Positions 1 through 64,000 of a stretch of 64,000 bases of DNA are shown piece after piece. The DNA comes from Pseudomonas paralcaligenes (GTDB taxonomy: Bacteria > Pseudomonadota > Gammaproteobacteria > Pseudomonadales > Pseudomonadaceae), in contig NZ_BPFX01000012.1 in assembly GCF_019655855.1 (NCBI RefSeq), forward strand, positions 1 through 64,000. The letters are read 5' to 3'. The notes beneath the pieces are model-generated. The model saw nothing but the letters and a program-made list of their open reading frames with translations, made no database searches and had not been told where the DNA came from. Positions within the stretch are counted from its first letter, which is position 1. Every line of letters begins with the position of its first letter. The translations under genes were made by a program, and so were the position numbers.

Positions 1-18
1 GCCAACGCATGCGTTGGC
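1..18 (-). terminator. Palindrome downstream of gatB
   Basis: Bases 1-18 form a perfect self-complementary sequence (GCCAACGC then GCGTTGGC around a central AT) ten bases past the gatB stop on the minus strand. It could be the stem of a gatCAB terminator, but any T-tract lies outside the window. A plain palindromic repeat is the alternative. Confidence 0.35.
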
Positions 19-28
19 TAGCTCCGGC

Positions 29-1477
29 TCACCCTTCGAGTTTTTTCTTCAGCAGCTCGTTGACCTGGCCGGGGTTGGCCTTGCCCTTGGAGGCCTTCAT
101 GGCCTGGCCGACGAAGAAGCCGAACATCTTGCCGCGCTTGGCCTCGTCGCTGGCGCGGTACTGCTCGACCTGCTCGGCGTTGGCCGCCAGCACTTCGTCC
201 AGCATGGCCTCGATGGCGCCGGAGTCGGTGACCTGCTTGAGGCCCTTCTTCTCGATCACCTCGTCGGCGCTGGCGCCTTCGCCGGCGGCCAGGGCCTCGA
301 ACACCATCTTGGCGATCTTGCCGCTGATGGTGTTGTCCTTGATGCGCAGGATCATGCCGCCCAGCTGCGCGGCGGACACCGGCGACTGGTCGATCTCCAG
401 GTTGTCCTTGTTGAGCAGGCTGGACAGCTCGCCCATCACCCAGTTGGCGGCCAGCTTGGCGTCGCCGCAGGTCTGCTGGACCTGCTCGAAGTAGTCGGCC
501 AGCTCGCGGCTGGCGGCCAGCACGCTGGCGTCGTAGGCGGACAGGCCGAACTGCGACTCGAAGCGCTCGCGCTTCTGCACCGGCAGCTCCGGCAGGCCGG
601 CGCGCACCTCGTCGAGGAAGCTCTGCTCGATCACCACCGGCAGCAGGTCGGGGCAGGGGAAGTAACGGTAGTCGTTGGCTTCTTCCTTGCTGCGCATGGA
701 GCGCGTCTCGTTGGCCGCCACGTCGTACAGCACGGTCTCCTGGACGATCTTGCGGCCGGATTCCAGCTCGTCGATCTGCCAGGCGATCTCGGTGTTGATG
801 GCGCGCTCGATGAACTTGAACGAGTTGACGTTCTTGATCTCGCGGCGGGTGCCGAACTCGGCCTGGCCCTTGGGTCGCACCGAGACGTTGCAGTCGCAAC
901 GCAGCGAGCCTTCGGCCATGTTGCCGTCGCAGATGCCGAGGTAGCGAACCAGCGCATGGATCGCCTTGGCGTAGGCCACGGCTTCCTTGGCGCTGCGCAT
1001 TTCCGGTTCGGAGACGATTTCCAGCAGCGGCGTGCCGGCGCGGTTCAGGTCGATGCCGCTCATGCCGTGGAAGTCTTCGTGCAGGCTCTTGCCGGCGTCT
1101 TCTTCCAGGTGCGCGCGGGTGATGCCGATGCGCTTGACGGTGCCGTCTTCCAGGGTGATGTCGAGGAAGCCCTTGCCGACGATGGGGTGGTCCATCTGGC
1201 TGGTCTGGTAGCCCTTGGGCAGGTCCGGGTAGAAGTAGTTCTTGCGCGCGAAGACGTTGGTCGGCGCGATCTCGGCGTCGATCGCCAGGCCGAACTTGCA
1301 GGCCATGCGCACGGCCTCGGCATTGAGCACCGGCAGGGTGCCGGGCATGCCCAGGTCGACCAGGCTGGCCTGGGTGTTGGGCTCGGCGCCGAAGGTGGTG
1401 GCGCTACCGGAGAAGATTTTCGATTGGGTGCTGAGCTGAGCGTGGATCTCTAGCCCGATCACGGTTTCCCATTGCAT
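29..1477 (-). CDS. gatB: Asp/Glu-tRNA(Asn/Gln) amidotransferase subunit B
   Basis: GatB binds misacylated Glu-tRNA(Gln) or Asp-tRNA(Asn), phosphorylates the side chain and accepts ammonia from GatA, completing indirect Gln/Asn-tRNA synthesis in the cytoplasm. The 482-residue protein has the family's usual length. It opens with the GatB signature [12 protein letters not shown], carries the conserved [11 protein letters not shown] segment and the RCDCNVSVR segment near the zinc site, and ends in the helical YqeY-like tail (about residues 330-482) that contacts tRNA. It is the last gene of gatC-gatA-gatB, 14 bases after gatA, so one transcript is likely. Confidence 0.97.
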
Positions 1478-1491
1478 GTCTTGATCCTTCC

Positions 1492-2943
1492 TCAGAAGCC
1501 GCTCGGTGCTTGTTTGTGCCAGTCGCTGACCTGCTGGTACTGGTGCGCGACATTCAACAGGCGACCTTCCTGGAAGTAGTTGCCGAGCAACTGCACGCCG
1601 ACCGGCAGGCCGTCGACGAAGCCCGCGGGCATCGACAGGCCGGGAATGCCGGCCAGGTTGGCGGTGATGGTGTAGATGTCTTCCAGGTAGGCGGAAACCG
1701 GGTCGTCGTTCTTCGCGCCGAGCTTCCAGGCCAGGTTCGGCGTGGTCGGGCCGAGGATCACGTCGACCTCGTTGAAGGCGGCGACGAAGTCGTTCTTGAT
1801 CAGCCGGCGGATCTGCTGGGCCTTGATGTAGTAGGCGTCGTAGTAGCCGGCGGACAGGGCGTAGGTGCCGACCATGATGCGCCGCTTCACTTCCGCGCCG
1901 AAGCCTTCGCCGCGCGAGCGCTTGTACAGGTCCTGCAGGTCCTTCGGGTTCTCGCAGCGGTAGCCGAAGCGCACGCCGTCGAAGCGCGACAGGTTGGAGC
2001 TGGCCTCGGCCGGGGCGATCACGTAGTAGGCCGGGATCGCATGCTGCATGTTCGGCAGGCTGATGTCCTTGACCGTGGCGCCGAGTTTTTTCAGCTCCTC
2101 GACCACTGCCAGCACGGCGTCGGCGATGCGGCTGTCGAGGCCGGCGCCGAAGTATTCCTTCGGCAGGCCGATGCGCAGGCCGGCCAGCGGCTGGGCCAGG
2201 GCGGCCAGGTAGTCGTCGACCGGCTGGTCGACGCTGGTCGAATCCTTCGGATCGAAGCCGGCCATGGCGCCAAGCAGCAGGGCGCAGTCCTCGGCGGTGC
2301 GGGCCAGCGGGCCGCCCTGGTCGAGGCTGGAGGCGTAGGCGATCATGCCCCAGCGCGAGACCCGGCCGTAGGTGGGCTTGATGCCGGTGAGGCTGGTCAG
2401 CGCGGCCGGCTGGCGGATCGAGCCGCCGGTGTCGGTGCCGGTGGCGGCCGGCAGCAGGCGCGCGGCCACGGCGGCGGCGCTGCCGCCGGAGGAGCCGCCC
2501 GGTACGCGGGTCAGGTCCCAGGGGTTCTTGACCGCGCCGTAGTGGCTGGATTCGTTGGCCGAGCCCATGGCGAACTCGTCCATGTTCAGCTTGCCCAGGG
2601 TCACGGTGCCGGCGGCGGCCAGCTTCTCGACCACGGTGGCGTCGTAGGGCGCCTTGAAGCCGGTGAGGATCTTCGAAGCGCAGCTGGTCAGCACATCTTT
2701 CGTGCAGAACAGGTCCTTGTGGCCGATCGGCGCGCCGAGCAGGGCGCCGTCTTCACCATTGGCGCGACGGGCGTCGGCGGCCTTGGCCTGCTCCAGCGCC
2801 AGGTCGGCGGTGACGGTGATGAAGCTGTTCAGCTGCGGGTCGAGCTGCTGGATACGGGCCAGCAGGGCGCCGGTCAGCTCGGCGGAGGAGAAGGTCTTGT
2901 CCTTCAGGCCGCGAGCGATCTCGGCCAGGGTCAGTTGATGCAT
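1492..2943 (-). CDS. gatA: Asp/Glu-tRNA(Asn/Gln) amidotransferase subunit A
   Basis: GatA is the glutaminase/amidase subunit. It releases ammonia from glutamine and channels it to GatB. The 483-residue protein is a complete amidase-signature enzyme with the Ser-cisSer-Lys triad visible as Lys76 (GHKDLF), Ser151 (in [11 protein letters not shown]) and Ser175 (TGGSIRQPA). Its start is 16 bases after the gatC stop and it is followed closely by gatB, so the three subunits should be made together. Confidence 0.97.
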
Positions 2944-2959
2944 GGGAAAACCCTTTCCT

Positions 2960-3247
2960 TTATTCGATGACTTTCGGCACGAGGAACAGGCCGCTTTCCA
3001 CGGCCGGGGCGACCGCCTGGTAGGCGTCGCGCTGGTTCTTCTCGGTGACCACGTCGGCGCGCAGGCGCTGGGTGGCTTCCAGCGGGTGGGCCAGCGGCTC
3101 GATGCCGGTGGTGTCGACCGCCTGCATGGCGTCGATCAGGCCGAGGATGCTGTTGAGGGTCGCGGTGGTTTGTGGAACTTCGCCTTCGCTCAGGCCGAGA
3201 CGGGCCAGATGGGCGATTTTTTCCACGTCGGAGCGTTCGAGCGCCAT
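2960..3247 (-). CDS. gatC: Asp/Glu-tRNA(Asn/Gln) amidotransferase subunit C
   Basis: GatC is the small 95-residue subunit that wraps around GatA and stabilises its contact with GatB. I chose the ATG giving [20 protein letters not shown], which matches the conserved N-terminus. The open frame runs upstream to about 3439, but that adds an Arg/Pro-rich stretch unlike the family. It is the first gene of gatCAB and is divergent from mreB, so both promoters must lie in the 218 bases between them. Confidence 0.95.
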
Positions 3248-3380
3248 CGTGATTCTCCAGGAAGCGGGCGGATGACCGGGCGGAAGCGGGACGGGGAACG
3301 GATACCGCGCGGGGCGGTCAGATGCCGCGTTTTGTGGGCCTAAAGCCCGGAAAAGCGGGCAATTTAGCACAGAGCGCGCC

Positions 3381-3409
3381 TTGCCCAAAAGGCCGCTCGT
3401 TGATAGAGT
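3381..3409 (+). promoter_or_regulatory. Candidate sigma70 promoter for mreBCD
   Basis: In the gatC-mreB gap the sequence TTGCCC (3381-3386), a 17-base spacer and TAGAGT (3404-3409) give a plausible sigma70 promoter with a leader of about 50 bases before mreB. The call rests on consensus and spacing only. I saw no clear promoter for gatC on the other strand. Confidence 0.4.
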
Positions 3410-3453
3410 TTGCCGCACTTTTTTACCCAGCGTTTTCATCGCGCTCTGTCTAG

Positions 3454-4503
<1,050 letters not shown>

Positions 4504-4520
4504 TCCTGAAGTGGTGACCC

Positions 4521-4548
4521 GAAGCCGGAAGCTGGTTCTTCCGGCTTC
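4521..4548 (+). terminator. mreB-mreC hairpin, possible attenuator
   Basis: GAAGCCGGAAG (4521-4531) pairs perfectly with CTTCCGGCTTC (4538-4548) around a 6-base loop, and GTGTTTTCC follows at once. It resembles a leaky intrinsic terminator between mreB and mreC. The GTG I assign as the mreC start is the first codon after the stem, so the fold could also affect mreC translation. Confidence 0.5.
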
Positions 4549-5577
4549 GTGTTTTCCAGCCGTCAGCCGAGGGTAGCCATCATCAAACCGCTATTTGCCA
4601 AGGGGCCATCGCTGGGAGTACGACTGCTGGTGCTGGTCGTGCTTTCGGTCGTGCTGATGGTGGTGGATGCGCGTTTCGAGGTGCTTCATCCGCTGCGCTC
4701 GCAGGTCGGCGTCATCACCGAGCCCGCCTACCGCGTGGCGCGCATGCCGCTGACCCTGTGGGAAGGGGCGACCCAGCAGTTCACCAGCCGCAGCGAGCTG
4801 ATGGCCGAGAACGAGAAGCTCAAGGCCGAGGCGCTGCTGATGCAGGGTCGCCTGCAGAAGCTGGCCACCCTCACCGAGCAGAACGTGCGCCTGCGCGAGC
4901 TGCTCAATTCCGCCGCCCTGGTGGACGAGCGGGTGCTGGTCACCGAGCTGATCGGCGTCGACCCCAACCCCTTCACCCACCGCATCCTGATCGACAAGGG
5001 CGAGAAGGACGGCCTGTTCCTCGGCCAGCCGGTGCTCGACGCCCGCGGCCTGATGGGCCAGGTGGTCGAGGTGATGCCCTATACCGCGCGTGTCCTGCTG
5101 CTCACCGATACCAACCACAGCATCCCGGTGCAGGTGAACCGCAACGGCCTGCGCGCCATCGCCGCCGGCAGCGGCAATCCGGAGCGGCTGGAGCTGCGCC
5201 ACGTGGCCGACACGGCGGATATAAAGGAAGGCGACCTGCTGGTCAGCTCCGGCATGGGCCAGCGCTTCCCGGCCGGTTACCCGGTGGCGACCGTCAGCGA
5301 GGTCATCCACGACTCGGGGCAGCCCTTCGCCATCGTCCGCGCCGTGCCTACCGCCGCGCTGAACCGCAGCCGCTACATGCTGCTGGTGTTCACCGACGAC
5401 AGGACGCCGGAGGAGCGCGCCACCGAGGCGGCCGAAGCGCAGGAGGCCGCGGATCGCGAGGCCGCCGATGCCGCCCGCGCGCAGCCGGCGCCCGCCGCGC
5501 AACCGTCGCAGACGCCAGCCGGTTCTGCGCCGCCCGCCGCACCTTCCGCACCGGCTGCAGAACGAGGGAGTCGCTGA
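4549..5577 (+). CDS. mreC: Rod-shape-determining protein MreC
   Basis: MreC is a bitopic periplasmic scaffold linking MreB and MreD to RodA/PBP2. The 342-residue product has a short cytoplasmic N-terminus, one membrane segment (about residues 24-40), a coiled coil (about 75-115, rich in Glu/Leu/Gln) and the beta-barrel MreC core to about residue 275. The tail is low-complexity Ala/Pro/Glu. The start is uncertain: GTG at 4549 is the only standard codon before the conserved IKPLFAKGPSLGVR segment, and it has no clear Shine-Dalgarno because the hairpin sits directly upstream. Confidence 0.93.
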   Translation: MFSSRQPRVAIIKPLFAKGPSLGVRLLVLVVLSVVLMVVDARFEVLHPLRSQVGVITEPAYRVARMPLTLWEGATQQFTSRSELMAENEKLKAEALLMQGRLQKLATLTEQNVRLRELLNSAALVDERVLVTELIGVDPNPFTHRILIDKGEKDGLFLGQPVLDARGLMGQVVEVMPYTARVLLLTDTNHSIPVQVNRNGLRAIAAGSGNPERLELRHVADTADIKEGDLLVSSGMGQRFPAGYPVATVSEVIHDSGQPFAIVRAVPTAALNRSRYMLLVFTDDRTPEERATEAAEAQEAADREAADAARAQPAPAAQPSQTPAGSAPPAAPSAPAAERGSR

Positions 5578-6065
5578 TGGCGCAGGCGAGGGCACGCAAT
5601 AGCTGGGTGATCTGGCTGACCCTGGTGCTGGCACTGCTGCTGAGCGTCGCCCCCATGCCGCCGTTCATGGAGATCGGCCGCCCGCTCTGGCTGGCGCTGT
5701 TCCTGACCTTCTGGGTGCTGGTGCTGCCGCATCGCATCGGCATGATCAGCGCCTGGTGTCTGGGGTTGGTGGAAGACGTACTGTTCGGCTCCCTGCTGGG
5801 GCAGAACGCGCTGATCCTGACCCTGATCATCTTCCTGGTGCTGTCCCTGCACCGGCGCCTGCAGATGTTCCCCATGTGGCAGCAGAGCCTGGTACTGCTG
5901 GTGGTGTTCGGTATCGCCCAGCTGGTGCAGCTGTGGCTCAACGCCCTGACCGGCAATCGGCCACCGACCCTGGCCTTCGTCCTGCCCGCGCTGATCAGTG
6001 CCTTGCTCTGGCCCTGGGTGTTCGCCATCCTGCGGGGACTGCAGCAGCGCTTCGCCGTGCGCTGA
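5577..6065 (+). CDS. mreD: Rod-shape-determining membrane protein MreD
   Basis: MreD is a small integral membrane partner of MreC in the elongasome. The 162-residue product is almost wholly hydrophobic, with about five predicted membrane segments beginning [18 protein letters not shown], and matches the MreD family length. The ATG overlaps the mreC stop as TGATG, so the two are probably translationally coupled. Confidence 0.95.
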
Positions 6066-6141
6066 GGCCGCCCGTTCGTCCTTCTTGAGCGTCCCGCGCC
6101 TGCGGCGGGGCCGCCCATCCACTCTGACAGGGAGATGTCAC

Positions 6142-6726
6142 ATGGCCACGCTCCACCTGGCCTCGGGTTCCCCTCGCCGGCGCGAACTGCTGGCGCAGAT
6201 CGGTGTGCCCTTCGTCACGCTAATCGCCTCCATTGATGAAACGGCATTGCCCGACGAGCCCGCGCAGCGCTATGTAGAGCGCCTGGCGCGGGAGAAGGCG
6301 CTGGCCGGGCTGGCCACGCTGGAGCGGTCGGCAGGCGCCGTGGTACTCGGCGCCGACACCGCCGTCGTGCTCGACGGGCGGATTCTCGGCAAGCCGAACG
6401 ACCGTGCCGACGCCTTGTCTACGCTGGCTGCGCTGTCCGGACGGGAGCACGAGGTGATGACCGCCGTGGCGCTGGCCGCCACCGACCGCGTCGAATCGCG
6501 GGTGGTGGTCAGCCGGGTGCGCTTCCGCCCGTTTCGGCCCGGCGAGGCCGAGGCCTACTGGGCCACCGGCGAGCCGCGCGACAAGGCCGGCGGCTATGGT
6601 ATTCAGGGGTTGGCGGCGGTCTTCGTCAGCCAGCTCGAAGGCAGCTATTCGGCCGTGGTCGGCCTGCCGCTGTGCGAAACCGCGCAGTTGCTGGAGGTGT
6701 TCGGCATTCCGTGCTGGCAGAGCTGA
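6142..6726 (+). CDS. maf: Maf-family nucleoside triphosphate pyrophosphatase
   Basis: Maf proteins hydrolyse non-canonical or surplus nucleotides. The YhdE branch next to mreD acts on dTTP/UTP. The 194-residue protein starts with the signature [12 protein letters not shown] (residues 6-17), has GADTAVV (about 69-75), and the GGYGIQG segment typical of the dTTP/UTP branch. I used the ATG at 6142, preceded by AGGGAG, because the frame upstream encodes a Pro/Arg-rich stretch unlike the family. The mreD-maf-rng order is the same in enterobacteria. Confidence 0.94.
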
Positions 6727-6783
6727 TCTGCCGGCCCACAACAGACAGCGCGCGGCGTCTGGCCGCCACGCAGAGTAGGACGC

Positions 6784-8241
6784 ATGAGCGAAGAGATCCT
6801 GATCAACATCACGCCGATGGAGTCGCGCGTGGCGGTGGTGGAAAACGGTGTGCTGCAGGAGGTGCATGTCGAGCGCACCCAGAAGCGCGGCATCGTCGGC
6901 AACATCTACAAGGGCAAGGTGGTGCGGGTGCTGCCGGGCATGCAGGCGGCGTTCGTCGACATCGGCCTGGAGCGCGCGGCCTTCATCCATGCGGCGGAGA
7001 TTTCGACCCGCGAGGGCAGCGCGCAGGAGTCCATCGGCGCGCTGGTCCACGAGGGGCAGAGCCTGGTGGTGCAGGTGACCAAGGACCCGATCGGCACCAA
7101 GGGCGCGCGCCTGACCACCCACCTGTCCATCCCGTCGCGCTACCTGGTGTACATGCCGCGCACCAGCCACGTCGGCATTTCCCTGAAGATCGAGGACGAG
7201 GGCGAGCGCGAGCGCCTCAAGAAAGTGGTGGCCGACTGCGTGGCGGCCGAGGGCATCGAGGAAGTCGGCGGCTTCATCCTGCGCACCGCCGCCGAGGGCG
7301 CCGGTGCCGATGAGATCCTCGCCGACATCCGCTACCTGCGTCGCCTGTGGGAGCAGATCGCCGGGCAGATGCAGACCGCCACCACGCCCTCGGTGATCTA
7401 CGAGGACCTGTCCCTGGCCCTGCGCACCCTGCGCGACCTGGTCAACCCGAAGATCGAGAAGATCCGCGTCGACTCGCGGGAAACCTTCGGCAAGATCACC
7501 CAGTTCGTCGACGAGCTGATGCCCGAGGTCGCCGACCGCCTGGAGCACTATCCCGGCGAACGGCCGATCTTCGACCTGTATGGCGTCGAGGACGAGATCC
7601 AGCGCGCCCTGGAGCGCAAGGTGCCGCTCAAGTCCGGCGGCTACCTGATCGTCGACCCGGCCGAGGCGATGACCACCATCGACGTCAACACCGGCGCCTT
7701 CGTCGGCCACCGTACCCTCGAAGAGACCATCTTCAAGACCAATCTCGAGGCGGCGACCGCCATCGCCCGCCAGCTGCGCCTGCGCAACCTGGGCGGGATC
7801 ATCATCATCGACTTCATCGACATGGAGGACGAGGAGCACCAGCGCCAGGTCCTGCGCACGCTGGAAAAGCAGCTGGAGCGCGACCATGCCAAGACCAACA
7901 TCATCGGCATCACCGAGCTGGGCCTGGTGCAGATGACCCGCAAGCGCACCCGCGAGAGTCTCGAACAGGTGCTGTGCGAGCCGTGCAGCGCCTGCCAGGG
8001 GCGCGGCAAACTGAAGACGCCGGAAACCATCTGCTACGAGATCTTCCGCGAGATCCTGCGCGAGGCCCGCGCCTACCAGGCGGAAGGCTACCTGGTGCTG
8101 GCCGAGCAGAAGGTGGTCGACCGCCTGCTCGACGAGGAGTCGGGCAACGTCGCCGACCTGGAGGCCTTCATCGGCCGCACCATCAAGTTCCAGGTGGAAA
8201 GCATGTATTCCCAGGAACAGTACGACGTGGTGCTGCTGTGA
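6784..8241 (+). CDS. rng: Ribonuclease G
   Basis: RNase G is a 5'-end-dependent endoribonuclease that matures the 16S rRNA 5' end and decays some mRNAs. The 485-residue protein has an S1 domain (about residues 35-125, KRGIVGNIYKGKVVRVLPG) and the DNase I-like catalytic domain. Asp300 (IDVNTGAFVG) and Asp343 (IIIIDFIDM) correspond to the two metal-binding aspartates. The cysteine cluster around residues 398-404 (CEPCSACQGRG) is the zinc-link region used for dimerisation. It lacks the long RNase E tail. yhdP begins 13 bases later. Confidence 0.97.
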   Translation: MSEEILINITPMESRVAVVENGVLQEVHVERTQKRGIVGNIYKGKVVRVLPGMQAAFVDIGLERAAFIHAAEISTREGSAQESIGALVHEGQSLVVQVTKDPIGTKGARLTTHLSIPSRYLVYMPRTSHVGISLKIEDEGERERLKKVVADCVAAEGIEEVGGFILRTAAEGAGADEILADIRYLRRLWEQIAGQMQTATTPSVIYEDLSLALRTLRDLVNPKIEKIRVDSRETFGKITQFVDELMPEVADRLEHYPGERPIFDLYGVEDEIQRALERKVPLKSGGYLIVDPAEAMTTIDVNTGAFVGHRTLEETIFKTNLEAATAIARQLRLRNLGGIIIIDFIDMEDEEHQRQVLRTLEKQLERDHAKTNIIGITELGLVQMTRKRTRESLEQVLCEPCSACQGRGKLKTPETICYEIFREILREARAYQAEGYLVLAEQKVVDRLLDEESGNVADLEAFIGRTIKFQVESMYSQEQYDVVLL

Positions 8242-8254
8242 ACCGGCGCGCCGA

Positions 8255-11200
8255 ATGAACTTCCTCCTTGGCCTGGTCGCCAGGCTGCTGCGCTGGGGAC
8301 TGGGGCTGTGCGCGCTGGCGCTGGTGCTGGCCGCGTTCTACGTCAGCCTCGGCCGCGAACTGGTGCCGCTGGTGGCCGAGTATCGCGAAGAAGTCGAGAC
8401 CAGGGCCGCGACGGCGCTGGACATGCCGCTCGCCATCGGCAGCCTGGAAGGCGGCTGGCGCGGTTTCTCGCCGATACTCACCGCCCACGACGTGCTGCTG
8501 GGCGAAGGCGACAGCGCGGTGCGCCTGGACCAGGTGCGGGTGGTGCCGGATGTGCTGGCCAGCCTGCTGGCGCGCCAGCCGCGCCTCGCCAACCTGCAGC
8601 TCGAAGGGCTGCAGCTCAGCCTGCGGCAGGACGGGGAAGGGCGCTGGGCGGTGGAAGGCCTGCCGCAGCGCGAGCCCGCCCGCCCGCTCGACCCGCAGAA
8701 GCTGATCGACGGCCTGGCCATGGTCGAGCGGGTCTCGCTGCTGGGCAGCCAGCTGACCTTCGAGCCCTTCGAGCAGGCGCCGCGCAGCCTCACCTACATC
8801 GACGTCACCCTGCGCAGCGGCGTGGTGCGCCATCGTCTCGACGGCCGCCTGCGCCTGCCGGACGGCCAGCCGCTGGCGTTCAGCCTGCGCACACGCCTGG
8901 ACCGCGCGGACTGGCGCGCGAGCAGCGCCCAGGCCTACCTCAGCCTGCCGCAGAGCGACTGGGCCGCCTGGCTGCCCGCAGGCCTGACCCGCGACTGGCG
9001 GCTGAGCAAGGCCCAGGCCGGTGGCGAATTCTGGCTGGACTGGGACCAGGGCCAGGTGCAACGCGGCGTCGCCCGTCTGCACGCGCCGGAGATCGCCGGC
9101 CGCTACGCCGGGCAAGAGCCGGTGGAGATCGATGACCTGAACCTGAACGCCTACTTCGAGCGCCGCGCCGACGGCTTCGACCTGCTGCTCGACTCCCTCG
9201 CCCTGAGCCTCGGCGAGACGCGCTGGGGCGAGGTGCAGCTGGCGCTGGCCCAGCAGCTCGATGCGAGTGGCCAGGTTGGGCGCTGGCGGCTGAGCGCCGA
9301 CCACCTCGACCTCACGCCGCTGACCCCGGTGGTATTGGCCCTGGCGCCGCTGCCGGAGGCGGCCGGCGAGGCCGTCGGCGAACTGGCCCCGCGCGGCACG
9401 CTGCGCAACGTGCAGCTGGAATACTTCCCGCAACTGACCGACGCCAGCCGCGTGCGCTTCTCCGGCAACCTCGACCGGGTCAGCATCGGCGCCTGGCACG
9501 GCGTGCCGGCGGTGGAAAACGCCAGCGGCAGCGTGCGCGGCGACCTGGGCGGCGGCGAGGGCCTGGCCGACAGCGAGAACTTCGGCCTGCACTTCCCCAA
9601 CCTGTTCCCCGAGATGTGGCACTACCGCCAGGCCGGCGCCCGGCTGCGCTGGGAGCTGGACGACGAGGGCTTCACCCTGTACAGCCCCTACCTGCAGGTG
9701 GTGGGCGAGGAGGGGCGGATCGCCGGCGACTTCATGGTGCGGCTGAAGAAGGACCCGGCCCAGGAAGACTACATGGACCTGCGCGTCGGCCTGCACGACG
9801 GCGACGCCCTGAAGGCCAAGAAATACCTGCCGACCCGCTCGCCAGGGCTCAGCCCGGCGCTGGCCGAATGGCTGCAGACCGCCATCCGCGGCGGCCACAT
9901 CGAGGACGGTTGGTTCGAGTACCAGGGCGCCCTGGCCAAGGAGGCGGCCGACGAAGCGCGCAGCATCGGCCTGTACTTCCTGGTCGACAACGCCGAACTG
10001 GCCTTCCAGCCGGGCTGGCCGGTGCTGCGCGACGCCCGCGGCGAGGTGCTGATCGAGGACGACGGCGTCGAGGTGCGGGTGCCCGAGGCGCGCATCCTCG
10101 ACAGCCGCGTCAGCAACGTCACGGTCAACGTGCCCAGGGCGCCGCGCGGCCAGGCGCCGCGCCTGGCCCTGGAGGGAGAGGTGCAGAGCAGCCTGCCCGA
10201 CGCGCTGAAGATTCTGCGGGAGGCGCCGATCGGCACCGCCGATATCTTCGCCGGCTGGCAGGGCCAGGGCCCGCTCAGCGGCAGGTTGAAGCTGGACATA
10301 CCGCTGGCCAAGGGCGAGAAGCCGCAGGTACAGGTGGACTTCGCCACCGAGGGCGCGCGGCTGGAGATCGCCACGCCGAAACTGGCCTTCACCCAGCTCA
10401 AGGGCGCCTTCCGCTTCGACACCGCCCGCGGCCTCAGCGCGCCGGACATCCGTGCCCACGCCCTGGGCCACGCGGTGCGCGGCCGCGCCCTGGCCGAGGG
10501 CGCGCGAGGCAACGCCCGTACCCGCATCGAGGCCAGCGGCCGGATTCCGCTGGAGCAGCTGACCGGCTGGCTGGGGGTGACCCAGCCACTGCCGGTGAGC
10601 GGGGAAATCCCCTACCGGCTCGACTTGGCCCTGGACGGCGGCAACAGCCAGTTGCGCGTCGACTCCGACCTCAAGGGCCTGGCCGTCGAGCTGCCGGCGC
10701 CCTTCGCCAAGGCCGCCGCGGATTCGCGTGCCGCCAGCTGGCGCATGACCCTGCAGGGCGCCGAGCGGCGCTACTGGTTCGACTATGGCGGCGTCGCCAG
10801 CCTGGCTTTCGCCGCGCCGGCGGAGCAGCCCCAGCAGGGGCGCGGCGAGCTGCGCCTGGGCGGCCAGCCCGCCAGCCTGCCGCCGGGGCAGGGGCTGCGC
10901 GTGGTCGGTCGCGTCGACGAACTGGACTGGAGCGCCTGGCAGGCCGCCGCCAAGCCCTACCTGGGGCTGGCCGACGACGGCCAGAGCCGCCAGCTCTTCC
11001 GTGGCGCCGACCTGCGCATCGGCCGCTTCGACGGCTTCGGCACCCAGGTCGACGACCTCGGCGTCAAGCTCGCCCGGGCCAACGCGGCCTGGCGCCTGGA
11101 CCTCGACAGCGCCCTGCTGGAGGGCCGGGTCACGCTGCCCGACGCTGGCGGCGCGCCCATGGTCATCGACCTGGCGCGCCTGAGCTTCCCGCCCGCCGAG

Positions 11201-12094
11201 CCGCGCAGCGAGGCAGCGGCCGACGAGCCGGATGCCCCCGACATGCTGGCCGCCGTCGACCCGCGGCAGATTCCCGCGCTCGACCTGCGCATCGCCCGGG
11301 TCATGCAGGGCGACGTGCTGGTCGGCGCCTGGTCGCTCAAGGCGCGGCCGACCTCGACCGGCGTGCGTTTCGACGACCTGTCCCTGCAGCTCAAGGGCCT
11401 GCAACTGGGCGGCAGCGCCGGCTGGGATGGCGCGCCCGGCGCCAGTGGCAGCTGGTACAAGGGCCGCCTGGAGGGGGAGAACCTGGCCGACGTGCTCAAG
11501 GCCTGGGGCTACGCGCCCAGCGCCACCAGCGAGCGCTTCCGCCTGGACGTGGACGGCAGTTGGCCCGGCTCGCCGGCCTGGTTCAGCATGAAGCGCCTGT
11601 CCGGCCGCCTGGACGCCAGCCTGCGCCACGGCCAGTTCGTCGAGGTGCAGGGCTCGGCCTCCGCCCTGCGCGTGTTCGGCCTGCTCAACTTCAACTCCAT
11701 CAGCCGCCGCCTGCGCCTGGACTTCTCCGACCTGCTCGGCAAGGGCTTCAGCTACGACACCACCAAGACCCTGCTGGTCGGCAAGAGCGGCGTGTTCGTC
11801 ACCCGCGAGCCGCTGCGCGTGGTCGGCCCGTCCAGCACCCTGGAGCTGGACGGCACCCTCGACATGGCGCGGGACGAGATAGACGCCAAGCTGCTGGTGA
11901 CCCTGCCGGTGACCAACAACCTGCCGCTGGCCGCGCTGATCGTCGGTGCGCCGGCGGTGGGCGGCGCGCTGTTCGTGGTCGACAAGCTGCTCGGCGACCG
12001 GGTCGCCCGCTTCGCCAGCGTGCAGTACCGGGTCAAGGGCCCCTGGCAGGAGCCCGAGATCAGCTTCGACAAGCCCTTCGAGGCGCCGCGGTGA
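8255..12094 (+). CDS. yhdP: YhdP-family AsmA-like phospholipid transport protein
   Basis: YhdP is a large inner-membrane-anchored periplasmic bridge. Together with TamB and YdbH it carries phospholipid to the outer membrane in enterobacteria. The 1279-residue protein has an N-terminal membrane segment (about residues 8-27) followed by long repeated beta-rich DUF3971 and AsmA-like C-terminal regions, with no catalytic motif. The rng-yhdP-tldD neighbourhood is the same as in E. coli, here with a nitrilase gene added. A large antisense frame over it is a GC artefact. Confidence 0.93.
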   Translation: MNFLLGLVARLLRWGLGLCALALVLAAFYVSLGRELVPLVAEYREEVETRAATALDMPLAIGSLEGGWRGFSPILTAHDVLLGEGDSAVRLDQVRVVPDVLASLLARQPRLANLQLEGLQLSLRQDGEGRWAVEGLPQREPARPLDPQKLIDGLAMVERVSLLGSQLTFEPFEQAPRSLTYIDVTLRSGVVRHRLDGRLRLPDGQPLAFSLRTRLDRADWRASSAQAYLSLPQSDWAAWLPAGLTRDWRLSKAQAGGEFWLDWDQGQVQRGVARLHAPEIAGRYAGQEPVEIDDLNLNAYFERRADGFDLLLDSLALSLGETRWGEVQLALAQQLDASGQVGRWRLSADHLDLTPLTPVVLALAPLPEAAGEAVGELAPRGTLRNVQLEYFPQLTDASRVRFSGNLDRVSIGAWHGVPAVENASGSVRGDLGGGEGLADSENFGLHFPNLFPEMWHYRQAGARLRWELDDEGFTLYSPYLQVVGEEGRIAGDFMVRLKKDPAQEDYMDLRVGLHDGDALKAKKYLPTRSPGLSPALAEWLQTAIRGGHIEDGWFEYQGALAKEAADEARSIGLYFLVDNAELAFQPGWPVLRDARGEVLIEDDGVEVRVPEARILDSRVSNVTVNVPRAPRGQAPRLALEGEVQSSLPDALKILREAPIGTADIFAGWQGQGPLSGRLKLDIPLAKGEKPQVQVDFATEGARLEIATPKLAFTQLKGAFRFDTARGLSAPDIRAHALGHAVRGRALAEGARGNARTRIEASGRIPLEQLTGWLGVTQPLPVSGEIPYRLDLALDGGNSQLRVDSDLKGLAVELPAPFAKAAADSRAASWRMTLQGAERRYWFDYGGVASLAFAAPAEQPQQGRGELRLGGQPASLPPGQGLRVVGRVDELDWSAWQAAAKPYLGLADDGQSRQLFRGADLRIGRFDGFGTQVDDLGVKLARANAAWRLDLDSALLEGRVTLPDAGGAPMVIDLARLSFPPAEPRSEAAADEPDAPDMLAAVDPRQIPALDLRIARVMQGDVLVGAWSLKARPTSTGVRFDDLSLQLKGLQLGGSAGWDGAPGASGSWYKGRLEGENLADVLKAWGYAPSATSERFRLDVDGSWPGSPAWFSMKRLSGRLDASLRHGQFVEVQGSASALRVFGLLNFNSISRRLRLDFSDLLGKGFSYDTTKTLLVGKSGVFVTREPLRVVGPSSTLELDGTLDMARDEIDAKLLVTLPVTNNLPLAALIVGAPAVGGALFVVDKLLGDRVARFASVQYRVKGPWQEPEISFDKPFEAPR

Positions 12095-12140
12095 AGCCAG
12101 CCCAGGCGACATGGGTTAGCATGCGGGCAAGGAGGCGTTC

Positions 12141-12995
12141 ATGTCCCTCGCCGTAATCCAGATGGTCAGCCAGGACGATGTCCCGGCCAATCTCGCCGCT
12201 GCCCGTCGCCTGTTGCAGGAGGCGGCCGAGCGTGGCGCGCGCCTGGCCGTGCTGCCGGAAAACTTCGCCGCCATGGGCCGTCGCGACCAGGCCGCCCTCG
12301 GTCGCGCCGAGGCCGACGGCAGCGGCCCCATCCTGCCCTGGTTGAAACGCACGGCCCGCGACCTCAGGTTATGGATAGTCGCCGGCACTTTCCCCCTGCC
12401 GCCGGACGGCCGGCCCGAGGCCCGCGCCCACGCCTGCTCGCTGCTGGTCGACGAGGATGGCGAACGGGCGGCCCGCTACGACAAGCTGCACCTGTTCGAC
12501 GTCGATGTGGCCGACAGCCGCGGCCGTTACCGGGAGTCGGACGACTATGCTTTCGGGGAACAGGTGGTGGTGGCCGAGACCCCGGTGGGACGCCTTGGCC
12601 TGAGCGTGTGCTACGACCTGCGCTTCCCCGAGCTGTACACCCGGCTGCGCGAGGCCGGTGCCGAACTGATCAGCGCGCCGGCGGCCTTCACCGCCGTCAC
12701 CGGTGCCGCCCACTGGCAGGTGCTGACCCGCGCCCGCGCCATCGAGACCCAGTGCTACGTGCTGGCGGCGGGGCAGGGCGGCAGCCATCCGGGCGGCCGC
12801 GAGACCTTCGGCCACTCGGCCATCATCGACCCCTGGGGGCGGGTGCTGGCCGAACGATCCAGCGGCGAAGCGGTTCTGCTCGCCGAACGCGACGCCGCCG
12901 AACAGGCGGCCGTGCGCCAGCGCATGCCGGTGGCACGTCATAGACGATTCATCGCGCCGGTCCAGCCCGGTCCGGCGCCCACGGAGCAGTTATGA
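12141..12995 (+). CDS. Carbon-nitrogen hydrolase, Nit family
   Basis: This is a 284-residue nitrilase-superfamily amidase. The catalytic triad is visible as Glu40 (LPENFAAMG), Lys115 ([10 protein letters not shown]) and Cys157 ([12 protein letters not shown]). The [10 protein letters not shown] segment is characteristic of the Nit1/NitFhit branch, whose studied members remove ammonia from deaminated glutathione as metabolite repair. That substrate is inferred from the family. The ATG at 12141 has AAGGAGG upstream, and the 3' end overlaps tldD by four bases (ATGA). Confidence 0.9.
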
Positions 12996-14449
12996 GCGAC
13001 ATCCTCGGCCGCGTCAGCGGCCACCTGCTGGCCCCCGGCAACCTGACCATCGAGCAGTTGCCGGCCATCCTCGGCGAACTCGCCGGTCCCGGCATCGACG
13101 CGGCGGACCTGTACTTCCAGAGCCAGGTCTCCGAGTCCTGGGTGCTGGAAGACGGCATCGTCAAGGAAGGCAGCTTCAACCTCGACCAAGGCGTGGGCGT
13201 GCGCGCCCAGTCCGGCGAGAAGACCGGCTTCGCCTACAGCAACGCTATCCACGCCGAGGCCCTGGGCCAGGCGGCACGAGCCGCCCGCTCGATCGCCCGC
13301 GCCGGCCAGCAGGGCCGCGTGCAGGCCTTCGCCAGCCCGGCGGTCACCGCGCTCTATGCCCAGGACAACCCGCTGGAAGTGCTGGAGCGCGCCGAGAAGG
13401 TCGAGCTGCTCAAGCGCATCGACGTGTTCACCCGCACCCTCGACCCGCGCATCAAGCAGGTCACCGTCAGCCTGGCCGGGGTCTGGGACCACGTGCTGGT
13501 GGCCGCCAGCGACGGCAGCCTGGGCGCGGACATCCGCCCGCTGGTGCGCTTCAACGTCAGTGTCATCGTCGAGCAGAACGGCCGCCGCGAGCGCGGTGGC
13601 CACGGCGGCGGCGGGCGTACCGACTACCGCTACTTCCTCGAACGCGACGGCAACGGCGAGGAGCGCGCCATGGGCTATGCCCGCGAGGCGTTGCGCCAGG
13701 CGCTGGTCAATCTGGAAGCAGTGCCTGCGCCGGCCGGTACGCTGCCGGTGGTGATGGGCGCCGGCTGGTCCGGCGTGCTGCTGCATGAGGCGGTCGGCCA
13801 TGGCCTGGAAGGCGACTTCAACCGCAAGGGCAGCTCGGCCTACAGCGGCCGCACCGGCCAGCCGGTGGCGTCCAAGCTGTGCACCATCGTCGATGACGGC
13901 ACCCTGGCCGGCCGCCGCGGTTCGCTGAGCCTGGACGATGAGGGCACCCGCACCCAGTGCACCACGCTGATCGAGAACGGCGTGCTCAAGGGCTACATGC
14001 AGGACAAGCTCAACGCCCGCCTGATGGGCGTGGCGCCGACCGGCAACGGCCGTCGCGAGTCCTACGCGCACCTGCCGATGCCGCGCATGACCAACACCTA
14101 CATGCTGGCCGGCGAGAGCGACCCGGAAGAAATCATCCGCTCGGTGAAGCGCGGTATCTACTGCGCCAACCTCGGCGGCGGCCAGGTGGACATCACCAGC
14201 GGCAAGTTCGTGTTCTCCACCAGCGAGGCCTACCTGATCGAGGACGGCAGGATCACCACCCCGGTCAAGGGCGCGACCCTGATCGGCAACGGCCCGGAAG
14301 CCATGAGCAAGGTGTCCATGGTCGGCAACGACCTGGCGCTGGACAGCGGCGTGGGCACCTGCGGCAAGGACGGCCAGTCGGTGCCGGTGGGCGTCGGCCA
14401 GCCGACCCTGAAGATCGATGCGATCACCGTCGGCGGTACCGGTGCCTGA
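12992..14449 (+). CDS. tldD: Metalloprotease TldD
   Basis: TldD is the catalytic half of the TldD/TldE(PmbA) protease, which degrades unfolded peptides and matures some ribosomal peptides such as microcin B17. It also acts in CcdA antitoxin turnover in E. coli. The 485-residue protein carries the HExxxH zinc motif as HEAVGH (265-270). Its start overlaps the nitrilase stop and its stop overlaps the next small gene (TGATG). The partner pmbA lies 0.8 kb downstream beyond the opposing darP. Confidence 0.97.
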
Positions 14450-14640
14450 TGCTGGAGGTGCTGTTTCACCTGCTGTTCGAGGTGCTGCTGTACGGCAAGG
14501 GCTACTGGACGCTGCGCCTGCTCTCGGGCGGGCGGATCAAGCCGGACAAGTGGAATGACGGAGTCGTCACCCTGATAGGGCTGCTCGCCACTGCCGCCTG
14601 GTGCGTGCCGCTGGTGATCTGGCTGGCGAGCGATAGTTGA
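14449..14640 (+). CDS. 63-residue hydrophobic protein after tldD
   Basis: I do not recognise this small protein. It begins [20 protein letters not shown], has two hydrophobic stretches (about residues 1-16 and 40-58) separated by a basic segment (LSGGRIKPDKWNDG), and ends in ASDS. The start is fused to the tldD stop as TGATG, which supports translation by coupling, and composition matches its neighbours. It is likely a small inner-membrane protein of unknown role. Confidence 0.65.
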   Translation: MLEVLFHLLFEVLLYGKGYWTLRLLSGGRIKPDKWNDGVVTLIGLLATAAWCVPLVIWLASDS

Positions 14641-14645
14641 GGCAT

Positions 14646-14664
14646 GGCCCGGATCGCCCGGGCC
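14646..14664. terminator. Hairpin between convergent tldD operon and darP
   Basis: GGCCCGG (14646-14652) and CCGGGCC (14658-14664) form a 7-bp stem with a 5-base loop in the 30-base gap between the stop codons of the 63-residue gene and darP. There is no good T-tract on either side, so a weak bidirectional terminator is possible but unproven. Confidence 0.35.
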
Positions 14665-14670
14665 GCCGTG

Positions 14671-15192
14671 TTACTTGAGGCCGCGCTGGACCTCGTCCAG
14701 GTCGCGGATGTACTTGAAGATCTTGCGCGCGGCGCTCGGCGGCTTGTTCCGCGTCGCCTCGTGCTGGGCATGACGGATCAGGCTGCGCAGGTGCTGGCGG
14801 TCGGCTTCCGGGTAGTCGGCGACGAAGCTCTCCAGGGTGGCGTCGTCGCCCGCGATCAGGCGGTCGCGCCAGCGCTCGAGGGCGTGGAAGCGCTCGTTGT
14901 ATTCGCGGGTGGAGCTGTCGACCTGGTCGATCAGGGCGAGGATGCCCTCGATGTCCTGGTCGCGCATGAGCTTGCCGATGAACTGGACGTGGCGTTTCTT
15001 GGCGGCATTGGCCGTGTGTTTCGGGGCCTCGGCCAAAGCCTTGCGCAGGCCGTCGGTGAGCGGCAGCCTGGCGATCAGATCGGGCTTGAGGGTGGTCAGG
15101 CGGGCGCCGAGGTCTTGCAGGGCATGCAGCTCGCGCTTGATCTGGGTCTTGCTCTTCTCGCCGGAGAAGTCTTCGTCGTAGGAATCAGCCAT
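14671..15192 (-). CDS. darP: Ribosome-associated protein DarP (YjgA family)
   Basis: DarP (DUF615) binds late 50S precursors and promotes active peptidyl-transferase centre formation. The 173-residue product is highly charged and helical, starting [20 protein letters not shown], with the family segment [18 protein letters not shown] chose the ATG at 15192 because the upstream extension to 15294 is unlike the family. It lies on the minus strand between tldD and pmbA and is divergent from pmbA. Confidence 0.92.
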
Positions 15193-15281
15193 GGGGGCGG
15201 TCCGAATGGAAACGTCGCCATGATAACGAGTCAGGGGTTGCCTGTCCCTCGCGGGCGGCGGCTCCAGCAGTGGAGTGCAAC

Positions 15282-16628
15282 ATGAGTTCAGCACAAGCAG
15301 TGGGCCCGCAGGCCCTGCCGGACCTGCAGGCGCAGGTCGAGCGGATCATCGCCGAGGCGCGCCGCCAGGGCGCCAGCGCCTGCGAGGTGGCGGTGTCGAT
15401 GGAGCAGGGGCTGTCCACCACGGTGCGCCAGGGCGAGGTCGAGACGGTCGAGTTCAATCGCGACCAGGGCTTCGGCATCACCCTCTACGTCGGCCAGCGC
15501 AAGGGCTCGGCCAGCACTTCGGCGAGCGGCGAGGCGGCCATCCAGGAGACGGTGGCGGCGGCCCTGGCCATCGCCAAACACGCCTCCGAGGACGCGTCCG
15601 CCGGCCTCGCCGATGCCGCGCTGATGGCCCGCGAGCTGCCCGAACTCGACCTCTACCATCCCTGGGCGATCACCCCGGAACAGGCGGTGGAACTGGCCCT
15701 GGCCTGCGAGTCGGCCGCCTTCGCCACCGACCCGCGCATCGGCAATGCCGACGGCACCAGCCTCAGCACTCACCAGGGCTGCCGGGTCTATGGCAACAGC
15801 CACGGCTTCGTCGGCGGCTACGCCAGCACCCGCCACAGCCTGAGCTGCGTGATGATCGCCGAGGGCGAGGGGCAGATGCAGCGCGACTACTGGTACGACG
15901 TCAACCGCCAGGGCGAGTTGCTGGCCGATCCGGCCAGGATCGGCCGCCTGGCCGCCGAACGCAGCGTGGCGCGCCTCGGCGCCCGGCCGGTGCCGACCTG
16001 CGAGGTGCCGGTGCTGTTCGCCCCCGAGCTGGCCACCGGCCTGTTCGGCCATTTCCTGGCCGCCATCTCCGGCGGCAACCTGTACCGCCATTCCTCGTTC
16101 CTCGAAGGGGCGCTGGGCCAGCGTCTGTTCCCCGAGTGGCTGAGTATCGACGAGCGCCCGCACATCCCCCGCGCCATGGGCAGCGCCGCCTTCGACGGCG
16201 ACGGCCTGGCCACCTACGCCAAGCCCTTCGTGGCCGGTGGCGAGCTGCTGTCCTACATCCTCGGCACCTATTCCGGGCGCAAGCTGGGCCTGCCCAGCAC
16301 GGCCAACGCTGGCGGCGTGCACAACCTGTTCGTCAGCCACGGCAACGAGGACCAGAAGGCGCTGCTGCGCCGCATGGGCCGCGGCCTGCTGGTCACCGAA
16401 CTGATGGGGCAGGGCCTCAACCTGGTCACCGGCGACTACTCGCGCGGCGCCGCCGGATACTGGGTGGAGAACGGCGAAATCCAGTTCCCGGTGCAGGAAG
16501 TCACCATCGCCGGCAACCTGAAGGACATGTTCCGCCAGATCGTCGCCGTGGGCAGCGACCTCGAACTGCGCGGCAACATCCGCACCGGCTCGGTGCTGAT
16601 CGAGCGGATGACCGTCGCCGGCAGCTGA
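15282..16628 (+). CDS. pmbA: Metalloprotease subunit PmbA (TldE)
   Basis: PmbA/TldE is the non-catalytic partner of TldD and the two form a heterodimeric protease. The 448-residue protein has the modulator-of-gyrase fold but lacks HExxxH; the equivalent region reads [12 protein letters not shown]. That is expected for TldE. I used the ATG at 15282 ([14 protein letters not shown]), preceded by GGAG at 15272, rather than the ATG 12 bases upstream. A strong terminator follows at 16645. Confidence 0.95.
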
Positions 16629-16644
16629 CCGCGATTCCGCCCAC

Positions 16645-16680
16645 AAAACCCGGCGTGCCGCCACGGACGCCGGGTTTTTT
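16645..16680 (+). terminator. Rho-independent terminator after pmbA
   Basis: AAAACCCGGCGT pairs with ACGCCGGGTTTTTT across a short GC-rich loop, with six T residues at the end. It ends pmbA transcription and insulates the iron-regulated operon that follows. Confidence 0.9.
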
Positions 16681-16716
16681 CATGCCCGCTCCGGCAAGTC
16701 CACACAAACTGTGGTA

Positions 16717-16754
16717 TTGATTATTCTTACCATTCAAGAATAAATATCATTATC
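16717..16754 (+). promoter_or_regulatory. Fur box and promoter of the fagA-fumC-sodA operon
   Basis: Read on the minus strand, 16754-16736 is GATAATGATATTTATTCTT, matching 15 of 19 positions of the classical Fur box (GATAATGATAATCATTATC). A possible sigma70 promoter, TTGATT (16717-16722) with an 18-base spacer to TAAATA (16741-16746), overlaps it. Iron-loaded Fur would block RNA polymerase, so the operon should be induced by iron starvation, as reported for P. aeruginosa fagA-fumC-sodA. Confidence 0.85.
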
Positions 16755-16773
16755 GAGTCAGAGTGGACGCTTC

Positions 16774-17158
16774 ATGTCCTTCCTTTTCTTCACCCCCTGC
16801 CTGGACTGCTGGCACTGGCAAGGCTTCCGCATCCGCTGCGCACTGCTGCCGGACGAGCCGCGCCTGCTCGACCAGTACGAATTCCACGGCTGCCAGCTGG
16901 TGGCCAGCGGGCGCCTCGACGCCTGGCGCATGTCGGTGCTGGTGTTCGAGTTGCTGCTCGACACCGCCTGCGATCCGGCACTGCCCTGGCACTGGCGCAG
17001 CCTCTGCCTGGACCGCGCCTGGCGTCCCCTGCACAGCCTGGAAAAGCTCGCCTGCAACCTGGAGCGGCAGCGCAGCCTGATCCGCCTGCGCAACCGGCTG
17101 GCCACCCTGCGCCTGCCGCCCTCCCTCACATTCAACGAACCGGTAGAAGGTAATTCTC

Positions 17159-17166
<8 letters not shown>
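16774..17166 (+). CDS. fagA: Fur-associated protein FagA
   Basis: This is the first gene of the iron-regulated operon. FagA is known by position and Fur control rather than by biochemistry. The 130-residue protein starts MSFLFFTPCLDCWHWQGF, is rich in Trp, Cys, Leu and Arg, has no signal peptide and no motif I recognise. The scattered Cys/His residues (CLDCWHW) could bind metal, which is my speculation. Its last eight bases overlap the start of fumC, pointing to translational coupling. Confidence 0.85.
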
Positions 17167-18547
<1,381 letters not shown>

Positions 18548-18584
18548 GGTCGCCACCATCCGCCGTGTGCGAGGAGGTCAGGCA

Positions 18585-19034
18585 ATGGAGCACTGGAAGA
18601 TAACCATCGAGGCGGGCAATCGCTGCTACGCCGAGGGCGACTGGGTGCAGGCGCGCGAGCTCTACCTGCAGGCGCTGGCCGAGGCCCAGGTGCTGTTCGG
18701 TCGCTGGGCCGACCACGACATGGCGGTCGCCGCCTTCGTCATCTCCCACCACAACCTGGCCGACCTGCACCTGATGCTCGGCCAGCCCGAGGAGGCCGCC
18801 GAGAACCTCTGCGCCAGCCACGAACGCCTGCTGCAGACCCTCGCCGACGACTCGCTGGCCGAGGGCCTGCGCACCGCCGCGATGCACCACAGCCGGCGCA
18901 CCTACCTGGAGCTGCTGCAGTTCATCGCCGAACACGGCGCCTTTCCCCGCACCGACCGCCTGCTCGGCGCGCCGCAACGCCACGCCTGGCGGCAGCGTGC
19001 CGGGGCTTCCGCCCCCGGTCGACACTATCACTGA
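18585..19034 (+). CDS. TPR-like protein of the fumC-sodA operon
   Basis: A 149-residue protein of unknown function that sits between fumC and sodA, as in P. aeruginosa (PA4469-like). The N-terminal 100 residues are helical with tetratricopeptide-like spacing (NRCYAEGDWVQARELYLQAL, then HHNLADLHLMLGQPEEAAENL), suggesting protein-protein contacts. There is no signal peptide. I chose the ATG at 18585 because GGAGGT lies seven bases upstream; the frame extends six codons further. Confidence 0.85.
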   Translation: MEHWKITIEAGNRCYAEGDWVQARELYLQALAEAQVLFGRWADHDMAVAAFVISHHNLADLHLMLGQPEEAAENLCASHERLLQTLADDSLAEGLRTAAMHHSRRTYLELLQFIAEHGAFPRTDRLLGAPQRHAWRQRAGASAPGRHYH

Positions 19035-19046
19035 AGGAGACACTCC

Positions 19047-19664
19047 ATGCCCCACAGCCTGCCGGCGCTGCCCTACGCCTACGATGCCCTGGAACCGCAC
19101 ATCGATGCCCAGACCATGGAAATCCACCACAGCAAGCATCACCAGACCTACATCAACAACCTGAACGCGGCGCTCGAAGGGTCGTCCTATGTCGAGTGGC
19201 CGGTGGAACAACTGCTGTCGCGCCTGGCCGAACTGCCCCAGGCGCTGCACGGCGCGGTGATCAACCAGGGTGGCGGGCACGCCAACCACACACTGTTCTG
19301 GACGGTGATGTCGCCGTCCGGCGGTGGCGAGCCGAGCGGCGAGCTGGCCGCTGCCATTGACGAGCAGATCGGTGGCTTCGCCGCGTTCAAGGAGGCCTTC
19401 ACCAAGGCCGCGCTGACCCGTTTCGGCAGCGGCTGGGCATGGCTCAGCGTGACGCCGGACAAGCGTCTGGTGGTGGAGAGCAGTGCCAACCAGGACAGCC
19501 CGCTGATGAACGGCAACACGCCGATCCTCGGGCTGGACGTGTGGGAGCACGCCTACTACCTGCGCTACCAGAACCGCCGGCCGGAGTACATCGGCGCCTT
19601 CTACAACGTGATCGACTGGGACGAGGTGGCGCGGCGATACCGTGACGCCCTGTCGGCCGGCTGA
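19047..19664 (+). CDS. sodA: Manganese superoxide dismutase
   Basis: SodA dismutates superoxide in the cytoplasm. The 205-residue protein has all four metal ligands: His27 (MEIHHSKHH), His81 ([11 protein letters not shown]), Asp164 and His168 (LDVWEHAYY). The GGGHANH motif and the Gln in SSANQDSPL mark the manganese rather than the iron form. Within this Fur-regulated operon it replaces iron SOD during iron limitation. GAAGGAGA lies upstream of the ATG. Confidence 0.97.
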
Positions 19665-19680
19665 ACGGAGCTATAACGGC

Positions 19681-20571
19681 ATGCTGCAGAGCTTTTCCTC
19701 GAGCGGGGGGCGAACCTTGCGCTATCTGATCGGCTTCTCCGTGGTGCTGCTCGGCTGCAGCCTGCTGCTGATGCAGGCCAGCACGGTCGCCGAACAGGCT
19801 ATCGAGCCGCAGATCTGGCGGGCGTTGCAGGGCGGGTTGCTGTGCGCCCTCGGCACCGCGCTGGGGGCTCTGCCGGTGTTGTTCATGCGCAGCATCTCGA
19901 CCCGTTTCGCCGATACCCTGCTGGGTTTCGGCGGCGGCGTGATGCTGGCGGCCACGGTGTTCTCGTTGCTGATCCCGGCGCTGGGGGCGGCCGAGGAGCT
20001 CGGTTTCTCCAAGTGGGGCGCTGGCTTCCTCGCCAGCCTGGGCCTGTTGATCGGTGCTGGCGCGCTGTTCGGACTGGGCCGCTTCCTGCCGGAAGTGCAG
20101 ATGCGGGCCGCCAACGGCGAGCTGCAGGTGCTGGCGCCGAACATCCTGCTGTTCGTCGTCGCCATCGTGCTGCACAACATCCCCGAGGGCATGGCGGTGG
20201 GCGTTTCCGCCGGCGCCGGCCTGGAGGGCGCCGACACGCTGGCCATGGGCATCGCCCTGCAGGACCTGCCCGAGGGCCTGATCATCGCTCTGGTGCTGGC
20301 CGGTGGCGGCATGGGGCGGGGCAAGGCGCTGCTGATCGGCGCGGCTTCCGGGCTGGTCGAGCCGCTGTTCGCGGTGCTCTGCGCCTGGCTGGTGGGGGTG
20401 TCCGCGCTGCTGCTGCCCTGGGGGCTCTCGCTGGCCGCCGGCGCCATGCTGTTCGCGGTGGTCCACGAGATCATCCCCGAGTCGCACCGCAAGGGCTACG
20501 CCACCGAGGCCAGCCTGGGGCTGGCGGCGGGCTTCTGTCTGATGATGGTGCTGGATACCGCGCTCGGCTGA
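19681..20571 (+). CDS. ZIP-family divalent metal transporter, GufA type
   Basis: A 296-residue, roughly eight-segment membrane protein. The metal-binding motifs are HNIPEGMAVGV in the fourth and QDLPEGLIIAL in the fifth core helix, with HEIIPESHR near the C-terminus. The Gln-Asp variant in the second motif matches the structurally studied BbZIP/GufA branch. It probably imports Zn or Mn, and Mn would fit the upstream sodA; substrate is inference. The ATG at 19681 with GGAG upstream is preferred over an upstream start inside sodA. Confidence 0.88.
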   Translation: MLQSFSSSGGRTLRYLIGFSVVLLGCSLLLMQASTVAEQAIEPQIWRALQGGLLCALGTALGALPVLFMRSISTRFADTLLGFGGGVMLAATVFSLLIPALGAAEELGFSKWGAGFLASLGLLIGAGALFGLGRFLPEVQMRAANGELQVLAPNILLFVVAIVLHNIPEGMAVGVSAGAGLEGADTLAMGIALQDLPEGLIIALVLAGGGMGRGKALLIGAASGLVEPLFAVLCAWLVGVSALLLPWGLSLAAGAMLFAVVHEIIPESHRKGYATEASLGLAAGFCLMMVLDTALG

Positions 20572-20578
20572 GCGCGGT
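20557..20578. terminator. Bidirectional hairpin at the ZIP/ptsO convergence
   Basis: ACCGCGCTC (20557-20565) and GAGCGCGGT (20570-20578) make a perfect 9-bp stem with loop GGCT, overlapping the ZIP stop codon and ending three bases before the ptsO stop. There is no T-tract, so it would be a weak terminator or a 3'-end stabilising fold. Confidence 0.45.
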
Positions 20579-20580
20579 GT

Positions 20581-20853
20581 CTATTCGCCTTCGCCGAACT
20601 TGTCGTTGACCAGGGCGACCAGCGCGTTCAGCGCTTCTTCGGCACGCTCGCCTTCGCTGGACAGCTGCAGACTGGTGCCCTTGCCGGCGGCCAGCATCAT
20701 CACCGACATGATGCTCTTGCCGTCCACCTGGCTTTCCAGCGAGCGGCCGACGCGGATCTGACAGGGGAAGCCGCTGGCGACCCCGACGAACTTGGCGGCG
20801 GCCCTGGCGTGCAGGCCGAGCTTGTTGACGATGGTGATCTCGCGGGTGGGCAT
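20581..20853 (-). CDS. ptsO: Nitrogen-PTS phosphocarrier NPr
   Basis: NPr passes phosphate from PtsP (EI-Ntr) to PtsN in the nitrogen phosphotransferase system, which regulates rather than transports. The 90-residue HPr-fold protein has the phosphorylated His15 in NKLGLHARAA and the Ser region GKSIMSVMML. It is the last gene of the rpoN-hpf-ptsN-rapZ-ptsO series, eight bases after rapZ. Confidence 0.96.
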   Translation of the reverse strand: MPTREITIVNKLGLHARAAAKFVGVASGFPCQIRVGRSLESQVDGKSIMSVMMLAAGKGTSLQLSSEGERAEEALNALVALVNDKFGEGE

Positions 20854-20861
20854 CGCAGTCC

Positions 20862-21719
20862 TTAGCCGAGGTCGCGGTGGCGGACCTGGACGTTCTTCAA
20901 TACGGGTTTCAGGGCTTCGCCCAGGCGGTTGGCCAAGTACACCGAGCGATGGTGGCCGCCGGTGCAGCCGATGGCAATGGTTACGTAGGAACGGTTGCTG
21001 GCGGCGAAGCGTGGCAGCCACTTGTGCAGGTAGGCGTGGATGTCCTGGTACATCTCTTCCACGTCCGGCTGTGCCGCGAGGTACTCGGCCACCGGCGCCT
21101 CCAGGCCGGACATGTCGCGCAGGTCCGGTTTCCAGTAGGGATTGGGCAGGCACCTGACGTCGAACACCAGGTCGGCGTCGACCGGCATGCCGCGCTTGAA
21201 GCCGAACGATTCGACCAGGAACGCGGTACCCGGTTCCGGCTTGTTCAGCAGGCGCAGCTTGATGGTGTCGCGCAGCTGGTAGAGGTTCAGGTGGGTGGTG
21301 TCGATCTTCAGATCGGCGAGGTCGATGATCGGCTGCAGCAGTTGGGTTTCGTCGCGAATCGCTTCGGCCAGGGCGCGCTTCTCGTTGGTCAGCGGGTGGC
21401 GCCGACGGGTCTCGGAGAAGCGTTTGAGCAGGGTTTCCTCGTCGGCGTCGAGATACAGCACGTCGCACTGGATATGGCGGCCACGTACCTCGTCGAGCAG
21501 CTCCGGGAAGCGCTTGAGCTGGCTGGGCAGGTTGCGTGCATCGACCGAAACGGCGACCTGCGGGTGCAGCAGCTCGGTCTGCAGCAGGGAGCGCTCCGCC
21601 AGGTCCGGCAGGAGCCCGGCGGGCAGGTTGTCGATGCAGTAGAAACCGTTGTCTTCCAGTACGTCGAGGGCGGTGCTCTTGCCCGAGCCGGAACGCCCGC
21701 TGACGATGATCAGACGCAT
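20862..21719 (-). CDS. rapZ: RNase adapter protein RapZ
   Basis: RapZ is a P-loop protein that in E. coli delivers sRNA GlmZ to RNase E and senses glucosamine-6-phosphate; its RNA target in Pseudomonas is not evident here. The 285-residue protein has Walker [10 protein letters not shown] (8-16), and a conserved C-terminal domain with [12 protein letters not shown] used the ATG giving [15 protein letters not shown], because the frame upstream runs through ptsN. It sits between ptsN and ptsO, the usual arrangement. Confidence 0.95.
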
Positions 21720-21732
21720 GCCGCCCCCCTGC

Positions 21733-22197
21733 TCAAAGGCCGTTCTGTACGTCGACCACGACCTGGTACAGATCCTCGTTGCTCTGTGCCTGGCGCAGGC
21801 GTTCGCGCACCTCGGCACGGTCCAGCATGCTGGCGATCTGGCGCAGCAGTTCGAGGTGCTCGTCGGTCGCCGCCTCCGGCACCAGCAGGACGAACAGCAG
21901 GTCCACCGGCGCGCCGTCGATGGCGTCGAAGTCCACGGCCGCTTCCAGGTGCAGCACGGCGCTGATCGGCGCATTGCAGCCGGCCAGGCGGCAGTGGGGA
22001 ATGGCGATGCCGTTGCCGAAGCCGGTGGAGCCGAGCTTCTCGCGGGCGATCAGGTTTTCGAAGATATCCTGGGCGTCCAGATCGGGCAGATCACGGGCGA
22101 CCAGATTGGCAATCTGTTCGAGTACACGCTTCTTGCTGCCTCCCGGCACGTTCACGGGGGAACGTGCGGGAGTCAGGATGGTTTCGAGTCGGATCAT
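21733..22197 (-). CDS. ptsN: Nitrogen-PTS EIIA component PtsN
   Basis: PtsN is the output regulator of the nitrogen PTS. Its phosphorylation state affects potassium handling, carbon/nitrogen balance and sigma54-linked functions. The 154-residue EIIA-fructose-type protein carries the phosphoacceptor His68 in GIAIPHCRL. It lies 13 bases downstream of hpf, within the conserved rpoN cluster. Confidence 0.96.
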
Positions 22198-22210
22198 GGA
22201 GGGGGAGGTA

Positions 22211-22519
22211 TCAGCGTGCGGTGGCGCCCTGCAGGCGGCCCAGCTGCTTTTCCTTGTGCTTGATCAGTTGGCGGTCGAGTTTGTCGGTCAGCAGGTCGAT
22301 GGCGGCGTACATGTCTTCGTGCTCGGCGTTGGCGACCACCTCACCGCCGGCAATGTGCAGGGTCGCTTCGATCTTCTGCTTCAGCTTCTCGACCTCCATG
22401 ATGACCTGCACATTGGTGATCTTGTCGAAATGGCGTTCCAGCCGGCCCAACTTCTCGCCGACATAGTCACGCAGGGCGTCTGTCACATCCAGTTGATGTC
22501 CACTGATGTTGACTTGCAT
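22211..22519 (-). CDS. hpf: Ribosome hibernation promoting factor, short form
   Basis: HPF binds the 30S decoding region and drives ribosomes into inactive 100S dimers in stationary phase or starvation. The 102-residue protein is the short HPF form, starting MQVNISGHQLDVTDALRDYV, with a helix-strand fold and basic C-terminus (KHKEKQLGRLQG). The ATG at 22519 has AAGGAGA upstream. The conserved position directly after rpoN allows joint expression with sigma54. Confidence 0.95.
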   Translation of the reverse strand: MQVNISGHQLDVTDALRDYVGEKLGRLERHFDKITNVQVIMEVEKLKQKIEATLHIAGGEVVANAEHEDMYAAIDLLTDKLDRQLIKHKEKQLGRLQGATAR

Positions 22520-22675
22520 AACGCATCTCCTTGTTGCCTTGTGTAAGAGACAGGCTATCGGGCCTGCCGCCGTAACACGCTGGCTGGGAGGGTGCTGCAC
22601 TGCTGGCCGTGGTTTCCCCGTGGCAGGGTATCCGGCGCTCGATACGGTGTGCAGAAACCTTCCGCTCAGGGCCGC

Positions 22676-24178
22676 TTACATCAGTCGCTTGCGTTCACTG
22701 GACGGCGCTATGCCGAGGGACTCGCGGTACTTGGCGACGGTGCGGCGGGCTACCTGAATGCCCTGTGCCTCCAGTAAACCAGCGATCTTGCTGTCACTCA
22801 ACGGCTTTTTCGCGTTTTCCGCGGCCACCAGTTTCTTGATGATGGCGCGGATCGCGGTGGACGAGCATTCGCCACCCTCGGAGGTGCTGACGTGGCTGGA
22901 GAAGAAGTACTTCAGCTCGTAGATGCCGCGCGGAGTGTGCATGAATTTCTGCGTGGTGACCCGCGAGATGGTCGACTCGTGCATGCCCACCGCCTCGGCG
23001 ATGTCATGCAGCACCAGGGGCTTCATGGCCTCGTCGCCGTATTCGAGGAAACCGCGCTGGTGCTCGACGATCTGTGTCGCCACCTTCATCAGCGTCTCGT
23101 TGCGGCTCTGCAGGCTCTTGATGAACCAGCGCGCCTCCTGCAGCTGGTTGCGCATGAAGGTGTTGTCCGCGCTGGAGTCGGCGCGGCGGACGAAGCCGGC
23201 GTACTGCGGGTTGACCCGCAGGCGCGGCACGGCTTCCTGGTTCAGTTCGACCAGCCAGCGTTCGTTGTGCTTGCGCACGATCACGTCCGGTACCACGTAT
23301 TCCGGCTCGCCCGCCTCGATCTGCGATCCGGGGCGCGGGTTGAGGCTCTGGATCAGTTCGATCACCTGGCGCAGCTCGTCTTCCTTGAGCTTCAGGCGAC
23401 GCATCAGCTGGCTGTAGTCGCGGCTGCCGAGCACATCGAGGTGCTCGCCGGCCAGGCGCTGGGCCTCGCTCAGCCAGGGTGTGCCGGCCGGCAGCTGGCG
23501 CAGTTGCAGCAGCAGGCATTCGCGCAGGTCGCGGGCGCCGATGCCGGCCGGCTCGAAATGCTGGATGCGATGCAGGACGGCTTCGACCTCATCGGCCTCG
23601 ATCTCCAGTTCGGGATCGAAGGACTCGACGATCTCGTCGATGGATTCTTCCAGGTAACCCTGGTTGTTGATGCAGTCGATGATGGTGACGCCGATCAGCT
23701 TGTCGGTGTCGGACATCGGCACCAGGTTGAGCTGCCACAGCAAGTGGCTCTGCAGGCTCTCGCCGGCAGACGTGCGCGTGGTGAAGTCCCACTCGTCGTC
23801 ATCGTTGCTCGGCAGGCTGCTGGCGCTGGTCTGGTAGACGTCTTCCCAGGCGGTGTCGACGGGCAGCTCGCTGGGGATGCGGTCATGCCACTCGCCGTCC
23901 TCGGCGCTCTCGCTGTTGTTCACCGCAACGGTGCTGTCCTGGAAGCTGGAGCTGTCCTGTTGCGCCGGGCCGGCCTGCTCGGCGGCGTCGGCCATGGGGT
24001 CGGAGTTATCGAAGTCTTCGCCGTCTTCCTGGCGCTCCAGCATGGGGTTGGATTCCAGCGCTTCCTGGATTTCCTGCTGCAGGTCCAGGGTGGAAAGCTG
24101 GAGGAGGCGGATGGCCTGTTGCAGCTGCGGGGTCATCGTCAGCTGCTGGCCCATCTTGAGGACTAGCGACGGTTTCAT
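22676..24178 (-). CDS. rpoN: RNA polymerase sigma-54 factor RpoN
   Basis: Sigma54 directs polymerase to -24/-12 promoters of nitrogen, motility and other genes and requires AAA+ activators. The 500-residue protein has the Gln/Leu-rich activator-contact region I ([20 protein letters not shown]), an acidic region II, the core-binding domain, and the C-terminal RpoN box [10 protein letters not shown] (478-487) that reads the -24 element. I used the internal ATG at 24178, which fits the family N-terminus, over an upstream start adding 27 residues. lptB lies upstream. Confidence 0.97.
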
Positions 24179-24320
24179 GGTGTGGGGCTGGGTACCTTGT
24201 TCACTTGCCGGCGCGTGGCGCCATCCAACTGCGAGGCGGCGGGCCGCCCCAGGAAGCAAATTATATGCCTGACCTTGAATGATTCCAGCCGTTTGCGCAA
24301 GTCCCGCACGCGGGAGGGGC

Positions 24321-25046
24321 TCAGAGGCGGAATTCGTGGCCCAGGTAGACTTCCTTGACCAGTTGATTGGCGAGGATGGTTTCGGCGTCGCCTTCGGCGA
24401 TCAACTGGCCGTCGTTGACAATGTAGGCGGTCTCGCAGATGTCCAGGGTCTCGCGCACGTTGTGATCGGTGATCAGCACGCCGATGCCCTTGGCCTTCAG
24501 GTGATGGATGATCTGCTTGATGTCGCCCACCGAGATCGGGTCCACGCCGGCGAAGGGTTCGTCGAGCAGGATGAACTTCGGCTCGGTGGCCAGGGCGCGG
24601 GCGATCTCCACGCGGCGACGCTCGCCGCCGGACAGGCTCATGCCGAGGCTGTCGCGGATGTGGTTGATGTGGAATTCCTGCAGCAGAGCTTCCAGGGCGC
24701 TCTGGCGGCCGGCGCGGTCGAGATCCTTGCGGGTCTCGAGGATGGCCATGATGTTGTCGGCCACCGACAGCTTGCGGAAGATCGAGGCTTCCTGCGGCAG
24801 GTAGCCGATGCCGGAGCGCGCGCGGCCGTGCATGGGCTGGTGACTGATGTCGTCGCTGTCGATCAGCACGCGGCCCTGATCGGCCTGGACCAGGCCGACG
24901 ATCATGTAGAAACAGGTGGTCTTGCCGGCGCCGTTGGGGCCAAGCAGGCCGACGATCTGGCCGCTGTCGATGGACAGGCTGACGTCGCGGACCACCTGGC
25001 GGCCCTTGTAGCTCTTGGCCAGGTGCTGGGCTTTGAGGGTCGCCAT
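24321..25046 (-). CDS. lptB: LPS export ABC transporter ATPase LptB
   Basis: LptB powers extraction of LPS from the inner membrane with LptF/G, which are encoded elsewhere. The 241-residue protein has Walker [10 protein letters not shown] (about 37-45), signature LSGGERRR, Walker B FILLDEPF and the switch His in [10 protein letters not shown]. Its ATG overlaps the lptA stop by one base. The 142-base gap to rpoN shows no obvious terminator. Confidence 0.97.
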
Positions 25047-25591
25047 TACTGCGCCTGCTCCGGCTGGCCGTTTTTCTTGCGCGGCTGCAGGATCATGTCG
25101 ATGCGCGGGCGCGGTACCGATACGCTGCTGCCCGTGGCGCGGCCGGCGTTGACGATCTGGCGCTGGGTGTCGTAGACGATCTTCTCGCCTTCGAAGGTGT
25201 TGCCCTGCTGGATCACCTTGGCCTGGTCGATCAGCACGATGCGCTCGTTGCTCGCGAAGTACTGGATGGTCTTGCCGTAGGCCTTGACGATGTCCTTGTC
25301 CACGGACGGCTTCTGCTCGTAGTAGGCCGGGTGGCCCACCGAGGTGAAGACTTCGATCTCGCCGTTGGCGTCCTGGGTGATGGTCACGGTGTCGCCGGTG
25401 ATCTTCAGGGTGCCCTGGGTGATCACCACGCCGCCGCGGTAGACGGCCACACCTTGCTTGTCATCCAGTTCCGCGCTGTCCGCCTGGACCCGGATCGGCT
25501 GATCACGGTCGCTGGGCAGGGCCCAGGCGGCAGCGCTTCCCAGCGCGGCGCCCAGGCTGAGCAATAGGGGGAAGGTTTTAACGAACCTCAT
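25046..25591 (-). CDS. lptA: Periplasmic LPS transport protein LptA
   Basis: LptA forms the periplasmic beta-jellyroll bridge that carries LPS from LptC to LptD. The 181-residue precursor has a clear Sec signal peptide ([20 protein letters not shown], cleavage near AWA-L) and OstA-type repeats starting [16 protein letters not shown]. The start overlaps the lptC 3' end by 14 bases, and lptB follows with a one-base overlap, so the three subunits are coupled. Confidence 0.96.
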
Positions 25592-26147
25592 GCTGGCCTC
25601 TTACGTTGGACAGCAAGTCGATCTTGCCGTCGTTCATGTACGCTTTCATTCCCTGTGCCGTGGTCACCCCGTTGGCGGCCTCGATTCTAACGGCTTGCTG
25701 GGTCTGCGCATATTCTTCGTCGGGAAACACGGTGACCCGGCTGCTGGTGATCACGGTCGGGCGATTCTTGGCGTCGGTACGGGCGATGTGCACGTTGTCG
25801 ATCAGTTCGACCTGCTTGCCCTCCGGGGCGACCTCGCCCTTGTCGCTGCGCACGTGCCAGGGATACTGGGTGCCGCGGTAGAGCTGCAGGTCCGGCTTGT
25901 CGAGCAGGGTCACGTCGGTGGCCTTGATGTGCTCCACCTTGGCGGCGGTCATCTCGTAGCGCAGCTTGCCGTCTTCCTGGAACTGCCGGGTAGTGGCGCC
26001 GACCACGTAGAAGTCGATGGCGTTCTCGGCTTCGGCGGCGGCCTTCTTCTCCATGAAGCTCTCGGGGCGGACGTTCCAGTAGCCCAGCGCGCCGACCAGG
26101 ACGATCGCCACCAGGGCCATGAGGTAGTTGCGCAGCTTGCCGTTCAT
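25578..26147 (-). CDS. lptC: LPS transport protein LptC
   Basis: LptC is the bitopic inner-membrane protein that takes LPS from LptBFG and hands it to LptA. The 189-residue product has one N-terminal membrane segment (about residues 8-24, LMALVAIVLVGALGYWNV) and a periplasmic jellyroll. It lies between kdsC, eight bases upstream, and lptA, which it overlaps. Confidence 0.95.
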   Translation of the reverse strand: MNGKLRNYLMALVAIVLVGALGYWNVRPESFMEKKAAAEAENAIDFYVVGATTRQFQEDGKLRYEMTAAKVEHIKATDVTLLDKPDLQLYRGTQYPWHVRSDKGEVAPEGKQVELIDNVHIARTDAKNRPTVITSSRVTVFPDEEYAQTQQAVRIEAANGVTTAQGMKAYMNDGKIDLLSNVRGQHEVR

Positions 26148-26155
26148 GAGCGGTC

Positions 26156-26683
26156 CTAGAGGTAGGCGGCCTGGGCGGCTTCGAGCGTGCCCTGGCCGCG
26201 CATGATCAGTTCGCAGAACTCGCGGGCCGCGCCTTCGCCGCCCCGCGCGGCGGTCACGCCGTGGGCGTGCTGACGGACGAAGGCGTCGGCGCTGGCCACG
26301 GCCATGCCGAGGCCGACGCGGCGGATCACCGGCAGGTCGGGCAGGTCGTCGCCCAGGTAGGCGACTTGTTCGTAGCTCAGGCCCAGCTCGCCGAGCAGTT
26401 CATCCAGTACCACCAGCTTGTCCTCGCGGCCTTGGTACAGGTGCTGGATACCGAGGTTCTGCGCGCGGCGCTCGACCACCGGGGTCTTGCGCCCGCTGAT
26501 GATCGCGGTGCGCACGCCGGAGTTGATCAGCATCTTGATGCCGTGGCCGTCGAGGGTATTGAAGGTCTTGAATTCGCTGCCGTCGGTGAGGAAGTACAGA
26601 CGACCGTCGGTGAGTACGCCGTCGACGTCGAAGATGGCGAGGCGGATGGCCTTGGTGCGCTGCAGGAGATCGGCGGTCATCAC
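26156..26683 (-). CDS. kdsC: KDO-8-phosphate phosphatase
   Basis: KdsC removes phosphate from 3-deoxy-D-manno-octulosonate-8-phosphate, the step before KDO activation for the LPS core. The 175-residue HAD phosphatase without a cap domain has motif I DVDGVLTDG (about 19-27), motif II Ser in IISGRKT, and motif IV YLGDDLPDLP. The start overlaps the kdsD stop by four bases (ATGA), pairing consecutive KDO enzymes. Confidence 0.96.
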   Translation of the reverse strand: MMTADLLQRTKAIRLAIFDVDGVLTDGRLYFLTDGSEFKTFNTLDGHGIKMLINSGVRTAIISGRKTPVVERRAQNLGIQHLYQGREDKLVVLDELLGELGLSYEQVAYLGDDLPDLPVIRRVGLGMAVASADAFVRQHAHGVTAARGGEGAAREFCELIMRGQGTLEAAQAAYL

Positions 26684-27654
26684 AGTACTCCGGCGCGCAG
26701 CAGGTCGTGCATGTTGAGGGCGCCGACCGGGCGGTCCTCATCGTCCACCACTACCAGCGAGTTGATCTTGTGGTCTTCCATGATTCTCAGGGCCTCGGCG
26801 GCGAGCATCTCGGCGCGGGCGATCTTGCCGTGGACGGTCATCACCTGGTCGATGCTCGCCTGGCGCACGTCGATGCCCTTGTCCAGGGTGCGGCGCAGGT
26901 CGCCGTCGGTGAAGATGCCCGCCAGCTTGCCGTCGGTCTCGACGATCACGGTCATGCCCAGGCCCTTGCGGGTCATTTCCAGCAGCGCCTCGCGCAGCGA
27001 CGTACCGCGCGGCACCAGCGGCAGGCGCTCGCCGGCGTGCATCACGTTCTCCACCTTGAGCAGCAGGCGGCGGCCGAGGGCGCCGCCCGGGTGGGAGAAG
27101 GCGAAGTCCTCGGCTGTGAAGCCGCGGGCCTCCAGCAGGGCGATGGCGAGGGCGTCGCCGAGTACCAGGGACACGGTGGTGGAGGAGGTCGGTGCCAGGT
27201 TCAGCGGGCAGGCTTCCTGGGGGACGCGGGCGTCGAGATTGACCTCGGCGGCCTTGGCCAGCGGCGATTCGGGATTGCCGGTCATGCTGATGAGCTGGAT
27301 GCCCAGGCGCTTGATCAGCGGCAGCAGGGTGACGATCTCGGCGGTGGAGCCGGAGTTGGACAGGGCCAGGACCACGTCGTCGCGGGTGATCATGCCCATG
27401 TCGCCGTGGCTGGCCTCGGCGGGATGGACGAAGAAGGAGGGGGTGCCGGTACTCGCCAGGGTGGCGGCGATCTTGTTGCCGATGTGGCCGGACTTGCCCA
27501 TGCCGACCACGACCACCCGACCCTTGCAGGCCAGGAGCATTTCACAGGCGCGAACGAAGTCTGCATCGATGCGGCTGAGCAGGCTCTCCACGGCCTCAGC
27601 CTCGAGGCGGATGGTGCGCTGTGCGGACTGGATCAGATCGCTGGTCTGGTTCAT
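26680..27654 (-). CDS. kdsD: Arabinose-5-phosphate isomerase
   Basis: KdsD converts ribulose-5-phosphate to arabinose-5-phosphate, the first KDO precursor. The 324-residue protein has an N-terminal SIS domain (about 35-175, with VVVGMGKSGHIGNK and the ALSNSGSTAEI phosphate loop) and two C-terminal CBS domains (about 200-324). I used the ATG giving MNQTSDLIQSAQRTIRLEAE; the upstream frame adds basic residues that do not fit. It heads kdsD-kdsC-lptC-lptA-lptB and is divergent from mlaF. Confidence 0.96.
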   Translation of the reverse strand: MNQTSDLIQSAQRTIRLEAEAVESLLSRIDADFVRACEMLLACKGRVVVVGMGKSGHIGNKIAATLASTGTPSFFVHPAEASHGDMGMITRDDVVLALSNSGSTAEIVTLLPLIKRLGIQLISMTGNPESPLAKAAEVNLDARVPQEACPLNLAPTSSTTVSLVLGDALAIALLEARGFTAEDFAFSHPGGALGRRLLLKVENVMHAGERLPLVPRGTSLREALLEMTRKGLGMTVIVETDGKLAGIFTDGDLRRTLDKGIDVRQASIDQVMTVHGKIARAEMLAAEALRIMEDHKINSLVVVDDEDRPVGALNMHDLLRAGVL

Positions 27655-27773
27655 GCGTTGTGAGACTGGGCCTAAAAGGCGAGGAGTATAACGGTAAAGG
27701 CGATCGGGCTCACGTGGAGCGCTCCGCACTGAGCGTATGTTGTGACCAATTGTTATGAAAAAGTTGCAGTGCC

Positions 27774-27802
27774 TTGGGCTGCAATCATGCCGATGCTATA
27801 TT
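27774..27802 (+). promoter_or_regulatory. Candidate promoter of the mla operon
   Basis: TTGGGC (27774-27779), a 17-base spacer and TATATT (27797-27802) lie in the kdsD-mlaF divergent gap and would give a leader of about 85 bases. A TATACT hexamer on the minus strand near 27685-27690 might serve kdsD, without a good -35. Both calls rest on consensus only. Confidence 0.45.
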
Positions 27803-27893
27803 CCGCGCCCTGTTCGGCCTGACCACGGCGCGAGGTGTCCCTGCCGTGGAAACCTGCGTCTGTCCATGGAGGGCCGCATCTCAAGGAGTTTGG

Positions 27894-28703
27894 ATGAGCG
27901 CCGAGAATGCCTATGCCGTCGAGTTGAAGGGACTGACCTTCAAACGCGGCGCGCGCAACATCTTTGACAACGTCGATATCCGCATTCCCCGTGGCAAGGT
28001 CACCGGCATCATGGGGCCGTCCGGTTGCGGCAAGACCACCCTGCTGCGCCTGATCGCCGCCCAGCTCAAGCCCGCCAGCGGTGAAGTCTGGGTCAACGGG
28101 CAGAACCTGCCCGAACTCTCCCGCCCCGATCTGTTCGACATGCGCAAGCAGTTCGGCGTGCTGTTCCAGAGTGGTGCGCTGTTCACCGACCTCGACGTGT
28201 TCGAGAACGTCGCCTTCCCACTGCGCGTGCATACCCAGCTGTCCGACGAGATGATCCGCGACATCGTGCTGATGAAGCTGCAGGCCGTTGGCCTGCGCGG
28301 TGCGGTCGACCTCATGCCGGACGAGCTGTCCGGCGGCATGAAGCGCCGTGTGGCGCTGGCCCGGGCGATCGCGCTGGACCCGCAGATACTGATGTACGAC
28401 GAGCCGTTCGTCGGTCAGGACCCCATCGCCATGGGCGTGCTGGTGCGCCTGATCCGCCTGCTCAACGACGCCCTCGGCATCACCAGCATCGTGGTGTCCC
28501 ACGACTTGGCCGAGACCGCCAGTATCGCCGACTACATCTATGTGGTGGGCGATGCCCAGGTACTGGGGCAGGGCACGCCGGCGGAGCTGCGGAACTCGGA
28601 TAACCCGCGTATCCAGCAGTTCATGAAGGGCATTCCCGATGGCCCGGTGCCGTTCCACTATCCGGCGCCGAATTATCTCGACGATCTGCTGGGGGCGCGC
28701 TGA
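27894..28703 (+). CDS. mlaF: Phospholipid transport ATP-binding protein MlaF
   Basis: MlaF is the ATPase of the MlaFEDB complex, which moves phospholipid between the inner membrane and periplasmic MlaC to keep outer-membrane lipid asymmetry. The 269-residue protein has Walker [10 protein letters not shown], signature LSGGMKRR and Walker B ILMYDEPF. The ATG at 27894 follows AAGGAG; the longer frame upstream is leader sequence. First gene of mlaFEDCB. Confidence 0.96.
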
Positions 28704-29500
28704 TGCGCAGGAAGTCTCTTCTCGAACGCATCGCGCTGCTCGGTCGCGCCGGTATCGACGTGGTCCAGGCCATGGGGCGCTCGACCCTGTTCCTGTTCGC
28801 CTCGCTGCTCGGCCGCGGTGGCCTGCGCAACGGCGGCCAGCTGCTGATCCGTCAGCTGTATTCGGTGGGCGTGCTGTCGCTGCCGATCATCGTGGTGGCC
28901 GGCCTGTTCATCGGCATGGTGCTGGCGCTGCAGGGCTACAACATCCTGACCAGCTATGGTTCCGAGCAGGCCGTGGGGCAGATGGTGGCCCTGACCCTGC
29001 TGCGCGAGCTCGGCCCGGTGGTCACCGGTCTGCTGTTCGCCGGCCGCGCCGGTTCGGCGCTGACCGCCGAGATCGGCAACATGAAATCCACCGAGCAGCT
29101 GTCCAGCCTGGAAATGATCGGCGTCGACCCGCTCAAGTACATCATCGCCCCGCGCCTGTGGGCCGGCTTCATCTCCATGCCGCTGCTGGCCGCGATCTTC
29201 AGTGTCGTCGGCATCTGGGGCGGCGCCATGGTCGCCGTCGACTGGCTGGGCGTATACGAAGGCTCGTTCTGGTCGAACATGCAGAACAGCGTGGAATTCG
29301 TCGACGACGTACTCAACGGTGTGATCAAGAGCGTGGTGTTCGCCTTCGTGGTGACCTGGATCGCCGTGTTCCAGGGCTACGACTGCGAGCCGACCTCGGA
29401 AGGCATCAGTCGTGCCACGACCAAGACCGTGGTCTATGCCTCTCTGGCCGTGCTCGGACTCGACTTTATTCTGACCGCCCTGATGTTTGGAGATTTCTGA
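28703..29500 (+). CDS. mlaE: Phospholipid transport permease MlaE
   Basis: MlaE is the permease subunit of the Mla transporter. The 265-residue protein has the MlaE-family core with about five hydrophobic segments and the conserved [19 protein letters not shown] stretch. Start and stop codons overlap mlaF and mlaD as TGATG, so the subunits should be made in step. Confidence 0.96.
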
Positions 29501-29967
29501 TGCAAAGCCGCTCCCTGGAAATCGGCGTAGGCCTGTTCCTGCTGGCCGGACTGCTGGCGCTGCTGCTGCTCGCCCTGCGCGTGAGCGGGCTGTCGGCCAC
29601 CGGCTCCAGCGATACCTACAAGTTGTATGCGAACTTCGACAACATCGCCGGTCTTACAGTCAGGGCCAAGGTGACCATGGCCGGTGTGACCATCGGCAAG
29701 GTGACCGCCGTCGATCTGGACCGCGACAGCTACACCGGTCGCGTGACCATGGAGATCGAGCAGCGGGTCGACAACCTGCCCGTGGACTCCACGGCCTCGA
29801 TCCTCACCGCCGGCCTGCTGGGCGAGAAATACATCGGCATCAGCGTCGGTGGCGAGGAAGACCTGCTCAAGGACGGCAGCACCATCCACGACACCCAGTC
29901 GTCGCTGGTGCTGGAAGACCTGATCGGCAAGTTCCTGATGAACTCGGTGAATAAGGAAAGCAAATGA
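29500..29967 (+). CDS. mlaD: Phospholipid-binding MCE protein MlaD
   Basis: MlaD is anchored by one N-terminal membrane helix (about residues 7-27, LEIGVGLFLLAGLLALLLLA) and has a single MCE domain (about 38-115) that forms a hexameric lipid channel on MlaE. The 155-residue length and the TAGLLGEKYIGIS segment fit the family. The end overlaps mlaC by four bases. Confidence 0.96.
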   Translation: MQSRSLEIGVGLFLLAGLLALLLLALRVSGLSATGSSDTYKLYANFDNIAGLTVRAKVTMAGVTIGKVTAVDLDRDSYTGRVTMEIEQRVDNLPVDSTASILTAGLLGEKYIGISVGGEEDLLKDGSTIHDTQSSLVLEDLIGKFLMNSVNKESK

Positions 29968-30614
29968 GCATGTTCAAAATCCTGCGTCGCGGCCTGCTGG
30001 TCCTGCTGGCAAGCCTGCCCCTGGTGGCCTTCGCCGCTCCCGGCGCCTTCGATGTGGTCAAGGGCACCACCGACGAGCTGCTCGGTGACCTGCAGGCCAA
30101 CAAGGCGGCCTACAAGCAGAACCCGGAGAAGTTCTACGACAGCCTGGAGCGCATCCTCGGGCCGGTGGTGGACAGCGAGGGCATCTCCCGCAGCATCATG
30201 ACCGTCAAGTATTCGCGCAAGGCGAGCGACGCGCAGATCAAGCGCTTCGAGGAGAACTTCAAGCGTGGCCTGATGCAGTTCTACGGCAACGCCCTGCTCG
30301 AATACGACAACCAGGACATCCGCGTGCTGCCGGCCAAGGCCGATGGCGACGAGCGCGCCAGCGTGGGCATGGAAGTGAAGGACGCCAAGGGCGCCGTCTA
30401 CCCGGTGTCCTACACCATGGTGCGGATCGACGGCCAGTGGATGCTGCGCAACGTGATCATCAACGGCATCAACGTCGGCAAGCTGTTCCGCGACCAGTTC
30501 GCCGACAGCATGCAGCGCAACGGCAACGACCTCGACAAGACCATCGATGGCTGGGGCGCCGTGGTGGCCAAGGCCAGGGAAAGCGCCGAAGGCCAGCAGG
30601 CGGGCGGTCAATGA
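29964..30614 (+). CDS. mlaC: Periplasmic phospholipid shuttle MlaC
   Basis: MlaC ferries phospholipid across the periplasm between the outer-membrane MlaA complex and MlaFEDB. The 216-residue precursor has a signal peptide (residues 1-25, ending VAFAAP) and the Tox-Ttg2 family fold, with YSRKASDAQIKRFEENFKR in the middle. It overlaps mlaD (ATGA) and mlaB by four bases each. Confidence 0.95.
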   Translation: MSMFKILRRGLLVLLASLPLVAFAAPGAFDVVKGTTDELLGDLQANKAAYKQNPEKFYDSLERILGPVVDSEGISRSIMTVKYSRKASDAQIKRFEENFKRGLMQFYGNALLEYDNQDIRVLPAKADGDERASVGMEVKDAKGAVYPVSYTMVRIDGQWMLRNVIINGINVGKLFRDQFADSMQRNGNDLDKTIDGWGAVVAKARESAEGQQAGGQ

Positions 30615-30919
30615 GCGAAACCGCCATCCGCCAGGGCGCGGGCGGCGAGCTGCTGCTCTCCGGCGTGCTCGACTACCGCAGCGGCCCGGCCTTGCGCGAG
30701 CAGGGGCGCGAGCTGATCCGCTCGGTCCCGGCCGCCGAACTGGTGGTCGACTGCTCGGCGGTGGAGAAATCCAGCAGCGTCGGTCTGTCGCTGCTGCTGG
30801 CCTTCATGCGTGACGCCAAGGCGGCTGGCAAGAAGCTGAGCATGCGCGGACTGCCGCAGGACATGCAGGGCATCGCCCGGGTATCCGGCCTGCACGAGCT
30901 GCTCGGCCTGCCTGCCTGA
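30611..30919 (+). CDS. mlaB: STAS-domain protein MlaB
   Basis: MlaB is the small cytoplasmic STAS subunit that stabilises and regulates MlaF. The 102-residue protein begins MSETAIRQGAGGELLLSGVL and contains the STAS core VVDCSAVEKSSSVGLSLLLA, where a Ser/Thr-rich loop faces the ATPase. It closes the operon and a terminator follows within 50 bases. Confidence 0.93.
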   Translation: MSETAIRQGAGGELLLSGVLDYRSGPALREQGRELIRSVPAAELVVDCSAVEKSSSVGLSLLLAFMRDAKAAGKKLSMRGLPQDMQGIARVSGLHELLGLPA

Positions 30920-30925
30920 CCCGCC

Positions 30926-30967
30926 AAGCAGCCCTCCGTCTGCCGGGCTTCGCAGGCGGGGGGCTTT
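30926..30967 (+). terminator. Rho-independent terminator after mlaB
   Basis: AGCCC and CGTCTGC pair with GCAGGCG and GGGCT around a short loop, with one G-T pair, and six T residues follow. It separates mlaFEDCB from ibaG-murA. Confidence 0.85.
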
Positions 30968-31034
30968 TTTGTATGATTGCCGACCCGCGAGCCCAGGCCC
31001 GCCACCGAATCCTTTTGCGCCATCGAGGTCGAGC

Positions 31035-32554
<1,520 letters not shown>

Positions 32555-32566
32555 TAAGGGCATTTC

Positions 32567-33196
32567 ATGCTGACCATCGCGCTGTCCAAGGGCCGCATTC
32601 TCGACGACACCCTGCCGCTGCTTGCCGCGGCAGGTATCGAGCCGACCGAGAATCCGGAAAAGAGCCGCAAGCTGATCATCCCCACCACCCAGGATGACGT
32701 GCAGTTGCTGATCGTGCGCGCCACCGACGTGCCGACCTACGTCGAGCACGGTGCCGCCGACCTCGGCGTGGCCGGCAAGGACGTGCTGATGGAGTACGGC
32801 GGCCAGGGCCTGTACGAGCCGCTGGACCTGCAGATCGCCAACTGCAAGCTGATGACCGCCGGCAAGGTCGGTGCGCCGGAGCCGAAAGGCCGCCTGCGCG
32901 TCGCCACCAAGTTCGTCAACGTGGCCAAGCGTTACTACGCCGAACAGGGCCGCCAGGTCGACGTGATCAAGCTGTACGGTTCCATGGAGCTGGCCCCGCT
33001 GGTTGGCCTGGCCGACAAGATCATCGACGTGGTCGACACCGGCAACACCCTGCGTGCCAACGGTCTGGAGCCCCAGGAGCTGATCGCCCACGTCAGCTCG
33101 CGCCTGATCGTCAACAAGGCCTCGATGAAGATGCAGCATGGCCGCATCCAGGCGCTGATCGAGACCCTGCGCGCCGCCGTCGACCACCGAAGCTGA
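32567..33196 (+). CDS. hisG: ATP phosphoribosyltransferase, short form
   Basis: HisG starts histidine synthesis by joining ATP and PRPP. The 209-residue protein is the short form, lacking the C-terminal regulatory domain, so it needs HisZ, which is not in this window. The signature region [20 protein letters not shown] and the PRPP loop DTGNTL are present. It starts 12 bases after murA, so it may be cotranscribed with it. Confidence 0.96.
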
Positions 33197-33518
33197 TACC
33201 TCCAGTGCGGCTCTGCGCCGCACGCGCCTATCCGTGTCATAGCCAGAATTCTCAGGTGCCCACACGGTACGGCTGGTACTCTACGGGCGCCTGAAAGCCT
33301 GTTTTCGCTCTGCTGCGCGTCGGCCATGCGTCGTTAAAAACAGGCTCGGAAAGCAGCTTGCTGCTGACGCGCTTTAGCGCGGCCCGAAGGGTGAGTGAAA
33401 CGAGCAATGCTCATTTACCACTCGTAAACTCCGCTTCCTCGCCTGTTTTAGCCTAGCCTGGCACTAGCTCGCGAGAGCGCTAACAGACTTTGCGCAATAG
33501 CCAATCAAGAGGCCCGCT
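33197..33518 (+). repeat. hisG-hisD gap with inverted repeats
   Basis: This 322-base gap holds no gene. A hairpin without a T-tract (GTGCGGC with GCCGCAC, 33205-33223) follows hisG. GCCTGTTTT at 33297-33305 and 33441-33449 flanks its complement AAAACAGGC at 33337-33345, so the middle copy can pair with either side. The sequence between has the look of a dispersed Pseudomonas intergenic repeat, from memory. A hisD promoter is not obvious. Confidence 0.6.
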
Positions 33519-34829
33519 ATGACCGCTCCTACCGCCATCCGCCGACTCAATGCCGCTGACCAGGACTTCGCGCGACACCTGGATCATCTGCTGAGCTGGG
33601 AAAGCGTGTCGGACGACGCGGTCAACCAGCGCGTGCTGGACATCATCGCTGCCGTTCGCGCGCGCGGCGACGCCGCCCTGGTCGAGTTCACCGAGAAGTT
33701 CGATGGTCTGGAGGTCGCTTCCATGGCCGACCTGATCCTGCCGCGCGAGCGCCTGGAGCTGGCCCTGACCCGCATCAGTTCCGAGCAGCGTGCCGCCCTG
33801 GAGAAGGCCGCCGAGCGCGTGCGCCTCTACCACGAGCGGCAGAAGCAGGACTCCTGGACCTACACCGAGGCCGACGGCACGGTGCTGGGGCAGAAGGTCA
33901 CCCCGCTGGACCGCGCCGGCCTGTACGTGCCGGGTGGCAAGGCGTCGTACCCGTCTTCTGTACTGATGAACGCCATTCCGGCCAAGGTCGCCGGCGTGCT
34001 GGAAGTGGTGATGGTGGTGCCGACCCCGCGTGGCGAGATCAACGAGATCGTCCTGGCCGCCGCTGCGATCGCCGGTGTCGATCGCGTGTTCACCATCGGT
34101 GGCGCCCAGGCCGTGGCCGCGCTGGCCTACGGCACCGAGAGCGTGCCGCCGGTGGACAAGATCGTCGGCCCCGGCAACATCTATGTGGCCACCGCCAAGC
34201 GCCATGTGTTTGGCAAGGTCGGCATCGACATGATCGCCGGTCCGTCCGAGATTCTCGTGGTCTGCGACGGCCAGACCGATCCGGACTGGATCGCCATGGA
34301 CCTGTTCTCCCAGGCCGAGCACGATGAGGATGCCCAGTCCATCCTGGTCAGCCCCGATGCGGCGTTCCTCGACAAGGTCGCCGAGAGCATCGCCAGGCTG
34401 CTGCCAACCCTGGAACGCGAGACCATCGCCCGTACTTCCATGGAAGGCCGCGGCGCGCTGATCCAGGTCGCCGACATGGCCCAGGCCATCGAGGTGGCCA
34501 ACCGCATCGCGCCGGAGCACCTGGAGCTGTCGGTGGAGAACCCCGAGCAGTACCTGCCGCAAATCCGCCACGCCGGCGCCATCTTCATGGGACGCTACAC
34601 GGCGGAGGCCCTGGGCGACTACTGCGCAGGCCCCAACCACGTGCTGCCGACTTCCGGCACCGCGCGCTTCTCCTCGCCGCTGGGCGTGTACGACTTCCAG
34701 AAGCGCTCGTCGATCATCCATTGCTCGGCCGATGGCGCGTCCGAGCTGGGCAAGGTCGCGTCAGTGCTGGCCCGTGGCGAGTCGCTGACCGCCCACGCGC
34801 GCAGCGCCGAGTACCGCATCAAGCCGTAA
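33519..34829 (+). CDS. hisD: Histidinol dehydrogenase
   Basis: HisD oxidises L-histidinol to L-histidine in two NAD-dependent steps. The 436-residue protein is full length and zinc dependent. It carries the family signature near [16 protein letters not shown], the [12 protein letters not shown] zinc and catalytic region, and APEHLEL with the conserved His/Glu base. hisG lies upstream across a repeat-filled gap and hisC downstream across a palindrome. Confidence 0.97.
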
Positions 34830-34847
34830 GGCCAACCCGAACCTTGT

Positions 34848-34911
34848 GTAGGAGCGAGCTCTGCTCGCGAATTGCTCCCTTAAAAGCTTCGCGAGCAGAG
34901 CTCGCTCCTAC
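34848..34911. repeat. Long palindromic REP-like element
   Basis: A perfect 24-bp inverted repeat (34848-34871 and 34888-34911) with a 16-base loop fills the hisD-hisC gap. The arm begins GTAGGAGCGAGCTCTGCTCG, which is typical of Pseudomonas REP sequences in head-to-head (REPIN) arrangement. It would fold strongly in the hisD-hisC transcript and may affect decay or readthrough. Confidence 0.85.
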
Positions 34912-34949
34912 GAAAAGCAACACGAACCAATTCGAGGAGAGAAGGGCAG

Positions 34950-36005
34950 ATGAGCAAATTCTGGAGCCCCTTCGTCAAGAACCTGGTGCCCTATGTGCCG
35001 GGTGAGCAGCCGAAACTGACCAAACTGGTCAAGTTGAACACTAACGAGAACCCCTACGGCCCATCGCCCAAGGCGGTCGCCGCCATGCAGGCCGAGCTGG
35101 GCGACAGCCTGCGCCTCTACCCGGACCCGAACAGCGACCGCCTCAAGCAGGCGGTGGCCGACTACTACGGCGTGAGCAGCGCCCAGGTATTCGTCGGCAA
35201 CGGCTCCGACGAGGTGCTGGCGCACGCCTTTCACGGCCTGTTCCAGAACGGCCGGCCGCTGCTGTTCCCCGACGTGACCTACAGCTTCTACCCGGTCTAC
35301 TGCGGCCTGTACGGCATTCCCTATGAGGCGCTGGCGCTGGACGAGCAGTTCCAGATCCGCGTCGAGGACTATGCGCGGCCCAACGGCGGCATCATCTTCC
35401 CCAACCCCAACGCGCCGACCGGCTGCCTGCTGCCACTGGAGGCCATCGAGCGGATGCTCCAGGCCAGCCCGGACAGCGTGGTGGTGGTGGATGAGGCATA
35501 CATCGACTTCGGCGGCGAGACCGCGATCAAGCTGGTGGACCGCTATCCGAACCTGCTGGTGACCCAGACCCTGTCCAAGTCGCGCTCCCTGGCGGGCCTG
35601 CGGGTCGGCATCGCGGTCGGCCACTCGGACCTGATCGAGGCGCTGGAGCGGGTGAAGAACAGCTTCAACTCCTACCCGCTGGACCGCATGGCCATCGTCG
35701 GTGCGGCGGCAGCCTTCGAGGACGAGGCCTACTTCCGCGAGACCTGCCAGAAGGTGATCGACAGCCGCGAGCAGCTGGTCGCCTCGCTCGCCGGACTGGG
35801 CTTCGAGGTGCTGCCGTCGGCGGCCAACTTCGTCTTCGCCCGCCACCCGCAGAAGGATGCCGGCGAACTGGCCGTGGCGCTGCGCGAGCACGGCGTGATC
35901 GTGCGCCACTTCAAGCAGCAGCGCATTGCCCAGTTCCTGCGCATCACCATCGGCAACCCGGAGCAGAACCAGGCACTGCTGGATGCGTTGGGGCAGGTTC
36001 TGTAA
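34950..36005 (+). CDS. hisC: Histidinol-phosphate aminotransferase
   Basis: HisC is the PLP-dependent transaminase that converts imidazole-acetol phosphate to histidinol phosphate. The 351-residue fold-type I protein has NPNAPTG (substrate/PLP loop), DEAYIDFGG, and the Schiff-base lysine in [14 protein letters not shown]. An AGGAGAG site precedes the ATG. A near-perfect terminator follows. Confidence 0.97.
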
Positions 36006-36019
36006 CGACCGCTGCAACG

Positions 36020-36048
36020 AAAAAGGCGCCCCGCGGGGCGCCTTTTTT
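36020..36048. terminator. Bidirectional terminator between hisC and algW
   Basis: AAAAAGGCGCCCC and GGGGCGCCTTTTTT form a nearly perfect palindrome with A- and T-tracts on both sides, placed between the convergent hisC and algW stops. The T-tract has been interrupted downstream by the inserted element at 36052. Confidence 0.92.
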
Positions 36049-36051
36049 CAT

Positions 36052-36238
36052 GGCCATGCACCCGTTGTTACGTGTTACGCAGGCAAGCCCCTCTGTCTGA
36101 ACACTGCAGTTACCTGTCCTTGGATTCTCGCCTTCGCGGGAATGACGGTTTCGGAAGATTCCCCTCTACCTCGTCATCCCCGCGCAGACGGGGATCCAAA
36201 AGGGCTCAGGGCACTACACAACTAACGAGGACATAGCC
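36052..36238. mobile_element. Miniature inverted-repeat element, copy 1 (187 bp)
   Basis: The ends are GGCCATGCACCCGTT and, inverted, GGCTATGTCCTCGTT. The same ends occur at 42507-42639. TTTTTCAT flanks it directly on both sides (36044-36051 and 36239-36246), as expected for an 8-bp target duplication in the hisC/algW terminator. The interior has no open frame but contains an inverted pair (about 36120-36148 and 36171-36199) resembling the repeat at 55786. Non-autonomous mobility is inferred. Confidence 0.65.
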
Positions 36239-36255
36239 TTTTTCATGGCCGCTTC

Positions 36256-37419
<1,164 letters not shown>

Positions 37420-37620
37420 CGGAAGAAAGGTCCTGTTGGAAGAGGCCGCCGCGGTTGCGGGCATTGTCCTGCGAGTGGGGCGCAGGCGTGCCCGGGCGGG
37501 CCTGATAGCGACGGCATTATAAGGGGGCTTTCGGCAAATACGAGGGGGCAGCCGCACTCTCCGACCAAGTCTCGGGTGCGCTGGAGCGGGGCGGGGAAAG
37601 GCCCGTCGAAGGGCGTCGGG

Positions 37621-38145
37621 TCAGATGTCGATCACGGCCCTGGGATTCCTGATGCGCACCCGTTCGGCGAGCAGTTCGGCCAGGCTGCGGTCGTCCAGGC
37701 CGGCGGGCATGCGGTAGTGCTGCAGGGCGATGGCATGGCCGCTGTGCCCACCCTTCAGCCGGAGCTGCCGGTCGTGCGCGCCATAGCGGCGATAGAGCAC
37801 GAGGGCGATGTCATGGTAGGCGAGCGACTGGCCGGGCCAGGCGATGCCGTCCGCGTCGATGCGGATGATTTCCCGGCGCAGGCGCCGCTCGGCCAGGGGA
37901 TACCAGAACAGCCCGGCCAGGGCATAGAGCAGCAGCGCAATGGCGCACATTGCCAGCCAGCCATTGTCCAACCACAGGAGCGCACCGCCGAGCAGGCCCG
38001 CGACGAAGCTCCTCGCTATGCTGCGGACGATTATTCCGGGCGGTACCTGCGACGGCTCGAGGATGATCGGTGGCATGGCCTTCCAGTTCAGCGGGGAAAG
38101 GCCGGAGTATCGTTCTTCCATATATTGTTGGTCAATTTCAACCAT
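37621..38145 (-). CDS. Hypothetical two-helix membrane protein
   Basis: I do not recognise this 174-residue protein. Residues about 45-85 hold two close hydrophobic helices (FVAGLLGGALLWLDNGWLAM and CAIALLLYALAGLFWYPLAE). A soluble tail of about 85 residues follows, beta-rich and basic (LRREIIRIDADGIAWPGQ), like small PH-like or DUF membrane proteins. The start could be an internal Met at residue 8 or 23. It is divergent from an XRE regulator 55 bases away and 201 bases upstream of algW. Confidence 0.7.
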   Translation of the reverse strand: MVEIDQQYMEERYSGLSPLNWKAMPPIILEPSQVPPGIIVRSIARSFVAGLLGGALLWLDNGWLAMCAIALLLYALAGLFWYPLAERRLRREIIRIDADGIAWPGQSLAYHDIALVLYRRYGAHDRQLRLKGGHSGHAIALQHYRMPAGLDDRSLAELLAERVRIRNPRAVIDI

Positions 38146-38200
38146 ACGACACCGATCAGGCCGCTCCCTACACTCTGCGCATCAATGAGAAGAGTAGGTC

Positions 38201-38557
38201 ATGAGCGCTTTCGGCAGAACCTTGCGTAGAGCCCGCCTTGCGGCCGGCCTGACCCAGGAGCAACTGGGCTTCGAGGTCGGCGTGACCAAGGCCTCGGTCT
38301 CCGCGTGGGAGAACAGCCGCGAAACGCCGAGCTTCGCCGTGCTGCTGCTCCTGCGCCAGGTGCTGAAGATATCCCTGGACGTGCTGGTCGACGGCTGGCC
38401 CGAAGAAGCGCCCAACCTGCAGGAAGACACTTCCAACTACCTGGCCGACCCGCGGCGCATCCGCAGCGAGCGGGAATTCGACCTGCTGCAGCGCTTTCGC
38501 ACCATGAGCGGCCGCCGGCAGGAGGCCTTTCTCGAGATCATGCGGCCTTCCGAGTAG
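38201..38557 (+). CDS. XRE-family transcriptional regulator
   Basis: A 118-residue protein with an N-terminal Cro/CI-type helix-turn-helix (residues 4-60, LRRARLAAGLTQEQLGFEVG then VSAWENSRETPS) and a short helical C-terminus with FRTMSGRRQEAFLEIM. It has no peptidase or cupin domain. It sits 55 bases from the divergent membrane-protein gene, so it may regulate that gene and itself. The target is inference. Confidence 0.85.
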   Translation: MSAFGRTLRRARLAAGLTQEQLGFEVGVTKASVSAWENSRETPSFAVLLLLRQVLKISLDVLVDGWPEEAPNLQEDTSNYLADPRRIRSEREFDLLQRFRTMSGRRQEAFLEIMRPSE

Positions 38558-38615
38558 ACTCCCGCTGCCAGGCTGCGCCCTCGCGCAGCCGGACCGTTAT
38601 AGAGAGGAGACGACC

Positions 38616-39374
38616 TTGGCCATTGCCCTGACCACCCTGGTGGAGGAAGCCGACCGTTTCCTCGGCGCCGCGCGTATCAGCGACTACTGCCCCAACGGCC
38701 TGCAGGTCGAAGGCAGGCCGCAGGTGCGCCGTATCGTCAGTGGTGTCACCGCCAGCCAGGCATTGCTGGATGCGGCGGTGGAGGCGGAGGCCGATGTGGT
38801 GCTGGTCCACCATGGCTATTTCTGGAAGGGCGAGAACGCCTGCATTACCGGCATGAAGCGCCGCCGCCTGCAGACCCTGCTCGGCAACGACATCAGCCTG
38901 CTCGCCTACCACCTGCCGCTGGACCTGCACCCCGAGGTCGGCAACAACGTGCAACTGGCCCGCCAGCTCGACATCACCGTGGAAGGCCTGCTCGATCCGG
39001 ACAATCCCAGGGTGGTCGGCCTGCTCGGCTCGCTGGCCGAACCGCTGTCGCCGCGCGACTTCGCCCGTCGCGTGCAGGACGTGCTGGGGCGCGAGCCGCT
39101 GCTGGTGGAAGGGCCGGGCATGGTGCGCCGCATCGGCTGGTGCACCGGCGGCGGCCAGGGTTACATCGACGACGCCATTGCCGCCGGGGTCGACCTGTTC
39201 CTCACCGGCGAGGCCTCGGAGCAGACCTTCCACAGTGCCCGGGAGAACGGCATCAGCTTCGTCGCCGCCGGCCACCATGCCACCGAGCGCTACGGTGTGC
39301 AGGCGCTGGGCGATCATCTGGCGCGGCGCTTCGCCCTCGAGCACCTGTTCATCGACTGTCCGAATCCGGTTTGA
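38616..39374 (+). CDS. NIF3-family dinuclear metal protein (YbgI-like)
   Basis: A 252-residue member of the NIF3/YbgI family, conserved toroidal hexamers with a two-metal centre and no firmly assigned role (GTP cyclohydrolase I type 2-like). Metal-binding motifs are visible as LVHHGYFWKG (about 66-75), HLPLDLHPEVGNN (about 99-111) and AGHHATERYG (about 219-228). The only good start is TTG at 38616, preceded by AGAGGAGA. It sits between the XRE gene and cysD. Confidence 0.9.
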   Translation: MAIALTTLVEEADRFLGAARISDYCPNGLQVEGRPQVRRIVSGVTASQALLDAAVEAEADVVLVHHGYFWKGENACITGMKRRRLQTLLGNDISLLAYHLPLDLHPEVGNNVQLARQLDITVEGLLDPDNPRVVGLLGSLAEPLSPRDFARRVQDVLGREPLLVEGPGMVRRIGWCTGGGQGYIDDAIAAGVDLFLTGEASEQTFHSARENGISFVAAGHHATERYGVQALGDHLARRFALEHLFIDCPNPV

Positions 39375-39528
39375 AAAGGCTGCCTGGCCTCGCTGGGAAG
39401 TCCCTGATTTTCGGGCATAAAGCTAGATCGTTTAGTTCTAAGTGGGCGCCTGAATAGAAGAGGGCGCTGTGCTAGAGTGCGCGCTCGTCCACGGCCCGCC
39501 GGCCGTCCATCCCAGACCGTGATAAGCC

Positions 39529-40446
39529 ATGCTCGACAAACTGACGCACCTGAAACAGCTCGAGGCGGAAAGCATCCACATCATTCGTGAGGTGGCCGCC
39601 GAGTTCGACAACCCGGTGATGCTGTACTCCATCGGCAAAGATTCCGCGGTGATGCTGCACCTGGCCCGCAAGGCCTTCTTCCCTGGCAAGCTGCCGTTCC
39701 CGGTGATGCATGTCGATACCCGCTGGAAGTTCCAGGAGATGTACAGCTTCCGCGACAAGATGGTCGCGGAGATGGGGCTGGACCTGATCACCCACGTCAA
39801 CCCGGACGGCGTCGCCCAGGGCATCAACCCCTTCACCCACGGCAGCGCCAAGCACACCGACATCATGAAGACCGAGGGCCTCAAGCAGGCGCTCGACAAG
39901 TACGGCTTCGACGCCGCCTTCGGTGGCGCTCGCCGCGACGAAGAGAAGTCCCGCGCCAAGGAGCGCGTGTACTCCTTCCGCGACAGCAAGCACCGCTGGG
40001 ACCCGAAGAACCAGCGCCCCGAGCTGTGGAACGTGTACAACGGCAAGGTCAAGAAGGGCGAGTCGATCCGCGTGTTCCCGCTCTCCAACTGGACCGAGCT
40101 GGACATCTGGCAGTACATCTATCTGGAGCAGATTCCGATCGTTCCGCTGTACTTCGCCGCCGAACGCGACGTGATCGAGAAGAACGGCACCCTGATCATG
40201 ATCGACGACGAGCGCATCCTCGAACACCTGTCGGACGAGGAGAAGGCCCGCATCCAGAAGAAGATGGTGCGTTTCCGCACCCTCGGCTGCTACCCGCTGA
40301 CCGGCGCAGTGGAGTCGGAGGCAACCAGCCTGACCGACATCATCCAGGAAATGCTCCTGACCCGTACTTCCGAACGCCAGGGCCGTGTGATCGATCACGA
40401 CGGCGCCGGTTCGATGGAAGAGAAGAAACGTCAGGGCTATTTCTAA
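39529..40446 (+). CDS. cysD: Sulfate adenylyltransferase small subunit
   Basis: CysD forms ATP sulfurylase with CysN, making adenosine 5'-phosphosulfate from sulfate and ATP. The 305-residue PP-loop protein has [20 protein letters not shown] near residues 30-48 (the SxGKDS pyrophosphate motif) and conserved [15 protein letters not shown]. cysN follows after 12 bases. The upstream 150 bases are relatively AT-rich with a TAGAGT hexamer near 39472; CysB control is expected from the family but no site is clear. Confidence 0.97.
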
Positions 40447-40458
40447 GGATTCCGCACC

Positions 40459-42357
40459 ATGAGTCATCAATCCGATCTGATCAGCCAGGACATCGTTGCG
40501 TACCTGGCCCAGCACGAGCGCAAGGAACTGCTGCGCTTCCTCACCTGCGGCAACGTCGACGACGGCAAGAGCACCCTGATCGGGCGCCTGCTGCACGACT
40601 CCAAGATGATCTACGAAGATCATCTGGAAGCCATCACCAAGGATTCCAAGAAGGTCGGCACCACGGGCGACGAGGTCGACCTGGCGCTGCTGGTGGACGG
40701 CCTGCAGGCCGAGCGCGAGCAGGGCATCACCATCGACGTGGCCTACCGCTACTTCAGCACCGCCAAGCGCAAGTTCATCATCGCCGACACCCCCGGCCAT
40801 GAGCAGTACACCCGCAACATGGCCACCGGCGCCTCCACCTGCGACCTAGCCATCATCCTGATCGACGCCCGCTACGGCGTGCAGACCCAGACCCGGCGCC
40901 ACAGCTTTATCGCCTCCTTGCTCGGGATCAAGCACATCGTCGTCGCCATCAACAAGATGGACCTCAAGGGCTTCGACCAGGGCGTGTTCGAGCAGATCAA
41001 GGCCGACTACCTGCAGTTCGCCGAGAAGATCAACCTGAAGACCAGTTCGCTGCACTTCGTGCCGATGTCGGCGCTGAAGGGCGACAACGTGGTCAACAAG
41101 TCCGAGCGCTCGCCCTGGTACCAGGGCCAGTCGCTGATGGAAATCCTCGAGACCGTCGAGGTTTCCGGCGACCGCAACCTCAACGACATGCGCTTCCCGG
41201 TGCAGTACGTCAATCGTCCGAACCTGAACTTCCGCGGCTTTGCAGGCACCCTAGCCAGCGGCATCGTGCGCAAGGGCGACGAAGTGGTCGCGCTGCCGTC
41301 CGGCAAGGGCAGCAAGGTCAAGTCCATCGTCACCTACGAGGGTGAGCTGGAGCAGGCCGGCCCGGGCCAGGCCATCACCCTGACCCTGGAAGACGAGATC
41401 GACGTGTCGCGCGGCGACATGCTGGTGCATGCCGACAACCTTCCGCTGGTCGCCGATGGCTTCGAGGCAATGCTGGTATGGATGGCCGAGGAACCGATGC
41501 TCCCCGGCAAGAAGTACGACATCAAGCGCGCCACCAGCTACGTGCCGGGCTCGATCCCCAGCATCAGCCACAAGGTCGATGTGAACACGCTGGAGGAGAC
41601 TGCCGCGAGCAGCCTGCAGCTGAACGAGATCGCCCGGGTCAAGGTCGCCCTCGACGCACCCATCGCCCTCGACGGCTACGGACAGAACCGCACCACCGGT
41701 GCCTTCATCGTCATCGACCGTCTGACCAATGGCACCGTCGGCGCCGGCATGATCATCGCCGCGCCGCAGGCTGGCCAGGGCGGCGGTCATCACGGCAAGC
41801 TGGCCCACGTCTCCACCGAAGAGCGCGCCGCGCGCTTCGGCCAGCAACCGGCCACCGTGCTGTTCAGCGGCCTGTCCGGCGCCGGCAAGAGCACCCTGGC
41901 CTATGCCGTGGAGCGCAAGCTGTTCGACATGGGCCGTGCGGTCTACGTCCTCGACGGCCAGAACCTGCGCCACGACCTGAACAAGGGCCTGCCGCAGGAT
42001 CGCGCCGGACGCACCGAGAACTGGCGCCGCGCGGCCCACGTCGCTCGCCAGTTCAACGAGGCCGGCCTGCTGACCCTGGCCGCCTTCGTCGCCCCGGATG
42101 CCGAAGGCCGCGAGCAGGCCAGGGCGCTGATCGGCGAAGACCGCCTGATCACGGTGTACGTCCAGGCTTCTCCGGCGGCATGCCGCGAGCGCGACCCGCA
42201 GGGGCTGTACGCCGCCGCTGGCGACAACATCCCGGGCGAGTCCTTCCCCTACGACGTGCCGCTGAACGCCGACTTGGTGATCGACACCCAGTCGGCCTCG
42301 GTGGAAGAGGGCGTCAGGCAGGTGCTGGACCTGCTGCGTTCGCGCGGGGCGATCTGA
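40459..42357 (+). CDS. cysN: Bifunctional sulfate adenylyltransferase subunit/APS kinase
   Basis: CysNC fuses the regulatory GTPase of ATP sulfurylase to APS kinase, so the pathway from sulfate to PAPS is encoded by two genes. Residues 1-430 are an EF-Tu-like GTPase with GNVDDGKST (31-39), [11 protein letters not shown] and NKMDL. Residues about 455-632 are APS kinase with Walker [11 protein letters not shown] near 470-479 and [12 protein letters not shown]. The 632-residue length equals the known Pseudomonas fusion. A terminator follows within 11 bases. Confidence 0.97.
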
Positions 42358-42367
42358 GCCCCATACG

Positions 42368-42394
42368 AAAAGCCCCGTACCAGGCGGGGCTTTT
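42368..42394 (+). terminator. Rho-independent terminator after cysNC
   Basis: AAAAGCCCCG (42368-42377) pairs with CGGGGCTTTT (42385-42394) around a 7-base loop directly after the cysN stop. Confidence 0.85.
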
Positions 42395-42398
42395 CCGT

Positions 42399-42459
42399 AG
42401 GGTGCGCCGTGCGCACCGGTATTTCAGGCATTTCTCTTGCGATGCGCGTAGCGCACCCT
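42399..42459. repeat. Inverted repeat between two terminators
   Basis: AGGGTGCGC (42399-42407) and GCGCACCCT (42451-42459) are exact complements separated by 43 bases. The first arm runs on into CGTGCGCACC, a smaller palindrome. This looks like a REP-type intergenic repeat between cysNC and zapG; no gene is present. Confidence 0.55.
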
Positions 42460-42470
42460 TTCAGCAACAT

Positions 42471-42508
42471 CCAATAAAAAGCCCCGCATTGGCGGGGCTT
42501 TTTATTGG
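42471..42508. terminator. Bidirectional terminator between cysNC and zapG
   Basis: CCAATAAAAAGCCCCGC and GCGGGGCTTTTTATTGG form a 17-bp stem around ATTG, with A- and T-tracts on both sides. It lies between the convergent cysNC and zapG genes and served as the insertion site of the second miniature element. Confidence 0.9.
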
Positions 42509-42639
42509 CTATGTCCCCGTTACGTGTTGGTGGCACAACTCTGCTCTTGTGGGCGCGGCTGAGCGGCATTCCGATTGGCCGCGAAATTCGCGGATAAATC
42601 CGCTCCCACAATGTGTGCACAACTAACGGGGACATAGCC
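42507..42639. mobile_element. Miniature inverted-repeat element, copy 2 (133 bp)
   Basis: The ends are perfect 16-bp inverted repeats, GGCTATGTCCCCGTTA at 42507 and its complement ending at 42639; the similarity continues to about 22 bp. TTTTTATT flanks it directly (42499-42506 and 42640-42647), consistent with an 8-bp target duplication in a terminator T-tract. The core (42547-42611) is a different REP-type inverted repeat (TTGTGGGCGCGG facing CCGCTCCCACAA) from that of copy 1. There is no open frame. Confidence 0.7.
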
Positions 42640-42656
42640 TTTTTATTGGGCTGGAT

Positions 42657-43091
42657 TCAGCGCTTGAGGCCGAAGGTTTCGTCCAGGGTGCCGGGGCTGT
42701 CCGGGTCCTTGGTCGCGTAGTCCTTGGGCGCTTCGGTGCTCTTCGGCGGGGTCAGCCGTTCGCGCGAGGCCTTGCTCTCATCAGTGTTCAGGGCGGCCAG
42801 CAGGCGCTGGCGGGTCAGTTCGTCGGCGGCCAGGCGGCTGGCGCCGAGGGACAGGTGTTCCTGCACGTCTTGGTAGCTCTGGGTGAGCTTCTTCACCAGG
42901 CTGGCGGTGGTGTTGAAATGGGTGACCACTTCGCTCTGGTAGCTGTCGAAGCGCTGCTGCAGTTCGTCCAGCTGGCGCTGGGTGCGGCCGGGTGCGGTGT
43001 TGGGCAGCAGGCGCGCCGCCAGGAAGCCGACAGCGACGCCGACCAGCAGGGCGATGGCGGGCAGCAGCCAGGGGGTGAGCGATTGTTCCAC
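42657..43091 (-). CDS. zapG: Inner-membrane protein ZapG/YhcB (DUF1043)
   Basis: YhcB/ZapG is a conserved inner-membrane protein linked to divisome and cell-wall balance in E. coli. The 144-residue product has one N-terminal helix (about residues 8-25, LLPAIALLVGVAVGFLAARL), a coiled coil (about 35-85, with QRQLDELQQRFDSYQSEV) and a polar tail. I chose GTG at 43091 because AGGAAGG lies five bases upstream and the family starts there; the longer frame is out of character. Confidence 0.88.
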   Translation of the reverse strand: MEQSLTPWLLPAIALLVGVAVGFLAARLLPNTAPGRTQRQLDELQQRFDSYQSEVVTHFNTTASLVKKLTQSYQDVQEHLSLGASRLAADELTRQRLLAALNTDESKASRERLTPPKSTEAPKDYATKDPDSPGTLDETFGLKR

Positions 43092-43166
43092 GAGTCCTTC
43101 CTCTGAAAGCGGCTTTGCTTTACGGTAGCGGCTCTCGCCGACACTGTATACCGCGGCAAAGCCCTG

Positions 43167-43856
43167 TTGTGCGATGTGCCTAACCAAGACGTGTCGACCC
43201 TGCCCGGGGTCACGGAGTTCCTGCTGTTGATCCGCGAAAATCCTCTGCAGCTCGACGGTCCCTGCGGCCCGCTCGAGGCCCTGTTCTGTGAAGTGCCGGA
43301 CGCCCGCGGCGTCGCCCTGATCTGCCATCCCAATCCGATCCAGGGCGGCACCATGCTCAACAAGGTGGTCTCCACCCTGCAGCGCGCGGTGCGCGACATG
43401 GGCCATCACACCCTGCGCTTCAACTACCGCGGCGTCGGCGCCAGCGCCGGCAGCCACGACATGGGCACGGGCGAGGTGGATGACGCCGAGGCGGTTGCGC
43501 ACTGGCTGCGCGAGCAGTACCCGCAGTTGCCGCTGACCCTGCTCGGCTTCTCCTTCGGCGGCTTCGTCGCCGGTGCCCTGGCCGGCCGCCTGGAGGACCA
43601 GGGCGTGGTGATTCCCCGCCTGTTCATGGTCGCCCCCGCCGTGCACCGCCTGCAGGCGCCCGAGCATCTGCCCCGGAGTGGCGCGCTGGTCGTGATCCAG
43701 CCGGAGCAGGACGAGGTGGTCGAGCCCGAGTCCGTCTACGCCTGGTCGGCGGACCTTCCCCGTGCCCATGAGCTGCTGAAGGTGGCAGAATGCGGCCACT
43801 TTTTTCATGGCAAGTTGCCCGAACTGAAAGAGCTCGTGCAGCCGCGCCTCCAATAA
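43167..43856 (+). CDS. Alpha/beta-hydrolase
   Basis: A 229-residue alpha/beta-hydrolase of the dienelactone-hydrolase/YheT-like type, substrate unknown. The oxyanion region [11 protein letters not shown] is followed by the nucleophile elbow GFSFGG (Ser), an acid in QPEQDEVV and the catalytic His in CGHFFHG. The start is uncertain: TTG at 43167 gives the longest form and GTG at 43176 or 43188 is also possible. It is 16 bases upstream of trpS and divergent from zapG. Confidence 0.85.
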
Positions 43857-43872
43857 GTCGAAGCGAATCCAG

Positions 43873-45219
43873 ATGACCACCCGAATCCTCACCGGCATCA
43901 CCACCACCGGCACCCCGCACCTGGGCAACTACGCCGGCGCCATCCGCCCGGCCATCGTCGCCAGCCGCGCCGCCGACGCAGACTCCTTCTATTTTCTCGC
44001 CGACTATCACGCGCTGATCAAGTGCGACGAGCCGGCGCGCATCCAGCGTTCGCGCCTGGAGATTGCCGCCACCTGGCTGGCCTGCGGTCTGGACGTGAAC
44101 AAGGCGACCTTCTATCGCCAGTCCGACATCCCCGAGATTCCCGAGCTGTGCTGGCTGCTCACCTGCGTCGCCGGCAAGGGCCTGCTCAACCGCGCCCACG
44201 CCTACAAGGCCTCGGTGGACAAGAACGTCGAGCAGGGCGAAGACCCGGACGCCGGCGTGACCATGGGCCTGTTCAGCTACCCGGTGCTGATGGCGGCGGA
44301 CATCCTCATGTTCAACGCGCACAAGGTGCCGGTCGGCCGCGACCAGATCCAGCACGTGGAGATGGCCCGTGACATCGGCCAGCGTTTCAACCACCTGTTC
44401 GGCGCCGGCAAGGAACTGTTCACCCTGCCCGAGGCGGTGATCGAGGAAGAGGTGGCGACCCTGCCCGGCCTCGACGGCCGCAAGATGAGCAAGAGCTACG
44501 ACAACACCATCCCGCTGTTCGGCAGCGCCAAGCAGCTGAAGGAGGCGATCGCCCGCATCGTCACCGACTCCAGGCTGCCGGGCGAGCCCAAGGATGCCGA
44601 CGGCTCGCACCTGTTCACCCTCTACCAGGCCTTCGCCACCCAGGCCCAGCAGGCCGAGTTCCGCGCCGAACTGGAAGGCGGCCTGGCCTGGGGTGAGGCG
44701 AAGAACCGCCTGTTCCAGCTGCTCGACGCCGAGCTGGGCGAGGCCCGCGAGCGCTACCATGCACTGATCGCCAAACCGGCCGACCTGGAGGACATTCTCC
44801 TGGCCGGCGCCGCCAAGGCGCGCCGGATCGCCACGCCGTTCCTCGGCGAGCTGCGCGAGGCGGTGGGCCTGCGCTCGTTCCGCGAGCAGGTGCAGGCGGC
44901 CGGCGGTGAGAAGAAGAAGGCGACCAAAAGCGCGCGCATCGTCAGCTTCCGTGACGACGACGGCAGCTTCCGCTTCCGCCTGCTGGACGCCGCCGGCGAA
45001 CAACTGTTGCTTTCGAAGTCCTTCGCCGACGGCAAGGCGGCGGGCCAGGCCAGCAAGCGCCTGCAGTCCGGCGCGGCGCTGGATGTGCGCGCCCAGGGCG
45101 AGATCTTCTCCGTGTGGCTGGACGACGAACCGGTCGGCGAGAGTCCGGCCTTCGCCGATGCCGCTGCGCTGGATGACGCCATCGCCCGCCTGCGCGAGGC
45201 GCTCGCCCCGCAGGAGTGA
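43873..45219 (+). CDS. trpS: Tryptophanyl-tRNA synthetase, extended form
   Basis: TrpS charges tRNA(Trp). The 448-residue protein is about 110 residues longer than the usual bacterial enzyme. The class I catalytic core occupies about residues 1-340, with HIGH-type HLGN at 16-19 and KMSKS at 204-208. After a Lys-rich linker, residues about 354-448 form an extra module ([20 protein letters not shown]) that resembles YegP/DUF1508 repeats. The same length is usual in Pseudomonas as far as I recall. Confidence 0.95.
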
Positions 45220-45242
45220 GGCACACGGCGTGATTGCCAAGC

Positions 45243-45279
45243 AACGGGGCCGTCGCTAAAGTGACCGCCCCGTTTTTGT
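45243..45279 (+). terminator. Rho-independent terminator between trpS and zapE
   Basis: AACGGGGC pairs with GCCCCGTT, and inside it GTCGC pairs with GTGAC around TAAA, with a C-C mismatch between. TTTTTG follows. It lies about 20 bases before the zapE start. Confidence 0.75.
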
Positions 45280-45295
45280 TACCGAAGTTCCCAGC

Positions 45296-46390
45296 ATGAC
45301 TCCTCTTGAGCGTTATCAGGCCGATCTGAAGCGGCCGGACTTCTTCCACGACGCCGCGCAGGAAAACGCCGTGCGCCACCTGCAGCGCCTGTACGACGAT
45401 CTCGTGGCGGACTCGCAGGCGTCCTCCGGGCTGCTCGGCAAGCTGTTCGGCAAGAAGCGCCAGGGACCGGTCAAGGGCATCTACTTCTGGGGCGGCGTCG
45501 GCCGTGGCAAGACCTATCTGGTCGACACCTTCTTCGATGCGCTGCCCTTCGAACAGAAGATGCGCACCCACTTCCACCGCTTCATGAAGCGCGTCCACGA
45601 GGAGATGAAGACCCTCAAGGGCGAGCGCAACCCGCTGACCATCATCGGCAAGCGTTTCGCCGACGAGGCGCGGGTGATCTGCTTCGACGAGTTCTTCGTC
45701 TCCGACATCACCGACGCGATGATCCTCGCCACCTTGCTGGAAGAGCTGTTCAAGAATGGTGTGAGCCTGGTGGCCACCTCCAACATCGTGCCGGACGGCC
45801 TGTACAAGGACGGCCTGCAGCGCTCGCGCTTCCTGCCGGCTATCGCCCTGGTCAAGGAATACACCGAGGTGGTCAACGTCGACAGCGGCGTGGACTACCG
45901 CCTGCGCGCCCTGGAGCAGGCCGAGCTGTTCCACTGGCCGCTGGATGCCGAGGCCGAGACCAGTCTCAAGCAGAGCTTCCAGAGCCTGCTGCCGGATTGC
46001 ACCCACGCGATGGAGAACGAGGCGCTGATCATCGAGAACCGCGCGATCAATGCCGTGCGCGTCTGCGAGGACGTGGCCTGGTTCGAGTTCCGCGAGCTAT
46101 GCGATGGCCCGCGCAGCCAGAACGACTACATCGAACTGGGCAAGATCTTCCACGCGGTGATCCTGGCCAACGTCGAGCAGATGGGCGTGGCCAAGGACGA
46201 CATGGCGCGGCGTTTCATCAACCTGGTGGACGAGTTCTACGACCGCAACGTCAAGCTGATCATCTCGGCCGAGGTGGAGCTGAAGGACCTGTACAGCGGT
46301 GGGCGCCTGAACTTCGAGTTCCAGCGCACCCTCAGCCGCCTGCTGGAGATGCAGTCGCACGAGTTCCTGTCACGCCCGCACAAGCCGTAA
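45296..46390 (+). CDS. zapE: Cell-division ATPase ZapE
   Basis: ZapE (AFG1-like) is a P-loop ATPase that associates with the Z ring late in constriction and matters under low oxygen or heat in E. coli. The 364-residue protein has Walker A GVGRGKTY (about 65-72) and Walker B VICFDEFFVSD, with arginine-finger region RSRFLPAI. It has its own terminator. trpS lies upstream. Confidence 0.95.
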   Translation: MTPLERYQADLKRPDFFHDAAQENAVRHLQRLYDDLVADSQASSGLLGKLFGKKRQGPVKGIYFWGGVGRGKTYLVDTFFDALPFEQKMRTHFHRFMKRVHEEMKTLKGERNPLTIIGKRFADEARVICFDEFFVSDITDAMILATLLEELFKNGVSLVATSNIVPDGLYKDGLQRSRFLPAIALVKEYTEVVNVDSGVDYRLRALEQAELFHWPLDAEAETSLKQSFQSLLPDCTHAMENEALIIENRAINAVRVCEDVAWFEFRELCDGPRSQNDYIELGKIFHAVILANVEQMGVAKDDMARRFINLVDEFYDRNVKLIISAEVELKDLYSGGRLNFEFQRTLSRLLEMQSHEFLSRPHKP

Positions 46391-46414
46391 CGGCGCCAAC
46401 GTCCGCCAGCCACG

Positions 46415-46452
46415 AAAACGCCGCAATGCCTTCACGGCATTGCGGCGTTTTT
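46415..46452 (+). terminator. Rho-independent terminator after zapE
   Basis: AAAACGCCGCAATGCC pairs with GGCATTGCGGCGTTTTT around TTCAC, a 16-bp stem with T-tract, between convergent zapE and the AraC-type gene. Confidence 0.9.
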
Positions 46453-46457
46453 CTATG

Positions 46458-46509
46458 CGTAGGGCGGGTGAAACCCGCGAGTCGGCCCGCGGGTTTCACC
46501 CGCCCTACG
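46458..46509. repeat. Long REP-type palindrome
   Basis: A perfect 22-bp inverted repeat (46458-46479 and 46488-46509) with an 8-base loop. The arm begins CGTAGGGCGGGTGAAACCCG. It sits just after the zapE terminator in a convergent gap and looks like a dispersed Pseudomonas REP. Coding potential is absent. Confidence 0.8.
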
Positions 46510-46528
46510 GGCCAAAGGCCTTCTGCGT

Positions 46529-47512
46529 TCAGGCGCTTTCCTTGTGCTGGAACTGGCGCCGGTACTGGTTCGGCGACAGCTCGGCGTGCTGGCGGAACAG
46601 GCGGGCGAAGAAGCTGGCGTCGTCGTAGCCCACTTCGTAGCTGATGGTCTTGATGCTCTTGCGGGTGGCGCTGAGCAGGCCCTTGGCCGTCTCGATGCGC
46701 AGGCGCTGCAGGTAGTGCAGCGGCTTGTCGCCGGTCGCGCTCTGGAAGCGGCGCATGAAGTTGCGGATGCTCATGCCGTGCTGGCGCGCCACGTCCTCGA
46801 TGCGGAATTTCTCCGCGAAGTGCTCTTCCAGCCACTGCTGCACCTGCAGGATGGCCACGTCCTGGTGCAGCTTCTGCCCGCCGAAGCCGATCCGGCCCGG
46901 GCTGTAGCTGCGCTGGGTCTCGTAGAGAATGTCGCGGGCCACGCCCTGGGCGATGCCGGCGCCGCAGTAGCGTTCGATCAGGTAGATGTAGAGGTCGCAG
47001 GCCGAGGTGACGCCACCGGCGCAGTACAGGTTGTCGGCGTCCGACAGGTGCTTGTCCTGGTTGAGCAGCACCTGGGGGAAGCGCTCGGCGAACTCGCGGA
47101 AGAAGCGCCAGTAGGTTGTCGCCTCCTTACCGTCGAGCAGGCCGGCCTGGGCCATCCAGAACACTCCGGTGGCCTCGCCGCAGATGGCGCTGCCGGCCGC
47201 GTGCCGTTCGCGCAGCCAGGGCAGCACCTGCGGGTAGCGCTGGCAGAGGGCGTCGAAGTCGCCCCAGAAGGCCGGCAGGATGATCGCCTCGGCCTCGTCG
47301 AGGCTGCCGTCCACAGGAATCACCGCCTCGCTGAAGCTGGTCACCGCCTGGCCATCCGGGCTGACCACGCGGATCTGGAAGGCCGAATTGGAGCCCAGGC
47401 CCTGCTGCTTGCCGTGGCGCAGACCGGCCATGTGGAAGAAGTCCCGGGCCTGCATCAGGGTAGCGGCGAAGACGCCCTCGGTGGCGAGGATGGCGATGCG
47501 TGTAGGCGACAT
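46529..47512 (-). CDS. AraC-family regulator with DJ-1/PfpI-like domain
   Basis: A 327-residue GlxA-type regulator. Residues 1-190 form a DJ-1/PfpI (class I amidotransferase-like) sensor domain, with the elbow cysteine in AAGSAICGEATG, and residues about 220-320 hold two AraC helix-turn-helix motifs (RIEDVARQHGMSIRNFMRRF and KTISYEVGYDDASFFARLF). Relatives control amino-compound catabolism such as carnitine or arginine, but ligand and regulon here are unknown. It is divergent from the acyl-CoA dehydrogenase gene, a candidate target. Confidence 0.92.
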   Translation of the reverse strand: MSPTRIAILATEGVFAATLMQARDFFHMAGLRHGKQQGLGSNSAFQIRVVSPDGQAVTSFSEAVIPVDGSLDEAEAIILPAFWGDFDALCQRYPQVLPWLRERHAAGSAICGEATGVFWMAQAGLLDGKEATTYWRFFREFAERFPQVLLNQDKHLSDADNLYCAGGVTSACDLYIYLIERYCGAGIAQGVARDILYETQRSYSPGRIGFGGQKLHQDVAILQVQQWLEEHFAEKFRIEDVARQHGMSIRNFMRRFQSATGDKPLHYLQRLRIETAKGLLSATRKSIKTISYEVGYDDASFFARLFRQHAELSPNQYRRQFQHKESA

Positions 47513-47665
47513 GTTTGTTGTTCTTGTTGGTGATTAAACGGTCATCAGGTGGCTGGATCGTCTTATTTTTTGTCGCATGTGTCCAGTGCCCCCGGCGACG
47601 GGGCTGGCCTAGAGTGTGGGCTCCCCATGCGGGCCACCCATGATCACTCAGAAGCAGGTGTAACA

Positions 47666-48802
47666 ATGATTCCAAGAACCCTGTTCAGCTCCGAGCACGA
47701 GCTGTTCCGCGAGTCCGTGCGCAAGTTCTTCGAGCAGGAGGCGGTGCCTTTCCATGCCCAGTGGGAGAAGGATGGCCACATCGATCGCGCCCTGTGGAAC
47801 AAGGCCGGCGAGGCCGGCATGCTCTGTTCGCACATCCCCGAGGAGTATGGCGGCATGGGCGCCGATTTCCTCTATAGCGCCGTGGTGATCGAGGAGCAGT
47901 CGCGCCTGGGCCTGACCGGCGTCGGTTTCTCCCTGCATTCGGACATCGCCGCGCCCTATATCCTTCATTACGGCAGCGAAGAGCAGAAGCAGCACTACCT
48001 GCCGAAGATGGTCAGCGGCGAAGTGGTGACTGCCATCGCCATGACCGAGCCGGGCACCGGCTCCGACCTGCAGGGCGTGAAAACGACGGCGGTGCTGGAT
48101 GGCGATCACTATGTGATCAACGGCTCCAAGACCTTCATCACCAATGGCTGGCTGGCCGACATGGTGATCGTGGTCGCCAAGACCGATCCCAAGGGCGGCG
48201 CCAAGGGCATCAGCCTGTTCCTGGTGGATGCGAATACGCCGGGCTTCTCCAAGGGCAAGCGCCTGGAAAAGGTCGGCATGAAGGCCCAGGACACTTCCGA
48301 GCTGTTCTTCCAGGATGTGCGTGTGCCCAAGGGGAACCTGCTGGGCAAGGAGGGCATGGGCTTCATCTACCTGATGCAGGAGCTGCCCCAGGAGCGCCTG
48401 ACTGTCGGCGTCGGCGCCATCGCCTCGGCCGAGGCGGCGATCAAGTGGACCCTGGACTACACCCGCGAGCGCAAGGCCTTCGGTCGGCCGGTATCGGACT
48501 TCCAGAACACCCGTTTCAAGCTCGCCGAGATGACCACCGAGGTGCAGATCGGCCGGGTCTTCGTCGACCGCTGCCTGGAACTGCACCTGGACAAGAAGCT
48601 GGATGTGCCCACCGCGGCGATGCTCAAGTACTGGGGCACCGACCTGCAGTGCAAGGTGATCGACGAGTGCGTGCAGCTGCACGGTGGCTACGGCTACATG
48701 TGGGAATACCCGATCGCCCGCGCCTGGGCGGATTCACGGGTGCAACGCATCTACGCGGGCACCAACGAGATCATGAAGGAAATCATCTCCCGCTCGCTGT
48801 AA
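47666..48802 (+). CDS. Acyl-CoA dehydrogenase, LCAD-like
   Basis: A 378-residue FAD-dependent acyl-CoA dehydrogenase catalysing the first step of beta-oxidation or a branched-chain equivalent. The region QELPQERLTVGVGAIASAEA and the C-terminal YAGTNEIMKEIISR resemble long-chain acyl-CoA dehydrogenase. The C-terminal Glu of the medium-chain type (YEGT) is Ala here, so the base is probably the Glu within the ELPQERL helix region. Start ATG at 47666 has AGCAGGTG upstream. Substrate is inferred. Confidence 0.92.
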   Translation: MIPRTLFSSEHELFRESVRKFFEQEAVPFHAQWEKDGHIDRALWNKAGEAGMLCSHIPEEYGGMGADFLYSAVVIEEQSRLGLTGVGFSLHSDIAAPYILHYGSEEQKQHYLPKMVSGEVVTAIAMTEPGTGSDLQGVKTTAVLDGDHYVINGSKTFITNGWLADMVIVVAKTDPKGGAKGISLFLVDANTPGFSKGKRLEKVGMKAQDTSELFFQDVRVPKGNLLGKEGMGFIYLMQELPQERLTVGVGAIASAEAAIKWTLDYTRERKAFGRPVSDFQNTRFKLAEMTTEVQIGRVFVDRCLELHLDKKLDVPTAAMLKYWGTDLQCKVIDECVQLHGGYGYMWEYPIARAWADSRVQRIYAGTNEIMKEIISRSL

Positions 48803-48892
48803 CCCCGCGCTCCGGTTCGCCTGCGGCCTTCGCGGGCGAACCAGCCTCTTCGCGCATCGGTCTATCGTTCTGACTCACCCTGGGAGCGACCG

Positions 48893-49600
48893 ATGCACAC
48901 TTCGCCATTCGCCGATTGGGACGGGACCGCGCAACAGGCGCGCGTGCTGCAGCGCACGCTGGCCGAGCGCGTGGTGCTGGAGGACGACTTCGCGCCGCTG
49001 CGCCTGATCGCCGGTGTCGATGTCGGCTTCGAAGAGCAGGGCGCCATTACCCTGGCCGCCGCCGTGCTGCTCGATGCCGATACGCAGCAGTTGATCGCCC
49101 ACAGTGTGGCACGCATACCCACCAGCATGCCCTACGTGCCCGGCCTGCTGTCCTTCCGCGAGCTGCCGGCGCTGCTCCAGGCCCTGCGCGATCTGCCCAA
49201 GGTGCCCGACCTGATCTACTGCGACGGCCTGGGCATCGCCCATCCGCGCAGGCTCGGCATCGCCTCGCACCTGGGCGTGGTCATCGGGCTGCCGACCATC
49301 GGCGTGGCCAAGAAGATTCTCGTCGGCACCCATGAGGAGCTGTCTGCGGAGAAGGGCGCCCGGGTCCCGCTGTGGCATGCGGGCGAGCAGGTCGGCTGGA
49401 TGCTGCGCAGCAAGGACAGGGTCAAGCCGCTGGTCGTCTCACCGGGCCATCGGGTGAGCCTGGCCAGCGCCGTGGAGCTGGTGCTGCGTTGCTGCCGCGG
49501 CTACCGGTTGCCGGAGCCGACCCGCCTGGCGGATCGGCTGGCGTCCCGGCGTGGCGAGATGCCGGCGGCCGTGGGCGGCACGCCGGACCTGTTCGCCTGA
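48893..49600 (+). CDS. nfi: Endonuclease V
   Basis: Endonuclease V nicks DNA one base 3' of deoxyinosine, starting repair of deaminated adenine. The 235-residue protein has metal ligands Asp43 (AGVDVGF), Glu90 (LSFREL) and Asp111 ([12 protein letters not shown]), and the wedge region PYVPG at residues 80-84. It is complete. The upstream ACAD gene ends 90 bases earlier after a GC hairpin (48814-48842) lacking T residues. Confidence 0.94.
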
Positions 49601-49604
49601 TCGT

Positions 49605-50642
49605 TCAGGGGGCGGGGTTGGGCTGCTCGCGGTGGATCGCCTCGATGCCTTCCAGCACTTCCGTGGTCAACTCCAGCTCGGCGCTCGCCAGGTTGCTTTC
49701 CAGCTGTTCAAGACTGGTGGCGCCGATGATGTTGCTGGTGACGAAGGGCTGGCGGGTGACGAAGGCCAGGGCCATCTGTGCCGGGTCCAGGCCGTGCTGG
49801 CGGGCCAGCTCGACGTAGCGGTCGCACGCCGCCTGCGACTGCGGGTTGGTGTAGCGCGAGAAGCGGCTGAACAGGGTGATGCGTGCGTCGGCCGGGCGCG
49901 CGCCGTTGGCGTACTTGCCGGAGAGCATGCCGAAGGCCAGGGGCGAGTAGGCCAGCAGGCCGCATTGTTCGCGGATCGCCACTTCGGCCAGGCCCACCTC
50001 GAAGCTGCGGTTGAGCAGGTTGTAGGGGTTCTGGATCGACACCATGCGCGGCAGGTCCAGGCTGTCGGCCAGTTGCAGGAATTTCATGGCGCCCCAGGGC
50101 GTTTCGTTGGACAGGCCGACGTGGCGGATCTTGCCGGCCTTCACCTGCTCGCCGAGGACCTCCAGGGTTTCCTGCAGCGGGGTGAAGCCCTGCTCCTGGT
50201 GGCGGTAGCCGAGCTGGCCGAAGAAATTGGTGCTGCGCTCCGGCCAGTGCAGCTGGTAGAGGTCGATCCAGTCGGTCTGCAGGCGTTTCAGGCTCTCGTC
50301 CAGCGCGGCGACGATGTGCCGGCGGTCGTGTTTCAGCTGGCCGCCGCGGATGTAGTCGATGCCGTTGCCCGGCCCGGCCACCTTGCTCGCCAGTACCCAG
50401 TCGGCGCGGTTGCCGCGGGCCTTGAAGTAGTTGCCGACGATGCGTTCGGTGGCGCCGTAGGTGTCCTGGCGCGGCGGCACCGGGTACATCTCTGCGGTGT
50501 CGAGGAAGTTGACGCCGGCCTCGCGGGCCCGGTCGATCTGGGCGAAACCCTCCGCCTCGGTGTTCTGCTCGCCCCAGGTCATGCTGCCCAGGCAGAGGGC
50601 GCTGACCTTCAGCTCGCTGCGGCCCAGTTGACGGTATTCCAT
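49605..50642 (-). CDS. tas: Aldo/keto reductase, Tas family
   Basis: A 345-residue NADPH-dependent aldo/keto reductase very like E. coli Tas. Catalytic residues are visible as Asp and Tyr in FLDTAEMYPVPPR, Lys in VLASKVAGP and His in LYQLHWPERS. NADP-binding motifs lie near IQNPYNLLNRSFEVG and the C-terminal GATSLEQLESN. E. coli Tas complements tyrosine auxotrophy, but the true substrate is unknown. It is convergent with nfi, leaving four bases between stops. Confidence 0.92.
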   Translation of the reverse strand: MEYRQLGRSELKVSALCLGSMTWGEQNTEAEGFAQIDRAREAGVNFLDTAEMYPVPPRQDTYGATERIVGNYFKARGNRADWVLASKVAGPGNGIDYIRGGQLKHDRRHIVAALDESLKRLQTDWIDLYQLHWPERSTNFFGQLGYRHQEQGFTPLQETLEVLGEQVKAGKIRHVGLSNETPWGAMKFLQLADSLDLPRMVSIQNPYNLLNRSFEVGLAEVAIREQCGLLAYSPLAFGMLSGKYANGARPADARITLFSRFSRYTNPQSQAACDRYVELARQHGLDPAQMALAFVTRQPFVTSNIIGATSLEQLESNLASAELELTTEVLEGIEAIHREQPNPAP

Positions 50643-50730
50643 GGTGACTCCTCGTGCTGTACTGAGCGGCCGATCATAAAGCAGGTTGCCTTTTTCGCTG
50701 CAATCGGCATAATTCCGCGGCTTTCTCGGC

Positions 50731-50775
50731 GGGGATGCCTAGCCTGCCGGAGAAGGAAGGTGGGGATGCCTAGCC
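50731..50775 (+). repeat. Short direct repeat upstream of rplM
   Basis: GGGGATGCCTAGCC occurs at 50731-50744 and again at 50762-50775, 31 bases apart start to start, with similar GC-rich flanks. It lies in the tas-rplM gap. Origin and role are unknown. Confidence 0.55.
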
Positions 50776-50841
50776 CACCGAACCCCCGCCGTGGCGGACG
50801 CGCTGACCCGAGCCCCCGATAGCGTCTGTTTCCGGCTGTCT

Positions 50842-50869
50842 TTGACATTGTCAAAGCAAGCATTATTCA
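50842..50869 (+). promoter_or_regulatory. Promoter of rplM-rpsI
   Basis: A consensus -35 TTGACA (50842-50847), 16-base spacer and TATTCA (50864-50869) give a leader of about 42 bases. The -35 sits inside a perfect palindrome CTTTGACATTGTCAAAG (50840-50856), which could be an operator or chance. Confidence 0.6.
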
Positions 50870-50917
50870 GTAAGATCCGCCGTCTTATTTTCAGGGCGGC
50901 CCCTGAGGCTATAGCGA

Positions 50918-51346
50918 ATGAAGACTTTTACTGCAAAACCGGAAACCGTTAAGCGCGACTGGTACGTCGTCGACGCTGCAGGTCAGACCCTGGGTCGTCT
51001 GGCCACCGAAATCGCCAGCCGTCTGCGCGGCAAGCACAAGCCGGAATACACCCCGCACGTCGACACCGGCGATTACATCGTCGTGATCAACGCCGAGCAG
51101 GTGCGTGTCACCGGTGCCAAGACCAGCGACAAGATGTACTACTCGCACTCCGGCTTCCCGGGTGGCATCAAGGAAATCAGCTTCGAGAAGCTGATCGCCA
51201 AGGCGCCCGAGCGTGTGATCGAGACCGCGGTCAAGGGCATGCTGCCGAAGAACCCGCTGGGTCGCGACATGTATCGCAAGCTGAAGGTGTACAAGGGTGC
51301 CAACCACCCGCACACCGCTCAGCAGCCCCAAGAACTGAAGATTTAA
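50918..51346 (+). CDS. rplM: 50S ribosomal protein L13
   Basis: L13 is an early-assembling large-subunit protein that binds 23S rRNA. The 142-residue sequence starts [20 protein letters not shown], has the family signature near [19 protein letters not shown], and is full length. rpsI follows after 14 bases, the usual two-gene operon; in E. coli L13 represses it. Confidence 0.98.
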
Positions 51347-51360
51347 CGGAATAGTTCATT

Positions 51361-51753
51361 ATGTCGGCGACTCAAAACTACGGCACTGGCCGTCGCAAGA
51401 CCGCAACCGCGCGCGTTTTCCTGCGCCCGGGTACTGGCAACATCTCCATCAACAACCGCAGCCTGGATAACTTCTTCGGCCGCGAGACCGCTCGCATGGT
51501 CGTGCGTCAGCCGCTGGAGCTGACCGAGACCACCGAGAAGTTCGACATCTACGTCACCGTTCTCGGTGGTGGTGTCAGCGGCCAGGCCGGTGCCATCCGT
51601 CACGGCATCACCCGCGCCCTGATCGAGTACGACGAGAGCCTGCGCAGCCCGCTGCGCAAAGCCGGCTACGTCACTCGCGACGCCCGTGAAGTCGAGCGTA
51701 AGAAAGTGGGTCTGCGCAAAGCGCGTAAGCGTCCGCAGTACTCCAAGCGTTAA
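51361..51753 (+). CDS. rpsI: 30S ribosomal protein S9
   Basis: S9 is a small-subunit head protein whose C-terminus reaches the P-site tRNA. The 130-residue protein starts [20 protein letters not shown], contains [15 protein letters not shown], and ends in the typical basic tail [12 protein letters not shown]. It shares the rplM promoter and a strong terminator follows 15 bases after the stop. Confidence 0.98.
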
Positions 51754-51768
51754 TTCGCTGCTACGTTC

Positions 51769-51806
51769 AAAAACGCCCAGTTCCTTTGCGGAACTGGGCG
51801 TTTTTT
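51769..51806 (+). terminator. Rho-independent terminator after rpsI
   Basis: AAAAACGCCCAGTTCC pairs with GGAACTGGGCGTTTTTT around TTTGC, a 16-bp stem with T-tract. Confidence 0.93.
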
Positions 51807-51896
51807 ATTGCGCCGGATTTTCTGTGCGACAACCTGTCGCATTGGTGGAAAGCCCGATTTGCAAGGCCTGCGACCATTTTGTATCCGGTAATTACC

Positions 51897-51925
51897 TTGT
51901 CAGAAAAGGGGCTTTTCTTTACCAT
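51897..51925 (+). promoter_or_regulatory. Candidate petABC promoter
   Basis: TTGTCA (51897-51902), 17 bases, TACCAT (51920-51925) in the AT-rich gap before petA gives a leader of about 75 bases. This is consensus matching only. Confidence 0.4.
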
Positions 51926-52005
51926 TCGGCAAATTTTTGTGCGGCCCGATTTATTACTTAGTAGAGGCCTGACAACAGGCCACAAAGCTGATGGGAGACG
52001 ACTGA

Positions 52006-52599
52006 ATGAGCAATGACGGCGTGAATGCAGGCCGGCGTCGCTTCCTGGTGGCGGCCACTTCGGTGGTCGGTGCTGCCGGAGCGGTGGGTGCTGCGACTCC
52101 GTTCGTGGGGTCATGGTTCCCCAGTGCGAAGGCCAAAGCGGCCGGTGCACCGGTGAAAGTGAATATCGCCAAGGTCGAATCCGGCCAGCAGATGATCGCC
52201 GAATGGCGTGGTCAGCCGGTATTCATCATGCGCCGCACCGAGGAAATCCTGGCCAACCTGGGCAAGATCGAAGGCAGCGTCGCCGATCCCGAGTCCGCTG
52301 CTTCCGTGCAGCCGGAGTACGTGGACAAGAAGACCCGCGCGATCAAGCCGGAAATCCTGGTGCTGGTCGGCCTGTGCACCCACCTGGGCTGCTCGCCGTC
52401 CTTCCGCCCGGAAGTGGCGCCCGCGGACCTCGGCCCGGAGTGGGTCGGCGGCTATTTCTGCCCCTGCCACGGTTCCCGCTACGACCTCGCCGGTCGTGTC
52501 TACAAGGCCCAGCCCGCGCCGCTGAACCTGCCGGTTCCGCCGCATTCCTACGAATCCGATGACGTCATCATCATCGGCGTGGACCAGGAGAAAGCATGA
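52006..52599 (+). CDS. petA: Ubiquinol-cytochrome c reductase Rieske Fe-S subunit
   Basis: This is the 2Fe-2S subunit of the bc1 complex (complex III), which oxidises ubiquinol. The 197-residue protein begins with a Tat-type signal-anchor (RRRFLVAATSVVGAAGAVGA, around residues 10-29). The Rieske cluster ligands are in CTHLGC (124-129) and CPCHGS (152-157). The stop overlaps petB. Confidence 0.98.
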   Translation: MSNDGVNAGRRRFLVAATSVVGAAGAVGAATPFVGSWFPSAKAKAAGAPVKVNIAKVESGQQMIAEWRGQPVFIMRRTEEILANLGKIEGSVADPESAASVQPEYVDKKTRAIKPEILVLVGLCTHLGCSPSFRPEVAPADLGPEWVGGYFCPCHGSRYDLAGRVYKAQPAPLNLPVPPHSYESDDVIIIGVDQEKA

Positions 52600-53810
52600 T
52601 GGAAAAATTCATGGCCTGGATCGATGCGCGCTTCCCCGCGACCAAGATGTGGGAAGACCATCTGAGCAAGTACTACGCTCCGAAGAACTTCAACTTCTTC
52701 TACTTTTTCGGTTCCCTGGCACTGCTGGTGCTGGTCAACCAGATCCTCACCGGCATCTGGCTGACCATGAGCTTCACCCCGTCCGCCGAGGAAGCCTTCG
52801 CTTCCGTCGAGTACATCATGCGCGACGTGGAGTTCGGCTGGATCATCCGCTACCTGCACTCCACCGGTGCCTCCGCGTTCTTCGTGGTGGTCTACCTGCA
52901 CATGTTCCGCGGCCTGCTCTACGGCTCCTACCAGAAGCCGCGCGAGCTGGTGTGGATCTTCGGCATGCTGATCTACCTGTGCCTGATGGCCGAAGCCTTC
53001 ATGGGCTACCTGCTGCCGTGGGGCCAGATGTCCTACTGGGGCGCCCAGGTAATCATCTCGCTGTTCGGCGCCATCCCGGTGATCGGCGACGACCTGACCC
53101 AGTGGATCCGAGGTGACTACCTGATCTCCGGCATCACCCTGAACCGCTTCTTCGCCCTGCATGTGATCGCCCTGCCGATCGTCCTGCTCGGCCTGGTCGT
53201 GCTGCACATCCTGGCGTTGCACGAAGTCGGCTCGAACAACCCGGATGGCGTCGACATCAAGAAGAAGAAGGACGAGAACGGCGTACCGCTGGACGGCATC
53301 GCCTTCCACCCGTACTACACCGTGAAGGACATCGTCGGTGTCGTGGTCTTCCTGTTCGTGTTCTGCGCCGTGGTGTTCTTCTTCCCGGAGATGGGCGGCT
53401 ACTTCCTCGAGAAGCCGAACTTCGAGCAGGCCAACCCGTTCAAGACGCCTGAGCACATCGCTCCGGTGTGGTACTTCACCCCGTTCTACGCCATCCTGCG
53501 CGCCGTTCCGGACAAGCTGCTGGGCGTGATCGCCATGGGCGCCGCCATCGCCGTGCTGTTCGTCCTGCCGTGGCTCGACCGTAGCCCGGTCAAGTCCATG
53601 CGCTACAAGGGCTGGCTGAGCAAGATCTGGTTGCTGGTGTTCTGCGTGTCCTTCGTGATCCTCGGCGTGCTGGGCGTACTGGCACCGACTCCGGGCCGTA
53701 CCCTGCTGTCGCAGATCTGCACCGCGCTGTATTTCGCCTACTTCATCCTGATGCCGTTCTACACCCGGATGGAGAAGACTAAACCGGTTCCGGAAAGGGT
53801 GACTGGCTGA
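52596..53810 (+). CDS. petB: Cytochrome b of the bc1 complex
   Basis: Cytochrome b carries the two b haems and both quinone sites. The 404-residue protein has about eight or nine transmembrane helices, conserved MGYLLPWGQMSYWGAQV near the Qo site, the PEWY-equivalent APVWYFTPFYAILR, and paired haem histidines (e.g. RYLHSTGASAFF). Two ATGs lie at 52596 and 52599 and either may start. Overlaps petA by four bases and petC by one. Confidence 0.97.
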   Translation: MMEKFMAWIDARFPATKMWEDHLSKYYAPKNFNFFYFFGSLALLVLVNQILTGIWLTMSFTPSAEEAFASVEYIMRDVEFGWIIRYLHSTGASAFFVVVYLHMFRGLLYGSYQKPRELVWIFGMLIYLCLMAEAFMGYLLPWGQMSYWGAQVIISLFGAIPVIGDDLTQWIRGDYLISGITLNRFFALHVIALPIVLLGLVVLHILALHEVGSNNPDGVDIKKKKDENGVPLDGIAFHPYYTVKDIVGVVVFLFVFCAVVFFFPEMGGYFLEKPNFEQANPFKTPEHIAPVWYFTPFYAILRAVPDKLLGVIAMGAAIAVLFVLPWLDRSPVKSMRYKGWLSKIWLLVFCVSFVILGVLGVLAPTPGRTLLSQICTALYFAYFILMPFYTRMEKTKPVPERVTG

Positions 53811-54592
53811 TGAAAAAGCTATTTGCTGCATTTGTTTTCGCTGTTCTGCCGGCCTTCTCCTTTGCTGCCGGCGGCCACGGCGTCGAGCTGGACAAGGTCG
53901 ACATCGACCTGACCGACAAGGCCGCCCTGCAGGACGGCGCGCGTACCTTCGCCAACTACTGCATGGGCTGCCACAGCGCCAAGTTCCAGCGTTACGAGCG
54001 CGTTGCCGATGACATCGGCATCCCGCACGAGCTGATGCTGGAGAACCTGGTGTTCACCGGCGCCAAGATCGGCGACCACATGAAGATCGGCATGAAGCCG
54101 GAAGACGCCAAGGCCTGGTTCGGCGCCGCGCCGCCCGACCTGACCCTGGTCGCCCGCGTACGTGGCACCGACTGGCTGTACACCTACCTGCGCACCTTCT
54201 ACGAGGACCCGACCCGTCCGCTGGGCGCCAACAACAAGGTGTTCCCGAACGTCGGCATGCCCAACGTGCTGGTCGGCCTGCAGGGCCGCCAGGTGGTCGG
54301 TTGCAAGCAGGTTCAGGTGGTCGAGAACGGCAAGAAGCAGTACGACCCGCTGACCGGCGCGCCGATCACTCATGAAGCCTGCGACCAGCTGACCATCGTG
54401 CCGAACACCGGCAAGCTGACCGAGGCCGAGTTCGACGAGAAGGTGCACAACCTGGTGACCTTCCTGGCCTACTCCGCCAACCCGGTCAAGCTGGAGAGCC
54501 AGCGCATAGGTACCTACGTGCTGCTGTACCTGGCCTTCTTCTTCGTGTTCGCCTATCTGCTGAAGCGCGAATACTGGAAGGACGTGCACTGA
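53810..54592 (+). CDS. petC: Cytochrome c1 of the bc1 complex
   Basis: Cytochrome c1 passes electrons from the Rieske protein to soluble cytochrome c. The 260-residue precursor has a signal peptide (1-20, [16 protein letters not shown]), one haem-binding CMGCH (about 48-52) and a C-terminal membrane anchor (about 236-252, [17 protein letters not shown]). The start overlaps the petB stop as TGATG, and a terminator follows. Confidence 0.97.
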
Positions 54593-54613
54593 TACACTGC
54601 GTCACCGCTGTCA

Positions 54614-54646
54614 ACGCACGCGCCCCTCAAGGGCGCGTGCGTTTTT
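54614..54646 (+). terminator. Rho-independent terminator after petC
   Basis: ACGCACGCGCCC (54614-54625) pairs with GGGCGCGTGCGT (54631-54642), loop CTCAA, then TTTT. It isolates petABC from sspAB. Confidence 0.9.
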
Positions 54647-54681
54647 CTGCTTCTGCCATTTCGAAAAACGAGGAGGGCGCT

Positions 54682-55299
54682 ATGGCCGCAACCAATAAGC
54701 TGGCCTGTTATTCCGACCCTGCCGACCACTATTCCCATCGCGTGCGTCTCGTGCTGGCCGAGAAGGGCGTCAATGCCGAGATCATCGACGTCCAGGCCGG
54801 GCGCTGTCCGCCCAGGCTGGCCGAGGCCAACCCCTACGGCGGCGTGCCGACCCTGGTCGACCGTGACCTGGCCCTGTACGAGTCGACCGTGGTGATGGAG
54901 TATCTCGACGAGCGCTACCCCCATCCGCCGCTGCTGCCGGTGTATCCGGTCGACCGCGCCAAGAGCCGCCTGCTGATGCACCGCATCCAGCGCGACTGGT
55001 GCAAGCTGGTCGACCTGATCCTCGATCCGCGCACCAAGGAGGCGGACAAGGCCGTGGCGCGCAAGGAACTGCGCGAGAGCCTGACCGGCGTGTCGCCGCT
55101 GTTCGCCGACAAGTCCTTTTTCCTCAGCGACGACATGAGCCTGGTGGATTGCTGCCTGCTGCCGATCCTCTGGCGCCTGCCGAAGCTGGGCATCGAACTG
55201 CCACGCCCGGCCAAGCCGCTGCTGGACTATATGGATAGGGCGTTTGCCCGCGAGGCCTTCCAGGCCAGTCTGTCCACCGTCGAGCGCGACATGCGCTGA
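54682..55299 (+). CDS. sspA: Stringent starvation protein A
   Basis: SspA has a glutathione-transferase fold but acts as an RNA-polymerase-associated regulator in starvation and acid stress. The 205-residue protein starts [20 protein letters not shown], with thioredoxin-like N-terminal domain ([20 protein letters not shown]) and helical C-terminus. The ATG at 54682 has GAGGAGG upstream; the longer frame runs into the petC terminator. sspB follows 16 bases later. Confidence 0.96.
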
Positions 55300-55315
55300 G
55301 CCGAAGGAGGCCAAG

Positions 55316-55735
55316 ATGAATTCCAGTCGTCCCTACCTGGTACGCGCCCTGTACGAGTGGATCGTCGACAACGACTGCACGCCGCACCTGCTGGTCAATG
55401 CCGAGTTCGCCGGGGTGCGTGTGCCGCCTGGCTACGCCAACGACGGGCAGATCGTCCTCAACGTCTCGCCCGGTGCCGTGCGCAACCTGCACATGGACAA
55501 CGAGGCCGTGAGCTTCGAAGGGCGCTTCGGCGGGGTCGCCCACGTCCTGTACATCCCGACCGGGGCCATGCTGGCGATCTACGCCCGGGAGAACGGCCAG
55601 GGCATGGTCTTCGAACTGGAGCCGCCGGTGGACGACGAAGAAGCCGATGCCGGTCCGGAAGACGATGGCCCCGATGGTGGTGGCGACGAGCCGCCGCGAC
55701 CGAGCGGGCGGCCGAGCCTGAAGGTGGTCAAGTAG
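55316..55735 (+). CDS. sspB: ClpXP adaptor SspB
   Basis: SspB tethers ssrA-tagged and some other substrates (for example MucA fragments in P. aeruginosa) to the ClpXP protease. The 139-residue protein has the substrate-binding barrel (1-105, starting MNSSRPYLVRALYEWIVDND), an acidic, Gly/Pro-rich flexible linker (about 108-130) and the ClpX-binding tail RPSLKVVK. All three parts are intact. Confidence 0.96.
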   Translation: MNSSRPYLVRALYEWIVDNDCTPHLLVNAEFAGVRVPPGYANDGQIVLNVSPGAVRNLHMDNEAVSFEGRFGGVAHVLYIPTGAMLAIYARENGQGMVFELEPPVDDEEADAGPEDDGPDGGGDEPPRPSGRPSLKVVK

Positions 55736-55785
55736 GACCAGCTATGGGCGGGCGGAGCGGCGGCTTACGCCCACTCCGCTCCCCG

Positions 55786-55864
55786 TCGTCCCCGCGAAGG
55801 CGGGGACCCAGGAATGCGATGTTCTGACCGGCTCATGGATTCCCGTCTGCGCGGGAATGACGGG
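55786..55864. repeat. Imperfect inverted REP-type pair
   Basis: GTCGTCCCCGCGAAGGCGGG and, inverted, ATTCCCGTCTGCGCGGGAAT lie 30 bases apart in the sspB-dolP gap. The same two units appear in the core of the miniature element at 36120-36199, in the opposite order. This is a dispersed palindromic repeat with no coding potential. Confidence 0.75.
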
Positions 55865-55932
55865 TTTTCCCTATGGGGTCTTCACCCGATCGCCCCGGTC
55901 ATGAGCGTCAGGTCACGAGTAACGGCAACAAC

Positions 55933-55963
55933 AAAAACGGGCGCCCTTGGGCGCCCGTTTTTT
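55933..55963. terminator. Bidirectional terminator between sspB and dolP
   Basis: AAAAACGGGCGCCC and GGGCGCCCGTTTTTT form a palindrome with a two-base centre and A/T-tracts on both sides, 18 bases before the dolP stop. Confidence 0.88.
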
Positions 55964-55981
55964 CTTGCGGCTCGCGACGCT

Positions 55982-57225
<1,244 letters not shown>

Positions 57226-57229
57226 CTAT

Positions 57230-57586
57230 TCACGTTTCGAAAGCGTTGCGCAGCCAGTTCAGGCCGGTGTCGCCGGGACCTATCGCGACCACGTCGAAGC
57301 GGCAGGGCTGCCTGCCCCAGCGGCTCTCGCGCTGCAGGAACAGCTCGGCGGCGAGAACCAGGCGCTGGCGCTTGCGCCCGTCGACGCTTTCCAGCGCGCC
57401 GCCCCAGGCGGCGTGCTTGCGATAGCGGACTTCGACGAATACTACTGTATCGCCGTCCAGCATGACCAGATCGAGCTCGCCGCCGCGGCAGGTCCAGTTC
57501 TGCGCCAGCAGGCGCAGGCCGTGTTGCTGCAGGTGGTCGCGCGCCAGGTGTTCGGCGGCGCGGCCACTGTCGCGGCTGCTCTTAAT
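57230..57586 (-). CDS. yraN: YraN family nuclease-like protein
   Basis: YraN (UPF0102) proteins have a Holliday-junction-resolvase-like fold and no settled function. The conserved core GELDLVMLDGDTVVFVEVRYR is present. The family's N-terminal part (GRAAEHLARDHLQQHGLRLL) lies upstream of the first ATG (57463). No ATG, GTG or TTG exists in frame back into lpoA. ATT at 57586, overlapping the lpoA stop, gives the expected 118 residues and is my choice. The 124 bases to gmhA show no signal. Confidence 0.8.
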   Translation of the reverse strand: MKSSRDSGRAAEHLARDHLQQHGLRLLAQNWTCRGGELDLVMLDGDTVVFVEVRYRKHAAWGGALESVDGRKRQRLVLAAELFLQRESRWGRQPCRFDVVAIGPGDTGLNWLRNAFET

Positions 57587-59393
57587 TGAAGGTATCCGGC
57601 AGGCGCTGGACCTGGCCGTTGCGGAACTCGGCCCAGGGCAGCTGGCGCTCGATGCGCTGGGACTGGTTGAGGGTCAGGTTGCCGGACAGGCCTTCGACCT
57701 GGCTGTCCGGCAACGCCTGCAGCTGGCCCAGGCGCGGGGCCAGGCGGAAGGCGTCCACGCCCATGGCGTAGAGCCGGCCGAGGCTGCCCGCGGCCTGTGG
57801 CCACTGCTGGTCGACCTGCTGGCGCAGTGGGTCGTTGGCTTCCAGCAGCCAGGGGGTCTCGCAGAAGCGGATACCTTCCAGGTCGCGATACTGCGCGGGG
57901 TTCTGGCCGCCGGTGTAGAGGTGCGAAGTCGCGTACACCGGCAGGTCGCCGGCGTACTGGAAGGCCAGGGTCGGCTTGATCTGCTGGGCCTGCTGCGGGG
58001 TGGCGGCGAGGAAGATGAAGTCGATGTCCTGGCGGCGCGCCGGCAGGGCGGCCAGCTGGGTGCCCAGGGTGCTCTGCAGGCGCTTGGCGCGGGCTTCGCT
58101 CTGGCGCAGTTGCAACAGGTCGGCGATCTGCCGGGCCAGCTCCACCGGCTGGTCGACATGCTCGGCGGCGATCAGGTTGCCACCGGCGGCCTGCCAGCTC
58201 TGCTGGAAGGCGGCCAGCACGCGGTTGCCCCATTCGCCGCTCGGCACCAGCGCCACGGCGCTGCGCATGCCGTCGGCCCAGGCACGGCGAGCCACCTCGC
58301 GGGCCTCGTCCTCGGCGGCCAGGCCGAACTGGAACAGCTGGGCGGGCGCCTCGCGGCCGGCGTCACTGTAGTTCAGGGCGAGGGTGGTCAGCGGCAGTTG
58401 CGGGCGCTCGCTGAGCTGCTTGACCAGCGGCTTCTCCAGCGGGCCGACCACCAGCTGCGCGCCATCGGCCTGGGCCTGGCGGTAGAAGTCGTCCAGCGAG
58501 GACAGGCGCGAGCTGTCGTACAGCAGGATTTCCGGCGGATTCTCTCCCGCCTGCTGCGCTTGGTAGTGGGCGGCCAGGAAGCCGTCGCGCAGGGCGCGGG
58601 CCACCGATGCCAGCTGGCCTTCGTGGGGCAGCAGCAGGGCGATCTTCTGCAGCGGCTGGCCGGCCAGTTCCTTCAGCTTGCTCAACGGCTGAGGCAGCTG
58701 CTCGGCGGCGGGGTGCTGGGGGTGCTGGCTTTTCCACTGTTCGATGGCGGCCAGCTGCTGGTCGGGCGTGCCGGCACTCTTGCTGGCCAGGGCCAGGCTA
58801 ATCCAGCCATCCAGGTCGCTGTCGCCGGAGCCGACCAGCTGGCTCTTCGGCAGGCTGGAGACCAGGCTCCAGATGGCCTCGTGGTTGGCGGTGGCGGCAT
58901 CGCCGCTGAGCAGCGGAGCGATGAATACCCGCTCGCGGGCGGCGGCCAGGGCCTGGCCGTCGGCCTCCAGCGCGCGGGCGCGGACCAGTTGGGTGCGGAT
59001 CTGCTGCTCCACCGGCAGCTCGCCCAGGCGCTCCAGGCTGGGGTGTTGCAGGGCCTTGAGGGCGCTCTTCGGTTTGTTGCGGGCCATGGCCAGTTCCGCC
59101 TCCAGGGTGGCGGCGAACACCTGCTGGGCGGGCTTCAGGCTATCCCGGGGGATTTCGCCGAGGATGCGTGTGGCGCGGCCGAAGTCCTGCTGGCGGTACG
59201 CCTGCTCGGCGGCCGAAAGGCGCAGCACCGCAGCCTGTTCCGGCTTGCTCTGGCTGGCCTGCTGCAGCAGTTGGTCGATGCTGGCCTGGGGCGTGCGGGG
59301 CAGTTCGCCGAGGCTGTTCGAAGGCGTGCTGCCGCAAGCGACGAGCAGGCCGGCGAGGCAGAGTGCGGAGAGCGGGCGCAGGCAGGCGATCAT
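57582..59393 (-). CDS. lpoA: Outer-membrane lipoprotein LpoA, activator of PBP1A
   Basis: LpoA reaches across the periplasm from the outer membrane to stimulate PBP1A. The 603-residue precursor has a lipobox LLVACGS (Cys about 20), a helical TPR-like N-domain (about 30-250) and a type-I periplasmic-binding-protein-like C-domain (about 270-600, starting [20 protein letters not shown]). It heads the lpoA-yraN-gmhA-dolP operon and is divergent from rsmI. Confidence 0.94.
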
Positions 59394-59515
59394 CTGAGGC
59401 GTTCCTGATACGGGTCACGAAAGAAGCCGGGATTGTACCCAAGGCCCGCGGCAGGCGCGATGCCGCTGCCCTGAAACGGGCTACAATGCGCGTTTTCCGC
59501 AACCGAGGTGCGACC

Positions 59516-60382
59516 GTGAGCGCTTCCGCTGTTCCCTCCGCCGGCACGCTGTACGTGGTCGCCACGCCGATCGGCAACCTGGACGACATCAGTGCCCGGG
59601 CGTTGCGCATCCTGGGCGAGGTGGCGTTGATCGCCGCCGAGGACACCCGTCACTCCGCGCGCCTGCTGCAGCACTTCGGCATCGCCACGCCGCTGGCTGC
59701 CTGCCACGAACACAACGAGCGCGAGCAGGGCGGGCGCTTCCTCACGCGCCTGCAGGCGGGCGAGGACGTGGCACTGATTTCTGATGCCGGTACGCCGCTG
59801 ATCTCCGACCCGGGCTTTCATCTGGTGCGGGCTGCGCGTGCCGCCGGCATTCGCGTGGTGCCGGTGCCTGGAGCGTGCGCACTGATTGCCGCGTTGTCGG
59901 CGGCGGGGTTGCCGTCGGATCGCTTCGGTTTCGAAGGATTCCTTCCTGCCAAGACGGTTGGGCGCCGCTCGCGCCTGGAGCAGGTCAGGGAAGATGGTCG
60001 CACCCTTATCTATTACGAGGCGCCGCATCGCCTGCTCGAATCCCTCGCCGATATGCGCGACATCTTCGGTGCGGACCGGCTGGCGGTGCTGGGGCGCGAA
60101 CTGACCAAGACCTTCGAGACGCTCAAGGGGCTGCCGCTGGGCGAGCTGCACGACTGGGTGGCCGCCGACAGCAACCAGCAGCGGGGCGAGTGCGTGATCC
60201 TGGTCGCCGGCTGGCAGGCGCCCGAAGGCGACGAGGCGGTGAGTGGCGAGGCGCTGCGCGTGCTCGACCTGCTGCTGGCCGAACTGCCGCTCAAGCGCGC
60301 GGCGGCGCTGGCGGCCGAGATCACCGGCGTGCGCAAGAATCTGTTGTACCAGGCCGCGCTGGACCGACAGAAATCGTCCTGA
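59516..60382 (+). CDS. rsmI: 16S rRNA C1402 2'-O-methyltransferase
   Basis: RsmI methylates the ribose of C1402 in the P-site of 16S rRNA; RsmH, encoded 1.1 kb downstream, methylates its base. The 288-residue SAM-dependent protein has [29 protein letters not shown] and [21 protein letters not shown] used GTG at 59516 (GAGGTG upstream), which fits the family N-terminus; longer frames run antisense through lpoA. A TACAAT -10-like hexamer lies at 59482. Confidence 0.95.
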
Positions 60383-60420
60383 GCTTGTTCTTGATCGCGC
60401 GCCTCGCTACCCTTGCCGGC

Positions 60421-60770
60421 GGAGAGTCGATCGGACAGTCGCTGCCTTCGCAAGAAGGGGGAGGAAAGTCCGGGCTCCATAGGGCGGAGTGCCAGGTAAC
60501 GCCTGGGAGGCGCGAGCCTACGGAAAGTGCCACAGAAAACAACCGCCTAAGCACGCAAGTGCCGGTAAGGGTGAAAAGGTGCGGTAAGAGCGCACCGCAC
60601 GGCTGGTAACAGTCCGTGGCTAGGCAAACCCCACTCGGAGCAAGACCAAATAGGGTTCCATCGGCGTGGCCCGCGCTGGAACCGGGTAGGTTGCTAGAGG
60701 CGTGCAGCGATGTACGTCGTAGAGGAATGACTGTCCTCGACAGAACCCGGCTTACAGATCGACTCTCCTC
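60421..60770 (+). ncRNA. rnpB: RNase P RNA, class A
   Basis: The catalytic RNA of RNase P trims tRNA 5' ends with RnpA. The ends pair (AGAGTCGATC at 60423 with GATCGACTCT at 60757-60766). Conserved signatures include GAGGAAAGTCCGGGCTCC, the loop GTAAGGGTGAAAAGGTGCGG, ACAGAAAACAACCGCC and CCCACTCGGAGCAAGACCAA, and the 3' part GGCTTACAGATCGACTC. Length of about 350 bases suits the A type. CTCTTTTCCCTT follows as a T-rich terminator. Exact ends are approximate. Confidence 0.95.
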
Positions 60771-60960
60771 TTTTCCCTTCTATACGCTTCGCTTTCCAAT
60801 ACCGAAAAAATCTTACTCTTGAGAGATTACTTTAAGTTCGAGGCTTAGCCTTCTGAGCTTGAAGAAATTCGCCCACGAAAAGCCTTCATTTTTCCCTCCT
60901 CGAAGCCCCTCTTAGTTCGCTAAATCTCCGTCCCATAAGGATTTTTCCCCATTTCCGCGC
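60771..60960. other. AT-rich gap after rnpB
   Basis: These 190 bases are clearly AT-richer than the rest of the window and hold no credible reading frame. TTCGAGGCT and AGCTTGAA near 60837-60865 could form a weak fold. Otherwise I see nothing assignable. The stretch may be an upstream promoter (UP) region for the dcw cluster. Confidence 0.5.
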
Positions 60961-60961
60961 C

Positions 60962-61035
60962 TTGACGCTGGGCTATGGGCATTCCTATAGTGTGCCGAAG
61001 TGGCACAAAGTGGAAAAAAGTGGGTCAAAGGGGCA
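60962..61035 (+). promoter_or_regulatory. Pmra promoter with MraZ operator repeats
   Basis: TTGACG (60962-60967), an 18-base spacer and TATAGT (60986-60991) make a good sigma70 promoter for the dcw cluster. Immediately after come four direct repeats with exact 10-bp spacing at 61001, 61011, 61021 and 61031 (TGGCA, TGGAA, TGGGT, GGGCA, each followed by a CAAAG- or AAAAG-like spacer). This matches the TGGGN repeats bound by MraZ rings in E. coli, so MraZ probably autoregulates here. Confidence 0.85.
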
Positions 61036-61067
61036 CGGAAAGCTAATAACAGTGGGGAAACGCAGCC

Positions 61068-61523
61068 TTGTTTCGCGGAGCTAACGCCATCAGTCTCGAC
61101 GCCAAAGGGCGACTCGCGATGCCGAGCCGGTATCGTGACGAGCTCGTTTCGCGTTGCGAAGGCCAGCTCATCGTGACCATCGATGCCGTGGACCCCTGCC
61201 TGTGCGTCTACCCCCTGCCGGAGTGGGAGCTGATCGAAGCCAAGCTCCGCGACCTGCCTTCCCTGCGTGAAGAAACCCGCCGCCTGCAGCGCCTGCTGAT
61301 CGGTAATGCCGTGGATATCGAACTGGACGGCAGTGGCCGCTTCCTCGTGCCGCCGCGCCTGCGCGCGCATGCGGGCCTGGACAAGCACGCGATGCTGGTC
61401 GGCCAGCTGAACAAATTCCAACTGTGGAACGAAGATGCCTGGAACGCGCTTGCCGATGCGGACCTGGCGGCGATCAAACAACCCGGCGCACTGCCGGACG
61501 ACCTGCGCGACCTGATCCTGTGA
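61068..61523 (+). CDS. mraZ: Transcriptional regulator MraZ
   Basis: MraZ is an AbrB-fold ring protein that represses its own promoter and the division/cell-wall cluster. The 151-residue product has two SpoVT/AbrB-like halves: [19 protein letters not shown] (about 6-24) and [19 protein letters not shown] (about 84-102). The start is TTG at 61068, 32 bases after the last operator repeat. rsmH begins two bases after the stop. Confidence 0.95.
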
Positions 61524-61525
61524 CC

Positions 61526-64000
<2,475 letters not shown>

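Follow-up and report, generated by a model that had tools for sequence, protein, structure and literature searches.

What is the 133-bp repeat that lies at the terminator between two convergent genes of Pseudomonas paralcaligenes, how did it get there, and why did it come to rest at a terminator? The window (the whole 64,000-nucleotide stretch of DNA that was analysed) holds two copies of the element, each next to the hairpin of a different terminator (Table 1). Our comparisons suggest that the repeat is a MITE of the IS1595 family of insertion sequences that is mobilised in trans, favours terminator T-tracts at the hairpin end, and carries REP palindromes as passengers. We give this reading of the sequence a probability of about 0.87.

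The sequence-only reading from which we started had placed copy 2 at 42507-42639 and had described a perfect 16-bp inverted repeat with identical flanks. Both descriptions are exact: the element is 133 bp long, and the same 8 bp, TTTTTATT, stand on either side of it. The names cysNC and zapG given to the two convergent genes around this site fit the reading of their ORFs. In both copies the stem of the host terminator ends at the first duplicated base, the hairpin at copy 2 being GCCCCGC-ATTG-GCGGGGC. When folded, the copy 2 terminator and its A-tract form one hairpin (-23.7 kcal/mol, z -6.48), and in the sequence as it now stands the terminator together with its T-tract is still able to fold; the 133-nt strand of the element itself has a fold of -72.4 kcal/mol (z -8.45). 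Within the window, the 16-bp end has three matches at up to three mismatches vs 0.23 expected, and none of 100 shuffles reached three. It had also been claimed that the two copies share their ends and not their flanks. This stands, since their best aligned stretch is 22 bp at 95%, and the copies differ in their interiors too, not in their flanks alone.

Table 1. Coordinates in the window of the two MITE copies and of the features around and within them.
Feature	Coordinates	Strand	Description
MITE copy 1 (class B)	36052..36238	.	187 bp; CGTC-type REP pair inside
Copy 1 target duplication TTTTTCAT, stem side	36044..36051	+	
Copy 1 target duplication TTTTTCAT, far side	36239..36246	+	
Copy 1 terminator hairpin	36024..36043	+	8-bp perfect stem
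MITE copy 2 (class A)	42507..42639	.	133 bp; 16-bp ends, 8-bp duplication
Left terminal inverted repeat, copy 2	42507..42522	+	common to 1033-bp IS
Right terminal inverted repeat, copy 2	42624..42639	-	common to 1033-bp IS
Copy 2 target duplication TTTTTATT, stem side	42499..42506	+	terminator T-tract
Copy 2 target duplication TTTTTATT, far side	42640..42647	+	
Copy 2 terminator hairpin	42481..42498	+	7-bp perfect GC stem
A-tract AATAAAAA before copy 2 hairpin	42473-42480		
REP pair within copy 2	42547..42611	.	GTGG type
GATTTATCC variant REP in copy 2	42587-42610		

Two other repeats were seen in the window. A REP-like inverted pair (GTAGGGTGCGC...GCGCACCCT), without IS1595-type ends, lies at 42397-42459, between the first terminator after the upstream gene and copy 2. 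Elsewhere, about 200 bases at 33295-33495 are absent from a related genome (G013) at an otherwise aligned place; by eye they resemble a MITE that is nested inside another element at locus L023 (CGTTAAAAAC..GCTCATTTAC..CTCGTAAACTC), and they probably represent another lineage-specific repeat family.

The ends are shared with a 1033-bp IS in the same genome (L060:996-2028, which is contig C14, 246395-247427). Its end bases match at 16 of 16 positions, it is flanked on both sides by the 8-bp duplication TTTTTTAT, and it contains a single, uninterrupted ORF for a 321-aa transposase. This protein passes the IS1595 models (NF033547, 188.9 bits with a cut-off of 75; PF12762, 41.1 with a cut-off of 27), and its gene is the only IS1595 transposase match found in the genome. 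The nearest named relative is ISAeme10 of Aeromonas, with a transposase that is 64% identical. Residues D148, D225, N263 and K270, placed by alignment alone, are invariant or nearly so in 18 aligned sequences and fit the DDNK pattern; they are candidates for the DDE/DDN catalytic residues. Structure prediction for the transposase was poor (mean pLDDT 51.7), and a search by sequence against solved structures gave no match. The MITE has 23 bp in common with the IS at the left end and 21 bp at the right; beyond the ends its interior had no match to the IS, unlike that of a deletion derivative. The element thus has the ends of the IS and the same 8-bp duplication length and is too short for a transposase ORF, as expected of an IS1595-derived MITE. 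Because of the shared ends, the duplications, and the existence of sites without the element, the copies very probably owe their mobility to an IS1595-type transposase that acts in trans from another locus of the genome.

Sites without the element are found in G013, which is 87-91% identical to the window in aligned stretches. At the site of copy 1, the flanking stretches are 7 bases apart in G013 vs 212 in the window; at the site of copy 2, which is more diverged, there are 150 unaligned bases vs 262 in the window. Neither site has the element. A hairpin and T-tract are present in G013 at the sites of both copies, the copy 2 terminator being recognisable as AATAAAAAGCCCCGC...GCGGGGC, and the copy 2 site of a further genome (G012, locus L212) likewise lacks the element and shows a similar terminator. 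The earlier argument for transposition over a longer shared repeat is supported by the site-specific duplications and the element-free orthologous sites of both copies, and also by the 1033-bp IS of this genome, with its matching ends and its uninterrupted transposase ORF.

Across the 5.47-Mb draft assembly of the host, the 133-bp element is matched in full or in part 42 times. With up to two mismatches allowed, the 16-bp end occurs 125 times vs twice for the reversed pattern. Ends were paired in the loci that were fetched, which are a subset of the ends in the genome; this gave 58 pairs of all lengths, overlapping composites included. Flanks match at 7 or 8 of 8 bases in 33 of the 58, and several of the 25 pairs without matching flanks are composites or decayed. 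Among pairs of 130-136 bp, the 8-base flank check that had been proposed for all copies succeeds in 17 of 23. The duplications vary from site to site. Dropping four rows that overlap another or share a site from the 33 left 29 insertions, which are those scored below. Two loci have more complex arrangements. At L026:1166-1634, a class A element follows a class B element, and TTTGAAAA occurs there three times; it seems that the target duplication of one insertion was hit again. At L009:1329-1633, class B and class A elements share a matching outer duplication, TTTAGAAA, but a differing sequence separates the two; the compound looks as though it had transposed as a whole.

Where do the elements insert? 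A hairpin was scored if a perfect Watson-Crick stem, 6 bp or longer and with a loop of 3-8, ended directly at the T-rich duplication (distance 0) or one base short of it (distance 1). Such a stem precedes 21 of the 29 insertions (23/33 before rows were dropped), in all 21 at distance 0, which bears out the earlier claim that the duplicated bases belong to the host terminator. The background, taken from loci L001-L030 and the window, is 3168 of 309908 positions (1.0%) and 188 of 2002 T-rich positions (9.4%); on the opposite side of the element the stem is found in 1/29. T occupies position 1 of the duplication in 28/29 and position 8 in 27/29, with TTTTTCAT as the most frequent form. In 24/29 a predicted gene is oriented toward the T-tract, and in 17 of those its stop is 32-48 bases before the T-tract. 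The orientation of the element relative to the terminator is mixed. The constant register applies to the stem before the T-tract: when stems are allowed into the T-tract, they are extended by A-T pairs, and the best register then varies between 0 and -10. The eight insertions without a stem, which mostly have less regular duplications (e.g., TTTGCGAT), count against terminator targeting, as do the three of 29 that lie inside a crudely predicted ORF. The perfect-stem rule was preferred to a hairpin test based on folding energy, which was too loose (27/33 insertions vs 61/200 T-rich and 70/200 random controls, and also 15/33 on the opposite side).

Could the transposase prefer no more than a sequence or composition (GC-rich DNA followed by TTTTT-C/A-A/T-T and then by G/C), the hairpin being incidental because such sites are often terminators in a GC-rich genome? 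For this speak the strong consensus of the duplication, the G or C found on either side of it at most sites, and the eight own sites that lack a hairpin, but the hairpin excess persists when both the T-run and the GC-rich front are matched. With TTTT and a GC-rich 12-mer in front, the stem is present in 16/18 insertions vs 23/113 controls (p 2.7e-8); with TTTTT and the GC-rich 12-mer, it is present in 13/13 vs 16/38 (p 1.8e-4). Moreover, GC-flanked TTTTT sites away from elements have the stem in 18/57, or in 18/49 outside crude ORFs, and comparison of the latter with the 16/16 insertions that contain TTTTT gives p 3.9e-6. We consider a preference for sequence or composition only to be unlikely. 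A different explanation, which we regard as improbable, is that insertions fall widely and selection retains the harmless ones, such that terminators are where the survivors sit. Terminators are safe places, and 26 of the 29 insertions are outside predicted ORFs; nonetheless, selection alone explains neither the constant register (21/21 stems at distance 0) nor why stems are more frequent here than at other intergenic TTTTT sites. We also considered and rejected selection acting on short length alone, since it leaves the register unexplained.

The interior of the elements raises another alternative, that they are REPINs moved by a RAYT (Y1) transposase and that their IS1595-like ends are incidental. 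By eye, the REP pair is of the GTGG type in class A MITEs (110-136 bp) and of the CGTC type in class B MITEs (most of those of 187-375 bp), which often have a GTAGGGTGGGTTA-type pair as well; at L023 a second MITE is nested within a class A element, and L064 is mixed. An inverted REP pair is expected of a REPIN, and the genome has three Y1 (RAYT-like) matches, two of them above the cut-off. However, the mobile unit extends beyond the REP pair and is bounded by IS1595 ends with 8-bp duplications, and the three Y1 loci, when searched, had other REP variants nearby and no CGTC or GATTTATCC unit; hence, at none of these loci is a RAYT gene accompanied by a REP variant of the MITEs. The class A variant GATTTATCC occurs in 45 copies at up to one mismatch, 44 of them no more than 420 bp away from an IS1595-type end and 28 with such ends on both sides. 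For the CGTC unit, 45/73 copies at up to one mismatch and 31/38 exact copies are near such an end, and 28/73 are free. The chance of a REP unit being near an IS1595-type end is ~0.5% per side, and since the REP patterns were drawn from the MITEs, the telling part of these counts is the scarcity of free class A copies. Movement by a RAYT transposase is, in our judgement, very improbable.

REP cargo is not confined to this genome. In other genomes of the genus we found ten elements with IS1595-type ends around GTAGGAGCG or GTAGGGTGGGC REP pairs, four of them with exact 8-bp duplications; the ten represent five independent sites by their flanks, in six genomes, and come from 20 regions chosen for matching. 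This shows that REP-carrying, IS1595-ended MITEs recur in the genus, with other REP types inside, and implies nothing about their frequency. By eye, only one of the five independent sites (L364) is beside a hairpin, which counts against terminator targeting. Four genomes (loci L361, L368, L370 and L373) have one 98-bp IS1595-ended REP element with the same flanks and decayed duplications, and this is an old inherited insertion. A different arrangement is seen at L282 (G000, contig C14, 27135-27963), where five tandem CGTC-REP units stand ~172 bases apart with few IS1595-type ends.

When 149 genomes of the genus were searched with the 133-bp MITE, with few candidates scored in each, none of the matches listed outside its own genome spans the full 133 bp; those listed are mostly REP-core, with a few reaching one end. 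Six relatives have 2, 1, 1, 0, 0 and 0 ends at up to one mismatch, i.e., 4 ends in 3 genomes, and two of the six (G365 and G409) are apparently the same genome. With so few ends in these relatives, the burst of MITEs seems to be specific to the host lineage. A related MAG (77% complete) has a 97% identical transposase, but only 1 end was found there, and this counts against our main reading.

The preference for stems extends to related IS elements in other genera. Transposase relatives were present at 110 loci, and at 53 of these the ends could be paired with an exact 8-bp duplication; removal of our own IS, a spurious pair (L100), two duplicate sites and five sites with short flanks (two of which, both Ferrimonas, had a stem) left 44. 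A stem is in register in 15/44 (13 at distance 0, 2 at distance 1) vs 157 of 6448 T-rich positions in the same loci (2.4%; p 1.4e-13), and on the other side of the element in 2/44. For relatives with a duplication beginning TTTT, the figures are 10/19 vs 18/515 (p 1.9e-9). The 15 stem-bearing relatives are from Pseudomonas, Azotobacter, Aeromonas, Craterilacuibacter, Corallincola, Candidatus Dactylopiibacterium and Massilia. Since relatives share the stem preference, it is a property of this IS1595 branch as a group and is not limited to the MITE. The hairpin rule failed in 29/44 insertions of the relatives, which counts against terminator targeting.

How might insertion at a terminator proceed? 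We propose that the transposase makes an 8-base staggered cut over the T-tract. Duplication of the T-tract would rebuild stem and T-tract on the stem side, and the terminator would keep working. Because the duplicated T-tract would preserve the terminator, insertion may be cheap, allowing roughly 60 copies (125 ends) to accumulate, and the REP palindromes between the ends would be passengers spread by the IS1595 transposase. Candidates for what is recognised are the DNA shape or a cruciform at the stem/T-tract junction, or a paused transcription complex, the RNA-DNA hybrid of which covers about the same bases as the duplication; recognition of sequence alone is a third option that is disfavoured by the matched controls. 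A wider reading, which we offer tentatively and think less likely to be right than wrong, is that an IS1595 branch in several proteobacterial genera recognises intrinsic terminators as such, and that its MITEs have repeatedly captured REP palindromes of several families and mobilise them. Recognition would then be by cruciform-prone DNA or the paused complex, with a cut across the bases of the RNA-DNA hybrid, and the MITEs would be the missing mobiliser of transposase-less REP types, CGTC above all.

The IS resembles the IS1595 family in its transposase models, its GGC-starting ends, its 8-bp duplication and its ~1 kb length; the preference for the stem/T-tract junction and the MITEs with REP interiors were not reported for the family in the literature searched. 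Extragenic palindromic or terminator DNA is also a target for other elements: attTn7 adjoins a terminator, and some IS elements insert into REPs. In contrast, Tn7 uses one site via a dedicated protein, whereas the MITE uses many unrelated terminators, and for the MITE the REP is cargo and not target. The MITE interiors, which are inverted REP pairs of the GTGG/GTAG and CGTC types, are like REPs and REPINs, among them the CGTC-tagged REPs of PMC3733652. Unlike a REPIN/RAYT system, the mobile unit has IS1595 ends and an 8-bp duplication, and its REP variants are not beside the Y1 genes of this genome. Another parallel is YPAL/RU-2 of Yersinia, a small element with targets that, according to PMC2229807, span or adjoin dyad symmetry; the same paper gives it 3-26 bp duplications and no terminal inverted repeats. 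Compared with YPAL/RU-2 so described, the MITE differs in having an 8-bp duplication, 16-bp ends and a known transposase family.

The openly accessible literature on IS1595 that was searched gives no report of terminator targeting or REP cargo, and both may, with caution, be new for IS1595. PMC9208149 describes IS1595 as overrepresented between co-directional genes, and gives a preferred distance to the closest gene of 500-550 bp for IS1595 in Beta- and Gammaproteobacteria. A preference for 500-550 bp does not resemble one for terminators, and it counts against the terminator reading.

What would insertion at terminators mean for elements of this kind? A built-in safe site, available downstream of many genes, would account for a DDE-type IS reaching high copy number with genes left unbroken, and a terminator-seeking transposase would lend itself to neutral insertion. 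PMC3733652 leaves open whether anything mobilises CGTC-type REPs, and what it is; the REP pairs in IS1595 MITEs bear on this question.
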